DNA from: Chloroflexota bacterium
Lineage (GTDB): Bacteria > Chloroflexota > UBA11872
Assembly: GCA_026707585.1 (NCBI GenBank)
Contig: JAPOWQ010000049.1
Coordinates: 121,669-185,668 of the forward strand
Reading direction: 5' to 3'
Length of the DNA stretch: 64,000 nt
The position numbers were made by a program, and so were the translations under genes. Below are positions 1 to 64,000 of this stretch, piece after piece. Every line of letters starts with the position of its first letter. The first letter of the stretch is position 1. The notes beneath the pieces are model-generated. The model saw nothing but the letters and a program-made list of their open reading frames with translations, ran no database searches and was not told the origin of the DNA.

Positions 1-301
1 TCGCCGTCGTCAGCGCGTGCTGCGTGAACAGCCAGGGAACCAGCGCGCTCAGCAGGAAAAACGGATATCGCTCGATCGGGTCCGACTTGGCCAGGACCTG
101 GAAAACAAGCGTAAAGACACCCATCATCAACAGCGGGTTGAGCAAGGCCCAGGCAAACCCAAGGACCGATCCGCGATACCGAACTTTCAAGTCGCGCACC
201 ACCAGGTTTCGCAGCAGGTCGGCGTACTCGTTCAGTTCGCGGGCGGCGGCTAGAACCCGTCGGGCCGGGGCGAGTCGCCCCTTCGCAGCAATGGCGGCCA
301 T
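1..301 (-). CDS. ABC-2 type exporter permease, N-terminal part (runs off the left edge)
   Basis: Reading the reverse strand from ATG at 301 gives 100 open codons to the window edge. A soluble, basic N-terminus with the motif VVRDLKVRYRGSVLGFAW is followed by membrane segments (LLNPLLMMGVFTLVF, FFLLSALVPWLF). This N-terminal motif is characteristic of Wzm/TagG-type permeases that export polysaccharides or lipid-linked glycans with an ATPase partner (family knowledge). The partner must lie outside the window to the left. A GC-rich hairpin with a T6 tract sits directly before the start codon. The partial length prevents assigning a substrate. The family call is fairly secure. Confidence 0.8.
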   Translation of the reverse strand, partial: MAAIAAKGRLAPARRVLAAARELNEYADLLRNLVVRDLKVRYRGSVLGFAWALLNPLLMMGVFTLVFQVLAKSDPIERYPFFLLSALVPWLFTQHALTTA

Positions 302-326
302 AAAAAAGCCCCCTCGACACAGGGGC
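302..326 (-). promoter_or_regulatory. Hairpin plus T-tract directly upstream of the ABC permease start
   Basis: On the minus strand GGCCCC at 327-322 can pair with GGGGGC at 313-308, followed by six T (307-302) and then the ATG at 301. It has the form of an intrinsic terminator. The 3' arm also carries the only purine-rich Shine-Dalgarno candidate (GAGGGGG), about 7 nt before the ATG. It could attenuate transcription or mask the ribosome site. Which of these applies is inference. Confidence 0.4.
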
Positions 327-418
327 CAACGATTCTAACGCAGTTCGTGGTCCATCCGGCCCGATTCGGCACCGTGCTACCCTACGGAGTCCGACAGGCG
401 TTGGAGCCTGCGCAGCGC

Positions 419-1042
419 ATGGAAATCACGTGGATCGGGGGCAGTTGCTTTCGATTCCGCGGACGCGACGGAGCGCTCGTCACCGACCCGCAGACGTCCG
501 GCCGAGTTCGCCGTTCCACGTTTCCCAAGGCTGATCTGGTCGCCATCACCCACCCCGACGTCCCCCCTGGCGCCGAGAGCCTCGTGCTCCCGAACCACAA
601 GAGCCGCGATCCATACGTCGCCGACGGACCCGGCGAATACGACGTGTCCGGCGTCTACCTGCATGGGATCGCGAGTCCCCGCGCACCCAGCAGACGCCCG
701 GGCCACACCGTCTACGCCCTGGACATTGACCGTATCACCGTGGCGTTGATCCCCAGCCTTGCCGGCGAACTGACCAATGAAATGCTTGAGGAACTCGGGA
801 CGGCCCAGGTCTTGGTGGTCAATGCCGATGACGGTGCAGAACGCGTCGTAAACCTGGTCAACCGCATTGAACCCAACCTCGCGGTCCCCTTCGGCCGGTC
901 GTCCAACGGTCGCCATTCCTGGCTCCACGCCGCCAGGGCGCTAAGCGAAGCCGAGCCCACGCCCGAAACGTCCGTCAATGTCTCGCTTTCGAACCTCCCC
1001 GAACCCGTCGCGACCCGCGTGCTGGCCCCGCGTGCCGCCTGA
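419..1042 (+). CDS. Degenerate metallo-beta-lactamase-fold protein (COG2220-like)
   Basis: 207 residues from ATG 419. An earlier in-frame start at 347 adds 24 residues with no family character, so it was not used. The opening MEITWIGGSCFRFRG is the typical first strand of UPF0173/COG2220 MBL-fold hydrolases (WxGHSCF), and GPGEYDVSGVYLHGI matches the later conserved strand of the family. The HxHxDH metal motif is replaced by ITHPDV, and the usual His in GHSCF is a Gly. Metal-dependent hydrolysis is therefore doubtful. It lies 55 nt upstream of pyrG and may be cotranscribed with it. The fold is likely; the function is unknown. Confidence 0.6.
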   Translation: MEITWIGGSCFRFRGRDGALVTDPQTSGRVRRSTFPKADLVAITHPDVPPGAESLVLPNHKSRDPYVADGPGEYDVSGVYLHGIASPRAPSRRPGHTVYALDIDRITVALIPSLAGELTNEMLEELGTAQVLVVNADDGAERVVNLVNRIEPNLAVPFGRSSNGRHSWLHAARALSEAEPTPETSVNVSLSNLPEPVATRVLAPRAA

Positions 1043-1097
1043 TGACTTTCCTTCCCAACCACAGCCGGAGCCGCCCAATGACACGTATTCACGCTCC

Positions 1098-2762
1098 ATG
1101 ACCGGCGGTACGGCGCGCAAGTTCATCTTCGTCACCGGCGGTGTGCTCAGCGGCGTTGGCAAGGGCGTCAGCGTCGCCAGCATCGGGCGCCTGCTCAAGA
1201 GCCGCTCGCTCAAGGTTTCCGTCATGAAGCTGGATCCGTATATCAATGTGGATCCCGGCACCATGAGCCCCCTCCAGCACGGCGAGGTCTTCGTAACCGT
1301 GGACGGCGCCGAGACCGACCTGGACCTTGGCCACTATGAGCGCTTCATCGATGAGAACCTTCGCGCGGTCAGCAACCTGACCACCGGCGGCGTCTACGAC
1401 CGGGTAATCAGCCGCGAGCGGCGCGGCGACTTTCTCGGCGGAACCATCCAGGTCATTCCGCATATCACCGACGAGATCAAGGCGCGGATTCATGACGTAG
1501 GCAAGACCCACAACGCGGACGTCGTGATTGTGGAAGTCGGCGGCACCGTCGGCGACATCGAAAACATCCCCTTTGTCGAGGCGCTTCGCCAGATGCGCCG
1601 CGAAGTCGGCAGCGAAAACGTGCTCTATGTTCATGTCACGTTGGTTCCCCGGATCGGCGCGACCGGGGAACTCAAGACCAAGCCCACGCAACACAGCGTT
1701 ACCCAGTTGCGCGGGCTGGGCATTCACCCCGACGTGGTGATTTGCCGCTCCGACGCCCCTCTCAACCTCGAACTTCGCGAGAAGATCGCCCTGTTCGCAG
1801 ACATTGATGCACGCGCGGTGATATCCAACGTCGACGTGGACACCATTTACGAGGTACCCCTCGCTCTTGAGGCCGCGGGTCTTGGAACCTTTATCGCCGA
1901 GCGTCTGCACCTGCCCGGTATCCGGCCCGACCTCGATGAATGGCGCGGTATTGTCGCGGCCCTGCGCGAGCCGCGACCACAGCTCGAAGTGGCCATCGTC
2001 GGCAAGTACGTCTCGCTTGCGGACTCGTACCTGAGTGTGATTGAAGCTGTTCGGCACTCGGGCATAGCGCTCGGGATCGACCCCGTGATTCGCTGGGTCG
2101 ACTCTGAAGACCTGGAAGACCGCGACCCCGCCGACCTGCTGGACGGCACGGCCGCTGTCATCGTTCCCGGCGGATTTGGTCCACGCGGCATTGAAGGCAA
2201 AATCCAGGCCGCCCACTACGCCCGGGTCAACAAGGTGCCCTATCTTGGCCTGTGTCTTGGAATGCAGATCGCTGTCATTGAGTTCGCACGTAAGGTCCTC
2301 GGTACGGACGACTGCGACAGCATCGAGTTCAATCCCGACACGCGACACCCGGTCATTCATCCCATGCCCGAGTACTACGATGTGTCTGAAATGGGCGGTT
2401 CTATGCGGCTGGGACTCTGGCCGTGCGAACTCGTGGAAGGCACGCTGGCACGCGCAGCCTACGACCAGACCTCAATCAAGGAACGCCACCGACACCGCAT
2501 GGAATTCAATAACAAGTACCGTCGGCTGCTGCGCGCCGAGGGCATGACATTCAGCGGGCTTTCGCCGGACAGCCAATTGGTTGAAATCATCGAATTCGAG
2601 GGACACCCTTGGTACGTGGGCTGCCAGTTCCATCCTGAGTTCGCCTCCCGACCCAATCGCCCGCACCCGCTCTTTACCGGCTTGCTGCGCGCCGCCATGC
2701 GTCACGCCGAAGGCCGCCACGCGATTCCCCTGCTGGAATTCAGACCCGAAACCGTCACCTAA
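1098..2762 (+). CDS. pyrG: CTP synthase (UTP-ammonia ligase, glutamine-hydrolysing)
   Basis: Converts UTP, ATP and glutamine to CTP, the last step of pyrimidine nucleotide synthesis. 554 residues from ATG 1098, normal for the family. The open frame extends upstream to 978, but that part lacks family sequence. The synthetase domain starts with KFIFVTGGVLSGVGKGV (P-loop, residues 8-24). The C-terminal class I glutamine amidotransferase domain has GGFGPRG, the nucleophile Cys386 in GLCLGMQ, and the His512/Glu514 pair in FHPEF. All key residues are present. It is followed by purA after about 70 nt. Confidence 0.97.
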   Translation: MTGGTARKFIFVTGGVLSGVGKGVSVASIGRLLKSRSLKVSVMKLDPYINVDPGTMSPLQHGEVFVTVDGAETDLDLGHYERFIDENLRAVSNLTTGGVYDRVISRERRGDFLGGTIQVIPHITDEIKARIHDVGKTHNADVVIVEVGGTVGDIENIPFVEALRQMRREVGSENVLYVHVTLVPRIGATGELKTKPTQHSVTQLRGLGIHPDVVICRSDAPLNLELREKIALFADIDARAVISNVDVDTIYEVPLALEAAGLGTFIAERLHLPGIRPDLDEWRGIVAALREPRPQLEVAIVGKYVSLADSYLSVIEAVRHSGIALGIDPVIRWVDSEDLEDRDPADLLDGTAAVIVPGGFGPRGIEGKIQAAHYARVNKVPYLGLCLGMQIAVIEFARKVLGTDDCDSIEFNPDTRHPVIHPMPEYYDVSEMGGSMRLGLWPCELVEGTLARAAYDQTSIKERHRHRMEFNNKYRRLLRAEGMTFSGLSPDSQLVEIIEFEGHPWYVGCQFHPEFASRPNRPHPLFTGLLRAAMRHAEGRHAIPLLEFRPETVT

Positions 2763-2832
2763 CGGCCCCAAACCCAGAAATGCAGAGACCCATGCGATTC
2801 CACGCTGTCACGCCGCCCCGCAGGTGGCTGTC

Positions 2833-4128
2833 ATGAGCACCGTCGCCGTCCTTGGCGCCCAGTGGGGCGACGAAGGCAAGGGCAAGGTAGTTGACCGATT
2901 CGCCCAACACGCGGAAATGGTCATCCGCTTCCAGGGCGGTAACAATGCCGGGCACACCGTCATCAACGATCAGGGCGCCTTCGCGCTTCATCTGGCGCCC
3001 TCCGGGATCTTCAACCCCGATGTCACGAACATCCTGGGGCCCGGAACCGTCATCAACCCGGCGGCCCTGCTGGAAGAACTGCACGAGCTTCGTACTCGAG
3101 CCAATCTCTCCTTTGACAGCTTCTGGATCGCTGAGCGCGCCCACGCCGTGATGCCCTATCACGTGGCCCTCGATGCCGCCGAAGAAGCCCAGCGCGGCGA
3201 TCTGGCCCAGGGCACCACCCTCCGCGGCATCGGTCCGACCTACGCCGACAAGGCCGCCCGCTCTGGCGTTCGGATGGGCGACCTGCTCGATGCCGACTAC
3301 CTGCATGAGTGGCTGCCGGCAATCCTGGAGCCTAAGAACCGGCTCTTGGAGAACGGTTACGGCGTGGCGCCGCAGGATCCGCAGGCGCTGATCGACCAGG
3401 CCCTCGAGTGGGGTGACGCCCTCGCACCGCATATCGTCGATACCCTGCCGATCGTGGGCGAGGCCTTGGCCGACGACCGCCGCATCCTGCTTGAAGGCCA
3501 GCTCGGCGTCATGCGCGATCTGGACTGGGGCCACTACCCCTACGTCACCTCGTCCAGTCCCTCCGCCGGCGGGGCCTGCGTCGGCGCCGGCATCCCGCCA
3601 CGCGAACTTGACCAGGTGTGGGGCGTCGCCAAGGCGTTCAGCTCGTCGGTCGGCGAAGGACCCTTCCCTACCGAGCTCCTGGACGCGACGGGGGACCACC
3701 TGCGGGAAGTCGCCGGCGGGGAGTACGGCGCCTCCACCGGCCGCCCCCGACGTTGCGGCTGGTTCGACGCCGTGGCCGTGCGCACCGCAGCCGCACTCAG
3801 CGGTATCGACTGCCTGGCGCTCACCAAGATCGACGCCCTTGATGGTCTGGAGCGCATCAGGGTGGCTGTGGCCTACGAACTGGACGGCAAGCGCACCGAC
3901 CTGGCGCCCGACACTCGCAAGTTCGACCGCGCCCGTCCAATCTACGAGGAGTTCCCCGGCTGGCTGACCTCCACCGAAGGCGTCAGCGACCTCGACGACC
4001 TGCCGCCTAACGCCCGCAGCTACATCGAAGCCATCAGCCAGATCACCGGTATTCCCATCGGCCTGATCGGCACCGGCCGCCACCGCGACGCCGCCATCAT
4101 CCTCAAGGACCCATTCGCGACGACCTAG
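2833..4128 (+). CDS. purA: Adenylosuccinate synthase
   Basis: Couples GTP hydrolysis to condensation of IMP with aspartate, the first committed step to AMP. 431 residues from ATG 2833, the start that places the conserved MSTVAVLGAQWGDEGKGK at the N-terminus; the frame is open further upstream without homology. Catalytic Asp13 (GDEGKGK) and His41 (NNAGHT) fall at the same positions as in the E. coli enzyme. Later motifs YVTSSSPSAGG and LTKIDALDGL are typical. It sits between pyrG and a peroxiredoxin-like gene on the same strand. Confidence 0.97.
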   Translation: MSTVAVLGAQWGDEGKGKVVDRFAQHAEMVIRFQGGNNAGHTVINDQGAFALHLAPSGIFNPDVTNILGPGTVINPAALLEELHELRTRANLSFDSFWIAERAHAVMPYHVALDAAEEAQRGDLAQGTTLRGIGPTYADKAARSGVRMGDLLDADYLHEWLPAILEPKNRLLENGYGVAPQDPQALIDQALEWGDALAPHIVDTLPIVGEALADDRRILLEGQLGVMRDLDWGHYPYVTSSSPSAGGACVGAGIPPRELDQVWGVAKAFSSSVGEGPFPTELLDATGDHLREVAGGEYGASTGRPRRCGWFDAVAVRTAAALSGIDCLALTKIDALDGLERIRVAVAYELDGKRTDLAPDTRKFDRARPIYEEFPGWLTSTEGVSDLDDLPPNARSYIEAISQITGIPIGLIGTGRHRDAAIILKDPFATT

Positions 4129-4187
4129 GCCGGCCTCCGACGTTCGGTACGCTGGCGGCCAACAACTCGCCCGGCGGAGACGAACCT

Positions 4188-4658
4188 ATGGCCGCGGTAT
4201 CCGAGGGCGTGCAAGCGCCTGATTTTCAACTGTCGTCCACGCAAGACGAACCATTCTCGCTACTCGCTCGGCGAGGTCGCGCCAACCTGGTCCTCTTGTT
4301 CCTCGACAACGCATCTGGTGGCACTGACACCGAAGTCGCCTCCTCGTTTCGCGATGCCAGCGACATTTTTCGCTCGGTACGGAGCACGGTCATCGGGATC
4401 GCCAAGGCTGAACTGGCTGAACTCAAGGAATTTCAGGCGGCGAATTCTCTGGCCTTTGAGCTCCTGAGCGACGACGGATCCGTGGCCGCGGATTATGGCG
4501 TTCGTGTGCGGCAAGGCTTCGGCCCGTTCTCGCGTGAGCGCTTTCGCCGCAGCACATTCCTGGTGGATCGCACCGGTGTCGTCCGCCGCATCTTCCGCGA
4601 CGTGGATGCGAGGGAGCACGTCAACGAAGTCCTCGCCGCACTCGACGAGGGTCTCTAG
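4188..4658 (+). CDS. Peroxiredoxin-fold (AhpC/TSA, Bcp-like) protein lacking cysteines
   Basis: 156 residues. The pattern VSEGVQAPDFQLSST, then a strand ending VLLFLDN, then SSFRD, then FELLSDDGSVAADYGV, then RSTFLVDRTGVVRRI, follows Bcp/AhpC-TSA peroxiredoxins closely. Where the family has TPGCT with the peroxidatic cysteine, this protein has GGTDT, and there is no Cys anywhere in the chain. A thiol peroxidase reaction is therefore not possible by the known mechanism. It may be a structural or binding homologue. It stands 59 nt after purA and just before the pyr operon promoter. Confidence 0.75.
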   Translation: MAAVSEGVQAPDFQLSSTQDEPFSLLARRGRANLVLLFLDNASGGTDTEVASSFRDASDIFRSVRSTVIGIAKAELAELKEFQAANSLAFELLSDDGSVAADYGVRVRQGFGPFSRERFRRSTFLVDRTGVVRRIFRDVDAREHVNEVLAALDEGL

Positions 4659-4715
4659 GCCACTCTCGCCGCGCGGTAGCGGCGTCTAACGCAAGCCCTG
4701 GCGGCAGCCATTCGC

Positions 4716-4721
4716 TATAAT
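4716..4721 (+). promoter_or_regulatory. Perfect -10 box of the pyr operon promoter
   Basis: TATAAT at 4716-4721 lies immediately before the PyrR leader hairpin. No good -35 hexamer is seen 16-18 nt upstream (around 4692-4698). Transcription would begin near 4727-4729, so the regulatory hairpin would form at the very 5' end of the RNA. Confidence 0.6.
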
Positions 4722-4726
4722 CTCGC

Positions 4727-4819
4727 CAGCCTTTAATCCAGTCCAGCGAGGCGGAAAGGCTGCATCCTGCGGCGTGCCGCGACTGGCGGACTAAGGGCCT
4801 TCCGGGCCCTTTCTTTTTT
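4727..4819 (+). promoter_or_regulatory. PyrR-responsive attenuator of the pyr operon
   Basis: The leader carries a PyrR-binding hairpin. CAGCCTTT (4727-4734) pairs with AAAGGCTG (4755-4762) and encloses a TCCAGCGAGG element (4742-4751), which matches the conserved UCCAGAGAGG loop of PyrR targets. Downstream is an intrinsic terminator: AAGGGCC (4793-4799) pairs with GGCCCTT (4805-4811), followed by a T-rich run to 4819. CGCCAG (4725-4730) can also pair with CTGGCG (4783-4788), a possible antiterminator. By the Bacillus model (established knowledge), PyrR with UMP stabilises the binding loop and favours termination. pyrR starts 13 nt after the T-tract. Confidence 0.85.
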
Positions 4820-4831
4820 GCCCGGTACGCC

Positions 4832-5419
4832 ATGGGAGGCAACGTGGCGGCGAACGGTGGCGCCGGCCGCTTGGTCATGTCGGCTGACGACTTGCGTCGG
4901 ACGCTGACCCGCATCGCGCACGAAATCGTCGAGCGCAACCGCGGCGCCACCAACCTCGTGTTCGTGGGCGTCCCGCGCCCTGGACCAATCCTGGCCCGGC
5001 GTCTCGCCGAAGCCGTGGCAACGTTCGAAGAAGTGAACGTGCCCACCGGCGCCGTCGATATTTCGCTCTACCGCGACGACCTCGTCAGCCGGGCCACCAC
5101 GCCGGCCATGCACCCAACCGACATCCCAGTGGACGTCACCAACCGCGACGTCGTCCTCGTGGACGACGTCCTCCACACTGGTCGCTCCGCCCGCGCCGCG
5201 CTGGACGCGCTCACTGACTTTGGGCGACCGAGCAGCATTCAACTGGCCGTTGTCGTGGACCGTGGACACCGCGAACTGCCCATTCGCGCCGACTACGCCG
5301 GTAAAAACATCCCCACCGCTCTCTACGAGAACGTGGAAGTCCGGTTAGAGGAATTGGACGGCGAAGACTCGGTGCGGGTCGTTGCCAGGCCGGAGGTTGC
5401 CAATGCCGCTGCATCGTAG
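4832..5419 (+). CDS. pyrR: Bifunctional pyr operon attenuator / uracil phosphoribosyltransferase
   Basis: RNA-binding regulator of the operon and weak uracil phosphoribosyltransferase. 195 residues with near-canonical PyrR blocks: LTRIAHEIVERN, DISLYRDDL, the PRPP loop VVLVDDVLHTGRSARAAL, and GRPSSIQLAVVVDRGHRELP. The start is uncertain. ATG 4832 begins the frame, but GGGAGG at 4834-4839 lies inside it and is placed to serve an in-frame GTG at 4844; homology begins only near residue 16. First gene behind its own attenuator. Its end overlaps pyrB by 17 nt. Confidence 0.95.
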   Translation: MGGNVAANGGAGRLVMSADDLRRTLTRIAHEIVERNRGATNLVFVGVPRPGPILARRLAEAVATFEEVNVPTGAVDISLYRDDLVSRATTPAMHPTDIPVDVTNRDVVLVDDVLHTGRSARAALDALTDFGRPSSIQLAVVVDRGHRELPIRADYAGKNIPTALYENVEVRLEELDGEDSVRVVARPEVANAAAS

Positions 5420-6341
5420 GCACCTGATCGACGTTGCCGACTTTTCGCGCGATGAGTTCGATACGGTCCTTGACACCGCCGTATCCATGCGCCAAGTGCT
5501 TGACCGGCCCATCCGACGCGTTCCAACCCTGCGCGGCAAGTCGATTGTCAACATGTTCTTCGAGCCCAGCACGCGCACCCGCGTGTCGTTCGAGCTGGCC
5601 GGCAAGTCATTGAGCGCGGACGTCGTCAACGTCGCCGCTTCCGGCAGCAGCGTGGAGAAGGGCGAATCGCTGGTCGACACATTCCACACCATCCAGGCGC
5701 TCGGTGCCGACATGGTCATCATTCGTCATGCTTGCGCGGGCGTGCCGGACCTGGCCGCCCGCCATCTGGACTGCGGCGTGGTCAACGCCGGCGACGGCCT
5801 GCGCGGCCACCCCAGCCAGGCGCTGCTGGACCTCTTTACCGTGCGCGAGCACGCCGGCGACCTGGAAGGGCTGAAAATGGTCATCGTGGGCGACATGCTT
5901 CACAGCCGGGTCGCCCGCTCCGACATCTGGGCCTTCGCCCGCATGGGCGCACACGTCTATCTCAGCGGCCCACCCACCGTGCTGCCGCCCGACTTTGGCA
6001 ACCTGCTCAACGGCGACGGCATGGTGCGCGTGGAATACGACCTGGATCGCGCCATCGAGGGTGCCGACGTGGTCATGGCCCTGCGCATCCAGAAGGAACG
6101 CATGGCCGGCGGCTTGCTGCCCGATCTGCGCGAGTACGCTCGGCGCTGGGGAATCAACCCCGCCCGCCTCCGCCGCGCTGACCGGCAGGTCCTGCTCATG
6201 CACCCCGGACCCATGAATCAGGGCATCGAAATCTCGTCCGACGTCGCCTATGGCGAGCAGTCGGTGATTACCGAACAGGTCACCAACGGGGTGGCGGTCC
6301 GCATGGCCATCCTCTATCTCCTGCTGACGGGAGCGCACTGA
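5403..6341 (+). CDS. pyrB: Aspartate carbamoyltransferase catalytic subunit
   Basis: Condenses carbamoyl phosphate with aspartate, the second step of UMP synthesis. 312 residues from ATG 5403, which has GGAGG at 5392-5396 (6-nt spacing); in-frame TTG codons upstream are less likely. Shows the carbamoyl-phosphate motif FFEPSTRTR (residues 52-60), GHPSQALLDL, and HPGPMNQG near the C-terminus. No pyrI regulatory chain is present. The start lies inside pyrR, and the stop TGA shares one base with the ATG of the next gene, indicating translational coupling. Confidence 0.97.
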   Translation: MPLHRRHLIDVADFSRDEFDTVLDTAVSMRQVLDRPIRRVPTLRGKSIVNMFFEPSTRTRVSFELAGKSLSADVVNVAASGSSVEKGESLVDTFHTIQALGADMVIIRHACAGVPDLAARHLDCGVVNAGDGLRGHPSQALLDLFTVREHAGDLEGLKMVIVGDMLHSRVARSDIWAFARMGAHVYLSGPPTVLPPDFGNLLNGDGMVRVEYDLDRAIEGADVVMALRIQKERMAGGLLPDLREYARRWGINPARLRRADRQVLLMHPGPMNQGIEISSDVAYGEQSVITEQVTNGVAVRMAILYLLLTGAH

Positions 6342-6958
6342 TGAGCCCCTATTCCGCCGCACCGCCGCGCGAGATTCTTGCCGGCGTCTACCAGTGGACC
6401 GTCGCGTGGCATCGCTACACCCTGGAGTCTTACCTCGTCGACACGGACGACGGCGTAATCGCCATCGATCCGCAGGACCTGTCGCCCACCGCCCTCCAGG
6501 GCGTCCTGTCGCGGGTTCGTCACGTCGTTCTCACCAACCATTTCCACGAGCGGGCCGCCGCGATCTGGCGGCACCGATTCGACGCCCCGGTCTGGGCGCC
6601 CAGCGGCGACGTGGGCGACCTGGAGACGCTGACCCCCGATCACGTCTACTCGGCCGAGACCGAGCTGCCCGGTGGCCTGCAAGCGATCGGGCTGGGCGGC
6701 ATCAGTGCCGGCGAACATGCGCTCTTTACCAGCGAGAACCGCGGCGTGCTCTTCGTCGGCGATGCGCTCGGAACCACCAGCTACTGGACGCACGGCGAGG
6801 GTGAGCTCGGCGCACATCCGCGCATGCGCCCGCCGGCGCCGCTACAAAAGCTTCTCGACCTCGACTTCACCAGCATCGCCGTCGGCCACGGCGAACCGAT
6901 CCTCGACCAGGCCAAGGTCGCCCTGGCCGCCTACTTGGAGTCCGCCGGTGGCCGCTGA
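6341..6958 (+). CDS. Metallo-beta-lactamase-fold protein embedded in the pyr operon
   Basis: 205 residues. The opening YTLESYLVDTDDGVIAIDP is the typical first sheet of MBL-fold hydrolases. The metal motif HxHxDH is reduced to NHFHERAA: the first two histidines are kept, and Asp and the third His are lost. GDALG and VGHGEP correspond to the later Asp and His motifs. The fold is convincing; hydrolase activity is uncertain. It is coupled on both sides: its ATG overlaps the pyrB stop and its 3' end overlaps the GTG start of pyrC by 11 nt. A link to pyrimidine metabolism is inference from position only. Confidence 0.75.
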   Translation: MSPYSAAPPREILAGVYQWTVAWHRYTLESYLVDTDDGVIAIDPQDLSPTALQGVLSRVRHVVLTNHFHERAAAIWRHRFDAPVWAPSGDVGDLETLTPDHVYSAETELPGGLQAIGLGGISAGEHALFTSENRGVLFVGDALGTTSYWTHGEGELGAHPRMRPPAPLQKLLDLDFTSIAVGHGEPILDQAKVALAAYLESAGGR

Positions 6959-8306
6959 CGGGCCTCTAGTCATTCGCGGTGGACGCGTAATCGACCAGTC
7001 GCAGCGCCTCGACCGAGTGGCTGATGTAGTGATCGAAGACGGCCATGTGGCCGCCATCGATCCCCCCGACGGCCAGCTCCCGCTAGGCGATCCGACCGTG
7101 GTCGATGCGCGTGGTTTGGTTGTCGCGCCCGGCTTCGTCGACATCCACGCCCACCTCCGCGTGCCCGGGTTCGAGTACAAGGAGGATCTGGCCAGCGGAA
7201 CTCGTGCGGCCGCGGCCGGCGGCTTCACCACCGTCTGCGCCATGCCCAACACCAATCCGGTCATCGACTCGCGCAGTGTCGTCGAGTACGTCCTTGAGCA
7301 GGCCGCGGCCGATGCGGTCGTCCGCGTCCACGTCCTGGCCGCCATCAGCATTGGCCAGGCGGGCGAGCAGTTGGTGGAAATGGGTGACTTGAGCGACGCC
7401 GGGGCCATCGGCTTCACGGACGACGGAATCCCGGTCGCGAGCTCCAAGCTCATGCGTCATGCCCTGGAATACGCCGCGCAACTGGGGCGACCTATCAGCA
7501 ACCATGCCGAGGACCGCGCGCTGACCGCCGGCACCGCCATGCACGAAGGCCGAACGTCCATGCGACTCGGTCTTCCCGGCACCCCACGCCAGGCCGAGGA
7601 AATCATGCTGGCGCGCGATCTGCTCCTCGCCGAACTGACTGGTGGGCGCTACCACTGCATCCACGTCACCTCGGGCGGCTCGGTCGATTTCATCCGTCGC
7701 GCCAAGGACCGAGGCGCCAACGTCACCGCCGAAGTATCGCCGCACCATCTGACGCTCACTGACGACCTGGTGGCTGGTCGCACCGAGCCCGTGAGCGCCG
7801 CGCTGCCCCCCTACGACGCCAACACCAAGGTCGCGCCGCCGCTTCGCGAACAACGTGACTGCGACGCGCTGCTTGAGGCGCTCCGCGACGGAACGATCGA
7901 CTGCATCGCAACCGACCACGCCCCACACGCCCTGCACGACAAGGACCTGGAATTCGCTAACGCCGCCGTGGGCTTTACCGGTCTGGAGACTGCCTTGCCG
8001 CTGGTTCTGACCCTGGTCCACGACGGCCGCCTTGACCTGGGTGAAGCCGTGCGCTGCCTCACCATCGAACCGGCTCGCTGCTACGACCTCCCCGGCGGAA
8101 CGCTTCAGCCCGGCCAGCCAGCCGACGTCACGATCTTCGATCCAGGCGAGGAGTTTGTCGTCGAACCGTCGCGTCTGCTCTCAAAAGGCAAGAACACGCC
8201 GCTCGCCGGCTTGCCGATGCAGGGAGTGGTGCATCACACATTCGTGGACGGCGTGCAGGTCTTCAACCGCGCGTCACTGGAGCCGGTAGGCGCGCGTGCC
8301 GGCTAG
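6948..8306 (+). CDS. pyrC: Dihydroorotase
   Basis: Cyclises N-carbamoyl-aspartate to dihydroorotate, the third step of UMP synthesis. 452 residues from GTG 6948, which has GGAG 7 nt upstream. The frame remains open upstream through the MBL gene, which is a shadow. Amidohydrolase metal motif DIHAHLRVPGFEYKED, then CAMPNTNP, SNHAED, HVTS, VSPHHL and ATDHAPH give the full class I set. It overlaps the preceding gene by 11 nt and carA by 11 nt. Confidence 0.96.
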   Translation: MAADGPLVIRGGRVIDQSQRLDRVADVVIEDGHVAAIDPPDGQLPLGDPTVVDARGLVVAPGFVDIHAHLRVPGFEYKEDLASGTRAAAAGGFTTVCAMPNTNPVIDSRSVVEYVLEQAAADAVVRVHVLAAISIGQAGEQLVEMGDLSDAGAIGFTDDGIPVASSKLMRHALEYAAQLGRPISNHAEDRALTAGTAMHEGRTSMRLGLPGTPRQAEEIMLARDLLLAELTGGRYHCIHVTSGGSVDFIRRAKDRGANVTAEVSPHHLTLTDDLVAGRTEPVSAALPPYDANTKVAPPLREQRDCDALLEALRDGTIDCIATDHAPHALHDKDLEFANAAVGFTGLETALPLVLTLVHDGRLDLGEAVRCLTIEPARCYDLPGGTLQPGQPADVTIFDPGEEFVVEPSRLLSKGKNTPLAGLPMQGVVHHTFVDGVQVFNRASLEPVGARAG

Positions 8307-9495
8307 CGACTACGCCGTCCTCGCGCTCGAGACCGGCGACACGTTCTTCGGCTTCGCCTTCGGCGCGGAGGCGCCCGGCGCTGGCGAAGTCGTCTTCAAC
8401 ACCAGCATGACCGGCTACCAGGAAATCTCCACCGACGCCTCGTACCGCGGACAAATCGTCGTCATGACCTATCCGCTCATCGACAACTACGGGGTCAACC
8501 CCGACGACGTGGAGTCTCGCCGCCCCTGGATTTCCGGGTTAGCCGTTCGCGAACTGGCCCCCACCCACAGTAACTGGCGCCAGCAGAGCGACATGCACGC
8601 ATTCCTGGCCCGGCATGGAATCCCGGGCATCCAGGGCATTGATACCCGCGCCCTCACGCGCACGCTGCGAATCAAGGGCCACAAACGCGGCGTGCTGCGT
8701 CGCGCCCCGGCGAGCGTCGCCAATGGAATGGACCCCTTTACCTGGATCCGTGGCCGGGCGCCCACCGCCAGGGCCTGGGCGGCCGAGCGGGTACAGGCGG
8801 CCAAGTGCGTGCTCCCCTACAGCGAGCAGCGCTACGTGGCGGAGGTCACCACCCCCGACCGCCAGGTGGCTGGCCCCGTGCGCTGGGCGCCCTGGCCCAC
8901 GCCGCCGCAACGAGCCGGCTCACCACGCATCGCCCTGCTGGACGTTGGAGTCAAGACCAACATCGTGCGCTCGCTCGTCAGCCGCGGCTGCCATGTGGAT
9001 GTGCTGCCATACGGGGCCAGCGCGCACGATGTGGAGGCCATCGAACCCGACGGCGTCGTCGTCTGCAACGGACCCGGCGACCCTGAGCAGGCCGATCGGG
9101 CCATAGAGACAGTCCGCGACCTGATCGGCCGCCTACCGCTGATGGGCGTCTGCCTGGGCCACCAGATTCTCGGCCTGGCAATCGGAGCCACCACCAGCCG
9201 CCTGCCCTACGGCCACCGCGGCGCCAACCAGCCCATCAAGGATCTGGATACGGGCCGCGCCCACATCACCTCACAGAATCACGGATTCCAGGTGGACGCC
9301 GCCTCGATTCCTCCGAGCAGCGGCTTCCGGGTCAGTCACGTCAACCTCAACGACGGGTCGGTCGAAGGCCTGGCGCACGACTCCCTCCCGGTCTTCTCGG
9401 TCCAATACCACCCGGAGGCCAGTCCCGGCCCACAGGACAACCAGTACCTCTTCGACCGCTTCCTCGACCTCGTCGACGACAACCGCCGTTCATGA
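8296..9495 (+). CDS. carA: Carbamoyl-phosphate synthase small (glutaminase) subunit
   Basis: Hydrolyses glutamine and passes ammonia to CarB. 399 residues from GTG 8296, inside the end of pyrC. The N-terminal CPSase_sm domain has GEVVFNTSMTGYQEI and GIQGIDTRALTR. The C-terminal class I amidotransferase has Cys286 in GVCLGHQ and His372/Glu374 in YHPEASPGP. All catalytic residues are present. carB starts 27 nt downstream. Confidence 0.97.
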   Translation: MPASDYAVLALETGDTFFGFAFGAEAPGAGEVVFNTSMTGYQEISTDASYRGQIVVMTYPLIDNYGVNPDDVESRRPWISGLAVRELAPTHSNWRQQSDMHAFLARHGIPGIQGIDTRALTRTLRIKGHKRGVLRRAPASVANGMDPFTWIRGRAPTARAWAAERVQAAKCVLPYSEQRYVAEVTTPDRQVAGPVRWAPWPTPPQRAGSPRIALLDVGVKTNIVRSLVSRGCHVDVLPYGASAHDVEAIEPDGVVVCNGPGDPEQADRAIETVRDLIGRLPLMGVCLGHQILGLAIGATTSRLPYGHRGANQPIKDLDTGRAHITSQNHGFQVDAASIPPSSGFRVSHVNLNDGSVEGLAHDSLPVFSVQYHPEASPGPQDNQYLFDRFLDLVDDNRRS

Positions 9496-9522
9496 AGCGG
9501 CCCAATCTATTCGCCCCGCCCC

Positions 9523-12734
<3,212 letters not shown>

Positions 12735-12738
<4 letters not shown>

Positions 12739-13571
12739 CGCGGCGGATCGAGTCCGCCCGCGTCCTGCGCAACACGCGTATCACCGAACGGCTCTGGTGG
12801 TGCGAATACAAAGCGCCCCTCATCGCCGCCAGCGCCCGCCCCGGCCAGTTCGCGCACGTCCTTTGCAGTGCCCCCGATCAGCTCGACCCGCTCCTACGTC
12901 GGCCGCTCAGCTTCAGCCGCATCGAACCCGACCGCGGACGCGTCGCCTTCCTGATCGACATCGTCGGCCGCGGCACGGCCTGGCTGGTGGATCAGCCAGT
13001 CGGGACCGAGATCGACATGCTGGGACCTCTGGGCGGGAGCTTTACCTTTCAGCCCGAGGGCGGACAGGCGCTCATGGTCGGCGGCGGCATCGGCCTGGCC
13101 CCCCTCATCGCGCTCACCGATCTCGCCCCGGCTCAAGGAGTGCAGGTGCGCTTGCTGGCCGGCGGACGCGACGCCCACCAGCTAACCCCGCCCGAATGGC
13201 TCCACGCCAACGTCGAGTATCACTTCGCCACCGATGACGGCGCCCTCGGCCATCACGGCTTCGTCACTGACTTGGTCCCGGACCACTTCGCCTGGTGCGA
13301 CCAGGTATTTGTCTGCGGTCCAACGCCCATGATGCGCGCCATGGCCGAACTCACCGACGAGCTAGCGGCTACCCACGGCCCACGCCCCGCCTTCACCTCG
13401 CTTGAGGCCCGCATGGGCTGCGCCATGGGCGTCTGCTACTCCTGCGTCGTCCAAACCACCACCGGTCCCCAACGCGTCTGCCACGATGGCCCAGTCTTTC
13501 CCCAGTCTGCCCTCACCTGGACCTGGGATCATGTCCCCACGACACAACCCAACGTTCTTAGCTGCGGGTGA
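12735..13571 (+). CDS. pyrK: Dihydroorotate dehydrogenase electron-transfer subunit (PyrK-like)
   Basis: 278 residues, typical of PyrK, which carries FAD and a [2Fe-2S] cluster and passes electrons from dihydroorotate dehydrogenase to NAD+. The FAD-binding segment is [11 protein letters not shown]. The nucleotide-binding part has [14 protein letters not shown] and [10 protein letters not shown]. Four cysteines at 229, 234, 237 and 249 match the PyrK cluster spacing. Coupled to carB by a 4-nt overlap. Its usual partner pyrD is not beside it, nor anywhere in this window. A related ferredoxin-reductase role is a lesser alternative. Confidence 0.88.
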
Positions 13572-14128
13572 GTGAGTTGCTGCCTCCACCTCCGTTATTT
13601 CTGTTTCCGCTGTAGCTCGCAGACGCAGGCCACACCGGGACCAAATCTCACCTATCGAACGGAATCGTCCACTTCCGAACGAACTCTCACGCTGCTACGT
13701 ACGATTTATCTTCCGTGCGACGCAAATTAGCACTGACCGTCTTCGACGGGAATCTTGACGCTCGCCTAAGTCGCTGGCCGAGTTTCAAGACGAAACTCAC
13801 ACAAAAGACTCGCGGCGGGCGCTGCGATGGTGAGACTTCAAAGCCCATTGCGGCGCACGCGCACCGGTAGCGTTGAGAGTTGCACGGACGTCGACAGCAC
13901 GTCCAGTCGCTGAGTCCTCGGTGCGCAATGTGCGGCAATCGGGCTTCATATGACTCGTTTGGATGTGTTGACTCGGATACGCGCAGCAAGTGAAGGCTCG
14001 CGGTTGCCCACGACGTTCGACAGTTAGCGCCATTGTCGCAAACGTGATGTCTCAGTTGCACTTCACATAGTGATGTAGCAAACTAATGCGGTGTACAAGC
14101 CTTCGCGTCGTCAGTAGGAGGACGATTG
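13572..14128. other. Gene-poor intergenic region
   Basis: About 550 bp between pyrK and a small gene. By eye the GC content is lower than in the flanks. I see no reading frame with codon usage like the neighbours, no tRNA-like fold and no clear repeat. TTGCAC at 14056-14061 could be a -35 element for the next gene, but no convincing -10 follows at 17 nt. Confidence 0.5.
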
Positions 14129-14392
14129 ATGAAGCTTAAGGAAGTCGTGTCAGGTAGCGAATGGGCAAGCCGCCCGCAGCGCATGCGGCGCGTAAGCCCG
14201 GAAATCAGGGAAATCGTTCGCGCAGCCGGACGCAGCAAGGCCGGCGAGTGGACGGTCGTCAGCCTGACCGATGACGAAAAGAAGCGGCAGCCAACGCTGC
14301 GCGGCCGGATTCAGGCGGCCGCTGTTCAGGCTGGATTCAAAGTGAAGTTTGAAATGCGCAACGGCGATCTGGGAGTCCAGAAGGAAGGCTAG
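14129..14392 (+). CDS. Small basic protein of unknown function
   Basis: 87 residues from ATG 14129, chosen because a perfect AGGAGG (14116-14121) lies 7 nt upstream; the TTG one codon earlier is less likely. The sequence is rich in Lys and Arg. A C-terminal segment, RGRIQAAAVQAGFKVKFEM, looks like a helix followed by a strand, perhaps a small nucleic-acid-binding fold (weak inference). I recognise no family. The gene is isolated: a 550-bp gap precedes it and a strong terminator starts 18 nt after it, so it is probably monocistronic. Confidence 0.7.
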   Translation: MKLKEVVSGSEWASRPQRMRRVSPEIREIVRAAGRSKAGEWTVVSLTDDEKKRQPTLRGRIQAAAVQAGFKVKFEMRNGDLGVQKEG

Positions 14393-14409
14393 TCGCCTGA
14401 GCTGGACGG

Positions 14410-14440
14410 AAAGGCCGCGCCCATGGCGCGGCCTTTCGCT
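14410..14440 (+). terminator. Intrinsic terminator after the small basic gene
   Basis: A perfect 12-bp stem: AAAGGCCGCGCC (14410-14421) pairs with GGCGCGGCCTTT (14425-14436) around a 3-nt loop, followed by CGCTTT. The palindromic stem may also stop convergent transcription of the GMC operon from the other strand, although no T-run is seen on that side. Confidence 0.8.
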
Positions 14441-14467
14441 TTAGGCTCGAATAATCGATGGAACGCT

Positions 14468-14914
14468 TCAGGCATCTCGCCAGAGTTTTCCCATGGCCCG
14501 CACGCGTGCAAGCCGCGACTCGTCAAACGCGGGCAATTCAAAACCGAGCGGCTGCGGCGGTCCGTCGATGCCGAGAGATGCCTGCACGTCAGGCCTCGTG
14601 TAGTACGCGTTGTAGGTCTGCTTCACAAGCTCGGAAAACGCCTCCGGATCGTCGTTCTCTACCTGTCGAAGTATGCCCACCCGCCCCTCGGAGTCGAGTT
14701 CCGCGAACGGTGTCTCGCCGGCGGCGGCTTCGACAGCACGCAACGCGGTAAGCACGGGGCGACGCAACAGTGGTCGCTCGGCAAGGTAGGCGTCAACCGT
14801 CAAAGCCGCGCCCAGCGTCCCGGCCGCCGACAGGTCGCCGTGTGCCGGCACCAGTTCATCCTGAACCAGCGTGAGCAGCGCAAGTTCCTCCGGCGTAAGA
14901 ATGCGCGCCGTCAT
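14468..14914 (-). CDS. Gluconate 2-dehydrogenase subunit 3 family protein
   Basis: 148 residues from ATG 14914; the longer frame to 15064 is antisense to the GMC gene. The N-terminus TPEELALLTLVQDELVPAHG and the all-helical composition fit the small subunit of FAD-dependent gluconate and related membrane dehydrogenases. Usually this subunit is exported by Tat and helps assemble the large subunit. No signal peptide is visible here. Its ATG overlaps the stop of the GMC gene by 4 nt, so the two are made together. Confidence 0.8.
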   Translation of the reverse strand: MTARILTPEELALLTLVQDELVPAHGDLSAAGTLGAALTVDAYLAERPLLRRPVLTALRAVEAAAGETPFAELDSEGRVGILRQVENDDPEAFSELVKQTYNAYYTRPDVQASLGIDGPPQPLGFELPAFDESRLARVRAMGKLWRDA

Positions 14915-16527
14915 GCCGCCGCCTCTCGATAGTTTCGGCCCAGCCAGTCGGCGCATCGCAGTGCGACAGCTTGAATGGTGCTCGTCGGATTTACGGCGGC
15001 GGACGTCGTAAACGTACTGCCGTCGATAACGAACAGGTTCGAGCATTCGTGCGCCTGGCCCCAACCATTGATCACCGAACGTTCCGGATCGTCGCCCATG
15101 CGGCAGGTTCCCATCAGGTGCCAGCCGGACTCCTGTACCAGTGGGTCCACCAGGATCTCCACGGCACCCGCAGCTTCGAAGAGTTCGCGGGCACGCGCGA
15201 TGCTGAATTCGAGCATGCGTTGTGTGTTCTCTCCAGCGCGATACTCGACCCGCGGGGCCGGAATACCGTGCGCGTCGGTCAACCCAGGATCGAGCGTCAC
15301 CCGATTCTCCGGTTCCGGTAGGTCTTCCAGCATCACGGAAGTCGTCATTGTGTGTGCGTAGCGCGATCGTAATGCCTCGTGGTGCTCACTGCCCCACGGG
15401 ACGGGATGCCCAAGGATGCCCCCATTGGCAACCGAGAGCGGTCCAACGCTTCGACTGAGCTGGAGTTCAAAACCTCGCACGAAGCCTCGCGCCAGGTCGG
15501 TTTCGTAAAACTCCTGGCAGTTCATCAGCCCACCAATCGGGCCACGCTGCCCGTTCACGACTTCTTCGAACACACCGCTGACAAATGCAACGGGATGAAA
15601 CATCAAATAAGCGCCGACCACGCCGGAATTGTTCGCCAGGCCGTTTGGGAAGCGCGCCGACGTTGAGTTGAGCAGAAGACGTGGCGTTCCCACTCCGTTC
15701 GCGGCCATCACAACCACGCCGGCCGTATGGCTACGGCGCACGCCCTGGTCGTCGTAGTAGAGGGCTCCCGTGGCTCGCCCGGCGCGGTCCACCGTTATCT
15801 GTTCAACGCGTGCGTGTGTGATCAGTTGTACGCCTTGGGCCAGAGCTTTCGGCCAGTACGTCACGTGCGCGCTGGACATGGCCCCAATCGGGCATCCAAT
15901 GTCACACGGCCCACAGCAATTACAGGGCGATCGGTTCTCGCCGAACGGCTCGGAAATCAGCGCGTTGTCACACGGCCACCAGTGCCAGCCCAGCTTCTCC
16001 AGGCCGCGGAGATACGCCTCACACCCGGCGTCGAAGGCCAGTGGCGGCGTCTGCCGCGGACTGCGTGGCGGATTGCCGGGATCGCCCGCCAAACCCGAGA
16101 CGCCGACCATCGAATCGTTGAGGTCGTAATAGGGTTCCAGGTCCCAATACGTGAACGGCCAGTCGTCGGCCACGCCGTCCAGCGTGCGCACGCGAAAGTC
16201 GGACGGCCGCATACGCGGAAAATGCCCGCTCCAGTGCACCGTACTGCCGCCCACTGCGTTGACCATCAGTGGATAGATCGGCGTCCCGCTGTTGTTGATG
16301 GGGTAGTCCTCGGCCCACCCGCGCACATTCGGATCCTTGGCGAACGATGTCTGCCGGGCAAGTTCGAAGTCGGGTCGGCTGTGCGCGTAGTCCGAGGGCT
16401 TGACCCAGCGGCCTTGCTCCAGGCACGTGACGCGCAATCCCCGGCGCGAAAGCGACCAGGCCGCCGCGGCGCCGGAGGCGCCGGAACCAACGATCAGGAC
16501 ATCGGAATCAAATTCCGGCGTAGCCAT
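14911..16527 (-). CDS. GMC-type FAD-dependent oxidoreductase (gluconate/sugar dehydrogenase large subunit)
   Basis: 538 residues. FAD-binding VGSGASGAAAAWSLSRRG lies at residues 13-30, the flavin loop GGSTVHWSGH near 93-102, and the C-terminal catalytic region has GWHLMGTCRMG and NPTSTIQAVA. A cysteine cluster at 202, 204, 205, 208 and 212 (PCNCCGPCDIGCPIG) resembles the [3Fe-4S] site of FAD-dependent glucose and related dehydrogenases, which pass electrons to the respiratory chain. The substrate is a sugar or polyol by family, not determined. Paired with the subunit 3 gene. No cytochrome c subunit follows. Confidence 0.88.
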   Translation of the reverse strand: MATPEFDSDVLIVGSGASGAAAAWSLSRRGLRVTCLEQGRWVKPSDYAHSRPDFELARQTSFAKDPNVRGWAEDYPINNSGTPIYPLMVNAVGGSTVHWSGHFPRMRPSDFRVRTLDGVADDWPFTYWDLEPYYDLNDSMVGVSGLAGDPGNPPRSPRQTPPLAFDAGCEAYLRGLEKLGWHWWPCDNALISEPFGENRSPCNCCGPCDIGCPIGAMSSAHVTYWPKALAQGVQLITHARVEQITVDRAGRATGALYYDDQGVRRSHTAGVVVMAANGVGTPRLLLNSTSARFPNGLANNSGVVGAYLMFHPVAFVSGVFEEVVNGQRGPIGGLMNCQEFYETDLARGFVRGFELQLSRSVGPLSVANGGILGHPVPWGSEHHEALRSRYAHTMTTSVMLEDLPEPENRVTLDPGLTDAHGIPAPRVEYRAGENTQRMLEFSIARARELFEAAGAVEILVDPLVQESGWHLMGTCRMGDDPERSVINGWGQAHECSNLFVIDGSTFTTSAAVNPTSTIQAVALRCADWLGRNYREAAA

Positions 16528-16581
16528 CGCATCGTCACCCAGGCTCGAGCGCTTGAAGCATACGAGCCGCGCGTCGGCCCG

Positions 16582-17256
16582 TCAGTCCTTGATCGTCAGC
16601 CCGCCGAACAGCACGGTGCCTCGGATGCTGACCGTCGCCTCGTCCTCGGCGCCCGAGTCATCGCGTTTGTCATCAACGCCCCCAAACAGGGCCACAACGT
16701 CGTTGTGGACGGTCCAGTTCTCGGGAACGCGAAGTTCCACGCCGCCGAACATGCAGGTCACGTCAATGACGGCCGGCGGCCGCTCCACGCGGGCCCTTCG
16801 CAGGTCGTATTCCGCCCCGCCGAAGAGCGTCGTGGTCTGCAAGCCGGTGAACGATCCATCCACTTCGTCATTCACGCTGTTGAACACCGCCACGTGATTC
16901 AACCCGCTGCGCGACCTGCGGGCGTCCCCACCGCCACCGAAAGACGCCCGCGTGAGGATCAGCAGCACGCCCGCGCTGATGATGAGCACCGGCCATACGG
17001 CCCCGCGAACGACGTCCGGAACCTCGTCGAGAACTGAGAGCTGAACGGCCACCCCGATGCCGATCAGAACCCAGGGACCAATCGACCCGCGAAATCCACT
17101 GCGAGCCAACGCCCAAAGACCCAGGACGATGAGAAGCGATGGCGCGTATTCCCAGGGGCTGAAGTCGCCGAGCCCCAGGTTGCCAAGCAGCAGCAGCACC
17201 CCCACCGCCACCACAATCAGGCCGACCAGAACCCGACTCGAACCGCCGATGCTCAT
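16582..17256 (-). CDS. LiaF-like membrane protein
   Basis: 224 residues. The N-terminal half has four hydrophobic segments (for example VLVGLIVVAVGVLLLLGNLG and WPVLIISAGVLLIL). The C-terminal half has repeating FGGAEYDLR, MFGGVELRVP, LFGGVDD and VLFGGLTI blocks, the signature of the LiaF/cell-wall-active-antibiotic response beta domain (DUF2154-like). In Firmicutes such proteins modulate envelope-stress signalling. Here no two-component genes are adjacent, so the role is unknown. It stands alone between the aldo/keto reductase and the GMC operon. Confidence 0.75.
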   Translation of the reverse strand: MSIGGSSRVLVGLIVVAVGVLLLLGNLGLGDFSPWEYAPSLLIVLGLWALARSGFRGSIGPWVLIGIGVAVQLSVLDEVPDVVRGAVWPVLIISAGVLLILTRASFGGGGDARRSRSGLNHVAVFNSVNDEVDGSFTGLQTTTLFGGAEYDLRRARVERPPAVIDVTCMFGGVELRVPENWTVHNDVVALFGGVDDKRDDSGAEDEATVSIRGTVLFGGLTIKD

Positions 17257-17332
17257 CGGCCCCTCCGCCAGCGCTCAGTGTCGCCCCGCCGCAATGCCCG
17301 GCATCCGGATGTAGTCAAGGATGGGTTCGGAT

Positions 17333-18304
17333 TCAATTCCATCGGTGCGTTTCCGGATCGATGGACGACGACGGGACCGCTTCCAGTTCTTCCCAGAGTT
17401 CGTCGGGAATCTCGAATGCGGCCAGGACCAGCGTCTTCTCAATGCGGTCGGGCCGGCTGGCGCCCACAATCGTCGAGACGATGCGCGGATCCTTCAGCGA
17501 AAACTGCAGCGCGGCCGCGGCCAGCGGAATCCCGTACCGGTCGCAGATGGCCTGTAAGCGCCGTGCGCGGGCCACCATCTCGGACGAGGCGGCCTGGTAG
17601 GCGTACCGCGGATACGACTCCGGTCCGCGCGACAGGATGCCGCTCCCGTAGGGCGCCGCGTTCAGCACGGCCACGTTGCGCATGGCCGCAATCTCCAACA
17701 GCGGCTCGGCCGAGCGGTTCAGCAGCGTGTAGCGGTTGTGCGTAATGACCACTTCGAAGCAGCCGGTCTCGACGTAGCGGATTTCCTGGTCGATCGGTCC
17801 GCCTGCCACGCCCAGGTGTTCGATCAGCCCCTCGGCTTTCAGATCCAGCAGTACTTCCAGCGGGCCGCCCGGCGCGGTGATGGCGTCGAAGGTCGTGTGC
17901 TCGGGATCGTGCAGATGCAGCAGTTGAAGGCGGTCCACGCCCAACAGATCCAGGCTCCGCTCAACCGAACGGCGCATCTGCGCCCCGCTGAAATCGCCGC
18001 TCGTCAGGTCGCGGTCGGCCTTGGTTCCCACAACGTAGCCGTCGGGAATCCCGCCATGCTCGCGTAGGACGATGCCGATCCGCCGCTCGCTCTCGCCGTC
18101 TCCGTACGACGCCGCGGTATCGATAAAGTTGATTGAACTGGCCAGCGTTTCTCGTACGGCCGCCAGCGCGTCCTCCTCCGCCACCGAGTAGGCAAAGGTC
18201 TCCGGCATGTCCCCAAGCGCTGCGGTGCCGATGCACAAGGGCGTGACCCGCAGCCCGGTCGTGCCCAGCGTTCGCAGCGAGAAGTAGTCGCCGGGCTCCG
18301 GCAT
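17333..18304 (-). CDS. Aldo/keto reductase
   Basis: NAD(P)H-dependent (alpha/beta)8 oxidoreductase, 323 residues. Opening LRTLGTTGLRVTPLCIGTAALG, active-site Asp and Tyr in FIDTAASYGDG, Lys in VVGTKADRD, His in LLHLHDPEH, and cofactor-binding VSTIVGASRPDRIEKT are all present. The sequence is nearest in feel to the D-threo-aldose/L-fucose dehydrogenase branch (inference). Its ATG shares one base with the TAA of the small upstream gene, so the three genes from the CCA enzyme onward look like one operon. Confidence 0.9.
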   Translation of the reverse strand: MPEPGDYFSLRTLGTTGLRVTPLCIGTAALGDMPETFAYSVAEEDALAAVRETLASSINFIDTAASYGDGESERRIGIVLREHGGIPDGYVVGTKADRDLTSGDFSGAQMRRSVERSLDLLGVDRLQLLHLHDPEHTTFDAITAPGGPLEVLLDLKAEGLIEHLGVAGGPIDQEIRYVETGCFEVVITHNRYTLLNRSAEPLLEIAAMRNVAVLNAAPYGSGILSRGPESYPRYAYQAASSEMVARARRLQAICDRYGIPLAAAALQFSLKDPRIVSTIVGASRPDRIEKTLVLAAFEIPDELWEELEAVPSSSIDPETHRWN

Positions 18305-18558
18305 TACGGCGGACCCGGAATAGGCGAACGCGAATCGCGGTCGGTTTGACGGCGCTCGCGCCCGGGCGTCGTTCGGCGACCCTCAATAACTTCCATCGCA
18401 ATCAACACAGTTGTGTACGCCTCGCTAGCCACGAGACCGTCATCGCTGGCGAACGACGACGGCAATCGCGAGTAATCGCCGGCGGCCACCTGATCGATAC
18501 GCCGCCGCAACCAGCTTCGCAGACGTTCCCAGGACTTGCCAGCATTAGCGCTGGGCAT
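18304..18558 (-). CDS. Small hypothetical protein coupled to the CCA enzyme and aldo/keto reductase
   Basis: 84 residues from ATG 18558. The start lies 14 nt inside the end of the upstream CCA-adding gene, and the TAA stop overlaps the aldo/keto reductase ATG (TAATG). The sequence has an amphipathic segment (WERLRSWLRRRIDQVAAGDY) and an Arg-rich C-terminus. No family is recognised. The exact end-to-end fit between two genes supports a real gene. Confidence 0.55.
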   Translation of the reverse strand: MPSANAGKSWERLRSWLRRRIDQVAAGDYSRLPSSFASDDGLVASEAYTTVLIAMEVIEGRRTTPGRERRQTDRDSRSPIPGPP

Positions 18559-19942
18559 GATGCGCCTCCGACTCGATTGCGTCAGCCGCCTCCGTGTGCC
18601 GCCGAACGAACGCTTTGGCGAGCACCGTGGCGCCCTCCGCGTCATCCGGCTCCAGTTCCCCGTCCAGCACCAGGTCCAATAAGTACTGCTTGATCGGCTT
18701 GATCCACACGCCCGGCGGGCGGTCGAACAGCTCCATGAGCGCGTGACCGTCCAGGGGCGAGTCCAGCGCAGCCACGTCGCGCTCGGCCTGCAAGTGCTCG
18801 CATCGGGCCTCCAACTCCGCCACGCGTGCCAGTCCAGCCTCTATCCGCCGAGGCCGATAGCTGGTGATGTCAGCGCGGGACAGGGTGATCAACGCGTCGA
18901 GATCCTCGCCGGCTTCGAGGATGAACCGCCGAACGGCTCCATCCGTCCATCCAGGCTCGTAGGCATTGGCGCGCATGTGCAGCCGGACGATGTGCGTGAC
19001 GCGCTCCATGAGCTGGCCGTCGAACTTGAGCCGGCGCAGGATTCGCCTCGCCATGCGCGCACCCACTTCCTCATGACCGAAGAAGCGGATGCGCCGGTTG
19101 CGGATGGACTTGGTTTGAGGCTTGCCGACGTCGTGCAGCAGCGCGGCCCAGCGGATCTCAGGCTCAGCCCGCGTCGTCGACAGGACACGCATCGTGTGGG
19201 CAAACACGTCCTTGTGTTGCCGCCGCTCTTCCTGTTCGGTCTGCTGCAGGGGAATCAGCTCGGGCATTACTAGGCCCAGCACCCCGATTTCCAGGAGCGT
19301 GATCAATGCGCGGCCCGGCTCCGGCGACAGTAGCGTCAAGTTGAGCTCAGCCCCGATGCGCTCGGCGCTGACGTGGCGGAGTTCGCTCGCCGTGCGCCGT
19401 GCCGCCGCCAGCGTGCCCGATTCAATGTCGAATCCCAGTTGCGCCGCAAAGCGCACGCAGCGCAAGACCCGCAACGGGTCCTCCCGAAAACGGTCGTCCG
19501 CGGTGCCAACGGCGCGAATCCGCCCGGCAACCAGATCGGCCAAGCCACCGTGCGGATCGACAATGCGCCCGCTCAGCACATCCTGCGCCATGGCGTTAAT
19601 TGTGAAGTCGCGCCTGCTGAGATCGGCCTCCAGGGAGTCGCCGAACTGAACGTCAGGCTTGCGTGATCCGGGACGGTAGGACTCCGCGCGAAACGTCGTG
19701 ATTTCGACGGGACCGGTCTCAAAGACGGCCCCGATGGTTCCGAATCGCTCGCCCACCGTGTAGATGCTCGAGGCGCCTGCTCGACGCGCCAGCACCTTGA
19801 CTCGATCAGGACGCGCGTCGGTCGTGAAGTCCAGGTCGTTTGACGGTCGCCCGATGATGCGATCGCGGACCGGTCCGCCAACGAGGTAGAGCTCGAAGCC
19901 AGCCTGTCGAAAAATGCGCGCGAGGCGCCCGGTGGGATTCAT
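18545..19942 (-). CDS. cca: CCA-adding tRNA nucleotidyltransferase / poly(A) polymerase family with HD domain
   Basis: 465 residues. The N-terminal nucleotidyltransferase head has YLVGGPVRD and the catalytic NDLDFTT. The RDFTINAMA and DPLRVLRCVRFAAQLGF blocks define the class II tRNA nucleotidyltransferase neck. A central HD domain (AALLHDVGKP) suggests added phosphohydrolase activity. It repairs or builds the CCA end of tRNA. Whether it is a full CCA enzyme or an A-adding or CC-adding variant cannot be told from sequence alone. Confidence 0.9.
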   Translation of the reverse strand: MNPTGRLARIFRQAGFELYLVGGPVRDRIIGRPSNDLDFTTDARPDRVKVLARRAGASSIYTVGERFGTIGAVFETGPVEITTFRAESYRPGSRKPDVQFGDSLEADLSRRDFTINAMAQDVLSGRIVDPHGGLADLVAGRIRAVGTADDRFREDPLRVLRCVRFAAQLGFDIESGTLAAARRTASELRHVSAERIGAELNLTLLSPEPGRALITLLEIGVLGLVMPELIPLQQTEQEERRQHKDVFAHTMRVLSTTRAEPEIRWAALLHDVGKPQTKSIRNRRIRFFGHEEVGARMARRILRRLKFDGQLMERVTHIVRLHMRANAYEPGWTDGAVRRFILEAGEDLDALITLSRADITSYRPRRIEAGLARVAELEARCEHLQAERDVAALDSPLDGHALMELFDRPPGVWIKPIKQYLLDLVLDGELEPDDAEGATVLAKAFVRRHTEAADAIESEAHHAQR

Positions 19943-19963
19943 GAGATTGAGACGTCGCCCGGT

Positions 19964-22606
19964 TTAGGCGGTGCGCGAGATTGGCCAGTGCAGGCGCCGC
20001 AGCGCGCCAGGCGCCGCACGCAGCGATGTTACACGCTCGCGTAGCCGGTCCCGGATCGCCCGCGGACCTCCAACCAGGCGCCGCACCCCGATATCGGCCA
20101 CAAAGGCCAGCAGGGCGAGAGTCAGCCACTGCGCCCAGCCGAGCTCGGTGGCGCCGTCGCCGCGCAATGCCAGCGCGGCCAGATCGCGGCTGGACTCAAC
20201 GGTCACGCCGCCCGTCAACTCGGCTGCCCGCCTCAGCACGCGGTGGTCCGGCGCGATGTGGCCAACTTCCGCCCCCACCGGAACGACGAGGCCAGAGCTG
20301 GCCGCGGGCTCCGTACCGCCGTCGTCACGCTGGGTCACCAGGACCTCGTACACCCCGGGGGGCAATCCGTCCAGGCTGCCCTGGTAACGGCCGGGGCCCA
20401 CTTGCTCGGCGATCAGGGTCTGGCGGGTGCCCTGCGGGCCAACCAGGGTCACAAGAGTCTCGAGTTGATTCAGAAACCGCCCCGACGCGTCCACCGCGTC
20501 GACCTCGATCACCGCAACCCCGTCCGCCTGGGTCGCCTGGACTCGAGGACTGTCGCCGACACCGCCCGTCAACGGGCTGACCCACTGAACCGCCTGGCGC
20601 AGGAACGGGGCAAAGCCGTCCCAGCCAAGCCATACGTCCGCCCAGTCCGACCCCGCGTCGGACGTCCACGCGATGGCTCGACCCCGCCCGTATTGCCACT
20701 GCACCAGGATCGGATCGTTGTTGTCGGAGCTCAGCACGACTTCGGCCGTGGGCTTGGCTCGCGTCCGAACGTATCCGCGGAGGTCCGGGAGCTCCTGCCC
20801 TGCCAGGCGTCCGCCAAATACCGGGCTCGGCGCATCCATCCGCGGCTGGAATTCGCGTTCCACCACCGCGAACTCGCCCGCCGTCAGCGTTTCCTGCGTC
20901 AACACTCGAGGTATCGAGCGCGGGTCGGGGACGTAGTAATAGCGGCCGTTTCCGATTCGCGCGATGCGCTCCAGCAATTCCTGGTCGGACTGCTGACCGA
21001 CCGCGATCGCCGACACCGTGATGTCTCGGCGACGCAGCGAGCGCGTCAGGCCGTCAAAGTCGCCGTAGTGGGCGCGTCCGTCGGTCAGCAGCACCACGTG
21101 CTTGACCGACGCGCTGACCTGATCCAGGCGAGACCTGGCGAAGAACATCGCACGCGCCAGGTCGGTGGATGTCCCCATCTGAATCCCGCGGATGCGGTTG
21201 ATTGCTGTCCCTACATCCGCCGCCGAGGTCAGTTCGCGCGGCGGCACCACCCACTGCGAATCGATGTCGAACGTCATCACGCCCAGGATGTCGCCCTCTT
21301 CCAGCAGGTCCACCGCGTCCACGGCCGCCTCGATGGCCATGTCGATCTTGGCGGCCCCTTCGCTTGCGCCCTCGGCCATGCTGGAGGATCGGTCGATGAC
21401 CAGCACGAGCGCTAGGCGCGGCTCGGGCGTCTCCTCGGTCGGGTCCGACCACACCGGCAGTGCCTCATCCAGGGCCGTGCCCTCGTAGTCGCCGGCGGCA
21501 AAGCTGTCGGGTCCCCCCAGGACCACCAGTCCGCGACCGCCCGCCACATGCGTGCGCAACGCTTCAAGCGCGTCGGGTTCGAAGGCTTCGGCCGGCACAT
21601 TGGACAGCACGACGGCCTCGAACTGCGTGAGATCGACATCCCCAAGCACGCTGGGGGCGACGTCCCGCACCTCAAAGTCCGCGGCCCGCAGCGCTGCCCG
21701 GACTTGGGACGTCTCGCCGATCGTGAGCACTCGACCGGGCTCGGCCACGCGAATGAACGCTTCGGCCACGTTGTTGGCCAGCCTCGGGTCGGCGTCCTCG
21801 AGAAGCTCAGCCCGCAGTCGGTGAAACCCGGGGGCAAGACCTCCCAACTCCACCCCGTAGGTGCGCGTACCTGTGGCGACGACGATGGGACCGTCGCTGA
21901 TCAGGCGTTCACTGTCCCAGAGGCGCAGGCGCGCCGTGGTACGCCGCTGCGAGGCAATGCGTACGCGCGCTTGGAGCGCCGTGCCGCTGTGGACGATGTC
22001 CGGGACTTCAACTGCCTGGACCACAAGGTCGGCGCCGCGAGTGGCCGCGGCCGGGATGACCGATATCGGCACGCCCCGCGCGGCAGCCGTCTGAACAGCC
22101 GACTCGAATCCCGGTCCAGCGCCCGCGCCGTCGGAAATCAGCACCAGTTGCCCGCCCGCGTCGGGATCGAGCAGGCCCAGCGCGGTCAGAATCCCCGCCT
22201 CGTAGTTGCTGTCGTGTCCGGGCAGGTCGGAGCGCAACGGCGGCGCCTCCTCCAGGCGCTGCGGCGCGGCCAACACCGCGGTGCTGGCGCCAAACTGCAC
22301 GGCCCCCACCGGCGCGTCCGCCCCAAACGCCTGAACGAAGGCGTCAATGATTCCGTGAGCATTCGCGCGCTCGGCCAGGAGCATGCTGTCTGACGTATCC
22401 ACGACAAAGACTGTGGCAGGGCGGGTATTTCGTCCGATTGCAAAGCCGGCCAGGGCCAGAACCATGGCGGTCAGACCGATCAGCCTCAGCAGGGTCGCCA
22501 GTCCCAGCCGGATCCGGGAGAGACGCGTGACGCTGAGCGACGTCACCCAGATGGCGACCGGCAGCACTGCCAGCAGAATCAGCAACCACGGACGTTCCAG
22601 GACCAC
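19964..22606 (-). CDS. Large membrane protein with two VWA domains
   Basis: 880 residues from GTG 22606. Hydrophobic segments at the N-terminus (LLILLAVLPVAIWVTSL and LIGLTAMVLALAGFAIG) are followed by a VWA domain (MIDAS VVDTSDSM). A central part resembles the glutamine-amidotransferase-like fold found in this family. A second VWA domain follows (VLVIDRSSSM), then a beta-rich region and a final membrane segment. The protein is probably anchored with the VWA domains outside. It is the last gene of the MoxR/DUF58/VWA operon and starts 3 nt after the previous gene ends. The ligand is unknown. Confidence 0.85.
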   Translation of the reverse strand: MVLERPWLLILLAVLPVAIWVTSLSVTRLSRIRLGLATLLRLIGLTAMVLALAGFAIGRNTRPATVFVVDTSDSMLLAERANAHGIIDAFVQAFGADAPVGAVQFGASTAVLAAPQRLEEAPPLRSDLPGHDSNYEAGILTALGLLDPDAGGQLVLISDGAGAGPGFESAVQTAAARGVPISVIPAAATRGADLVVQAVEVPDIVHSGTALQARVRIASQRRTTARLRLWDSERLISDGPIVVATGTRTYGVELGGLAPGFHRLRAELLEDADPRLANNVAEAFIRVAEPGRVLTIGETSQVRAALRAADFEVRDVAPSVLGDVDLTQFEAVVLSNVPAEAFEPDALEALRTHVAGGRGLVVLGGPDSFAAGDYEGTALDEALPVWSDPTEETPEPRLALVLVIDRSSSMAEGASEGAAKIDMAIEAAVDAVDLLEEGDILGVMTFDIDSQWVVPPRELTSAADVGTAINRIRGIQMGTSTDLARAMFFARSRLDQVSASVKHVVLLTDGRAHYGDFDGLTRSLRRRDITVSAIAVGQQSDQELLERIARIGNGRYYYVPDPRSIPRVLTQETLTAGEFAVVEREFQPRMDAPSPVFGGRLAGQELPDLRGYVRTRAKPTAEVVLSSDNNDPILVQWQYGRGRAIAWTSDAGSDWADVWLGWDGFAPFLRQAVQWVSPLTGGVGDSPRVQATQADGVAVIEVDAVDASGRFLNQLETLVTLVGPQGTRQTLIAEQVGPGRYQGSLDGLPPGVYEVLVTQRDDGGTEPAASSGLVVPVGAEVGHIAPDHRVLRRAAELTGGVTVESSRDLAALALRGDGATELGWAQWLTLALLAFVADIGVRRLVGGPRAIRDRLRERVTSLRAAPGALRRLHWPISRTA

Positions 22607-22609
22607 GGG

Positions 22610-24448
22610 TCAGCGAACTCCCCGGACCCGATGGAAGATCCACCATTCGACCAGCACCAGGGTCAGCGCCAGAACCGCCACCCACGGCCACAGTTCCATC
22701 TGATCCTGGATGCGCTGAACTGAGTCAACCGTGGCGCTTGGCCCCGCCGATGCCCCGCCACGCACCGTTCGAGTCGCCAGCCCCGGAGCGAATTCGATCG
22801 ACGTCTGGGCCATCAGTTCCTCACCCACGAACTGGCGAACCGTATAGACCCCGGGCACCGTCACTTCAAGGACCGCCGGCTCCGGCACCGTGAACTCAGT
22901 CGAGTCCCCACCGGGATTGCTTACGGCAACTCGATCGGCCCGCGGATGCGGGACGAGCCGGGCCGGTCGCCCCGGTTCCAGGTGCACGCCATCCGGCAAG
23001 GGCGCAAATGGATCGGCCCAACGCACCACGTTGGACCAGAACACCGGAAACCAGGGCGCTTGCGTCACTCCGGGGCCGGCCACGTCGAATCCGACCACGG
23101 CGGTGCGGCGACCATAAACAACCCCGTGCGCGAGCAACGCGCGGTCGCCCACGCTCAGGTCCACCTGCGCCCAGGGTGGTACCGCATAGGTCACGTCCGA
23201 GCCCGAGACCAGGTCGCCAACGTCGATCGATTTCAGGAGCGGACTATCCGCGACCGCCAAGGGACGCGTGTCGGAATTGGCCGGCGAATCGAGGCCAAGT
23301 GCCGGCATAGCCCGAGGCTGGACGAAAACGGCAGAGGCCGAGGGCAGAAACTCGGGCGTGAACCCCTGGAACACGTAGAAGTCCGCGGACGAGTTCTCCT
23401 GGTCGAACGAATCCACGGCAATGGCCTGCGCCGTCACCGCGGGCACGGCCTGCAATGCCCGAATAATAGGCCAGGGTTCGTTGCCGACCACCACAACCGA
23501 CAGCTCCGACGGCTCGGCCAGCGAGGCAAACGCCAGGTCGTCGGCCGGCAGGCCATCGTCGGGCGCGCGAACTTCGGCCTGGTAGCCCGGCGCCGCCGGC
23601 AGGTCGTCGAACACCAGGATCTCGCGTGCCCCGGCGGCCAACTCGATCGCCCTGCTCGTCGGCGAGCCGCGACCCGCCGCCACCAGCACCTCGGCCACGG
23701 CGTCTGTAACCCCGTCGTTTCGGACCGCCACCACGCCCTGCACGGCGCCTGGCGTATCGAGGCGTCGCCGTACCTGGAACGACGCCAGCGCGACGTTCGG
23801 CGCCGGCTCACCGACAACGACCGTCCGGACCCCGGCGTACACGGGATCCGAAGCCTCGGCTGGCGGCTGATCCGTAAACAGCGCCACGATTCCGCCCGCC
23901 GCCGGGTTGGCCAGCGAGCGCGCCATGTCCAGCGCCGCGTCGAGCCGTCCATGCGAAGCTTCGGTTCGTATCCCACCGAGCAATCGGGTCACTTCGGCGC
24001 GATCGCTGGTCTGTGCTGCAAGCGTTCGCGGAACCGCGCCCGCGGTAATCAGCGACATGCGCCGGCCGTCGTCGAGCGAATTCACAAACGCGGCCGCCTC
24101 ATCGCGCGCGTGCTCGATTCGCTGTCTTCCGTCTCCGTCGGCCATGGCCATCGACGCCGAAACGTCCATCACGAGTGCAACCGGCGGTCCCAGTTCCACC
24201 GTTGCCAGGCGCTCGGGCCGCGCCAGCGCCAGCGCAAACACCACCACAGCCAGCAACTGGAGCAGAAGCACGGAGTGCCGGCGCAGCCAGGCCAGCCAGG
24301 TGTCGTCGGCCCGCGCGCGAATGGTGCGGCGCCAGACGAACAGCGAGGCCACCACGATTCGCTGTCGGCGCGGACGCAGCAGAAAGAACGCCAGGACCGC
24401 CATAATCAGACCCGCCCACGCGAAGGCGAGCGGCGCCGCCCAGGTCAC
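22610..24448 (-). CDS. BatA-like VWA membrane protein
   Basis: 612 residues from GTG 24448. That start overlaps the DUF58 stop as GTGA, and the next residues are the conserved AAPLAFAWAGLI membrane segment; a longer frame to 24544 was rejected. Two N-terminal membrane helices precede a VWA domain with MIDAS VMDVSASM. Long beta-rich repeats follow, with a C-terminal helix (WPWVAVLALTLVLVEWWIF). This is the BatA/aerotolerance plan. It probably works with the other VWA protein and the MoxR ATPase. Confidence 0.85.
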   Translation of the reverse strand: MTWAAPLAFAWAGLIMAVLAFFLLRPRRQRIVVASLFVWRRTIRARADDTWLAWLRRHSVLLLQLLAVVVFALALARPERLATVELGPPVALVMDVSASMAMADGDGRQRIEHARDEAAAFVNSLDDGRRMSLITAGAVPRTLAAQTSDRAEVTRLLGGIRTEASHGRLDAALDMARSLANPAAGGIVALFTDQPPAEASDPVYAGVRTVVVGEPAPNVALASFQVRRRLDTPGAVQGVVAVRNDGVTDAVAEVLVAAGRGSPTSRAIELAAGAREILVFDDLPAAPGYQAEVRAPDDGLPADDLAFASLAEPSELSVVVVGNEPWPIIRALQAVPAVTAQAIAVDSFDQENSSADFYVFQGFTPEFLPSASAVFVQPRAMPALGLDSPANSDTRPLAVADSPLLKSIDVGDLVSGSDVTYAVPPWAQVDLSVGDRALLAHGVVYGRRTAVVGFDVAGPGVTQAPWFPVFWSNVVRWADPFAPLPDGVHLEPGRPARLVPHPRADRVAVSNPGGDSTEFTVPEPAVLEVTVPGVYTVRQFVGEELMAQTSIEFAPGLATRTVRGGASAGPSATVDSVQRIQDQMELWPWVAVLALTLVLVEWWIFHRVRGVR

Positions 24449-25342
24449 GCCAGCGTTCCGTGCTCGCGCAGTCGCCGCAGCACGATGTCCTCCACCGCCC
24501 AGTTGGACCGGATCGGCACATAGCGCACGTGCCGGCGATGACAAAAGCGCTGCAAGTCGCTGGTCCAGTCGCCGATCGCCTGGCGGTAGGCGCGCAGCAG
24601 ATCCCCGTCGCCAAGCACTTCCAGCGCGTCGCCGCGTTCCGCGTCCACGAGCTCGACCTCATCGGCAAAAGCCGGATTGACGAATTCGTCGTCAAGCACG
24701 TGGATCACCGTCACCTCGTGACCACGCTGGGCAAGCGACCCGATGGCCCTCGGAGCGTCGGGAGCCAGGAGATCGGAAGCCAGCACCGCAACTCCGTGCG
24801 GGAGAGCCCGGGCGTTATAGGCGGCAACGGCGCGCGATAGCCCCGTCTCGCCCGACGGTCGTTGGCGCTCCAGGAACTCGAACAAGCGGGCGACATAGGC
24901 CTCCCCTTGCCGCGGTGCGAAGGTCTCGCCGAGGTCGTTACCCAGCGCGGCCCCCGCAACGACGTCGCGGCTCGCCAGGGCCGTCCACCCCAGCGCGGCC
25001 AATACGGCCTGCGCGGCGTCCATTTTCGCCGGCGCGCCGGATGCCATCGAACCGCTGACGTCCAGCAGCAGGTGCACGACCAGCGTCTCTTCCGACTCCC
25101 GTACCTTGACGAACAGCTCGTCGGTACGGGCGTAGATGTTCCAGTCGATCTGACGGTAGTCGTCGCCCGGGCTGTAGGACCGGTGGTCGGCGAATTCAAG
25201 TGAAGAGCCGGTCGCCCGGCTGCGCCGCCCTCCCGTGTGCAGGTGCCCGTGGGGACGCTGGGAAACGAGCGAAAGGTTGGCCAGCTTGGCGCGCAGCGCG
25301 GCGTCCGGCGCAAACGCCGGCAACGCGGCGCCGGCGCTGCGC

Positions 25343-25350
<8 letters not shown>
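24445..25350 (-). CDS. DUF58 domain protein
   Basis: 301 residues. RSRATGSSLEFADHRSYSPG and DYRQIDWNIYARTDELFVK are the defining DUF58 blocks, followed by a VWA-like fold with LLLDVSGSM. DUF58 proteins are nearly always encoded next to a MoxR ATPase and VWA proteins, as here. The biochemical role is not established. It overlaps the MoxR gene by 8 nt and the next gene by 4 nt. Confidence 0.92.
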
Positions 25351-26352
<1,002 letters not shown>

Positions 26353-26356
<4 letters not shown>

Positions 26357-27864
26357 GGTTCGCTGAAGTAACGATCCAACATTGGCAGCATATCGAGTGG
26401 CACATTCCGAGCCACGTCCGGCCGCCCGACGGCGAACCCGCGGTCGCCGGCCGAGGCCTCGAATCCTGACGATCCGCCGGGTCCAAGTTCCAGAACCGGA
26501 CGCTCGATCACTTCGGCGCCCTCCTCGGTCGGCTTGATTTCAACGATCTCAAGTTGGCCGTCCACGTTGAGCCGCTGTTCGGGCGCCAGGGTTTCCAGCG
26601 TGCCCTCCAGCGCCTGTCCGCTCGCTACCGAGTCGCCGCCGCCCTCCGATCCGGTCGTGCCCTCCGCACTGCCCTCGGTCGCCGCCGCGGCAGCAGCGGC
26701 CGCCGCGTCCCCCAGCGAATCCCCCTCGGCTCCAGGCAGGCCTTCCCCGCCCAACGACTCGGCTTCAGCAAGTTGGCGCGCAAGCTGATCGAGTTGCGCT
26801 TCGAGTCCTCTGTCGGCCTGAACCGTGGCCCCAGCGGTTTCGATCTCCTGGGCCAGTTGCGACAGCGCACTGCGGGCGTCAGCCAGCCGCCCGGCTTCCA
26901 GCGCTTCGGCCGCCGCCCGCAACTGGTTCGCCAGCCCCTCGTCCAGGCCTTCAGCGCGTTCCGACGCTTCCCTCAATCCGTCCGCCAGCTCATCCATGCG
27001 CGTGCTGTTCATGCCGGATATCTGCTCGCCCAGTTCGCGCGCTTCGCCCGCGGCGGCCTGGAAATCGCCGCTGTCGAGAGCTCGGCCCAGCCGCCGGCCC
27101 TCGGCTGTCCGTCGCAACGCCTCACCTGCCGCCTCGGCGGCCAGCGCTGCGGGCGCGGCATCGGGATCGCGCTGGCGTTCCAGCTCGGCCATCGCGGCTC
27201 GAATCTGGTCGATCTGTGCCAGCACGGCCGGATCCGCGAGCGCGGGTGCTGCGCCGTCTGCCGCGCTACCCAGGCTCTCCGCAAGCGCCGAAGCTGGCGC
27301 TGGTGCACCCAGGCGCGGCAGCACGTCGGCGGTCGCGGCCAGCATGCCGAGAGCCAGGGCCGCGGCGGCGACTGCCACGACTCCCAGGTCACCGCGGGGC
27401 ACTCGATAGGGGAACGCAAGCGAAGGATTGACGGCTTCCAGGGCTTCAAACGCGTCCCGTCGCTGCAATTCCCGCATGCGATCGTCTGCTCGCGAGCCCG
27501 CCACGGCCGTGGAAAGGCGCTCGAACATGGCCAGCCGTCGGTCGTATGCCAGCGCCGCGGCGAGCGGCGGCGGCGCCACCAGGGCCCGCCCCACCAACGC
27601 AACCACCGGAATCACGGCCATGCCCAGGACCAGAACGCTTACGAAACGAGGCAAGCCCAGTGCCGAAGCGCCAAGGACCACAAGCAGCGCGAGACCAAAG
27701 TTGATCGTCAGGACGCGCGGTGCGGACAGCAGGGTTCGGTGTCGCTGCCAGCGCCGGGCCAGGGGAATCAGGCGCTGCCCGAACGCGTCCGGACCGTACG
27801 CCGTCGCCCGGAAGGCCGGCCACGAACCGCCGCGGGGAATCAGGGGCGCAAGCTCAAATCGCAT
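26353..27864 (-). CDS. Membrane-anchored helical protein leading the MoxR/VWA operon
   Basis: 503 residues. Hydrophobic segments lie near residues 50-95 (LTINFGLALLVVLGASALGL and FVSVLVLGMAVIPVVALVG) and near 160-180. A long Ala/Glu/Arg-rich helical part with coiled-coil character follows, then a low-complexity stretch (nine consecutive Ala) and an acidic C-terminus ending PLDMLPMLDRYFSEP. The arrangement resembles DUF4175-like proteins that accompany MoxR operons. It is the first gene of a five-gene unit in which successive genes overlap or abut. Confidence 0.7.
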
Positions 27865-28024
27865 GAGACCGCACGGCGGGCCTAAGCGGCCCTGCGGAGC
27901 TCCCTGCCAGGACCCGTGTCAAACGGAGTTCGCCGGTTCCAAAGCCCCGAAGTCCCCTCACCTGACCGGTCAGCTATCGCAGCGAACATCGAAAGACGGG
28001 ACGCCGCGTCGGTCATTCGTCTGT

Positions 28025-29740
28025 TCATGCGTCGTCTTTCCATGATTGGGCCGCCGCCATCAAGTCTCGCGCCACCCGTCGACCTGCCGTTGTGGATGCT
28101 CCGCTCATGGCGGCGATCTCCTCGACGACTCGCTGGCCGTCAACCCGAGAGACATCGGTTCTTGTGTGGCCGTGAGCGTCCGATTTCGCCACAACGAAAT
28201 GCGCATCGCCGAACGCTGCCACCGGCGCCAGGTGCGTGATGCAGAGCACCTGGCGCCACTCGGCCAGCGCCGCCAGCTTCTGTCCAACAATGTCACCGGC
28301 CCTCGGGCCAACGCCGACATCGATCTCGTCAAAGACCAGCGTAGGCGTCTCATCGACCCGCGCCAGCACGACTCTGAGTCCCAGCAGGATTCGTGACCGT
28401 TCGCCTTCGGAGGCCACGTCCGCCAGCGGCCGTCGTGGCTGGCCAACATTCACGCTCAGGAGGAAATCCACGGAATCGATGCCGGACTCGTCAAACGCGA
28501 CCGGTCCCGGCTCACCGTCCACCGTCAGACCGTCCGCGTCGGCCTGCCGGCGCGAACTGACGTCGAACTCGGCGGACGCCATGTTCAGGTCCGCCAGCTG
28601 GACGGCGATGGCACCCGCCAGGTTCGTGGCCGCCCGCATGCGCTCCGCCGAAAGTGCCGCGACGGCCGGAATCAGGCGATCCGTTAGCCTGGCGGCGTGC
28701 TCGCGCAGAGCTTCGATCCGGGCGTCCCCGCGATCGAGCTCATCCAGCCGCTCGCGCGCCGACTCGCCGTAGCCAACCACATCTGCCGCCGTGTCTCCGT
28801 ACTTGCGAATGAGCGATTCGATTTGGTTCAGGCGCTCGTCAATTTGTCCGAGACGCGCCGGATCGGCCTCCACGTTCTCCGCATACGACTGAAACGTCAG
28901 AGCCAGGTCGGTCGCTAGTTCCTGTAGTTGCGCGGCCTGCTCGGCCAGCGGTCGCATTCCGGGATCCAGCGCCGCCATCTCCTCGGCCGATGCACGGGTC
29001 GATCCGAAAATGTCGGGTGCCGGATCCAGCGTCTCGCCCTGCAGCTGAGCCGCGGCTTGGCTGGCCAGGCCTCGCAACCGCTCCGCGTTGGCCAGCACCA
29101 ACCGTTCCGCTCGCAGCCGCTCATCCTCGCCCGCCGTGAGCCCAGCCGACGCGATTTCATCGACCTGGAACGTCAGCAGATCGATCTCGCGTGCGGTTTC
29201 CCTTGCATTGCGCTGAAGCTGGTCTGCTTCGCGACTCGTCGCCCGCAGGTCGCGTACCAGGGAAGCCACCGCCTCGCGCTGCGGAATCAATCCGGCGAAA
29301 CGGTCCAGGTAGTCGAGCTGCTGCGAGCGGCGAAAAAGCGACTGGTGCTCGCTCGGTCCGTGCATATCGACCAGCGTTCGTCCCAACGCCGCCAGCGCGC
29401 GCACCGGGACGGCGCGCCCGTTGATGCGCGCGGTCGAACGTCCCGCCCCCCGGACTTCGCGCGACAGGGTCAGCGACTCGTCGACCTCCACGCCGTACGA
29501 CTCCAGGACGGCAACGGCCCGACCCGGCGTAGCTTCGAACACGGCTTCTACGTATGCCTGCCGTGCGCCCGGGCGAATATCCGCCGGATGCGCCCGGCGC
29601 CCCAGCACCAACGCCATGGCGTCGATCAGGATCGACTTTCCCGCGCCCGTCTCCCCGGTAAGCACATTCAGCCCGGGTTCAAGCGCGAGATCCACGGCAT
29701 CGATCAGCGCAAAGTCGCGAACGCTGACGTGCCTCAGCAC
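28025..29740 (-). CDS. recN: DNA repair protein RecN
   Basis: SMC-like ATPase acting in double-strand break repair. 571 residues from GTG 29740. Walker A NVLTGETGAGKSILIDAM, a long coiled-coil middle with DMHGPSEHQSL, an ABC-type signature region around SEGERSRILLGLRVVLA, Walker B TLVFDEIDVGVG and the switch ITHLAPVAAFGDAHFVV are all in place. It follows nadK after 6 nt, a common recN neighbour. Confidence 0.95.
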   Translation of the reverse strand: MLRHVSVRDFALIDAVDLALEPGLNVLTGETGAGKSILIDAMALVLGRRAHPADIRPGARQAYVEAVFEATPGRAVAVLESYGVEVDESLTLSREVRGAGRSTARINGRAVPVRALAALGRTLVDMHGPSEHQSLFRRSQQLDYLDRFAGLIPQREAVASLVRDLRATSREADQLQRNARETAREIDLLTFQVDEIASAGLTAGEDERLRAERLVLANAERLRGLASQAAAQLQGETLDPAPDIFGSTRASAEEMAALDPGMRPLAEQAAQLQELATDLALTFQSYAENVEADPARLGQIDERLNQIESLIRKYGDTAADVVGYGESARERLDELDRGDARIEALREHAARLTDRLIPAVAALSAERMRAATNLAGAIAVQLADLNMASAEFDVSSRRQADADGLTVDGEPGPVAFDESGIDSVDFLLSVNVGQPRRPLADVASEGERSRILLGLRVVLARVDETPTLVFDEIDVGVGPRAGDIVGQKLAALAEWRQVLCITHLAPVAAFGDAHFVVAKSDAHGHTRTDVSRVDGQRVVEEIAAMSGASTTAGRRVARDLMAAAQSWKDDA

Positions 29741-29746
29741 GGGCGT

Positions 29747-30610
29747 TTAGCCGGACCCGTGAACAGGTCGCGGCATCTCCCGCGGAACGCGCCAGCGCAT
29801 CTTTTCGGCCAGCGTGGCGTAGAAGTAGTCGCTCTCGCGCAATCGCGCGAAGCGCGCCAGGTGCTCGGACGCCTCGCACACCACCCGATCGCCGGAGGAC
29901 AGCAATTGATCGGTCTGACCGTCGATCGAGAGTGTCGCCTCGTGCGTGGTGAAAGTCGTCAGTTCCACTCGCTCGTCGTGGCCCACCACGATCGAGTTTG
30001 CGGGTGTCAGGAACGGAACCAGCGGCGTCATTACCAGGTCCCGCACTTTCGGATGTAACACCGGTCCGCCGGCCGCCTGCACATACCCCGTCGTACCCGT
30101 CGGGGTAGCCACGATCACGCCGTCCGAGGTGTACGTCGTCAGCACCACACCGTTGATGCGTACCTCGATCTCGACGACGCGCGCCATCCGCCCTCGACCG
30201 ACCACCACGTCGCCCGCGGCAAGACCCGAGGCAACCACGCCGTTGACACCATGGTGCGTCCAGTCGATCAGGACTCGTTCTTCGATCCAGTAGCCGCCGT
30301 CGAGCACGTCGTCGAGACGTTCATCGAACTCGTCCGGTGAGAATTCGGTCAGGAATCCAAGACGTCCGTAGTTGACGCCCAGGCAGATAGCTCGATACGG
30401 AGCCGCGGCGCGCGCCGCCCGCAGGAGCGTGCCGTCGCCCCCAAACGTGACGACCAGTTGGGCGCCCGCCAGATCGCCCGGCCGCTCGGTGATTTCCCAG
30501 GACGACACGCACCAGGCGTCCAGGCCTCGACACTGGAGCCGTTGCTGGGTGCGTTGCGCGTGGTCGACGGATGCGGCAATGCGCGGCTGAAACAGCAGGG
30601 CAACCCGCAT
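29747..30610 (-). CDS. nadK: NAD kinase
   Basis: Phosphorylates NAD to NADP. 287 residues from ATG 30610; the preceding TTG would add one residue. Contains the NAD-kinase motif VTFGGDGTLLRAAR, NYGRLGFLTEF, and the second conserved block DGVIVATPTGTTGYVQAAGGP, in which ATPTGTTGY replaces the more usual STPTGSTAY. The downstream PFLTPANSIVV and LSIDGQ segments also match. Upstream lies the repeat-rich intergenic region, so its promoter is probably there. Confidence 0.95.
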   Translation of the reverse strand: MRVALLFQPRIAASVDHAQRTQQRLQCRGLDAWCVSSWEITERPGDLAGAQLVVTFGGDGTLLRAARAAAPYRAICLGVNYGRLGFLTEFSPDEFDERLDDVLDGGYWIEERVLIDWTHHGVNGVVASGLAAGDVVVGRGRMARVVEIEVRINGVVLTTYTSDGVIVATPTGTTGYVQAAGGPVLHPKVRDLVMTPLVPFLTPANSIVVGHDERVELTTFTTHEATLSIDGQTDQLLSSGDRVVCEASEHLARFARLRESDYFYATLAEKMRWRVPREMPRPVHGSG

Positions 30611-30683
30611 CAACCACTCACGTAATCGCCGTCGCCTCCATCATAGTCGCTGCCCGTACCCCACCGATTCGGCCACGGTCCCC

Positions 30684-31221
30684 CGAGCAGAGACCTTTGC
30701 ACAACTCCCCGCGCCCTTGAATGCGCGGCGGCTCATCAACCTTCTCCTGGGAGACCTTTGCATAACGTCTCACGTCTGCTAATGAATGGCCGCTCTTGCT
30801 CCCTCTTGAGACCCTTGCATAACGCCCCTCGTCCGCCAAGGCGCTACCGCCCCTACTCCCGCCCCGGGGGATAGCAACGGTGTTCGGTCTCAATCCAATT
30901 CAGGGGACGCCGTTCTTCACCCTCTCCGAGGGGAGAGGCAGAATCGGCCGTCTTCGGCCGAATTCGGTGAGGGGTCTTCCCGGCACCCAACCCCCGAGCC
31001 CACCCGGGCCGCTCGCCGCACCCCATTCACGGGGCGCCCTTCTGACCCTCTCCATTGAGGAGACCTTTGCATGACGTCGCTCGTCTGCTAATGAGCGGCA
31101 GCTCTTGCTCCCTCTCCCCGTGGGAGAGGGTTGGGGTGAGGGTCTTCCGGGCAACCAGCCTGGGGTTACGCAAAGGTCTCTCCTGGGGGAGAGGGTTGGG
31201 GTGAGGGGTCTTCCGGGCACC
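30684..31221. repeat. Cluster of dispersed intergenic repeats
   Basis: A roughly 540-bp stretch assembled from short repeats. Four direct copies of GAGACC(T/C)TTGCA start near 30690, 30751, 30808 and 31060, and an inverted copy lies at about 31169-31183. Copies at 30751-30806 and 31060-31115 are alike over 56 nt. A second element, a short hairpin of the CCCTCTCC...GGAGAGGG type followed by TTGGGGTGAGGG and GGTCTTCC(G)GGCA, occurs three times (near 30918-30990, 31109-31155 and 31190-31221). These resemble REP/BIME-like palindromic elements. No transposase is present. The cluster forms the spacer between nadK and tlyA and reaches into the tlyA 3' end. Confidence 0.85.
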
Positions 31222-31987
31222 CAAAGCTCAAAGTGACCCACGACCGGTCCCGCAGCAACACGAAGGTCTCCTGGTTGCCGTCGCCCCCCGCCAACGCGCT
31301 GGCCACGGAACCGGCCACGCAAATTCCCCGTCGCGCCGCCCAGGCCAGGAAGTCAAGCAGCACCAGGTTCCGATCCCTCGGCTCCTTGATCACCCCGTCT
31401 CGAGGAACGCGGTGCCCGGGCAGCTCGAACTGCGGCTTGAGCAGGACCAGCACCCAGCGAGCGTCCGGCGTCGCGGCCAGCACCGCCGGCAACACATCGC
31501 GTAGTCGAACAAAAGAGACATCGACTACCACGATGTCCGGCGACGGATCGAGCGGCGGGAGGTCGCGCGCGTCGGTGGATTCCAGCACGCGGACCCTGGC
31601 GTCGCCCCTCAAACTCTGCGCGAGCTGCTCACGACCCACATCCACCGCCGTGACTCGCCGCGCGCCCGCTCGCAGCAGGCAGTCTGTGAACCCTCCGGTC
31701 GATGCCCCAATGTCCAGGGCGATGGCCCCGTCCACGCAAAGCCCGAAGTGCGCGAGGGCCGCGGCCAGCTTTCTCCCGCCCCGGCTCACGTATTCCGTTG
31801 CCTGATCGCGCAGTTCGACTTGCGCGTCGACGCTGACGCGCCGCCCCGGCCGGTTCTCAACGCTTCCGGCTACGACCACCTCTCCATCCCTGACCAATTG
31901 CCGGGCTGAGCTACGACTACGTGCCAGGCCGCGGCGCACCAGCAGGTGGTCGAGACGAAGGCGGCGACCAGCGGTCTGATCGCCCAC
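31166..31987 (-). CDS. tlyA: TlyA family rRNA 2'-O-methyltransferase / hemolysin-like protein
   Basis: 273 residues from GTG 31987, one base after the hisB stop; the frame to 32263 is antisense or out of frame to hisB. The N-terminal S4 RNA-binding domain (RLRLDHLLVRRGLARSRSSA) is followed by a Rossmann methyltransferase domain with ALDIGASTGGFTDCLLR, TAVDVGREQLA, DIVVVDVSFVRL and LLKPQFE. By family it methylates ribosomal RNA. The final residues after GNQETFVLL are unusual: the last roughly 17 (CPEDPSPQPSPPGETFA) are encoded by the repeat cluster. Confidence 0.92.
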   Translation of the reverse strand: MGDQTAGRRLRLDHLLVRRGLARSRSSARQLVRDGEVVVAGSVENRPGRRVSVDAQVELRDQATEYVSRGGRKLAAALAHFGLCVDGAIALDIGASTGGFTDCLLRAGARRVTAVDVGREQLAQSLRGDARVRVLESTDARDLPPLDPSPDIVVVDVSFVRLRDVLPAVLAATPDARWVLVLLKPQFELPGHRVPRDGVIKEPRDRNLVLLDFLAWAARRGICVAGSVASALAGGDGNQETFVLLRDRSWVTLSFGCPEDPSPQPSPPGETFA

Positions 31988-31988
31988 G

Positions 31989-32588
31989 TCAGTCGGTAAG
32001 CGTGCCCTTGGTGCTGGGCACCGCGCCGGCCCGCCGCGGATCCAGACTAGTTGCCTGGTCCAGGGCTCGCGCCAAAGCCTTGAATATGGCCTCGGCCTTG
32101 TGGTGGTCGTCGTCGCCGGCCAGCAGGCGCACGTGAATCGCCGCGCCCATGTGCCGGGCCAGGGACCCGACGATGTGCGGAAGCAGGCTGGTCTCCAGGT
32201 CCCCAATGCGATCCTGCTTGAACTCGCCGTCGAAGGCGGCGTAATCGCGTCCGGCCAGGTCAACCGCCACGTGCGCCAGCGCCTCGTCCATCGGCACCGT
32301 GGCGTCGCCCATGCGCTGGATGCCCTGCCGGTCGCCCAGCGCGTCGCTGAACGCCCGACCCAGCACGATGGCCACGTCCTCGGCGGTGTGGTGCGCGTCG
32401 ATGTGCAGGTCGCCCACCGCGTTCACCTCGATGTCGAACAGGCCGTGGCGGGCCAGCTGCGCCAGCATGTGATCCAGGAATCCAACGCCGGTCGTGCCGC
32501 GAAAGTCGCCGTTGCCGTCAATAGCGACCGTAGCGTCCACCTGCGTCTCGGATGTGGTGCGCGCAACGCTGGCGCGGCGTTCAGCCAT
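31989..32588 (-). CDS. hisB: Imidazoleglycerol-phosphate dehydratase
   Basis: Seventh enzyme of histidine synthesis, using two Mn ions. 199 residues. Metal-binding motifs GFLDHMLAQLARHG, DAHHTAEDVAI and DDDHHKAEAIFKALARAL are complete. The protein carries only the dehydratase, not the phosphatase half seen in E. coli. The hisD gene precedes it by 36 nt, so the two form a partial his operon; other his genes are not in the window. Confidence 0.96.
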   Translation of the reverse strand: MAERRASVARTTSETQVDATVAIDGNGDFRGTTGVGFLDHMLAQLARHGLFDIEVNAVGDLHIDAHHTAEDVAIVLGRAFSDALGDRQGIQRMGDATVPMDEALAHVAVDLAGRDYAAFDGEFKQDRIGDLETSLLPHIVGSLARHMGAAIHVRLLAGDDDHHKAEAIFKALARALDQATSLDPRRAGAVPSTKGTLTD

Positions 32589-32624
32589 GCAAATCTCGCC
32601 TCGCTAGGGATCGCGGCATTGTAG

Positions 32625-33974
32625 TCACGGCGAAGCCCGGCGTTCGGCCGCTCTGGCGTGGCCTTCCAGCCCCTCCGCCCGCGCCAGGCGCGCCGCCGCC
32701 GGGGCCAATGCCGCCGCTCGGTCCGCCGACAGACGCACGACCGACACCGTCTTCAGGAACGAGCGCACGCCAACCGGCGAGGCAAAGCGGGCGGTGCCGC
32801 CGGTAGGCATGATGTGGCTCGGCCCCGCCACGTAGTCGCCCAGCACCTCGGGCGAGGCGCTGCCCAGGAACACCCCGCCCGCATGCCGCACCAGCGGCAG
32901 CAATGCCTCCGGATCCTCCACCAGCAGGCACAGGTGCTCCGGTGCGTATTCGTTGGATAGTTCGACGGCCTGGACCAGATCGTCCACGACTCCGATTCCC
33001 CCGCGCTGCTCGAAGCTGTCCCAGGCCACGTCCGCGCGAGGCAGCGTGGCGAGTTGTATCTCCACCTCGCGTGCGACTTCGGCCGCGATCCCTGGGTCGG
33101 ATGTGAGAGCAATTGGACTGGCCGGCCCTCCGTGCTCGGCCTGCGCAATCAGGTCAGCGGCCACCTCGGCGGCGTCCGCTGCGGCATCGGCGATGACCAG
33201 CGTCTCGGTCGGGCCGGGCAACAGGTCCACGCCCACCACCCCATAGAGCGCGCGCGTCGCCAACATCACCCACGCGTTGCCTGGAGCCACGATCACATCG
33301 CAACGCGGCACGCTCGGCGTGCCCAGCGCGAGCGCCGCGATGGCCTGGGCGCCGCCCAGACCAAACACCCGGTCCACGCCGGCCACCTCCGCCGCCGCCG
33401 CCAGCGCCGGGGCAATGCCCTCCGCCCGCACCGGCGTCGTGACCACGGTCTCGCCCACCCCCGCCACGCGGGCCGGCACGGCGGCCATCAGCAGGCTCGA
33501 AACCAGCGGCGCCGCCTGTCCTGGCACGTGCAGACCCGCGCGGTCCACCGGAATCCACTGCTGGCCGACCCCCAACCCTGGAAGGTCGAACCCGGCTGGC
33601 ATCTCGCGCTCGTGGTAGTCGCGAATCCGCTCGGCCGCCAGCTCGATATCCCCTCGCAGCTCCGGATCGATCCGGCGGCTCGCGTCCGCAAGCTCCGCTG
33701 GCCCGATCTCGAAGGTCGTCTCGACGTGGTCGCCCAGCGCTGCGGCAATCCGGCGCACGGCGTCGTCGCCCTCGTCCCGGACCTCGCGAATGACGCGCTC
33801 CACGAACGCCGTGGGCGTGAGCGTCTCGCCGAACACGCTCGATGCCGCCGCAACCGCCGACTCGTCTATCGTCACCAGTTCGGGCGACCGCGCCAGCAGC
33901 CTCCGCCGCACCTGCTCGGCCCCGTGCACGATCCGCACGCCGCGCTCGCTCGACTGAACCGCTGAGCCGGACAT
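32625..33974 (-). CDS. hisD: Histidinol dehydrogenase
   Basis: Oxidises L-histidinol to histidine in two NAD-dependent steps with Zn. 449 residues from ATG 33974; a TTG two codons upstream is less likely. Conserved blocks include PGQAAPLVSSLLM, GVGETVVTTPV, FGLGGAQAIAALALGT, LPGPTETLVIAD, LIAQAEHGGPASPIAL and DYVAGPSHIMPTGGTARF. It follows dtd after 9 nt and precedes hisB. Confidence 0.96.
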   Translation of the reverse strand: MSGSAVQSSERGVRIVHGAEQVRRRLLARSPELVTIDESAVAAASSVFGETLTPTAFVERVIREVRDEGDDAVRRIAAALGDHVETTFEIGPAELADASRRIDPELRGDIELAAERIRDYHEREMPAGFDLPGLGVGQQWIPVDRAGLHVPGQAAPLVSSLLMAAVPARVAGVGETVVTTPVRAEGIAPALAAAAEVAGVDRVFGLGGAQAIAALALGTPSVPRCDVIVAPGNAWVMLATRALYGVVGVDLLPGPTETLVIADAAADAAEVAADLIAQAEHGGPASPIALTSDPGIAAEVAREVEIQLATLPRADVAWDSFEQRGGIGVVDDLVQAVELSNEYAPEHLCLLVEDPEALLPLVRHAGGVFLGSASPEVLGDYVAGPSHIMPTGGTARFASPVGVRSFLKTVSVVRLSADRAAALAPAAARLARAEGLEGHARAAERRASP

Positions 33975-33983
33975 CGACAAGGC

Positions 33984-34451
33984 CTACGCCTGCCGGCGCG
34001 GCGTGCGTCGGTCGTGGCTGTCGATGATGATCGTTACTGGTCCGGCGTTCACCAGCGCCACCTCCATCTCGGCCTGGAACACGCCGCTGCGAACCGGCAC
34101 GCCGCGAGCCGTCAGCGCTTCGCCCAGGTCGTCGATCAGCTTGGCGGCCCGCTCGGGCGCCTCCGCCCCGATAAAGCTCGGACGCCGCCCTTTCCGTGTG
34201 TCGGCGATCAATGTGAACTGCGACACCAGCAACACCTCGCTGCCGGTGTCCAGCACCGACCGGTTCATCCGCCCCGCATCGTCGGCCAGCACGCGCAGGT
34301 TCGCGACCTTGTCAGCCAGGTAGGTGACGTCCGCATCCTCGTCGCCGCGAGCCACCCCCGCCAGCACCACCAGTCCGGGACCGATCGAGGCGTGCTCGCG
34401 ACCGTCGATCTGAACTGAGGCTCTCGTGACACGCTGGACGACCGCTCGCAT
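33984..34451 (-). CDS. dtd: D-aminoacyl-tRNA deacylase
   Basis: Removes D-amino acids (and glycine) mischarged on tRNA. 155 residues, a typical length. MRAVVQRVTRASVQIDG at the start, the VLLVSQFTLIADTRKGRRPSF block (SQFTL) and the VNAGPVTIII block (NAGPVT, with the Gly-Pro pair that enforces chirality) are diagnostic. First gene before hisD and hisB and probably cotranscribed with them. Confidence 0.96.
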   Translation of the reverse strand: MRAVVQRVTRASVQIDGREHASIGPGLVVLAGVARGDEDADVTYLADKVANLRVLADDAGRMNRSVLDTGSEVLLVSQFTLIADTRKGRRPSFIGAEAPERAAKLIDDLGEALTARGVPVRSGVFQAEMEVALVNAGPVTIIIDSHDRRTPRRQA

Positions 34452-34484
34452 ATCCGAACCTCGAGAATGCGGCCGGAGAACCGG

Positions 34485-34838
34485 CTAGTTGGAACTGTCG
34501 CCGGAGCCTGAGGCCTTGTCGGACCCGCCCGCCGACGCGCCGGCCTTGGCCCCACTGTCGGTCGCGCTCCCGTTGCTCTTGGCCCCGTCGGTCTTGACCG
34601 GCTTGGAGTCGGACTTCTCAGGCGGCTTGCCGTCTTCCTTGAACTTCTTCCGTTCCGACGCGGATCGGCTGTCGGTCGCGTACCAGCCGCTGCCCTTGAA
34701 GATGATCCCGGCCGGGTGAAACACCTTCTTCAGCTTGCCCCCGCATGCCTCGCAACTCGTCAGCGGCACGTCGCTAAAGCTCTGAAAAACCTCAACCCGA
34801 TTGCCACAGTCCGAACACTCGTATTCGTAGGTCGGCAC
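34485..34838 (-). CDS. FmdB family zinc-ribbon protein
   Basis: 117 residues from GTG 34838, which gives the family N-terminus (V)PTYEYECSDCG. Cys8, Cys11, Cys29 and Cys32 form a zinc ribbon. HPAGIIFKGSGWYATDSR is the standard end of the FmdB core. The remaining half is a low-complexity Ser/Gly/Lys/Asp tail. FmdB-type proteins are thought to be regulatory but are poorly defined. It lies 33 nt upstream of dtd on the same strand. Confidence 0.88.
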   Translation of the reverse strand: MPTYEYECSDCGNRVEVFQSFSDVPLTSCEACGGKLKKVFHPAGIIFKGSGWYATDSRSASERKKFKEDGKPPEKSDSKPVKTDGAKSNGSATDSGAKAGASAGGSDKASGSGDSSN

Positions 34839-35042
34839 GAGACGACTTCTCCCGGCGATAAGGGATCGGCGCAAACTGAATCGCTGGGCGCCAGACTTGA
34901 GTATACGGAGACCTAGGCCACATGCGGCGTATCGGACCGGACGGCCAGCCGGCGCGAGCCGAGGCCCTGCGGGTCGCGGAGCCCGCCCGGCCTGGTGCTA
35001 GCATGAATCACCACCTGCAACTCGCGGCCAGACCGGAGCGCC

Positions 35043-35387
35043 ATGCGCTGTCAAGAGTGCGACCACCAGAACACCGAGGGCGCTTGGCTCTGCATCAACT
35101 GCGGGGCAAAGTTGCCGAGGCCGGAGGATCAGGAACAGGCTGCGGAGACCTCGGGGCAACCAGCCGGCTCGACGGCCGAGAGCGACGAACCCAGCCGGTT
35201 CGCACCCCAGATCAGCGAAAACCTGCGCCGGCTCCGAGACCGAACCGAGCGGGAACGCGCCCGCCAGCGACCAACCCAGGCGTCCCCTGGAAACAGCGGT
35301 ACCTTTCTCGGCATACCAATCCTGGTCTGGGGGCTCATCGCCTTCATTTTCATCGGCTTCATTTACGCGATGTCGGCTCTGCAATAG
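35043..35387 (+). CDS. Zinc-ribbon protein with a C-terminal membrane helix
   Basis: 114 residues. Cys3, Cys6, Cys17 and Cys20 (CQEC and CINC) make an N-terminal zinc ribbon. A charged, disordered linker follows, and a single hydrophobic helix (ILVWGLIAFIFIGFIYAM) ends the chain, so the ribbon should face the cytoplasm as a tail-anchored protein. Transcribed divergently from the FmdB gene across a 204-bp gap. The function is unknown. Confidence 0.75.
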   Translation: MRCQECDHQNTEGAWLCINCGAKLPRPEDQEQAAETSGQPAGSTAESDEPSRFAPQISENLRRLRDRTERERARQRPTQASPGNSGTFLGIPILVWGLIAFIFIGFIYAMSALQ

Positions 35388-35546
35388 GCGCGGAGCCAGG
35401 CGGGCAATCCGCCGAGACGCGACGTTTCCTCAAACAAGTCTCACTGATCTCTCCCCGGGGCCGTCTCGCCCCGGAACTCCCAAGCCGTTTCCGTGCCCCT
35501 GGCATTGACCGCGCCCTCATGCTCCGTGTCGTCTGACCACCGCTTC

Positions 35547-36644
35547 GTGACGAGTGCCGACACCCTGTCCCAGCGCCTTGCAGCGCAAGCCAACTGCCAT
35601 GGGCCTCTTCCCTTCAGCGTGTTCATGGAGCACGCCCTCTACGACCCGGCCGAGGGCTTCTACAGCCGTGGCGATGCGCCATACGCGGATTACTTCACCA
35701 GCGTCAGCGTGCATCCGACGCTGTTCGGCCGGCTACTGGCGGATCACCTGCACGACGTCTGGCGAACGCTAGGACAGCCCGATCCGTTCCGCATCGTCGA
35801 GCTTGGCGCGGCCGATGGCCGCCTCGCGCGCCAGATTCGCGACGAGGCCGCACGATTCCCCTGGGGCCGTTCGCTCACGTACGCGGGAGTGGAGCGTGCG
35901 CCCGCGTCCTATGCGGCGGACTCGCTGGACGTTCTCTACAGTTCGATCGACCAAATACCCGCATCCGACGCCACGGCGATTCTCTCGAACGAGTTCTTCG
36001 ACGCCCTCCCCGTTCGCCTGGCCCGTCGCACGCCCACCGGCTGGGTCGAGGAATGTGTGACCTTCGACGGAGGTAAGGCGTCCTTCACGGACCGGCCCGC
36101 GCCGGCCGAGCTACGCGGCTACGCCGATCGCTATGCCGGCGCCACGCCCGAGGGCGGCCGCATCGAAGTCCGGCAGGGTGTCGAGCCAATCTACCTTCAC
36201 GCCGCCAGGCTGGGTTCGAAGATCGTGATGACGAGCATCGACTACGGGGGCGGCAGCGCGACGGTTCACTCCGAACGGCTGGCCGCGGGAACGTTGCTTG
36301 CGTATCGACGCCATCGGGCATCGGAAAACGTCCTCGCCAACCCGGGCCATGCCGACCTAACCGCCCACGTAAACTTCACGCAGTTGATCGACGCGGGCCA
36401 GAATCACGGATTCACCCGACATCGCCGCGGCCAGCAAGCCGACTTTCTGTCGGCGTTGGGCATCGGCGAGCACCTCGTACGATTCCAAGAGCGACCGGAC
36501 GCCACCGTGGAAACCTACAGAACCGAGCGCGAAGCTGTATTCCAACTCGTTTCACCCACCGACCTCGGACGCTTCCAGGTTCTGACGCAGGGCAAGGGCG
36601 TTGACCTGGACCTGATCCGCGGCCTCGACGCCCACACCGCCTAA
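35547..36644 (+). CDS. SAM-dependent methyltransferase, MidA/NDUFAF7 family (DUF185)
   Basis: 365 residues from GTG 35547; an in-frame GTG at 35493 would add 18 non-homologous residues. The N-terminus GPLPFSVFMEHALYDPAEGFY and FTSVSVHPTLFGRLLADHL, the SAM-binding IVELGAADGRLARQI, and LSNEFFDALPVRL match MidA-type protein arginine methyltransferases, which in mitochondria modify a complex I subunit. Late blocks (DLTAHVNFTQLIDAG) also fit. The bacterial substrate is not known. The next gene starts 33 nt later. Confidence 0.85.
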   Translation: MTSADTLSQRLAAQANCHGPLPFSVFMEHALYDPAEGFYSRGDAPYADYFTSVSVHPTLFGRLLADHLHDVWRTLGQPDPFRIVELGAADGRLARQIRDEAARFPWGRSLTYAGVERAPASYAADSLDVLYSSIDQIPASDATAILSNEFFDALPVRLARRTPTGWVEECVTFDGGKASFTDRPAPAELRGYADRYAGATPEGGRIEVRQGVEPIYLHAARLGSKIVMTSIDYGGGSATVHSERLAAGTLLAYRRHRASENVLANPGHADLTAHVNFTQLIDAGQNHGFTRHRRGQQADFLSALGIGEHLVRFQERPDATVETYRTEREAVFQLVSPTDLGRFQVLTQGKGVDLDLIRGLDAHTA

Positions 36645-36677
36645 CCGCCACACGCAGCTACGAAGGAGCAGGACTCG

Positions 36678-38090
36678 ATGCAGACACGAACCGAAAGCGA
36701 TCCGCTAGGCGCACTGAAAGTCCCGGCGTCCGCCCTCTACGGCGTACAGACGCAACGAGCCGTCGAGAACTTCCCAATCAGCGGGCTACCGCCGCACCAC
36801 GCGTTCGTGTGGGCCACCGTCCTGATCAAGAAAGCCGCCGCCGTCGCGCACAAGCAGACCGGCCGCCTGGACGGCGATCTGGCCGACGTCATCGTCCGCG
36901 CCGCCGACGAGGTGCTGAACGGCCAGCATGCCGACCAGTTCGTGGTCGACGTCTTCCAGGCCGGCGCCGGCACGTCGCACAACATGAACGCCAACGAGCT
37001 GCTGGCCAATCGAGCCAACGAACTCCTGGGCCGGCCGCGCGGCAGCTACGACCCCATCCACCCCAACGACCACGTCAACATGGCGCAGTCCACCAACGAT
37101 CTGATCCCCACCGCCATCGCCCTGGCCGCGCTGAAGCTGCTGCCGGACCTTCACAACTCGCTCGACATCCTGGCCAAGAGCCTGCAAGCCAAGGCCACGG
37201 CCTGGGACGGCATCGTCAAGTCGGGTCGGACCCACCTGCAAGACGCCACACCGGTGCGTCTCGGCCAGGAGTTCGGCGCCTACGCCGAAGCCATCAGGCG
37301 CAACGCCGACGCGATCCATGAAGCCGCCGACGCCAGCCTCGAGCTGAGCCTGGGTGGCACCGCCGTCGGTAGCGGCCTCAACGCCGAACCCGCCTATCAG
37401 TCCCAGGTAATCGAAGTCATCGCTGACCTGACCGGATTCGAGGTTCGGCAGTCCACCGACTACTTCTACGCCATGCAGAGCATGGCCCGCTTCGCCCAAC
37501 TCTCCGGCGCCCTTCGCACCCTCGCGCTGGACCTGAACCGGATCGCCAACGACTTCCGCCTGCTGGGATCGGGACCACGCACCGGCATCTCCGAACTGCG
37601 CATGCCGCCGGTGCAGCCCGGCTCCTCGATCATGCCCGGCAAGATCAACCCCGTCATGGCCGAGTGCCTCAACATGATCTGCTTCCAGGTCCAGGGCAAC
37701 GACCTCGCCATCGCCTCGGCGGTCACCGCCGGTCAGCTGGAATTGAACGTGATGATGCCCCTCATCGCGCACAACCTCTGCCAGTCCATCGAGATCCTCG
37801 GCACGGGATCGCTGGCCTTTGCCCGCAAGGGCGTGGACGGCCTGGAAACCGACGACGAGATGCTGCGCTATTGGCTCGAACGCAACACCATGTTGGCCAC
37901 CGCGCTGGCGCCCAAGATCGGCTACGCCGCCGCCGCCGAAATCGCCAAGCAGGCGGTCGCCACCGGAGAGACCATTCCCGTCGTGGCTGCTCGGATGACC
38001 GATCTCCCCGCGGACGAACTCGCGGAAGCTCTCGATCCCGCCCCCATGACCGAGCCCGGCGTGCGCGCCGGCGGCGGTGGAGGCGGCTAA
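36678..38090 (+). CDS. Class II fumarase / aspartate ammonia-lyase family enzyme
   Basis: 470 residues. Superfamily signature GSSIMPGKINPVMAE is present with QAGAGTSHNMNANE, NMAQSTNDLIPT and SGRTHLQDATPVRLGQE. Some parts resemble aspartases (AVGSGLNAEPAYQSQVI, SGPRTGISELRMPPVQPGSS). The MPGKxNP form and the C-terminal LAPKIGYAAAAEIAKQA resemble fumarase C. Either fumarate/malate or aspartate/fumarate chemistry is possible. A GGGGGG tail ends the protein. An AGGAGCAGG purine stretch precedes the ATG. Confidence 0.88.
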   Translation: MQTRTESDPLGALKVPASALYGVQTQRAVENFPISGLPPHHAFVWATVLIKKAAAVAHKQTGRLDGDLADVIVRAADEVLNGQHADQFVVDVFQAGAGTSHNMNANELLANRANELLGRPRGSYDPIHPNDHVNMAQSTNDLIPTAIALAALKLLPDLHNSLDILAKSLQAKATAWDGIVKSGRTHLQDATPVRLGQEFGAYAEAIRRNADAIHEAADASLELSLGGTAVGSGLNAEPAYQSQVIEVIADLTGFEVRQSTDYFYAMQSMARFAQLSGALRTLALDLNRIANDFRLLGSGPRTGISELRMPPVQPGSSIMPGKINPVMAECLNMICFQVQGNDLAIASAVTAGQLELNVMMPLIAHNLCQSIEILGTGSLAFARKGVDGLETDDEMLRYWLERNTMLATALAPKIGYAAAAEIAKQAVATGETIPVVAARMTDLPADELAEALDPAPMTEPGVRAGGGGGG

Positions 38091-38134
38091 CCCGCCGCGC
38101 ACCAGAAACCCCGGCGGCAATCGATGTACCTCAC

Positions 38135-39172
38135 GTGAATTCACAACCCTACGCCGTATCTGTACGGTCGCTGACCCGCGTGTTCGAGCCCGGCGGGCGA
38201 CGGGGATTACGTGGCTTTCTGCCGCGTTTCCGGGCCGAGTCCGCTGAGCCCAAACGCATCGTCGCCGTCAACGACCTGAACCTGGATATTGCCCCCGGCC
38301 ACTGCTTTGGCCTCCTTGGACCCAACGGCGCCGGCAAAACCACCACCGTCAAGATGCTCGCCACGCTGCTCGAACCCACGTCGGGCAGCGCCTCGGTCGC
38401 TGGCTTCGATGTCGTCCGCGCGTCGCGTCAGGTGCGCCGCAATCTCGGCGTTCTGTTCGCCGGCGAGCGCGGCATGTACTGGCGGCTGTCCGGCCGCGAA
38501 AACCTCGAACTCTTCGGCACGCTGTCATTCATGCCCGGGGAGCGCCTCGCCGAGCGCATCACGGCGGCTGCCCAACAATTCGGCCTTGAGGATCGAATGG
38601 ACGACTTGGTCGAAACCTATAGCACCGGCATGAAGCAGCGCCTCAACCTCGCCCGCGCCACCTTGCACAGCCCACCCGTGCTGCTGCTCGATGAACCGAC
38701 CGCCGCGCTGGATCCCGTCGCCGCTCGCGAGGCCCGCCACCTCATCCGCCAGATCGCCGAGGCGGGCACTGCCATCCTGCTCACCACGCACAACCTCTAC
38801 GAAGCCGAGCAAATCTGCGATCGCGTCGGGATCATCCAGAGCGGCACGCTGGTAGCCGAGGGCCGACCGGCAGATCTCATCAGGCAGGCCGGCGAAGTGC
38901 CGCGTCTCGACCTGCTTCTGCGCGGTGACCTGGCTGTCGCCAAGGCCGTCGTCGGCTCCGACGGCCTCTGGTGGGGCGACGTCAACCGAGACGGTGAGTT
39001 CGCCGTAGCCGCGCGAGCACCGGAGGGCTGGCGCAGCAGCGATGCGCTCACCACAGCGCTCGTCGCCCGCGGCATCGTGGTCGAAGAAGCCCGCCTTCGC
39101 GAACCCGATCTGGAGGACGCCTACATCGCCATCACCGGCTCACGCATTGAGCGCCCGTTTGTGGAACGCTAG
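38135..39172 (+). CDS. ABC-2 type exporter ATP-binding protein
   Basis: 345 residues from GTG 38135. Walker A GLLGPNGAGKTTTVKML, signature YSTGMKQRL, Walker B VLLLDEPTAALDP and switch LLTTHN are complete. After the ATPase core there is a roughly 100-residue C-terminal extension. It overlaps the TTG start of the first permease by 14 nt. It is the only ATPase for the two permease pairs downstream, which implies a shared motor. The substrate is unknown; drug, lipid or glycan export are all possible. Confidence 0.92.
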   Translation: MNSQPYAVSVRSLTRVFEPGGRRGLRGFLPRFRAESAEPKRIVAVNDLNLDIAPGHCFGLLGPNGAGKTTTVKMLATLLEPTSGSASVAGFDVVRASRQVRRNLGVLFAGERGMYWRLSGRENLELFGTLSFMPGERLAERITAAAQQFGLEDRMDDLVETYSTGMKQRLNLARATLHSPPVLLLDEPTAALDPVAAREARHLIRQIAEAGTAILLTTHNLYEAEQICDRVGIIQSGTLVAEGRPADLIRQAGEVPRLDLLLRGDLAVAKAVVGSDGLWWGDVNRDGEFAVAARAPEGWRSSDALTTALVARGIVVEEARLREPDLEDAYIAITGSRIERPFVER

Positions 39173-40007
39173 CCCCTCACTGCTGCGTGCCGAATTCTGG
39201 GCCCTGCTTGCGCTCGCTCGTAAGGGCTGGAAAGTTGATCGACGACAACCCTTATTCGTGACGTCGGGCCTGATCGGAACGTTTCAATGGGTGTTGCCAA
39301 TCGTGCTTGCCACGATCGCATTGGCGGGACCAAACGAAGCGGGACTTCGTCGCTTTGCCCACGCCACCGGCACTGAGGCCTACCTCGCCTACGCGGTCAT
39401 CGGCGCAATCGCCTTTCTGTGGGCCGGTTGGATGCTCTCGGCGCTTTCCTTCAATCTGCGCCTCGACAGGACCCTGGGCACGCTGCCGACCCTCTGGACA
39501 TCGGCTGCCGCACGCGCGGTACTCACGTGTGGTGGAGCGCTGGGGCGTACCGTGGCGCCAGCCGTCATGGCCGCCGCGGCGTTCGGCATTGCCTGGGCGC
39601 TCTTTAGGTTCCCGCTGGCGCCCAACATCGGCCCGACACTCGCCGTTCTCCTGTGCGGCGGATTGGCGATGGTTGGGCTCGCCCTTCCATTGGCGGCCGT
39701 CACCCTCAGATACCGCGAGGCGCATTACCTCGTGTCCTTGTTCGTGGTGGCAACTGGAATCCTCGCCGGCATCGCCTATCCGGTAGACCTGCTTCCGGAT
39801 TGGGCGCAGTGGCTGTCCAGGCTCCTCTCGCCAACTTGGCTGATCCACGGGCTGCGCGCCGCGCTGATCTTCGGCGACATCCCGGACGCCATGCGCTCGT
39901 GTGGCGCTCTGCTCGCGTTGACCTTCGTGTACGGAGCTGCCGGACTCGTCCTGCTGAGAATCATGGATTCGGCGGCTCGCGCCAAGGGCGAATTGGAGTG
40001 GATGTAG
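39159..40007 (+). CDS. ABC-2 permease A, copy 1
   Basis: 282 residues from TTG 39159. This start is supported by copy 2, which also begins at TTG and has the same length. Six hydrophobic segments are visible, including VLPIVLATIALAG, GILAGIAYPV near the family signature region and FVYGAAGLVLLRIM. It overlaps the ATPase gene by 14 nt and abuts permease B copy 1 with no gap. ABC-2 permeases pair to form the channel. Confidence 0.88.
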   Translation: MWNASPSLLRAEFWALLALARKGWKVDRRQPLFVTSGLIGTFQWVLPIVLATIALAGPNEAGLRRFAHATGTEAYLAYAVIGAIAFLWAGWMLSALSFNLRLDRTLGTLPTLWTSAAARAVLTCGGALGRTVAPAVMAAAAFGIAWALFRFPLAPNIGPTLAVLLCGGLAMVGLALPLAAVTLRYREAHYLVSLFVVATGILAGIAYPVDLLPDWAQWLSRLLSPTWLIHGLRAALIFGDIPDAMRSCGALLALTFVYGAAGLVLLRIMDSAARAKGELEWM

Positions 40008-40838
40008 GTGACGAGCGCCGGCGCTGAGGCGATGTGGGCGGCAAGGGCCACCCTCGCCCATGCGCGTGCCCAGTGGCTGGAGATCTCACGCTTCAAGGCC
40101 CTGTGGGTGTATGAGGCTGGCTGGGCGTTTCTCTTCTTTGTGCCTCTGGCGCTTACCGGCATGGCGTTCGGCGATGCTGGCTTTGAAGCCAGTGGCGGCG
40201 GGCAGAGCTTCCTGGCCTTCGCGGTCACAGGCTTTGTCGCACTCAACGTCGCGACGTCTGCCTTGTGGCGCGGCGTTGTGTTCCTGGAGAAGTCCAACCA
40301 GACCGGAACGCTCGCGCATCTCTGGGCGGCCGAGGCGCCCCGCTGGACAGCGCTGACTGGCGCCACGGTCATCGACGTTGGCTTTGCAGCGCTCCGGGGG
40401 CTGCTGATCCTGGTGATTGCCAGCGTGCTCTTTAAGGGCGCGGCGTTTGCCGTCACCCTGCCGACAGTGCTGGCCCTACTGATTGCCTTGGTCGCATTCT
40501 GGGGCCTTGGCCTCGCACTCGCGGGTGTCGGCCTCGTGGCCCGCCAGGCACGCTTTCCCGAGATTCTCGGCGCACTCGCCATGGTTATGGCCGGCGGCAC
40601 CTACCCGATCGCCATCCTCCCCTGGAGCGTGCGCTGGATCAGTTACGTAAACCCCTATACCTACGTCGTCGACCTCGTGCGCTCAACCACCATTGGGACG
40701 CCACCGCTGCTAGCCATTGAGCTTGAATTCCTGATCGTGAGCGCCATCGCAGTGGCTTGCGTCTTCGGCGGCAGCCGAATCCTCTTCTTCTGTGAGCGCA
40801 TTGCAATCCAGCGCGGCCTGATCGGCCTACACGCGTAA
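40008..40838 (+). CDS. ABC-2 permease B, copy 1
   Basis: 276 residues from GTG 40008, immediately after permease A. Hydrophobic segments include GWAFLFFVPLALTGMAF, FLAFAVTGFVALNVATSALW and LALLIALVAFWGLGLALAG. SYPIAILPW-like ABC-2 region TYPIAILPWSVRW precedes YVNPYTYVVDLVR. It likely forms a heterodimer with permease A and is powered by the ATPase upstream. A second copy lies exactly 2022 bp downstream. Confidence 0.88.
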   Translation: MTSAGAEAMWAARATLAHARAQWLEISRFKALWVYEAGWAFLFFVPLALTGMAFGDAGFEASGGGQSFLAFAVTGFVALNVATSALWRGVVFLEKSNQTGTLAHLWAAEAPRWTALTGATVIDVGFAALRGLLILVIASVLFKGAAFAVTLPTVLALLIALVAFWGLGLALAGVGLVARQARFPEILGALAMVMAGGTYPIAILPWSVRWISYVNPYTYVVDLVRSTTIGTPPLLAIELEFLIVSAIAVACVFGGSRILFFCERIAIQRGLIGLHA

Positions 40839-41180
40839 ACCCAACGGATCGGCAAGCCCCCAACGCGCTCCGCCTCAAACCGCGCCGACGAAGCGGTCGG
40901 CAAGCACCGCGGGACCCGGCTTTCATACCGTCGGGGCTGGGGCCGTTAGCCTGACCGGCCAGCAGGCGTGGACGGAACGCGGCATACCGCGCGCGACCTC
41001 ATATTCACCGACGTGTCGCAGCGTTCGCTTGAGCGCCTATTCTTGTCCTTTGCCGGAAGGGCCTGCGTGCTATCCCAGTTATCGCGGCGTCCAGGGCACC
41101 GGGATCAAAGGAGCCAGCCCTTGAAACCTACCCATAAGACGTCCGAATAACCATCCCGGAATCGCAGACTGAGCAACGCC
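40839..41180 (+). other. 342-bp spacer between the two permease pairs
   Basis: No substantial gene is seen. A minute frame at 41121-41150 (TTG start, 9 codons, MKPTHKTSE) follows AAAGGAG at 41107-41113 at normal spacing; it could be a leader peptide for copy 2 or chance. The spacer shows no obvious similarity to the ATPase 3' end that precedes copy 1. Confidence 0.4.
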
Positions 41181-42029
41181 TTGTTGAGCGCCAGCAACCT
41201 CCAGATTCGTGGCGAGTTCTGGGCCTTTCTCGCGCTCGCGAGGAAGGGCTGGAGGATTGACCGCCGTCACCCCTTCTTCTTGACGGCCAGCCTGATCGGA
41301 ATGCTGCAGTGGGTCTTGCCCATTGTGCTCGCAACCATCGCACTTGCCGGGCCAGACAACGCCGGCCTCGACAACTTCTCGCGGTTGGCCGGGACAGACG
41401 CCTACCTTGCCTACTCGGTCATTGGCGCAACGACATTTCTGTGGACCAGCTGGCTTACGGCGGAACTCGCCAACAATCTCCGCTTTGACAGAAGTCTTGG
41501 AACACTGCCCACCATTTGGGCAACGACGACGACGCGCTTCGTTCTGATCGTAGGCGGAGCGATCGGACGCACGTTTACACCGTCAGTCATGGCGGTTGGG
41601 ACGTTCAGCCTTGCATGGGCCCTGTTTCGCTTCCCACTGGAGCCCAGCGTCGGTCCCGCACTGGCCCTGCTTGTTTGCAGCGGGATGGCGACCATTGCAG
41701 TTGCCTTGCCCTGGGCGGCCATTCTGCTCAGATACCGCGAGGGATACCTCGTGGTGCAGCTATTCGTTATGGGGGCCGGCATTCTGGCCGGCATTGCCTA
41801 TCCCGTAGCTGTGCTTCCAGGCTGGGCCCAATGGCTCTCAGCGCTCCTTCCTCCAACCTGGATGATCCGCGGTCTTCGCAGTGCGCTCATTTTTAGCGAC
41901 CTGCGGGATGTCGTGCTCGCCTGCGCCGTACTGCTTGCCATGGCATTGGTCTATGGCGCCGCCGGCCTTGTGCTGCTGCACATCATGGATAGAGCCGCTC
42001 GGGCCAAGGGCGAACTGGAGTGGATGTAG
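41181..42029 (+). CDS. ABC-2 permease A, copy 2 (tandem duplicate)
   Basis: 282 residues from TTG 41181. It is colinear with copy 1 from the first residue to the last with no visible gap. Shared stretches include VLPIVLATIALAGP, GILAGIAYPV and AARAKGELEWM. Substitutions are scattered, so the duplication is not recent and both copies have been kept open. It abuts permease B copy 2. It lacks its own ATPase gene. Confidence 0.88.
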   Translation: MLSASNLQIRGEFWAFLALARKGWRIDRRHPFFLTASLIGMLQWVLPIVLATIALAGPDNAGLDNFSRLAGTDAYLAYSVIGATTFLWTSWLTAELANNLRFDRSLGTLPTIWATTTTRFVLIVGGAIGRTFTPSVMAVGTFSLAWALFRFPLEPSVGPALALLVCSGMATIAVALPWAAILLRYREGYLVVQLFVMGAGILAGIAYPVAVLPGWAQWLSALLPPTWMIRGLRSALIFSDLRDVVLACAVLLAMALVYGAAGLVLLHIMDRAARAKGELEWM

Positions 42030-42860
42030 ATGGCTGGATTCGGTTCTGAAGCCTCGGCGATTCTGAGAGCCTGCCTTGGCCATGCTCGCGCCGAGTGGTT
42101 GGAAACCGCGCGCTTCAAGGCCATGTGGCTCTATCAGATCGGTTGGGCGTTTCTGTTCTTCGTGCCCCTCGCGCTCGCTGGCGCGGCGTTCGGCGACGCC
42201 GGCTTCGAGGCCAGCGGCGGCGGCCAGAGTTTTCTGGCCTACGCAGTCACCGGCTATGTCGCGCTCAACGTTGCCATAGGCGCCCTCTGGCGCGGTGTGG
42301 AATTCCTCCGACGGTCCAACCTGACGGGCACGCTGGCGCACGTCTGGGTGACCGAAGCGCCGCGCTGGACGGCCCTGGTTGGCGCCACGACCGTCAACGT
42401 TGGCTTTGCATTGTTCCAGAGCCTGCTTGTGCTCCTGTTCGTCAGCACGCTGTTTCGCGGCCACGGCTTCGCCATCTCCATGGCGGCGATCGCCGCCGTG
42501 CTCGTCACGCTGGTCGCATTCTTCGGCATGGGTCTTGGCTTCGCTGGCCTCGGGCTTGTCGCAAGGGGCGCGCAGTTGCCCAGTGCACTCAGCGCACTGG
42601 CTATGGTCATGGCCGGCAGCAGCTATCCGATCGCCATCCTCCCCTGGAGCGTGCGCTGGATCACCTACGTCAATCCGTACACGTACGTGATCGATCTCCT
42701 GCGCACGACGACGATCGGAACTCAGCCGCTGTTTCCAATTGGAATTGAGTTCCTGATAGTTGGCGCCATCGCCCTTGCAAGTGTGGCTGGTGGAGCCTGG
42801 GCCTACGCCCGGTGCGAGCGCATTGCCATCCAGCGTGGGCTGGTCGGCCTACACGCCTAG
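42030..42860 (+). CDS. ABC-2 permease B, copy 2 (tandem duplicate)
   Basis: 276 residues from ATG 42030, the same length as copy 1. Shared blocks include GDAGFEASGGGQSFLA, YPIAILPWSVRWI and ERIAIQRGLVGLHA (Leu-Ile swap in copy 1). Hydrophobic segments match those of copy 1. The last 12 nt overlap the 3' end of the convergent asnB gene. It is probably assembled with permease A copy 2, and cross-pairing with copy 1 proteins is possible. Confidence 0.88.
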   Translation: MAGFGSEASAILRACLGHARAEWLETARFKAMWLYQIGWAFLFFVPLALAGAAFGDAGFEASGGGQSFLAYAVTGYVALNVAIGALWRGVEFLRRSNLTGTLAHVWVTEAPRWTALVGATTVNVGFALFQSLLVLLFVSTLFRGHGFAISMAAIAAVLVTLVAFFGMGLGFAGLGLVARGAQLPSALSALAMVMAGSSYPIAILPWSVRWITYVNPYTYVIDLLRTTTIGTQPLFPIGIEFLIVGAIALASVAGGAWAYARCERIAIQRGLVGLHA

Positions 42861-44726
42861 CGCGTGCCCAGCCCACAGCCCGTCACCCCAGCGTTTCGCT
42901 ACGTAGATCGCCCACGGCGCCGTCCAGTGCCGCCGCCCGGCCAGGAATTCGTTCCACATGGATGCCACGACGTCGGGATCCAATGCATCGCCGACCGGTC
43001 CGCCCATCGACGACTCGCGCATCACCGACTCAACCTCGGAACGCAGGGCACCGCGCATCCACTGATCCAGCGGCAGGCTGAAACCCTGCTTCTTGCGGCG
43101 CAGCGCGTGCGGCGGGAGCTCGCGTCCAAGTGCCCGTGCCAGCAGCGGCTTCGGCCCCGGCCCCCGGCGTTTCACGTCATCCCCCAAAGCCAGCACCGTC
43201 TCCACCAGTTCGTGATCTAGCAGCGGCTCACGAATCTCCAGCCCCTGCGCCATCCCCATCACGTCCGTGTCACGCAGCAAGACGTTGCGCATGTAGACGT
43301 CCATCTCAGCAAACGCCACCCGGTTGAACGGACTGGCCGCAGGCGGTGCCGGATCGAACGCCTGCGCCTCGGTTGAAGTCAACGCCTGGATCTCGGTCCG
43401 GCTGAAAAGCTGACGCGTTGCGAGCTCGGCGGGAAGCGTGGGGTCGGAACGTGCCAGCCAGCCATCCACCCGCCGTATCCGCGACGACACCGGAGCGGTG
43501 CGGCGCAGCCCTGCGCCGGCGATCCGACCGACCTGCGGCGGTACGAATCGCCGCACCCGGCGCAGCCAGGGCGCAATCCTGAATGACGGGTACCCACCGA
43601 AAACCTCATCGCCCCCGATGCCCGACAGCACGGCCGTAAGACCTGCCCCCCGCGCCGCTTGTGCCACCAGGTAGATATTCAGCCCATCGAAGGTGGGCTG
43701 GTCCATCGCCGCAAATAACGCATCCAGGCTGTCCCGCGCGTCCTCCGGGCCAAGAATGGTTTCCACGTGCTCGGTTCCGAACTGTGCGGACGACGCCCGC
43801 ATCGCGTCCCGCTCCGAGAAGCACGGGTCGTCGAACACCGCGGACACGGTTCGCAGCGGACGGTCCGCATCCCGCGCGGCCAGCGCCGTCACCGTCGCCG
43901 AATCGATGCCACCGCTAAGCAACACGCCCAGCGGGGCGTCGCTGACCAGCCGTCGCTGCACGGCCTGTCCCAAGCGCTGGCGGACCGCATCAGCCGCCGT
44001 GGCTCTGCCCAGGCTGTTCTCCGAGCGGCGGGCGACCTGTTCCCGCAGGTCCCAGTAGCGCCGTGTCTGAAACGTTCGCCCATTGAATTCGCGAGCCGTT
44101 CCGGGCGGCAGGACGTCGACCCCTTCGATCAGCGTCCCTGGCTCCCTTGCCGCGCCAAGTGACAGGTAACCCGCAAGGCCGGCCGGCGAGAGCCTCGGTT
44201 CCGCGAAACCGCCCGCCAGCATCGCCCGAATCTCGGAGGCGAACGCTACCTGGCTCCCGGTCACGGCCGTATACAGCGGCTTCACACCCAGCCGGTCCCG
44301 CGCCAGCACCAGTCGGCCCGCTCGCGCATCCCAGATCGCGAAGGCGAACATCCCCGCGAACCGCTCCAGGCAGTCCACACCCCACTCGTCGTAGCCGTGT
44401 AGCACGACCTCCGTATCGGTACCGGTTCGAAAAGTGTGGCCGCGGGCGCTGAGTTGCCGGCGAAGCTCCCGAAAGTTGTAGACCTCACCGTTGAAGACGA
44501 TGACGCTTCCGGTCTGCGGGTTACACATGGGCTGAGCGCCGCGCGCGCTCAGATCCTGCACGGCCAGGCGGCGTGCGCCCAACGCCAGCGTTCCGTACGG
44601 CGCCCGCAGATCCACCACCGCACCACCGTCTGGACCCCGATGTGCCATCGCCTTGGTCGCAGCGGTTACGTCGGCGCGCGCCGACCGGTCGCTGTCCCAA
44701 ATCCATGCCCCGGCTATTCCACACAC
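42849..44726 (-). CDS. asnB: Asparagine synthase (glutamine-hydrolysing), AsnB type
   Basis: 625 residues. Class II amidotransferase domain with nucleophile Cys2 (MCGIAGAWIW), MAHRGPDGG and FNGEVYNFRELRRQL. The synthetase domain has the PP-loop GVLLSGGIDSATVTALAA, SGIGGDEVFGGYPSFR and LEIREPLLDHELVE. Such AsnB paralogues are frequent in polysaccharide clusters, where they may amidate sugars or glycans (family knowledge). It is convergent with the permeases and divergent from the methyltransferase gene. Confidence 0.93.
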   Translation of the reverse strand: MCGIAGAWIWDSDRSARADVTAATKAMAHRGPDGGAVVDLRAPYGTLALGARRLAVQDLSARGAQPMCNPQTGSVIVFNGEVYNFRELRRQLSARGHTFRTGTDTEVVLHGYDEWGVDCLERFAGMFAFAIWDARAGRLVLARDRLGVKPLYTAVTGSQVAFASEIRAMLAGGFAEPRLSPAGLAGYLSLGAAREPGTLIEGVDVLPPGTAREFNGRTFQTRRYWDLREQVARRSENSLGRATAADAVRQRLGQAVQRRLVSDAPLGVLLSGGIDSATVTALAARDADRPLRTVSAVFDDPCFSERDAMRASSAQFGTEHVETILGPEDARDSLDALFAAMDQPTFDGLNIYLVAQAARGAGLTAVLSGIGGDEVFGGYPSFRIAPWLRRVRRFVPPQVGRIAGAGLRRTAPVSSRIRRVDGWLARSDPTLPAELATRQLFSRTEIQALTSTEAQAFDPAPPAASPFNRVAFAEMDVYMRNVLLRDTDVMGMAQGLEIREPLLDHELVETVLALGDDVKRRGPGPKPLLARALGRELPPHALRRKKQGFSLPLDQWMRGALRSEVESVMRESSMGGPVGDALDPDVVASMWNEFLAGRRHWTAPWAIYVAKRWGDGLWAGHALGV

Positions 44727-44826
44727 GCCGGCCGCCTTCGTAGGATGTATAGGAGTCAGCCGCGCGCGGCTGCCAGGGCGGGGCGCCAGGAAGTGCAGCG
44801 GCCAATCGGACGCCCTGGAGGCCGCA

Positions 44827-45573
44827 TTGCAACTGCGTGCACGGCAGATCGAATTCTATGCGTCGCTCGACGCCGAGGATGAGATCGAACGGCCCCGTCA
44901 CTACCCGCGCACCGTGCGCTTCCTCCTTGAGGAAAAGCTGCGCCGAGCGCTCGCGCTTTTGCAGCCAGTCGCATCAGCCGACGCCCTCTGCGTCTGCGGC
45001 GGATCGGGCATGGACGCCGAGTGGCTGGCACGGCTCGGGATCCGCCCGACAGTTCTCGATCTTTCGCCTCACGCACTGGCGCGTACACGCGTTCGCGCCC
45101 GGCGACGTGGGTTCGAGACCGCGCTCGTTCGTGGTGATGCGGCCCGACTCCCCTTCAGCGACCAGAGCTTTGGTCTGACGCTGGTCCACGACGGCCTGCA
45201 CCACCTTGCTGACCCATATCGCGCCCTGGATGAGATGGCGCGGGTGGCGCGCCACGAACTCGTGGTGATGGAACCGGCCCATGCGGCCCTGACCCGGCTG
45301 GCCGTGGCACTTGGACTCGCCGCTGATGTCGAACCAGCCGGCAACGTGGTCCGTCGACTCAACGCCCGCCACGTTCGGGCGCGTATTCGCGCAGCCGGCT
45401 GGCGACGCGTGCGCTCGGCCCGCGACCTCGTCTACTACCAGCGCTGGACATTTCCAATCTATCGACTCGCCAACCGAGACTCCATCTTTACGGTAGTCGT
45501 CCTCGCGTACCGCCTGCTGAACCTCGCGGTTGGACGCTGGGGGAACTCGCTGAAGGTCGTGGCACGGCGCTAG
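44827..45573 (+). CDS. SAM-dependent methyltransferase (type 11)
   Basis: 248 residues from TTG 44827. The frame is open far upstream, into the asnB start on the other strand, but no ATG or GTG lies close to the homologous part, so the start is uncertain. SAM-binding region ADALCVCGGSGMDAEWLA, then TVLDLSPHAL, VRGDAARLPFSDQSFGL and HDGLHHLADPYRALDEMARV are typical. Probably methylates a sugar or lipid carrier in the glycan pathway (inference from context). The GT4 gene starts 11 nt later. Confidence 0.8.
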   Translation: MQLRARQIEFYASLDAEDEIERPRHYPRTVRFLLEEKLRRALALLQPVASADALCVCGGSGMDAEWLARLGIRPTVLDLSPHALARTRVRARRRGFETALVRGDAARLPFSDQSFGLTLVHDGLHHLADPYRALDEMARVARHELVVMEPAHAALTRLAVALGLAADVEPAGNVVRRLNARHVRARIRAAGWRRVRSARDLVYYQRWTFPIYRLANRDSIFTVVVLAYRLLNLAVGRWGNSLKVVARR

Positions 45574-45584
45574 CCGGAGCTGCT

Positions 45585-46811
45585 ATGCGCGTGGTCGTGC
45601 TCGGCATCAATTACCCGCCCGAGGTGGCAGGTATCGCGCCCCAGACCGCCGCGCTCTGCCGCCATCTCGCCGCGCGAGGCGACGAGGTTGTCATGCTGAC
45701 CGCCAAGCCTCACTACCCGGCCTGGCGTGTTAGTACCAGCCACCGCCAGTCTGGATTCATACGCCAGGCGCTCGACGGCGTGCGGGTGCTTCGCCTGCCG
45801 TCCTACATCCCGGCGCGGCCTGGCTCGCTCATCCGTCGGCTTCTCTACGACGGCTCGTTTGCCCTGGTCGCTGGTCTCACGGCTCTCGTGCTACCCCGCG
45901 CCGACGTGTACCTCTACGTCGGTGCGCAGCCGGCCCTCGCGGTCGCCACCGCTCTCGTTGCTCGAATCCGACGTCGGCCCTGGGTCGCCAAAGTCGCGGA
46001 CTTGGCGGTCAACGCCGGGGCCGCCGTGGCATTGATTCGAAACCCGACGCTGGTGAGCGTGCTGCGCACGGTCGAGTACGCAACCTACAAGCGTGCTGAC
46101 GTCGTGCTCCTTCTCACCGAGGGCTTCGCCGAGGAATTGCTCCGGCACGGGCTGAGTGAACAGCAGCTGCAGGTCGTCCGCGACTCCGAGGACTTGGCCG
46201 ATCTCACGCCGACGACGAGCCGTAGCGAAACCCGGCGGCGGCACGGTCTTGACCCAGATCGGCCCCTCATCACACATATCGGCAACATTGGCCGCAAGCA
46301 GGGTCTGCAGGTCGCCGCCCAGGCCGCCAGCGAAGATCGGACGGGCGCCTGCTGGCTTCTCGTGGGTGATGGGCCCGAGCGACCAGCCATCGAGCGCTCG
46401 GCATCCGCAGCCCGCATGCGCGTTCTGCCCTTTCTCTCGCGGCCGGACCTGGCGGACCTTCTGGCCGCGTCGGATGTGGCGCTGCTTACTCAGCGCCGCC
46501 GGGTAATCGATGCAGTCGTGCCCTCGAAGCTCGTCACCTACATGGCCGCCGGCCTTCCAGTCATAGCTTCCGTGCACACGAGCAGCGAAGCCGCTCGCCT
46601 GATTCGCCGAGCTCATTGCGGTCTCGTTGTCGAGCCAGAAGTGCCCGCCTTGCTTCGAGCTGCCACAGCCAGCTTGCTGGCCGACCCGGATCGTCGCCGG
46701 CAGCTTGGTGCTGCGGGACGCGCGTTCGCCGAAATCGAATTCGACCGCTCCAAAGTCGTCGCCAGGCAAGCGACGATTCTCGACTCGCTCGCCGGCCTGT
46801 CCCATCGCTGA
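45585..46811 (+). CDS. Glycosyltransferase family 4
   Basis: 408 residues. The N-terminal Rossmann half has VVVLGINYPPEVAGIAPQT and HLAARGDEVVMLTAKPHYP, the pattern of WcaI/WbuB-type GT-B enzymes. The C-terminal donor half has ITHIGNIGRKQGLQ, LVGDGPERPAIE and PSKLVTYMAAGLPVIAS. It transfers a nucleotide-activated sugar to a growing glycan. Its stop TGA overlaps the next gene's ATG by one base. Confidence 0.9.
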   Translation: MRVVVLGINYPPEVAGIAPQTAALCRHLAARGDEVVMLTAKPHYPAWRVSTSHRQSGFIRQALDGVRVLRLPSYIPARPGSLIRRLLYDGSFALVAGLTALVLPRADVYLYVGAQPALAVATALVARIRRRPWVAKVADLAVNAGAAVALIRNPTLVSVLRTVEYATYKRADVVLLLTEGFAEELLRHGLSEQQLQVVRDSEDLADLTPTTSRSETRRRHGLDPDRPLITHIGNIGRKQGLQVAAQAASEDRTGACWLLVGDGPERPAIERSASAARMRVLPFLSRPDLADLLAASDVALLTQRRRVIDAVVPSKLVTYMAAGLPVIASVHTSSEAARLIRRAHCGLVVEPEVPALLRAATASLLADPDRRRQLGAAGRAFAEIEFDRSKVVARQATILDSLAGLSHR

Positions 46812-47875
46812 TGGCGCAGTCCGTGAATGACCAGGACGACCGTTCCGAGGAGGCGGACCAGGCATTTGCCGGTCGCCCCGTACTGGTTACCGGCGGCGCG
46901 TCCTTCATCGGCGCCCACCTGGTCGACGCGCTGGTCGCCATGAACGCCCGGGTTCATGTGGTTGACGATCTGAGCAGCGGCAAGCTCGCCAACATCCGTC
47001 GGCACATCGACTCCGGCACGATCGAGTTCGTGCAGGCCGACCTGCTGGACCCTCGCGTTGCAGCCGAATCCGTTGCCGGCATGCACACCGTCTTTCATCT
47101 CGCCGCCAATCACGGCGGACGCGGCTACGTTGACCTTCACCAGGCCGACTGCGCAACGAATCTCCTCCTCGATGGCGTCGTGTTCCGAGCCTGCCGCCGC
47201 GCTGGTGTCGACAAGGTCGTCTACGCCTCGTCCGGTTGCGTCTACCCGAACCATCTGCAAGCCGACCCAACGGAACGGCTGTTTCTCACCGAGGACCAGG
47301 TCGGTCCGCCCTACGACGCCGACAACATGTACGGGTGGGCCAAGCTCATGGGCGAACTGAGTCTCCGTGCCTACTACCTCGACTACGGACTCAAGTCGGT
47401 GTCCTGCCGCTACTTCACCGTCTACGGCCCGCGCGGCCACGAAAACCACGCGGTCATGGCCATGATCGCCCGCGCCTTCATTCGCCAGGATCCGTTCGAG
47501 GTCTGGGGATCCGGCCGCCAGGTGCGCAACTGGACCTACGTGAGCGACGTCGTGGACGGCACCCTCCGGGCCGCCGCCCGTATCGACGACGCCCGCGCCG
47601 TCAACCTCGGCACCCGCGAACGCATCCGCGTAATTGACGCGGCGCGCCAGGTACTGCGGCAGATTGGGCACCAGCCAGACATTCGCGTGCGCCACGACCT
47701 GCCCACCGGCCCCATGAACCGAGTCGCCGACCCGTCGCTGGCCGAGCGGGCGCTGGATTGGACACCCCGGATTCGCTTCACGGACGGGCTACGTAGAACG
47801 ATCGACTGGTACCTCCGCACCCACCGTCGGGACGAAGTCTCCGCCCTGCTCCCACACCTGCTTACGGAGCGCTAA
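46811..47875 (+). CDS. NAD-dependent nucleotide-sugar epimerase/dehydratase
   Basis: Extended short-chain dehydrogenase, 354 residues from ATG 46811. The frame is open upstream, but the homology begins at VLVTGGASFIGAHLVDALV (NAD-binding GxxGxxG). Substrate and catalytic motifs SSGCVYP and YGWAKLMGE (YxxxK) are present, followed by SCRYFTVYGPRGHENHAV. Substrate probably a UDP- or GDP-sugar. Translationally coupled to the GT4 gene. Confidence 0.9.
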   Translation: MAQSVNDQDDRSEEADQAFAGRPVLVTGGASFIGAHLVDALVAMNARVHVVDDLSSGKLANIRRHIDSGTIEFVQADLLDPRVAAESVAGMHTVFHLAANHGGRGYVDLHQADCATNLLLDGVVFRACRRAGVDKVVYASSGCVYPNHLQADPTERLFLTEDQVGPPYDADNMYGWAKLMGELSLRAYYLDYGLKSVSCRYFTVYGPRGHENHAVMAMIARAFIRQDPFEVWGSGRQVRNWTYVSDVVDGTLRAAARIDDARAVNLGTRERIRVIDAARQVLRQIGHQPDIRVRHDLPTGPMNRVADPSLAERALDWTPRIRFTDGLRRTIDWYLRTHRRDEVSALLPHLLTER

Positions 47876-48045
47876 CCGCGCACCGGGTTAGTTGGCGCTG
47901 CGACGCCAGACCAACCACGAGCGGGCGGCTAACGACGTACGTTCAGATCGGCGGACCGCTGGCGCTGCTGGGCACGGCGCCTGCGATCTGGTTTGGCGGT
48001 CCGGCAGGCGGAATCGCCCTTGCGCTCGTCCCGCTGATCCTGCTG

Positions 48046-49191
48046 ATGCGGCGCGCACTCTGGCTTCCTGTCGCGCCGCGAGCCTCAGAAAAGCTCCTGC
48101 TGGCCTGCGCGCTCTGGACAGGCGTGACCGCCTTGGCTGTAAGCGATTGGCAGGTCGCGGCACCCAAACTGTTCGGAGTGCTGCTGGGACTTTCCCTTGC
48201 ATACCTCATCAGCGTCGACACGCCTTCAAGCGGGCGGGTCCACCTGCTTTGGCTGGGCCTTGCAATTGGAATGGCAAGCCTAATCACCATCGCCGCCTTG
48301 TTCCTCACAGAGTGGCCGCAGCGCAAACTTCTACCGCTGGATGGTCTCTACACCCTGCTGCCGATGGGCCCGCGCGTAGTGGACCACGGCGGCCGGCTTG
48401 GTGGAATCGGCCCCAATCAGATCGGCGGTTCACTGGCCCTGCTTGTGCCGCTGACCCTGGCGCTATCGCTGAACCGAACTGAGACCAGGCGAATCGTCTG
48501 CACCGTCGCTGCCTTGGTGTTGGTCTACGCACTTGCCGTTCTCTTGCTCACGCAGTCGCGCAGTGCCTATGTCGGAGCAGTGGTTGGTCAGGCCCTGGTT
48601 GGCTGGTGGTGGCTGAGACAGCGCGCGTGGTTTCGTCGACATCCGTGGGCTCTCATGGCGATTAACGCGACCGTGAGCCTTGCTGTGGTGGGCCTGCTCG
48701 CGGCCACGGCTTTCACCTGGCTGGCCCCGTTCGACTCAACCACGGACACCCTGAAGGGCCGTCTCACAATCTGGTCGGTCAGCACTCTCCTGATTGGCGA
48801 ACACCTTTACACGGGCGTCGGGCCGGGCCACTTCTCGCTGGCGCTCAAGTCCACGTTTCCCCAGCTCAGCGCGTCGGTCGCCCCGTACGTGCCGCATGCC
48901 CACAACCTCATTCTGCAGACGCTCCTGGACCTGGGTCTTACTGCGGCCGTTCTTCTAGGCACTCTCATCGCCGTCGCTCTGCGCGGTCTCATCACAGTGG
49001 CGCGAGCGGCGGACGACAGCTCGCGACAACTGCTGGCCGTAGGCCTGATTGGTTCGCTGGCAGCCTTCTTCGTCTACGGTCTCACAGACACCATCGCGCC
49101 CGGCGCACGCGGCGGGCTGCCGTTTTGGTTGGTGCTCGGCCTGGCTGTGGCCTGTGCCCGTCCGGCCCGCCGTCACCGGCACCCAGGGTGA
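48046..49191 (+). CDS. O-antigen ligase / Wzy-like polymerase membrane protein
   Basis: 381 residues from ATG 48046, with about nine hydrophobic segments. QSRSAYVGAVVGQALVGW and GRLTIWSVSTLLIGEHLYTGVGPGHF (split here over the loop) match the Wzy_C/WaaL region. HAHNLILQTLLDLGL is the conserved periplasmic loop with His. The frame stays open upstream to at least 47881 and encodes one more membrane-like segment (about 47941-48045), but contains no ATG, GTG or TTG. The true start may thus be non-canonical or the 5' end may be shifted. It joins the GT2 gene by a GTGA overlap. Confidence 0.8.
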   Translation: MRRALWLPVAPRASEKLLLACALWTGVTALAVSDWQVAAPKLFGVLLGLSLAYLISVDTPSSGRVHLLWLGLAIGMASLITIAALFLTEWPQRKLLPLDGLYTLLPMGPRVVDHGGRLGGIGPNQIGGSLALLVPLTLALSLNRTETRRIVCTVAALVLVYALAVLLLTQSRSAYVGAVVGQALVGWWWLRQRAWFRRHPWALMAINATVSLAVVGLLAATAFTWLAPFDSTTDTLKGRLTIWSVSTLLIGEHLYTGVGPGHFSLALKSTFPQLSASVAPYVPHAHNLILQTLLDLGLTAAVLLGTLIAVALRGLITVARAADDSSRQLLAVGLIGSLAAFFVYGLTDTIAPGARGGLPFWLVLGLAVACARPARRHRHPG

Positions 49192-50336
49192 CGCCCCGCC
49201 GCCTGCTTGGCGTGGGAGCGCTGATCGGCGCGCCCCTGGCCACCTACGTCGGCTATCCGACGCTCGTATGGGCCGTGGCGGTTCTTCGGCCGCGGACCTT
49301 CGTCAAAGACGCAATGCATCGGCCGCCCGTCACCTTTGTGATTGCCGCCCACAACGAGGCTGCACTGATCGGCGCGAAGGTCCGCAGCATCCTCAACTTG
49401 GACTACCCGGCCGACCGCCTCGACTGCATCGTTGCCTGTGATGGCTGCACCGATGACACCCCGGCCGTAGCCCGCGCGGCCGGCGATGCCCGGCTCCACG
49501 TGCTCGAGCTTCCCCGCCATCGGGGCAAGCTTGCCGCCATTCGCGCGGCTCTTCCGCATGTCCGCGGAGAAGTCATTGCGTTCACGGACGCCAATGCGAT
49601 TCTCGAACAGGACGCGTTGAGCCATCTCGTCGTCCCGTTCGCCGATTCCGACGTTGTCGTGGTCTCAGGCGCAAAGCAGGTGAGCAACGGCCCTGAAGCA
49701 ATCTACTGGCGCTACGAACGCTGGCTTCGCGTCCGCGAAAGCGCCAGCGGCTCCGTCGCCGGTGCCGATGGCGCCCTCTACGCGGTCCGCGCAACCGCCG
49801 TGGACGCCTCCGCCCGTCCCGGGGCCGCGGACGATCTGCTCATCTCCCTGCGGGCGGCACAAGCTGGTGGCCGCATCGTCTTTGCTCCAAATGCCCGGAC
49901 AACGGAAACGGCATCGCCGGGCGCAGCTCGCGCATTTGCGGCCCGAACCCGCACGGTTTCCGGCGCACTCTTCGCGCTGGCAAGCCTGCCTCACCTGCTT
50001 CGGCCCAGGCGCAATGACCTGTGGTGGAAGCTCACCGGCCACAAGCTGCTGCGCATTGCGGCACCGTTGCTGATGGCCGTTGGGACCATCGTGCTCATCG
50101 ATCCACTGCCACGGGTACGGACGACGGCATGGACTGCGGTAGCAGGCCTCGTCCCGGCACTTGCGCTGCTATTGGTTCCTGGCGGCGACTTCGCGCGATC
50201 TGCCCGGCGCCTGGCGCGCTATGCGCTCGCGGCAAATCTGGCAGCCCTGGCTGGTCTCGCACGGTTCCTTGCGCGCCGCCCAATCGACGCCTGGACACCC
50301 GAGCGCCAGGCGCCGGCGAAGACTCACCTGAACTAG
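49188..50336 (+). CDS. Glycosyltransferase family 2, membrane-bound
   Basis: 382 residues from GTG 49188, overlapping the previous stop. An N-terminal hydrophobic segment precedes the GT-A domain: VTFVIAAHNEAALIGAKV, LDCIVACDGCTDDTP, IAFTDANAILEQDAL and VSGAKQVS. Two or three C-terminal membrane segments (LLRIAAPLLMAVGTIVLI and VAGLVPALALLLVPG) resemble processive or lipid-carrier GT2 enzymes. It probably adds a sugar on the cytoplasmic face. The exact specificity cannot be read. Confidence 0.88.
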   Translation: MTPRRLLGVGALIGAPLATYVGYPTLVWAVAVLRPRTFVKDAMHRPPVTFVIAAHNEAALIGAKVRSILNLDYPADRLDCIVACDGCTDDTPAVARAAGDARLHVLELPRHRGKLAAIRAALPHVRGEVIAFTDANAILEQDALSHLVVPFADSDVVVVSGAKQVSNGPEAIYWRYERWLRVRESASGSVAGADGALYAVRATAVDASARPGAADDLLISLRAAQAGGRIVFAPNARTTETASPGAARAFAARTRTVSGALFALASLPHLLRPRRNDLWWKLTGHKLLRIAAPLLMAVGTIVLIDPLPRVRTTAWTAVAGLVPALALLLVPGGDFARSARRLARYALAANLAALAGLARFLARRPIDAWTPERQAPAKTHLN

Positions 50337-50379
50337 ACCGGGCGGCCCCACTGGCCTCGAATGTGACAAACTGACGGCG

Positions 50380-50393
50380 GAACCGACCGGTTC
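50380..50393. promoter_or_regulatory. Short inverted repeat upstream of the sugar transferase
   Basis: GAACCG-AC-CGGTTC at 50380-50393, a 6-bp perfect inverted repeat in the 150-bp gap before the sugar transferase gene. It could be an operator. No promoter boxes are clear nearby and it may be chance. Confidence 0.25.
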
Positions 50394-50486
50394 AGGGCAG
50401 CATCCAACCTAGGGTGCTCGGGCGGCCTAACCCCCACGCCACACGACTCGTGGTGGAGAGCCATCGCATCCGCAGGCCGTCCGCAG

Positions 50487-51095
50487 GTGATTTACGACTA
50501 CACCAAGCGCGCACTGGACATTGCCCTTGCGCTGCTTCTTGTAGTCGTCGGACTGCCGCTCTGGCTGCTGATCGCCGCCGTCGTCAAGCTGGATTCTCCA
50601 GGCCCGGTGTTCTACAGCGCCATCGTCCACGGGCGGGGCTGCCGGCCGTTCCGCTACTACAAGTTCCGAACCATGTGGACCGGCGCCTCGACAGCATGTC
50701 ACGAAGCACTCACGGCCAGCTACATTCAGGGAGTCCAATCCTGCTGCAAGCTGCTGGATGACCCGCGCGTAACCCGAGTCGGGCGACTGCTTCGAGTTTG
50801 GAGCCTGGACGAGGTTCCGCAGTTGGTGAACGTGCTGCGCGGCGAAATGAGCCTCGTGGGACCTCGTCCACCCCTCACGTACGAATTCAAACTCTACGAC
50901 GTCCGAGCCAGGCGACGCCTTGCGGTGCGTCCCGGAATCACCGGACTCCAGCAGGTCACCTCACGCGGCCGTGTGTCATTTCGCCGGCTGGTGGCAACCG
51001 ATCTGCTGTACATCCGGCGTCGATCGCTCGCGCTCGACCTGGTCATCCTGGCACGCACGATTCCCGCGGTCCTCTCTCGCCGTGGCGCCGCCTGA
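50487..51095 (+). CDS. Initiating sugar-phosphate transferase (polyprenyl phosphate hexose-1-phosphate transferase)
   Basis: 202 residues, the catalytic-only size. An N-terminal reentrant helix ([20 protein letters not shown]) is followed by [19 protein letters not shown], then [20 protein letters not shown] and [10 protein letters not shown], the classic WcaJ/WbaP/PglC family set. It transfers a sugar-1-phosphate to undecaprenyl phosphate and so starts the repeat unit. It overlaps the DUF4012 gene by 14 nt. Confidence 0.93.
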
Positions 51096-52908
51096 TCCGG
51101 CGCGCGGCACCCCCACGCCGGCCGCCCATGGGCGGCCGCACCGGTGGCTGGCTCGGGTGGCACTCCCCACGGCCCTTCTGCTCTTCGGTCTCTTTGCGTT
51201 TGATCTGGCCCGGCTCGCGCTGGAGGCCCGGGCCACAGCCGATTTGATCAGCGGCGTCCGGTGGCACGTCGACAACGCCATCGCCGATACCGCCGAACTG
51301 CGCAACGGCAGCTACACCCTGGAATCCGCCGCCGCACGACTGACCGCGATTGAGCGCCGACTGGATCGCTACGGGCCTGTCCTCGCGGTCGCGTCCATCG
51401 TCCCGCTGCTCGGGCGCTGGATTGAGGAGGCCCGGGCGCTGCTAGCGATTTACGTAGACCTCAGCTCGGCGGCCGCCGAATCGTTGGACATGGCAGCAGG
51501 TCTCGTGGATCGGCTCACGGCCACGAGCCCTTCGCCGGACGAGCCGCTTCGGGCACTGGTGGACACCCTGAAGGCCGAGCGCGAATCCATTCACGATCAG
51601 CTCGCAATCGTTGACCGCGCCAGCCGCCGGCTGGATGCCATCGCCACAACGGCGGCTGGTCAATTCAGCGATCAGCAGACGGAAGCTCTTCGGGTCACGA
51701 TCGAGACGCTGCACGCCACACTCCAGGCCGCGTTGCTGGCGCCGCGGGCGCTCGGCTCGCCGACACCCCGGCGCTACCTGCTCCTGGCGCAGAAAAGCGA
51801 CGAGTTGCGGCCAACGGGCGGGTTCATTGGCAACGTCGCGTTCGTGACAGTTGCGAACGGGGAACTGCGCGACCTGGCCTACCTGCGCAGTTATCTGGTC
51901 GAGGACCCGACCCGGCCGCGGGTTCCCGCGCCCCCGCCGTTCCGCCGCTATCAGGGAATGCGTGACTGGAACCTGCGTGACGCCAACTGGCACCCGGACT
52001 TTCGGGCGTCGGCCGACGAGATTCAGCGGTTCCTTGCGCTCAACAATGTGGAGCCAGTGGACGGCATCTTCGCCTTCGACCAGCAGGCCCTCGGCATCCT
52101 GCTGGCCGCGATTGGCCCGGTGGAGGTCCCGGGCCACGAGGTGCGGGTAACCACGGCGAACGCCTACACGGTGCTGGAGCACTACGCCCACTCCACTGGC
52201 GACCGGCGTGCTTGGTTCGGTTCCCGACCGTTCTACGCCGCACTGACCGCCGCCCTGCTGAGGACAACCATCGAAGGCCTTCGGACAAATCCGCGGCCGG
52301 TCATTGGCGCCGTGCAGACGATGGTGGCCGAAAAACACCTGATGGCCGCATTTGAGGACGCCGCGGTGCAGCGCTTGGTGGAGCAGGTAGGAGCGGGCGG
52401 ACGTCTGCCCGACGCACCAGACGATCTGCTGTACGTCGTTGATGCCCAAGTCGACCACGGCGCGCCGTTCCGCTCGATTGAGCAGACCGTCCGCTACCAG
52501 CCGAACCTCGAAACCGGACGCGCAACGCTAACGATCGATTACGCCAACCAAAACTCGCCGGCCGACCCCAACGGGCGACTGTCCGACTTTCTGCGGGTGT
52601 ACGTCCCGGCGGGAGCCCGGCTTGCCTCGGTCTCGGGTCTGACCGACGTGCAACCGTCCCGCCAGGTGAATGGGCTCACGGAGTTCGCCGGCTTCCTGGA
52701 CCTGGCCGGCGGCGGGCGGCGGCGGGTGGAGTTTCGCTACTGGCTCCCGCCTCGCCTGCCAGCCCGTTGGAGCGCCGAGGGCTACACGCTTCACGTACCC
52801 AAGCAGCCCGGAACTGATGGGCATCGCCTGGTGGTCCGGACGACGCAACGACGACTCTTCGAAGGGCGCCTGGCGACAGATCTGACGCTTAGGAGTCCGA
52901 GAGCGTGA
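51082..52908 (+). CDS. DUF4012 domain membrane-anchored protein
   Basis: 608 residues from GTG 51082; the longer frame from 50920 is a shadow of the sugar transferase gene. One N-terminal helix (VALPTALLLFGLFAFDLARL), then a helical region, then the DUF4012 core: YLLLAQKSDELRPTGGFIGN, MRDWNLRDANWHPDF, VDGIFAFDQQALGILLAAIG. The closing part is beta-rich. DUF4012 proteins occur in surface-glycan clusters of Gram-positive-type phyla and Chloroflexota. The biochemical role is unknown. The next gene overlaps as GTGA. Confidence 0.85.
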   Translation: MAPPDPARGTPTPAAHGRPHRWLARVALPTALLLFGLFAFDLARLALEARATADLISGVRWHVDNAIADTAELRNGSYTLESAAARLTAIERRLDRYGPVLAVASIVPLLGRWIEEARALLAIYVDLSSAAAESLDMAAGLVDRLTATSPSPDEPLRALVDTLKAERESIHDQLAIVDRASRRLDAIATTAAGQFSDQQTEALRVTIETLHATLQAALLAPRALGSPTPRRYLLLAQKSDELRPTGGFIGNVAFVTVANGELRDLAYLRSYLVEDPTRPRVPAPPPFRRYQGMRDWNLRDANWHPDFRASADEIQRFLALNNVEPVDGIFAFDQQALGILLAAIGPVEVPGHEVRVTTANAYTVLEHYAHSTGDRRAWFGSRPFYAALTAALLRTTIEGLRTNPRPVIGAVQTMVAEKHLMAAFEDAAVQRLVEQVGAGGRLPDAPDDLLYVVDAQVDHGAPFRSIEQTVRYQPNLETGRATLTIDYANQNSPADPNGRLSDFLRVYVPAGARLASVSGLTDVQPSRQVNGLTEFAGFLDLAGGGRRRVEFRYWLPPRLPARWSAEGYTLHVPKQPGTDGHRLVVRTTQRRLFEGRLATDLTLRSPRA

Positions 52909-53765
52909 GCCTGCTTCGACGCTGCGCTTGGCGCCTGTTGACTCTGGGCGCAATTGCACTGCCCGCCGCGTGTGCGTCGGCTGAGCCCGGGCCGCCCCTC
53001 GCGCCGACACCCACAGCCCAGATGCCCGCCACGTCCTCCCCGCGAGTGCCGGCTGCGGAGACATCCGTAGCCGTGCGGAGTCGCCTCGACTCTTCGCGCG
53101 CGCTGTCGACAATCTCGTCCAGCCCGCCAGCTCAATCCCGCCCCAAGCAGGCCGCGTCGCGGGACGCCTCGCCCGAATCTGAATCGGTCGCACCGACCCC
53201 AACGCCGCTGCGGCTACCGACCGCCGAAGACCTGGGCCCCAACTACTTCGAACTCTTCGCCGGACGGACCGACGCCAGGGCCAGCGTCGGCGATGTCGGC
53301 CAGATCAGCGCTGCCGTCGTCGCCTTCGGATTCAGCGAACGCGCCAAGCTGCGGGACGAACGGATCGTACGGGACGGCCCGCTGGCGGCCGTTGCCCGCG
53401 TGTCCCGGCACTCCAGCAGCGAGTCCGCGGTGCGATTCGCCGCGGCCGGCGGTACGGCCGATGGTCGTGACATAGCGGTCATCTGGCCAGGTCTCGCCGT
53501 CGAATTGAGGCAATCCCGGGTGTCCACCCACTCGTATGCTCCGGGCCTCACCGCAACTCGCACCCTGCACAGCGGCTGGTTCAGCGCTCTGGATGGAAGC
53601 CGCATTCCGACCGTCGTGGAGCAGTGGACCGCCGTCCGTGCGCGGACCGTGCTTACCGTCAATCTGGTCTGGGGCAGCCAGGTCACCACCGATGGCTGGG
53701 GCCTCTCCCTGCTCCGAAGGCTCGCTCGGATCCCGGTCGGACAAGCGGCATCGCATGCGCCGTAG
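52905..53765 (+). CDS. Secreted protein of unknown function
   Basis: 286 residues from GTG 52905. Basic N-terminus followed by LLTLGAIALPAACASA, a signal peptide with either a cleavage site after ASA or a weak lipobox ending in Cys. A Ser/Pro/Thr-rich linker to about residue 105 leads to a globular part of roughly 175 residues. I recognise no family. It overlaps its neighbours on both sides, so it belongs to the glycan operon. Confidence 0.65.
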   Translation: MSLLRRCAWRLLTLGAIALPAACASAEPGPPLAPTPTAQMPATSSPRVPAAETSVAVRSRLDSSRALSTISSSPPAQSRPKQAASRDASPESESVAPTPTPLRLPTAEDLGPNYFELFAGRTDARASVGDVGQISAAVVAFGFSERAKLRDERIVRDGPLAAVARVSRHSSSESAVRFAAAGGTADGRDIAVIWPGLAVELRQSRVSTHSYAPGLTATRTLHSGWFSALDGSRIPTVVEQWTAVRARTVLTVNLVWGSQVTTDGWGLSLLRRLARIPVGQAASHAP

Positions 53766-54924
53766 CTCGGCGGTCGCTGACCCACCGCGGGCCGCGTCTC
53801 GTGCTGCGTTCAATCGCTCGCTCGTCGGGTGGTTCGTCGTCGCGCTGTCGCTTGGCGTGGCCGCGCTCTTCTTCACCTCCCGCCCCGAACCAGCGATGGG
53901 CCAGACCGGTCCTGCGCTCACTCCACCATCCCCAACATCGCAGCCGCCTCCTCAGAGGCTTGAAGTCTTCGTTGCTCCATACGCGCCTGGCACGGAGACC
54001 TACGACCGGTCGCGATCCGACGTGCGTCTGATCGACGTAACAATTCGAGAATCGACTCCGAGCCGGCGTCGACTGCCCTTGGCTATTCCTGACGTTGCAC
54101 GGCAGTTCATGGAAGCGACGATGGGCGGATTGCCCCTGATCGGCGTCCAGATCAGCGTGGGCGCCACCGGCCGCGGCACGCTGCCCGGCTCGCTTACGCG
54201 CGCGCAGCTGGCGCGGCTCTGTTTTCCGTCGTCGATGAAGCCGCCCGGCATCGAAATGGAGTCACTGGTCGTGAATCCCGGCCGTCTCGTATCGGCTCGA
54301 CTGGACCGCCGGGCGGTGTGCGTTGAGTTTGTCTTTGCGGAACCGGGCGACTTCGTCGTTGGCGCGCGCCCCAGGCCCGTGCTCCCTGAATTCGCGGCCT
54401 TTTACGCATCCACCGGTGGCGCCGCCACCTGGGGACCGTGCCTGACGCAGGGTTTCTTTGTGGCGGTCGGTCCGGGCGGAACAATCATCGAGGTCCAGCC
54501 GGGTCTTGGCGTATACGTGCAGGTTTGCGCAAACGGCGTGCTGGGCTATCACCCCGAACTGGCCGGTACGGGGTACGAGATTCAGCCGGTGCTGGCCTCC
54601 GCCTGGGTTCGCGACGAGTCCGGGCGGTATGTGGACCCCGATCCCCCGGTTCGGATAGCGGGCGCGGGCCGGTACTTTCCGCAAACCGGACACAACGTGA
54701 GCGGGCCGTTGCTGACCACGTTTCAGGCCCTTGGGGGCGCCGCTGTGCTGGGCTACCCGATCACGGAGGCGCTGACCGGCGCTCCCGGCTTCACGGACCA
54801 GTACTTCCAGCACTTCAAACTCCGCCTGAACGACGCCACCCGTGAAGTGACCATCCGCCCGGTCGGTCGCGAGTTCATGGCCATGTTGACGGCCAACCGC
54901 CAGGCCGGCGCCGACTTCCCATAG
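53755..54924 (+). CDS. Secreted protein with degenerate Chloroflexota-type GG..G repeats
   Basis: 389 residues from ATG 53755 (11-nt overlap with the previous gene). A signal anchor (WFVVALSLGVAALFF) is followed by a Pro-rich segment and a globular part. Two stretches, FAAFYASTGGAATWGPCLTQ and FQALGGAAVLGYPITEAL, follow the F..Y...GG...G.P(I/L)T repeat seen in secreted Chloroflexota proteins, and GYHPELAGTGYEIQ is the usual linker. The repeat is of unknown function and is presumably involved in envelope or carbohydrate binding (inference). Confidence 0.65.
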   Translation: MRRSSAVADPPRAASRAAFNRSLVGWFVVALSLGVAALFFTSRPEPAMGQTGPALTPPSPTSQPPPQRLEVFVAPYAPGTETYDRSRSDVRLIDVTIRESTPSRRRLPLAIPDVARQFMEATMGGLPLIGVQISVGATGRGTLPGSLTRAQLARLCFPSSMKPPGIEMESLVVNPGRLVSARLDRRAVCVEFVFAEPGDFVVGARPRPVLPEFAAFYASTGGAATWGPCLTQGFFVAVGPGGTIIEVQPGLGVYVQVCANGVLGYHPELAGTGYEIQPVLASAWVRDESGRYVDPDPPVRIAGAGRYFPQTGHNVSGPLLTTFQALGGAAVLGYPITEALTGAPGFTDQYFQHFKLRLNDATREVTIRPVGREFMAMLTANRQAGADFP

Positions 54925-54974
54925 CCGGCAGACGACCGGCCGCCGCGCGGGGCCGCACCTACTGGGGGCGGCGG

Positions 54975-56732
54975 GTGTATGCGTGGGCGGTCATCGTTGC
55001 CGCGGCTTCGCTGGTGGCGGCGACGACGGCTGGCTCGGTCGGCGCGGACGAGCACGATCCCCTGTTCTTTGCCGAGACGGGCTTTGGCGTGTGGAACCCG
55101 GAGATCCGCGGCTATTTCAATTCTCGCGGGGGCGTGGGGACCTTCGGGTTTCCGATCAGCAACGTGTTCACGCTCTATGGGTTTGAGGTCCAACTCTTCC
55201 AGCGGCAGGGCATCCAGATCGGACCGAACGGCTCGCCGCGCGGTCTGAACATCCTGCAGGCGCCTTACCTGGAGTACCGGCGCTTCGGCGGGCTCACGAT
55301 CCCGGCAGTCAACAGCGACCTGATCGCGGATGCACCCAGGGCCGGCTCGCCGGGATACGCCCAGGCGGTAGGGGCGTTTGTGCACGAGCACGTCCCGGAC
55401 TCCTGGCAGGGGCACGGGTTGGGTTTTCTACGCGAGTATCTGGCGGCCGCGCCGGCCGGGATCCCAACGCACATTCGCGAATTCGCGGCGCTTGAGATCT
55501 GGGGACTGCCGCTGAGCCGGCCGCAACCCGATCCGGCCAACTCCAGCTTCATCTATCAGCGCTTTCAGCGCGGCGTCATGCACTTTGACGCGACCAGCGG
55601 CGTCACCGGCGGGCTGCTGCTGGGTGACCACCTGAAATCGCTGATCATGGGCGTCGGGCTGAGCTCCAGCTTGGCCGCGGCGGCTTCCGCCAACCCGCTA
55701 TTGCGCCAGTACGCACCGGGGCTGCCGCTGGACATGCGGAGCCGCACGGCGCTTCCCGGCACCGACCTGACCCACGCTTTCCGACCCTGGACCGAGTCAG
55801 CACCCTGGCCGCCCGCGGGCGACTCGCGCTACGGCGTGATTGTTCTGCATCGCCATGGCGCGGGAAGTGTCCACGGCGTGCTGGCGCACACCGGCGCGCG
55901 CAGCTACCTGGACTACACCGCCAGCCTTGACGACGCGCCTCCGGGGACTGAGAAGTTGGCGGTCGTGCGACCGGCCAACGAACCGTCCGGCGCCGAACTT
56001 CGAGCGCGGGCGGCGCGGCATCCCGGCGCGGCCTGGGCCATAAGCAACGAGCCCAACACGGGGCTGCAGGACAACCTGACGCCAGGGGCCTACGCCGCGT
56101 TCTTTGATCGGGTGGTCACGGCGATCCGGGCCGGCGACCCATCGGCCCGCATCGTGGCGCCGAACACGCTGAACTTCGACTTTCGCTGCCGGGGCTGTTC
56201 CGGCGAGGACCCGACGGGTCGCGAGTGGATCGATGGATTCCGCGCGGCCTACCGGAATCTGCGTGGCGCGGAGCCACCGATCGACATCTGGGGCATCCAC
56301 GCGTATGAGATCGACTGGATCGATCCGCCGATGACGGACGTCTCGGTGCTGCAGGCGCAACTGGAGGGCCTGCGGGCCTACCTGGACTCGATTCCGGCGC
56401 ACCGGGGGCGCCCTATCTGGCTCACCGAGTTCGCCATCATCTGGGGCTACGACGACTGGCAGGTGGAAGCGACGGCGGACGGGGGATTCCTGGTGGCCCC
56501 CGCGGGCCGCTTTCGAGCCGATCTCATCGAGGACTTCCTCAGCGAGGCGCTGGACTGGCTGGAGACGCGCGGACAGCAGTTGGGCGTTGAACGCTGGTTC
56601 GTTTTCGCCGACCACGGAATCCCCGACCCCATCTTCACCGCCTTTGCCGGGATCTCGCTGCTTGAGGCGCCTGACGCGCGCTCGGACCTGACCCGCCTGG
56701 GCCGGATCTTCCGCCGGCGGGCGCTGACGTAG
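54975..56732 (+). CDS. Secreted glycoside-hydrolase-like protein with N-terminal repeat domain
   Basis: 585 residues from GTG 54975. A signal peptide (AVIVAAASLVAATTAGSVGA) is followed by an intact GGVGTFGFPIS repeat. From about residue 280 comes a TIM-barrel glycosidase core: WAISNEPN carries the acid/base Asn-Glu pair, and PIWLTEFAIIWG carries the likely nucleophile Glu, as in clan A hydrolases (GH5/GH39-like). WGIHAYEIDW lies between them. It may trim or remodel the exported glycan. Family assignment within clan A is uncertain. Confidence 0.75.
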   Translation: MYAWAVIVAAASLVAATTAGSVGADEHDPLFFAETGFGVWNPEIRGYFNSRGGVGTFGFPISNVFTLYGFEVQLFQRQGIQIGPNGSPRGLNILQAPYLEYRRFGGLTIPAVNSDLIADAPRAGSPGYAQAVGAFVHEHVPDSWQGHGLGFLREYLAAAPAGIPTHIREFAALEIWGLPLSRPQPDPANSSFIYQRFQRGVMHFDATSGVTGGLLLGDHLKSLIMGVGLSSSLAAAASANPLLRQYAPGLPLDMRSRTALPGTDLTHAFRPWTESAPWPPAGDSRYGVIVLHRHGAGSVHGVLAHTGARSYLDYTASLDDAPPGTEKLAVVRPANEPSGAELRARAARHPGAAWAISNEPNTGLQDNLTPGAYAAFFDRVVTAIRAGDPSARIVAPNTLNFDFRCRGCSGEDPTGREWIDGFRAAYRNLRGAEPPIDIWGIHAYEIDWIDPPMTDVSVLQAQLEGLRAYLDSIPAHRGRPIWLTEFAIIWGYDDWQVEATADGGFLVAPAGRFRADLIEDFLSEALDWLETRGQQLGVERWFVFADHGIPDPIFTAFAGISLLEAPDARSDLTRLGRIFRRRALT

Positions 56733-56739
56733 TCACCGC

Positions 56740-58281
56740 ATGCCGCGTATTGCCGATCGCTTCGCAGGCGCCGTCGTTGGCCTGAGCGCCGCCGCGGGTG
56801 CGCTGGCCGCTTACCTACTGACGCTCGCGCCGGGGGTGGTGTGGGCTGGCGCGGGCATCGACAGCGGGGATCTGGCAGCCGCGGTGGCGGTGGGCGGCGT
56901 GCCGCATCCCACCGGCTATCCGACGCTGATGCTGCTGGGACTGGCGGTTCGGGCCATCCCGCTGGGCGACCTGGCGCTGCGGCTGAATGTCCTGACCGCG
57001 CTGGCGGCGGCCGGGTCGCTGGTTCCGCTCGGCCTGCTGGCCGCCCGGTTGCGACGGTCCGCGGGCGCGCCGATGCCGCTGCCGGAGGCGGCGGGCGGAT
57101 CGGCCGTGCTGATTCTGTATGGGCTGGCGCCCCTGGTCTGGGCGAACGCGATCGTGACGGAGGTCTACGCGCTGGCCAGCCTGTGCCTGTGGAGTGCGCT
57201 GTACGCGGGGGTTCGCGCACGGGGCTGCCTGGACGCAGGTCGCGGAGGCTGGCGTTGGGCGGCCGCGTCGGGAATGTTGCTGGGTATCGGGGTGGGCGCC
57301 CACCTGACGCTGGCGCTGGCCCTGCCGGCACTGGCGGCGGTTCTGCTGGCCGAGCGCGGGACCGAGCGAGCGGCAGTCCGACGGGGCGCCCTGGTAGCCG
57401 GAAGCTTCGCGGCGGGCTGCATGGTCTACGCCTATCTGCCCATCGCGTCAGCCCTGGACCCGCCGATCAACTGGGGCGCGCCGTCCACACCCCAGCGCTT
57501 CTGGTCGGTCGTGAGCGGCGAGATCTACCAATCCCGCCTGGGCGCGAGTGAAATCGGCGCCGCAGCGTCCAAGGCGGCTTGGCTGCTCGCTGAGTCCGTC
57601 CGTCAGCTGACCTGGGTGCTGCTGCCGCTGCTGGCGCTTGGCGGCGCGTCCCTGACCCGGCGGCACGGATGGGCCGCGTTGGCGACGGGATGGGTCGCCA
57701 TAAGCGCCCTAATCGTCGGCGTCCTCTATACCTCGCGGGACGACGAAGTTCTTATCCTGCCCGCCCTCGCCGTGTCGGCACTCTGGTCAGCGCACGGCGT
57801 CTTCGAAGTCGGTCGGCTGGCATCGCTGGCTGGAGGCAGCGCTCGCCGCCTGGTCACCGGGGCTCTGGCGGCAATTCTGGTCACCACGGCGCTCATCCGC
57901 GGCAGCGAACTTGCCCCCGCAATCTCCATGCGCAATGCAACCCACGCCGGGGCGTTCGCGCACGCGCTCCTGGCCCAGGCCAACCCCGGCACCGTGCTCC
58001 TCACCGAGGACGACCGGGCAACGTTCCCCCTCTGGTACGCGAGCCATGCCGCTGGCGGCCGATCCGACGTGACGATCGTCGACCGGCGTCTCTGGCAGTT
58101 CGACTGGTACCGGGAAACGCTGCGTCGGCAGTCCGGGATTCCGACAGAGGCGTCACCCACCACCGCGTTGGCTAACGCTGCATGGCCGGCGGATCGGCCG
58201 CTGTGGGCCGTGGATATCGACGTGACGGGCGACAGGTCGGCCGACGTGCTGGCCACTGTTCGGACGCTCGATCCTCCATGA
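56740..58281 (+). CDS. DUF2723 multi-pass membrane glycosyltransferase-like protein
   Basis: 513 residues with about ten hydrophobic segments. The first loop has GIDSGDLAAAVAVGGVPHPTGYP, the DUF2723 signature (DSGE/D and HPxGYP), comparable to TMEM260-type protein O-mannosyltransferases. A short soluble C-terminus follows. It probably uses a lipid-linked sugar on the outer face of the membrane. It follows the glycosidase-like gene by 7 nt and overlaps the next gene by 4 nt. Confidence 0.85.
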   Translation: MPRIADRFAGAVVGLSAAAGALAAYLLTLAPGVVWAGAGIDSGDLAAAVAVGGVPHPTGYPTLMLLGLAVRAIPLGDLALRLNVLTALAAAGSLVPLGLLAARLRRSAGAPMPLPEAAGGSAVLILYGLAPLVWANAIVTEVYALASLCLWSALYAGVRARGCLDAGRGGWRWAAASGMLLGIGVGAHLTLALALPALAAVLLAERGTERAAVRRGALVAGSFAAGCMVYAYLPIASALDPPINWGAPSTPQRFWSVVSGEIYQSRLGASEIGAAASKAAWLLAESVRQLTWVLLPLLALGGASLTRRHGWAALATGWVAISALIVGVLYTSRDDEVLILPALAVSALWSAHGVFEVGRLASLAGGSARRLVTGALAAILVTTALIRGSELAPAISMRNATHAGAFAHALLAQANPGTVLLTEDDRATFPLWYASHAAGGRSDVTIVDRRLWQFDWYRETLRRQSGIPTEASPTTALANAAWPADRPLWAVDIDVTGDRSADVLATVRTLDPP

Positions 58282-58904
58282 GCCGCTGGCTGACGTCAGG
58301 CATGGCGGTGGCAGTGATCGTGCTGCTGGCGGCAGCGGCCAATTGGTCCTCGCGCCCCGCGCCCGCCAGGGCTCAAACGGCCCCAGACGTTCGGCTGCGG
58401 GACGCGGAGACAGGGTCAGCTAGTTCAAGTCCGTCTGCCGGGCCCGCGGACGCCCCCGCGCCACTGGCGCTGCGACTCTCAACCGCAACGCTTGTAGAAG
58501 ACTCGCGTGTCCTGGCGGACGGCGCCGACGTTACGCTGCTGGCCCAACCTACCTACGTGGCGCTGCCGGGCGCCGCGCCGAACCTGCTGCGTATCTCGCC
58601 AGCGTTCACCATCACGGCGCGCGACGCGAGCGGGCGCGACATAGACCTCTCGCCGGCGGCACGACTGACCTTCATCCAGCCGAGCGCCAAAAGCGCCACT
58701 GTCTTCCGGCTTGAACGCGATGCTTGGCACGCCGTCCCAGCAGTTACGCTTGGCCACGCGCTGATCGTGCAGCCGGCCAGGCCGGGAACATACGCCGTAT
58801 TCGCCGAACTGCCGCCCGACTGGCCCCTGCGCAACGATCTGCTGACGGCCGTCGCGCTGAACGCCGCTCGGCTGGTGGTAGACGACCTGGCGACGCAGCC
58901 CTGA
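58278..58904 (+). CDS. Secreted protein of unknown function
   Basis: 208 residues from ATG 58278 (ATGA overlap with the DUF2723 gene). Signal peptide MAVAVIVLLAAAANW then a probable cleavage after ARA. A short Ala/Ser/Pro-rich stretch leads to a beta-rich domain (ITARDASGRDIDLSPAARLTF, split over two strands). No family is recognised. It is the last gene of the glycan locus. Confidence 0.65.
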   Translation: MSRWLTSGMAVAVIVLLAAAANWSSRPAPARAQTAPDVRLRDAETGSASSSPSAGPADAPAPLALRLSTATLVEDSRVLADGADVTLLAQPTYVALPGAAPNLLRISPAFTITARDASGRDIDLSPAARLTFIQPSAKSATVFRLERDAWHAVPAVTLGHALIVQPARPGTYAVFAELPPDWPLRNDLLTAVALNAARLVVDDLATQP

Positions 58905-58991
58905 GATTGCGGGCCAGAGAATCCTCGACGGGCTAAGGTAGCGGCGTATCTGGCGGCGGCGCGCCAGGGCAGCGCGCGGAGGAGTGGCGAG

Positions 58992-60197
58992 ATGTCGAAG
59001 ACGATTGCCGTGATCGGCGCGCTGGATACGAAGGGCGGCGAGTTCGACTTCGTGCGCCGCGAGATCGAGCGACGGGGTCATCGGGCGCTGGTGATCGACA
59101 GCGGCGTGATCAGCGAGCCGGGCTTCGAGCCGGACATCCCGGCCGGCGAGGTCGCGGAGGCCGGTGGAACCGGCCTGGACGAGCTGCGGGCGCAGGGCGA
59201 CCGCGGGACGGCTATCGGCGTGATGGCGGCCGGTGGCGCGGCGATCGTGGGCCGGCTGCATGCCGAGGGCCGGATCGACGGGGTGCTGGGCATGGGTGGC
59301 AGCGCGGGCACGGCGGTGGGCACGGCGGCCATGCGGGCTCTTCCCGTGGGTGTGCCCAAGGTGATGGTGAGCACGGTGGCCTCGGGCGATACGAGCGGCT
59401 ACGTGGACACCAAGGACGTGGTGATGGTGCCCTCGATCGTGGACGTGGCGGGGGTGAATCGAATCAGCGCGCGCATCTACGCCAACGCGGTGGGCGCGGT
59501 GGTGGGGATGGTGGAGACGGCCGCGCCCGAGATCGAGGACAAGCCGCTGATCGCGGCCTCGATGTTCGGCAACACCACGCCGGCGGTGGAGCGCGCCCGT
59601 GAGCGGCTGGACGCGCTGGGCTACGAGGTGCTGGTGTTTCACGCCACGGGCACGGGCGGACGCACGATGGAAGACGTGGTGGCCGGCGGGTTCGCGAGCG
59701 GCGTGCTGGACGTGACGACGACCGAGTGGGCCGACGAACTGGTGGGCGGCGTGATGGGGGCCGGGCCGGGCCGGCTGGACGCCGCGGCGGCGCAGGGGGT
59801 CCCGCAGGTGATCGCGCCGGGCTGCCTGGACATGGTGAACTTCTGGGGGCCGGAGACGATTCCGGACAAGTTCGAGGGCCGCCGGTTCCACTACTGGAAT
59901 CCCAACGTGAGCCTGATGCGCACGGACCCCGAAGAGAACGCGGAACTGGGCCGGATCCTGGCGGAGAAGGCCAATGCCGCGACGGCACCCACGGCGATCT
60001 TCCTGCCGTTGAAGGGCCTGTCGCTGCTGGGCGCGCCGGGCGAAGAGTTCCACTGGCCGGAGGCCGACCAGGCGTTGTTCGACGCCATCAAGCAACACGT
60101 GCGCGACGACATTCCCGTGTACGAGCTGGACCACGCCGTCAACGACGAGGCCTTTGCCGACGCCGTGACGGACAAGTTGCTGGAGTACCTGGGCTGA
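58992..60197 (+). CDS. UPF0261 / Tm-1-like ATP-binding domain protein
   Basis: 401 residues. IAVIGALDTKGGEFDFV at the start, then GVMAAGGAAIVGRLHAEG, GVLGMGGSAGTAVGTAAM and MFGNTTPAVERARERL define UPF0261, the N-terminal half of the tomato Tm-1 resistance protein. The Tm-1 C-terminal TIM barrel is encoded by the next gene, so the pair is a split Tm-1. The bacterial role is unproven, and the context suggests carbon catabolism. GGAGGAG lies before the ATG. Confidence 0.92.
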   Translation: MSKTIAVIGALDTKGGEFDFVRREIERRGHRALVIDSGVISEPGFEPDIPAGEVAEAGGTGLDELRAQGDRGTAIGVMAAGGAAIVGRLHAEGRIDGVLGMGGSAGTAVGTAAMRALPVGVPKVMVSTVASGDTSGYVDTKDVVMVPSIVDVAGVNRISARIYANAVGAVVGMVETAAPEIEDKPLIAASMFGNTTPAVERARERLDALGYEVLVFHATGTGGRTMEDVVAGGFASGVLDVTTTEWADELVGGVMGAGPGRLDAAAAQGVPQVIAPGCLDMVNFWGPETIPDKFEGRRFHYWNPNVSLMRTDPEENAELGRILAEKANAATAPTAIFLPLKGLSLLGAPGEEFHWPEADQALFDAIKQHVRDDIPVYELDHAVNDEAFADAVTDKLLEYLG

Positions 60198-60257
60198 CGA
60201 TGCGACGACACGCCGTTCTGCTGAGCAACTCCTCAATCGAACGAAAGGACCACGCGC

Positions 60258-61088
60258 ATGCCGTACATCCCACGCGCTGAGGCGTTGCGGCGCCTGCGGG
60301 CCACGCTGGAGGCCGGTGAGCCGATCATCGGGTGCGGCGCCGGCACCGGCATCACGGCCAAGTTTGCGGAGCAGGGCGGCGCGGACCTCATCATCATTTA
60401 CAACTCGGGGCGTTTCCGGATGGCGGGCCGCGGGTCGCTTTCGGGGATGATGCCGTTTGGCGACGCCAACGCCATCGTGGTGGACATGGCGTCGGAAGTG
60501 CTGCCGGTGGTGCAGGACACGCCGGTGCTGGCGGGGGTCTGCGGGACCGACCCGTTCCGCCTGGTGCCCACGTTTCTGAAGCAGCTCAAGGCCATGGGCT
60601 TCGACGGCGTGCAGAATTTCCCGACGGTGGGGCTGATCGACGGCATCTTCCGCCAGGGCCTGGAAGAAACCAACATGGGCTTTGGCCTGGAGGTGGACCT
60701 GATCCGCCAGGCCAATGAGCTGGACATGCTGACCTGTCCGTACGTGTTCGACCCCGACCAGGCGGTCGCCATGAGCCGGGCGGGCGCGGACGTGCTGGTG
60801 CCGCACATGGGGCTGACCACCAAGGGCTCGATCGGCGCCACGACGGCGCTGACGCTGGACGACGCGGTGGCGAGCGTGCAGGCCATTCACGACGCCGCCG
60901 TGGCCGAGAAACCGGACGCGGTGGTGCTGTGCCATGGCGGGCCGATCGCGGATCCCGGCGACGTGCGCCACGTCCTGGCGAACACCGAAGGCGTGGCCGG
61001 GTTCTTTGGGGCCTCGAGCATCGAACGGCTGCCGACCGAAGTCGGCATCCGGGAGCAGGTGGAGGCGCTGAAGGCGGCGAAGGGCTAG
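60258..61088 (+). CDS. Phosphoenolpyruvate-hydrolase-like TIM-barrel protein
   Basis: 276 residues. [64 protein letters not shown] and [13 protein letters not shown] are characteristic of the PEP hydrolase-like family (IGPS-like barrel), which matches the C-terminal domain of Tm-1. It is preceded by AAAGGA at good spacing and separated by 60 nt from the UPF0261 gene. The two probably act together. The reaction is not established. Confidence 0.9.
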
Positions 61089-61134
61089 ATGCCGGCGGTA
61101 GACGGTCGAGCCGGAACAGTCTGAGAGGTCTCGC

Positions 61135-61785
61135 GTGCGACGCTTGCCGAAGAACGACGACACGATCACGGCCGCGGTCATCACCGGCGAGCACTTGTTC
61201 GACGTGCCCGGGTTCCAGGCCGCGTTCCGCAGCATGGCGGACGTCGACGTCTACCCGCAGTCGCTGGAGAACTTCGTGGCCGATCGCGGTGGCGTGCGCC
61301 ACGAGTACGACGTGCTGGTTTTCTACAACTTCCACCGGCCGGCCCCGGACGAGCGGACGGCCGCGGCGCTGGAGTCGCTGGGCGAGTCCGCGCAGGGCAT
61401 CGTGGTGTTGCACCACGCCATCCTGGCCTTTCCGAAGTGGCCGCGTTGGTCCGAGATTTGCGGTATCGACGAGCGGACCTTCGGCTACCACATGAACCAG
61501 CGCGTGCCGGTGCACGTGGCCGATCCGGCCCATCCCATTACCGCCGGACTTGTCGACTGGGAGCTGCCCGACGAGACCTACACGATGGGCAGCGCCGATG
61601 AAGGCAGCCGCGTCCTGCTGACCACCGATCACGCGCTCAGCATGCGGACGCTGGCCTGGACGCGTCGGTTCGGGAAGTCCCGCGTGTTCTGCTTCCAGTC
61701 CGGTCACGACAACGAAGCCTACGCCGACCCCGGCTTCCGCACGGTGCTGCACCGCGGCATCCGCTGGGCCGCCGGGGCGCTCTAG
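61135..61785 (+). CDS. ThuA domain protein (trehalose-utilisation type)
   Basis: 216 residues from GTG 61135. The class-I-amidotransferase-like ThuA fold is indicated by AAVITGEHLFDVPGFQ, YDVLVFYNFHRPAPDERTA, GIVVLHHAILAFPKWPRW and HPITAGLVDWELPDETY, with FCFQSGHDNEAY before the end. ThuA proteins accompany sugar-utilisation genes and their substrate is often undefined. Flanked by the Tm-1-like pair and a dehydrogenase. Confidence 0.88.
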   Translation: MRRLPKNDDTITAAVITGEHLFDVPGFQAAFRSMADVDVYPQSLENFVADRGGVRHEYDVLVFYNFHRPAPDERTAAALESLGESAQGIVVLHHAILAFPKWPRWSEICGIDERTFGYHMNQRVPVHVADPAHPITAGLVDWELPDETYTMGSADEGSRVLLTTDHALSMRTLAWTRRFGKSRVFCFQSGHDNEAYADPGFRTVLHRGIRWAAGAL

Positions 61786-61808
61786 CCGGGAGCCGAGGAG
61801 GGATTGCC

Positions 61809-62789
61809 ATGCGCGCGCTCGTGACCGTGCTGGAGGAGGACGGACGCCGCGGCAAGCGGCTGGTCCACGACTGGCCCGAGTACACCGACCCGCTCCGGGC
61901 CAACGAGATCAAGGCCCGCAACATCTACAGCGGCGTCACCAACGGCACCGAGCGCAACAACATGCTGGGCGGCAACTACTCCCGCCCGGACCACGAGTTG
62001 CCCTCGAACGAGGGCTACCAGAGCGTCGGCGAGGTGATCGCCCTCGGTCCCGAGGTCGAGGACCTGAGCCTCGGCGACCTGGTGTTCATCGGCGCCCACA
62101 GTGGAACGCAGCGGAGCCCCGCCGGTCACGTGGAGTTCGTGACTATTGCCGAGGACGACCTGGTTCTCAAGCTCCCGCTGGACATCGACCCGATGCATGC
62201 CGCGTTGTTCGGCATGGGCGGGGTGGCGATGCGCAGTTGCCGCAACGCCGAACTGCGCATGGGCGAGCGGCTGCTGATTGTGGGCGGGGCCGGCTGCATC
62301 GGGCAGATGGCGGCGCAGATTGCCTCGGTCATGGGCGCGCGCGTCACCATCGGCGACGTTGCCGGCCGACGGCTGGAGCTGGCCCGCTCGATTGGCGCCG
62401 CCGAGTCGGCGGTGGACGTCTCCGGCGACGGCTGGGATCGGTGTATCGGCGAAGGCGCCTACGACGCCGTCATCGACTTCGCGGGCGTCCCGGGCATGGA
62501 GGACAAGCTGATCACGTGCGTCCGCCTGCAGGGACGCGTCATCCTGGTCGCGGGTCGCTGGGAGGTGAACTACACCTTCAGGACTGGCCAGGCCCAGGAG
62601 ATCACCATCAAGCAGAACAGCCACTTCGACCGGGACGACCTGCGAAACCTGTGCCGCCTCGTGGGCGGGGGCCTGGTCAAGATTGCACCGCTCATCCAGG
62701 ACGTGGTCCCTGCAGGCGAAGCGCCCCGCATCTACGCCACGCTGCGCGATGACTCGTCGCAGCTTATGGGCACGGTGTTCCAGTGGTGA
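61809..62789 (+). CDS. Medium-chain dehydrogenase/reductase without catalytic zinc ligands
   Basis: 326 residues. GroES-like N-terminus with SGVTNGTERNNM and NEGYQSVGEVIALG, then a Rossmann domain with LLIVGGAGCIGQMAAQIA. The usual zinc ligands (Cys near residue 40 and the GHE histidine) are absent, as in the BchC-like branch that carries S(G)xSxGTE in this place. It is probably an NAD(P)H oxidoreductase acting on a sugar or acid from the same cluster. GAGGAGGG lies before the ATG. Confidence 0.85.
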   Translation: MRALVTVLEEDGRRGKRLVHDWPEYTDPLRANEIKARNIYSGVTNGTERNNMLGGNYSRPDHELPSNEGYQSVGEVIALGPEVEDLSLGDLVFIGAHSGTQRSPAGHVEFVTIAEDDLVLKLPLDIDPMHAALFGMGGVAMRSCRNAELRMGERLLIVGGAGCIGQMAAQIASVMGARVTIGDVAGRRLELARSIGAAESAVDVSGDGWDRCIGEGAYDAVIDFAGVPGMEDKLITCVRLQGRVILVAGRWEVNYTFRTGQAQEITIKQNSHFDRDDLRNLCRLVGGGLVKIAPLIQDVVPAGEAPRIYATLRDDSSQLMGTVFQW

Positions 62790-62857
62790 GCCGCGACTGA
62801 GCGGCCACTGAAGCATCGCGGAAGCCGTGTGGCAACCGCCTCCGGAAGTCAGCGCGC

Positions 62858-62886
62858 TTGCCGACTCTCGACGCAGACGTTCTAAT
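62858..62886 (+). promoter_or_regulatory. Promoter of mini-gene 1
   Basis: -35 TTGCCG (62858-62863), 17-nt spacer and -10 TCTAAT (62881-62886). The layout repeats at the two following mini-genes. The predicted 5' leader is about 26 nt with GGGAG before the ATG. Confidence 0.7.
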
Positions 62887-62918
62887 GGTCACGGCCCGAG
62901 CTAACGGGAGTCGGCGCG

Positions 62919-63107
62919 ATGGACAAAACGGCCCAGCGGCTTCTCAGCCGACGACGATTCGGCGGAGCACTGCTCGGCGCACTCGCGGTCATGGCGGTGG
63001 GCCTTGGACCGGCCTGCGGCGACGACTCAGGTCGTGCCGCGGGCACTCGCGACGACCCGTTCCCCTACAAGGACCCCAAGGCCCGCTGCGGCAACGTGCG
63101 CTGCTGA
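62919..63107 (+). CDS. Tat-exported mini-protein, copy 1
   Basis: 62 residues. SRRRF at 10-14 matches the twin-arginine consensus, a hydrophobic stretch (GALLGALAVMAVGLG) follows, and Cys33 in GPACGDD could be a lipidation site. The mature part is about 29 residues and holds GTRDDPFPYKDPKARCGN, with Cys57 and Cys62 four residues apart. The two later copies keep the same plan. No known family is recognised. It might be a structural lipopeptide, a secreted effector or a substrate for modification; none of these is shown by the sequence. Confidence 0.8.
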   Translation: MDKTAQRLLSRRRFGGALLGALAVMAVGLGPACGDDSGRAAGTRDDPFPYKDPKARCGNVRC

Positions 63108-63156
63108 TCCCAACCCCAACGGGCTGCTGAAGGTCGGCTGCGTGACGCCGCCCGGT

Positions 63157-63185
63157 TTGCCACAACCAAGCGCACGCGCTGTAAT
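63157..63185 (+). promoter_or_regulatory. Promoter of mini-gene 2
   Basis: -35 TTGCCA (63157-63162), 17-nt spacer and -10 TGTAAT (63180-63185). AGGAG lies 8 nt before ATG 63218. Same geometry as copies 1 and 3. Confidence 0.75.
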
Positions 63186-63217
63186 GGTTACGGTCCGAAG
63201 AATCAGGAGTCGGCGCA

Positions 63218-63409
63218 ATGGACACACGGTCCCGGCAGCCGCTCACCCGTCGACGCGTTGCTGGAATGCTGCTCGGTGCGCTGGCGATCACCGCCGTCGG
63301 CCTTGGCGCGGCCTGCGGGGACGACGGTTCGACCGCGGGAACCCGCGACGATCCCTTCCCCGTCAAGGACCCAAGGTCCCGCTGCGGCAACCTGGGAACT
63401 AGCTGCTAA
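63218..63409 (+). CDS. Tat-exported mini-protein, copy 2
   Basis: 63 residues. TRRRVAG at the signal, hydrophobic core GMLLGALAITAVGLG and Cys33 in GAACGDD. The mature part has TAGTRDDPFPVKDPRSRCGN followed by LGTSC, so the final Cys is one residue further from the first than in copies 1 and 3. Substitutions relative to copy 1 are mostly conservative outside the DDPFPxKDPxxxCGN core, suggesting selection on the mature peptide. Confidence 0.8.
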   Translation: MDTRSRQPLTRRRVAGMLLGALAITAVGLGAACGDDGSTAGTRDDPFPVKDPRSRCGNLGTSC

Positions 63410-63424
63410 TGCGATTCCCGTCGC

Positions 63425-63463
63425 TGCAAGGACCTTGAGACCCAGGGCCGGAACGTCTGCTGC
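63425..63463 (+). pseudogene. Possible decayed fragment of a further mini-gene copy
   Basis: In the spacer after copy 2 the frame starting at 63425 reads CKDLETQGRNVCC, which resembles the KDPKARCGNVRC tail of copy 1. No start or signal peptide is seen in this frame. The likeness is short and may be chance. Confidence 0.2.
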
Positions 63464-63516
63464 CGATTCGGGCGCCGCCGAATCACCCTGCGTTGGCGGC
63501 CTCCCGGCGCCCCGTT

Positions 63517-63545
63517 TTGCCAGGACCGTCCGCTCTCGCTGTAAT
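63517..63545 (+). promoter_or_regulatory. Promoter of mini-gene 3
   Basis: -35 TTGCCA (63517-63522), 17-nt spacer and -10 TGTAAT (63540-63545). The leader AATCAGGAGACGGCGCA before the ATG is almost the same as in copy 2. Confidence 0.75.
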
Positions 63546-63576
63546 GGTTAAGGTCGAAGAATCAGGAGACGGCGCA

Positions 63577-63765
63577 ATGGCCAGGAAATCTCGGCGGACG
63601 CTCACCCGACGACGACTTGGCGGAGCCCTGCTCGGCGTGTTCGCGGTCATGGCTGTCGGTCTTGGCCCGGCCTGCGGCGGCGACTCCGGGGGTACCGCGG
63701 GCACTCGTGACGACCCCTTCCCCTACAAGGACCCCAAGGCCCACTGCGGCAACGACGGCTGTTGA
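63577..63765 (+). CDS. Tat-exported mini-protein, copy 3
   Basis: 62 residues from ATG 63577, chosen by the AGGAG and by the conserved start of the other copies; the frame is open upstream to 63493. Signal TRRRLGG, core GALLGVFAVMAVGLG, Cys33 in GPACGGD. The mature part has GTRDDPFPYKDPKAHCGN and ends DGC. Only 132 bp separates its stop from the dioxygenase-like gene at the right edge. Confidence 0.8.
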   Translation: MARKSRRTLTRRRLGGALLGVFAVMAVGLGPACGGDSGGTAGTRDDPFPYKDPKAHCGNDGC

Positions 63766-63897
63766 CACCGACGCGGTCGGGGCCGCGGCGCGCCGCCCGC
63801 TGGCGTTGCTAGCATTCCCTAAGTTGCAGTCGTTGCCTGCCCGGAGCGGGCCAACGCACGAACGGCCGGGCCGATAGGTCCGCCGGCGGAGACGACG

Positions 63898-64000
63898 ATG
63901 AGCGCATCGAACGGGCTTGAATCACATGTGGACGACCTGCGGACACGCGGCTGGTGCGTGATCCCGGACATCATCTCGGAACCCGCCCTCAGCGACGTTC
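63898..64000 (+). CDS. Phytanoyl-CoA dioxygenase-like protein, N-terminal part (runs off the right edge)
   Basis: 34 codons from ATG 63898. LESHVDDLRTRGWCVIPDII followed by SEPALSDV is the standard opening of PhyH-family Fe(II)/2-oxoglutarate oxygenases. GGCGGAGACGACG precedes the start. The metal-binding HxD...H lies beyond the window. A link to the mini-proteins is possible by position only. Confidence 0.7.
   Translation, partial: MSASNGLESHVDDLRTRGWCVIPDIISEPALSDV

Follow-up and report, generated by a model that had tools for sequence, protein, structure and literature searches.

Three tiny genes stand in tandem near the end of the 64,000-nucleotide stretch of Chloroflexota DNA analyzed here (the window), and we refer to their positions as slots S1, S2 and S3 (Table 1). 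The sequence-only reading had described three tandem open reading frames (ORFs) of 62-63 residues, and we recover them where it placed them, with an RRR motif, a cysteine at residue 33, a shared core and a tail holding two Cys. At the protein level, S2 and S3 are 67% and 74% identical to S1. All three proteins carry RRR at residues 11-13, followed by a Gly/Ala-rich hydrophobic stretch and an Ala-Cys pair near residues 32-33 (Cys33). A short Gly/Asp-rich spacer adjoins this Cys in the array proteins, next comes G[TS]RDDPFP[YV], then the tail; GTRDDPFP, KDP, CGN and the final Cys are common to the mature parts of S1-S3. The last two Cys are spaced C-x4-C, or C-x6-C in S2. The upstream region was also said to be repeated, and a 155-nt direct repeat, present in three copies of which the second and third are 74% and 67% identical to the first, does take in upstream DNA. 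Since the ORFs have a strong coding signal and array genes occur in 12 of the 13 genomes of the genus, they are not chance frames. The AlphaFold model consists of the signal helix alone, with no fold in the mature part (mean pLDDT 59.5). Against solved structures there were two matches, both confined to signal-like stretches (E values of 1.1 and 2.8). The window yielded no Rfam match at gathering scores and no tRNA.

Table 1. Features of the array and its flanks; positions are those of the 64,000-nucleotide window
Feature	Position	Strand	Description	Occurrence or remark
Zinc-dependent alcohol dehydrogenase-like gene	61809..62789	+	Assigned by Pfam	Constant upstream neighbor; given no role in the proposed mechanism
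Promoter-like element of S1	62858..62887	+	TTGCCG, 17 nt, TCTAAT, then G	
S1 mini-gene	62919..63107	+	62 aa, tail ...YKDPKARCGNVRC	Orthologues in 12/13 genus genomes
Promoter-like element of S2	63157..63186	+	TTGCCA, 17 nt, TGTAAT, then G	
S2 mini-gene	63218..63409	+	63 aa, tail ...VKDPRSRCGNLGTSC	8/13 genus genomes
Promoter-like element of S3	63517..63546	+	TTGCCA, 17 nt, TGTAAT, then G	
S3 mini-gene	63577..63765	+	62 aa, tail ...YKDPKAHCGNDGC	8/13 genus genomes
Start of downstream gene	63898..64000	+	Cut at contig end	PhyH-type dioxygenase by synteny

The window and its contig (C39 of genome G000, 185,668 bases) share their end, so the downstream gene is cut. In 11 of the 12 array loci, the gene immediately before the array is that of the alcohol dehydrogenase. 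Leaving aside genome G002, which has a single S1-like gene in a different setting from the other array loci, a PhyH-type gene follows the array in all nine other loci whose contig is long enough (PhyH by Pfam in L098). Further upstream in the window, genes of the UPF0261 and PEP_hydrolase families, both scoring well above their cut-offs, adjoin each other (58992-61088). Downstream of the array in relatives (L098 13859-19998, reverse strand), we observed a large LRR/PD40 protein and an adjoining protein with repeated CWG motifs, which look like big surface proteins. The LRR/PD40 gene was rejected as a constant downstream neighbor, since its counterpart in G002 is a looser relative whose N-terminus differs.

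Each gene has its own promoter-like element, of the pattern TTGCCn-N17-T[GC]TAATG in the window, and 62858, where the sequence-only reading began its feature, is the first base of the S1 element. A looser cross-species form (TTGC[CG]n-N17-T[GC]TA[AG]TG) stands before 26 of the 28 array genes found in the genus, being absent at S2 of G001 and at the G002 gene; it lies 31-33 nt 5' of the start in 24 of 25 array genes and has no match in 883,589 bases fetched outside the arrays. The strict form (TTGCC-N18-TSTAATG) gave 20 matches in 9 of the 13 genus genomes, every one at an array gene, against 3 for a reversed control pattern. The earlier claim that each gene has its own promoter stands insofar as a conserved promoter-like element precedes each, but a canonical sigma-70 scan of the array called no promoter, and no terminator. 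The scan misses the element because its second hexamer (TCTAAT or TGTAAT) has no A at position 2. We call it promoter-like because it is conserved between species; its survival across species suggests use, and it may have spread through duplication. Before 29 other short lipobox ORFs, nearly all of them mini-genes too, the best score for the array element was 9 of 12 positions. Among the 13 genus genomes, this promoter-like element is, in its strict form, private to the array.

The 28 array genes are distributed over 12 genomes, always in the order S1-S2-S3 when a genome has two or more. Occupancy among the 13 genus genomes is 12 for S1, 8 for S2 and 8 for S3, with subsets that vary by species. 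The tails read CGNV[RST]C in S1, CGNLGTSC in S2 and HCGNDGC in S3 (CGNDGR in G008). A tree built from 25 of these genes (S2 of G001 and S1 of G005 and G010 are missing because our start finder required a Shine-Dalgarno-like motif) recovers S2 (support 100/97) and S3 (98/95) as clades; S1 does not form one. As S2 and S3 are cross-species clades, at least these two split before the species did. Judged by tree and tails, the slots are separate orthologous lineages with differing tails and not three copies of one gene. The suggestion that three copies serve a higher output of one product fares poorly on this evidence, also because single species lack S2 or S3. Two side observations concern individual slots. 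By our reading, the region upstream of S2 in G005 and G010 (L102, L103) resembles that of S3 in G004 and G006 (L104, L091), which hints at recombination between slots; and S3 of G008 (L097 10504-10752) ends in Arg, making it the only array gene of the 28 without the final Cys pair.

Between related species, the final ~20 residues of S1-S3 are nearly fixed and the first part drifts. Within slots, Nei-Gojobori dN/dS for core plus tail was 0.127 in S1 (36 pairs), 0.000 in S2 (21 pairs) and 0.044 in S3 (28 pairs), compared with 0.235, 0.421 and 0.296 for the respective signals; the G002 gene and the three genes missing from the tree are left out of these counts, and the pairs are not independent. 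These ratios place the tails under stronger purifying selection than the signals, in the same direction in all three slots. In S2, the protein sequence of core and tail is identical in seven species that have seven differing nucleotide versions, and in all eight genomes overall. The sequence-only reading had named a lack of purifying selection on the mature part as grounds for refuting it; the codon substitutions instead point to such selection.

The twin-arginine-like signal that it had pointed out is borne out as a sequence feature, and the Cys stands in a lipobox-like setting. Over 20 types of such mini-proteins (minis), R11 and R12 are each present at 90% or more; some types (D, introduced below, and its neighbor) have no clear twin-arginine motif. 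All 51 relatives that were aligned have the Ala-Cys pair. The residue at position -3 of the Cys is Gly in S1-S3; in lipoboxes this residue is usually Leu. From what is established about Tat export and the processing of lipoproteins, an RRR signal with a lipobox-like Cys predicts a lipid-anchored peptide. TatC is encoded in all 13 genus genomes and a signal peptidase II family protein in 12, the exception being G003, which is 76% complete. Tat export is described as compatible with lipoproteins (PMC10924467).

No Pfam model reached its cut-off for 17 minis and no NCBIfam model for 8, in keeping with the earlier remark that the family is not a recognized one, and we found no description of it in open-licence papers. 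The profile search for homologues that had been proposed did find relatives in Chloroflexota metagenome-assembled genomes (MAGs). A profile of the three array proteins gave matches to 53 predicted proteins at E<=1, all of them lacking a precomputed Pfam domain; both of those named by organism come from Chloroflexi/Chloroflexota MAGs, one with a second name beginning Rhodos, and ten loci of relatives named by record are all from Chloroflexi or Chloroflexota MAGs. The genus is likely sponge-associated, because isolate prefixes such as RHO resemble the sponge samples of an earlier study (PMC8163846).

A DNA pattern for the core matched 12 of the 13 genus genomes (the miss is again G003) and none of 28 other genomes of the class. 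Among 400 genomes of the phylum, it matched 12 genus genomes and four others, with one match each, where the frames are very short or have no lipobox; every core match in the genus genomes (G000-G012) whose frame was read is a mini. The idea that the core is the start of a longer domain, prompted by motifs of the form G-x-R-x-N-P-x-P, was rejected: within the class, the pattern matches only in this genus. Protein profiles reach further. One (A3) matched 9 non-genus genomes of 101 at E<=0.001, and another, built from 20 mini types (A4), gave matches at E<=1e-4 in at least 38 of the 41 genomes of the class. When 8 of the 28 non-genus class genomes were checked hit by hit, nearly all matches were to the signals of longer frames; of four non-genus frames of 123-145 aa, three (L172, L175, L183) are longer or contig-cut lipoproteins and one (L177) is an unassigned short frame. 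Two single-mini queries matched 11 and 13 of the 41 class genomes, all in this genus. No convincing member of the family was seen outside the genus among the genomes inspected. These searches give good support for a DDPFP core restricted to the genus, and the repertoire as a whole is likely confined to it as well.

That repertoire is considerably larger than the array. The genome from which the window comes (G000) has at least 19 predicted mini-lipoprotein genes, of which the array is one branch: at least 16 short-frame minis from the 20-type profile, two more from gene lists and one from a control scan (L201). Unlinked relatives have the core in common and differ at their ends (type C, ...YQDPRSRNTRL; type D, ...YEKSRSGFGWG; type E, ...DNPFPYSEERTxRLRTRM), and the tails of these three types have no Cys. 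When 430 kb were scanned for short lipobox ORFs, all 36 candidates were read as falling in mini loci; they include genes of other sequence beside D and E and a tandem trio in G002. One further G000 locus holds at least six minis. The same scan of 136.9 kb around known loci returned 17 candidates, one an artefact, compared with 4 in 440 kb of control stretches of the same genome (one a real mini by motif) and 2 in 144 kb of reversed DNA. Profiles of two other mini groups matched 154 and 68 proteins in searches that consider similar lengths only, so that the shortness of the matches is no evidence; among the matches listed (120 of the 154), none has a precomputed Pfam domain.

Throughout this wider set the plan of signal, Cys and short mature part is kept and the tails differ. 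An [FY]x[FYW] motif occurs in the mature part of 17 of 21 types, as against 3.9 (sd 1.7) in shuffles, a count in which the types are partly homologous and not independent. In 18 of 21 types, the charge over the seven residues that follow the Cys is zero or negative, and in 16 of 21 that of the last twelve residues is positive. Some individual members are worth recording. In a larger cluster in G000 (L136 4962-6394, 7286-7747, 9424-9654 and 9847-10188; contig C65), four tandem predicted mini-lipoproteins have a Y-x-F-P-G core in place of DDPFP; the three tandem minis of G002 (L087 1758-3095) carry an EFDYKISGDR motif and longer tails; and tail Cys pairs of other forms occur in a mini near position 487 of L201 (RCGRGC) and in one on the reverse strand of G003 (L145 9940-10167; REC...TVC).

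Several known small proteins invite comparison. LptM (YifL), a proteobacterial lipoprotein of the PF13627 type, resembles the array minis in its tiny size and in the short conserved segment that follows the lipid-bearing Cys; it acts by binding a larger envelope complex, the LptDE translocon (PMC10567701). However, lptM-like genes are virtually absent outside Proteobacteria according to the same study (PMC10567701), none of 17 minis matched PF13627 at E<=1, and the minis, whose signals are twin-arginine-like, have diversified into a repertoire within a single Chloroflexota genus; our best reading is that they are probably like LptM in manner and not members of its family. The entericidin-type Atu8019 is likewise very small and lies at the surface; it is linked to contact between vesicles and cells, so that small lipoproteins can act in surface contact (PMC7296081). 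It differs in host group and sequence, and no entericidin-family Pfam model matched the 17 minis at E<=1. TIGR02811 (formate_TAT) describes a very small precursor of twin-arginine type found beside formate dehydrogenase, but a relative of the array proteins (P0036) scored 12.5 bits over its signal only, against a cut-off of 48.45, no match is listed for the three proteins of the window, and no formate dehydrogenase matched among the array neighbors scanned with Pfam. NF058595 (invert_tail), a putative C-terminal anchoring domain of lipo-invert proteins, is weakly similar to the minis along the stretch of RRR, hydrophobic residues and Cys, with 15.6-19.8 bits where the cut-off is 37, whereas in the minis this stretch is the N-terminus of a stand-alone protein.

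We propose that the array encodes three diverged tiny proteins, likely exported by Tat and likely lipid-anchored at Cys33, each of whose tails would dock to a different partner, protein or polymer, in the cell envelope; we put the probability of this reading at about one half. Each gene has a start codon and a promoter-like element to itself and belongs to a lineage distinct from those of the other two. The RRR motif and mild hydrophobic stretch would direct the precursor to Tat, after which lipidation and cleavage at the Cys by signal peptidase II would leave a ~30-residue peptide on the membrane's outer face. Its tail, nearly invariant in any one slot but different from slot to slot, would be the part that docks, with the two last Cys possibly closing a small disulfide loop as the docking face. 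Such a loop would not be general, because the last Cys is gone from S3 of G008 and the tails of types C, D and E contain no Cys. After duplication, a changed tail would supply each copy with a new partner and would not raise the output of one product. In favor of docking are the greater constraint on tails than on signals, the S2 and S3 clades and the species-variable occupancy, as well as the invariant Ala-Cys, the presence of TatC and signal peptidase II, a repertoire that pairs the same plan with other tails, and the private element. For diverging paralogues with fixed tails, partner-specific docking appears to fit better than dosage.

Docking is weakened by the Gly at -3, the lack of a clear twin-arginine motif in type D and its neighbor, the structure model without a fold beyond the signal helix, and the failure to find a partner among the neighbors of mini loci. 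Outside the array, these loci have differing neighbors and unrelated genes. When neighbor families in 7 mini-containing stretches were compared with those in 22 control stretches, there was no clear enrichment: one small family reached p=0.043, uncorrected, and the two largest candidates p=0.23 and 0.09. A common neighbor as the partner was rejected, the enrichment being unconvincing.

Less probable is a structural role in which abundant lipopeptides, in the manner of Lpp, coat the membrane and hold the wall, the S-layer or each other by mass action, with no specific partner. Separate promoter-like elements, many genes, small size and two extra Cys able to cross-link would suit it; yet every slot retains a tail of its own, S2 or S3 is dispensed with in several species, and other types have no tail Cys. 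We consider it unlikely that the tail is cut off or modified and acts as a diffusible peptide, as in a peptide signal or a RiPP-like precursor. The short, nearly fixed C-terminal sequences with two Cys and the paralogous variants are what one would expect, and conserved tails would fit a peptide signal equally well as docking. However, a modified-peptide precursor, one of the options raised by the sequence-only reading, finds no support in the array neighbors scanned: they include no dedicated transporter or modifying enzyme, with no known RiPP enzyme among 10 array-side proteins (Pfam) or 5 neighbors (NCBIfam), and one neighbor of 226 aa (c5) has no Pfam or NCBIfam match at all. Neighbors differ at the other mini loci, and the lipobox-like Cys is invariant in the relatives. 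A pheromone derived from the signal peptide is disfavored, as the signal changes faster than the tail.

Conserved C-terminal ends beside metabolic genes could also mark regulatory or stalling leader peptides that control a neighboring gene, which we regard as very improbable given up to three in a row with a promoter-like element each, an S1-like gene of G002 set elsewhere, other types beside unrelated genes and a window devoid of Rfam matches at gathering scores. That the minis are functionless, decayed remnants of longer lipoproteins, whose signals in other genera they resemble, is scarcely credible in view of purifying selection that is strongest in the tail, orthology over 12 species and a core pattern that, among 41 class genomes, matches this genus only, in frames that, where read, are minis.

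Beyond docking by the array proteins, a broader and rather speculative picture, which we hold doubtful, is that of a surface address code private to the genus: at least 19 anchored peptides, each with a spacer, an aromatic core and an exchangeable tail, would be read by a receptor specific to each tail, possibly in contact with a host animal. The three slots of the array would be switched as one unit, through a promoter that the genus has at no other site.

Family models easily overlook tiny lipoproteins, yet the few that have been studied steer envelope assembly or surface contact. Taken together, our analysis points to one uncultured Chloroflexota genus with a predicted mini-lipoprotein repertoire that matches no Pfam model (17 minis scanned) and has near-fixed tails. 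The tail peptides, the promoter-like element and the natural losses of slots between sister species would offer direct handles on an envelope biology that is otherwise obscure.
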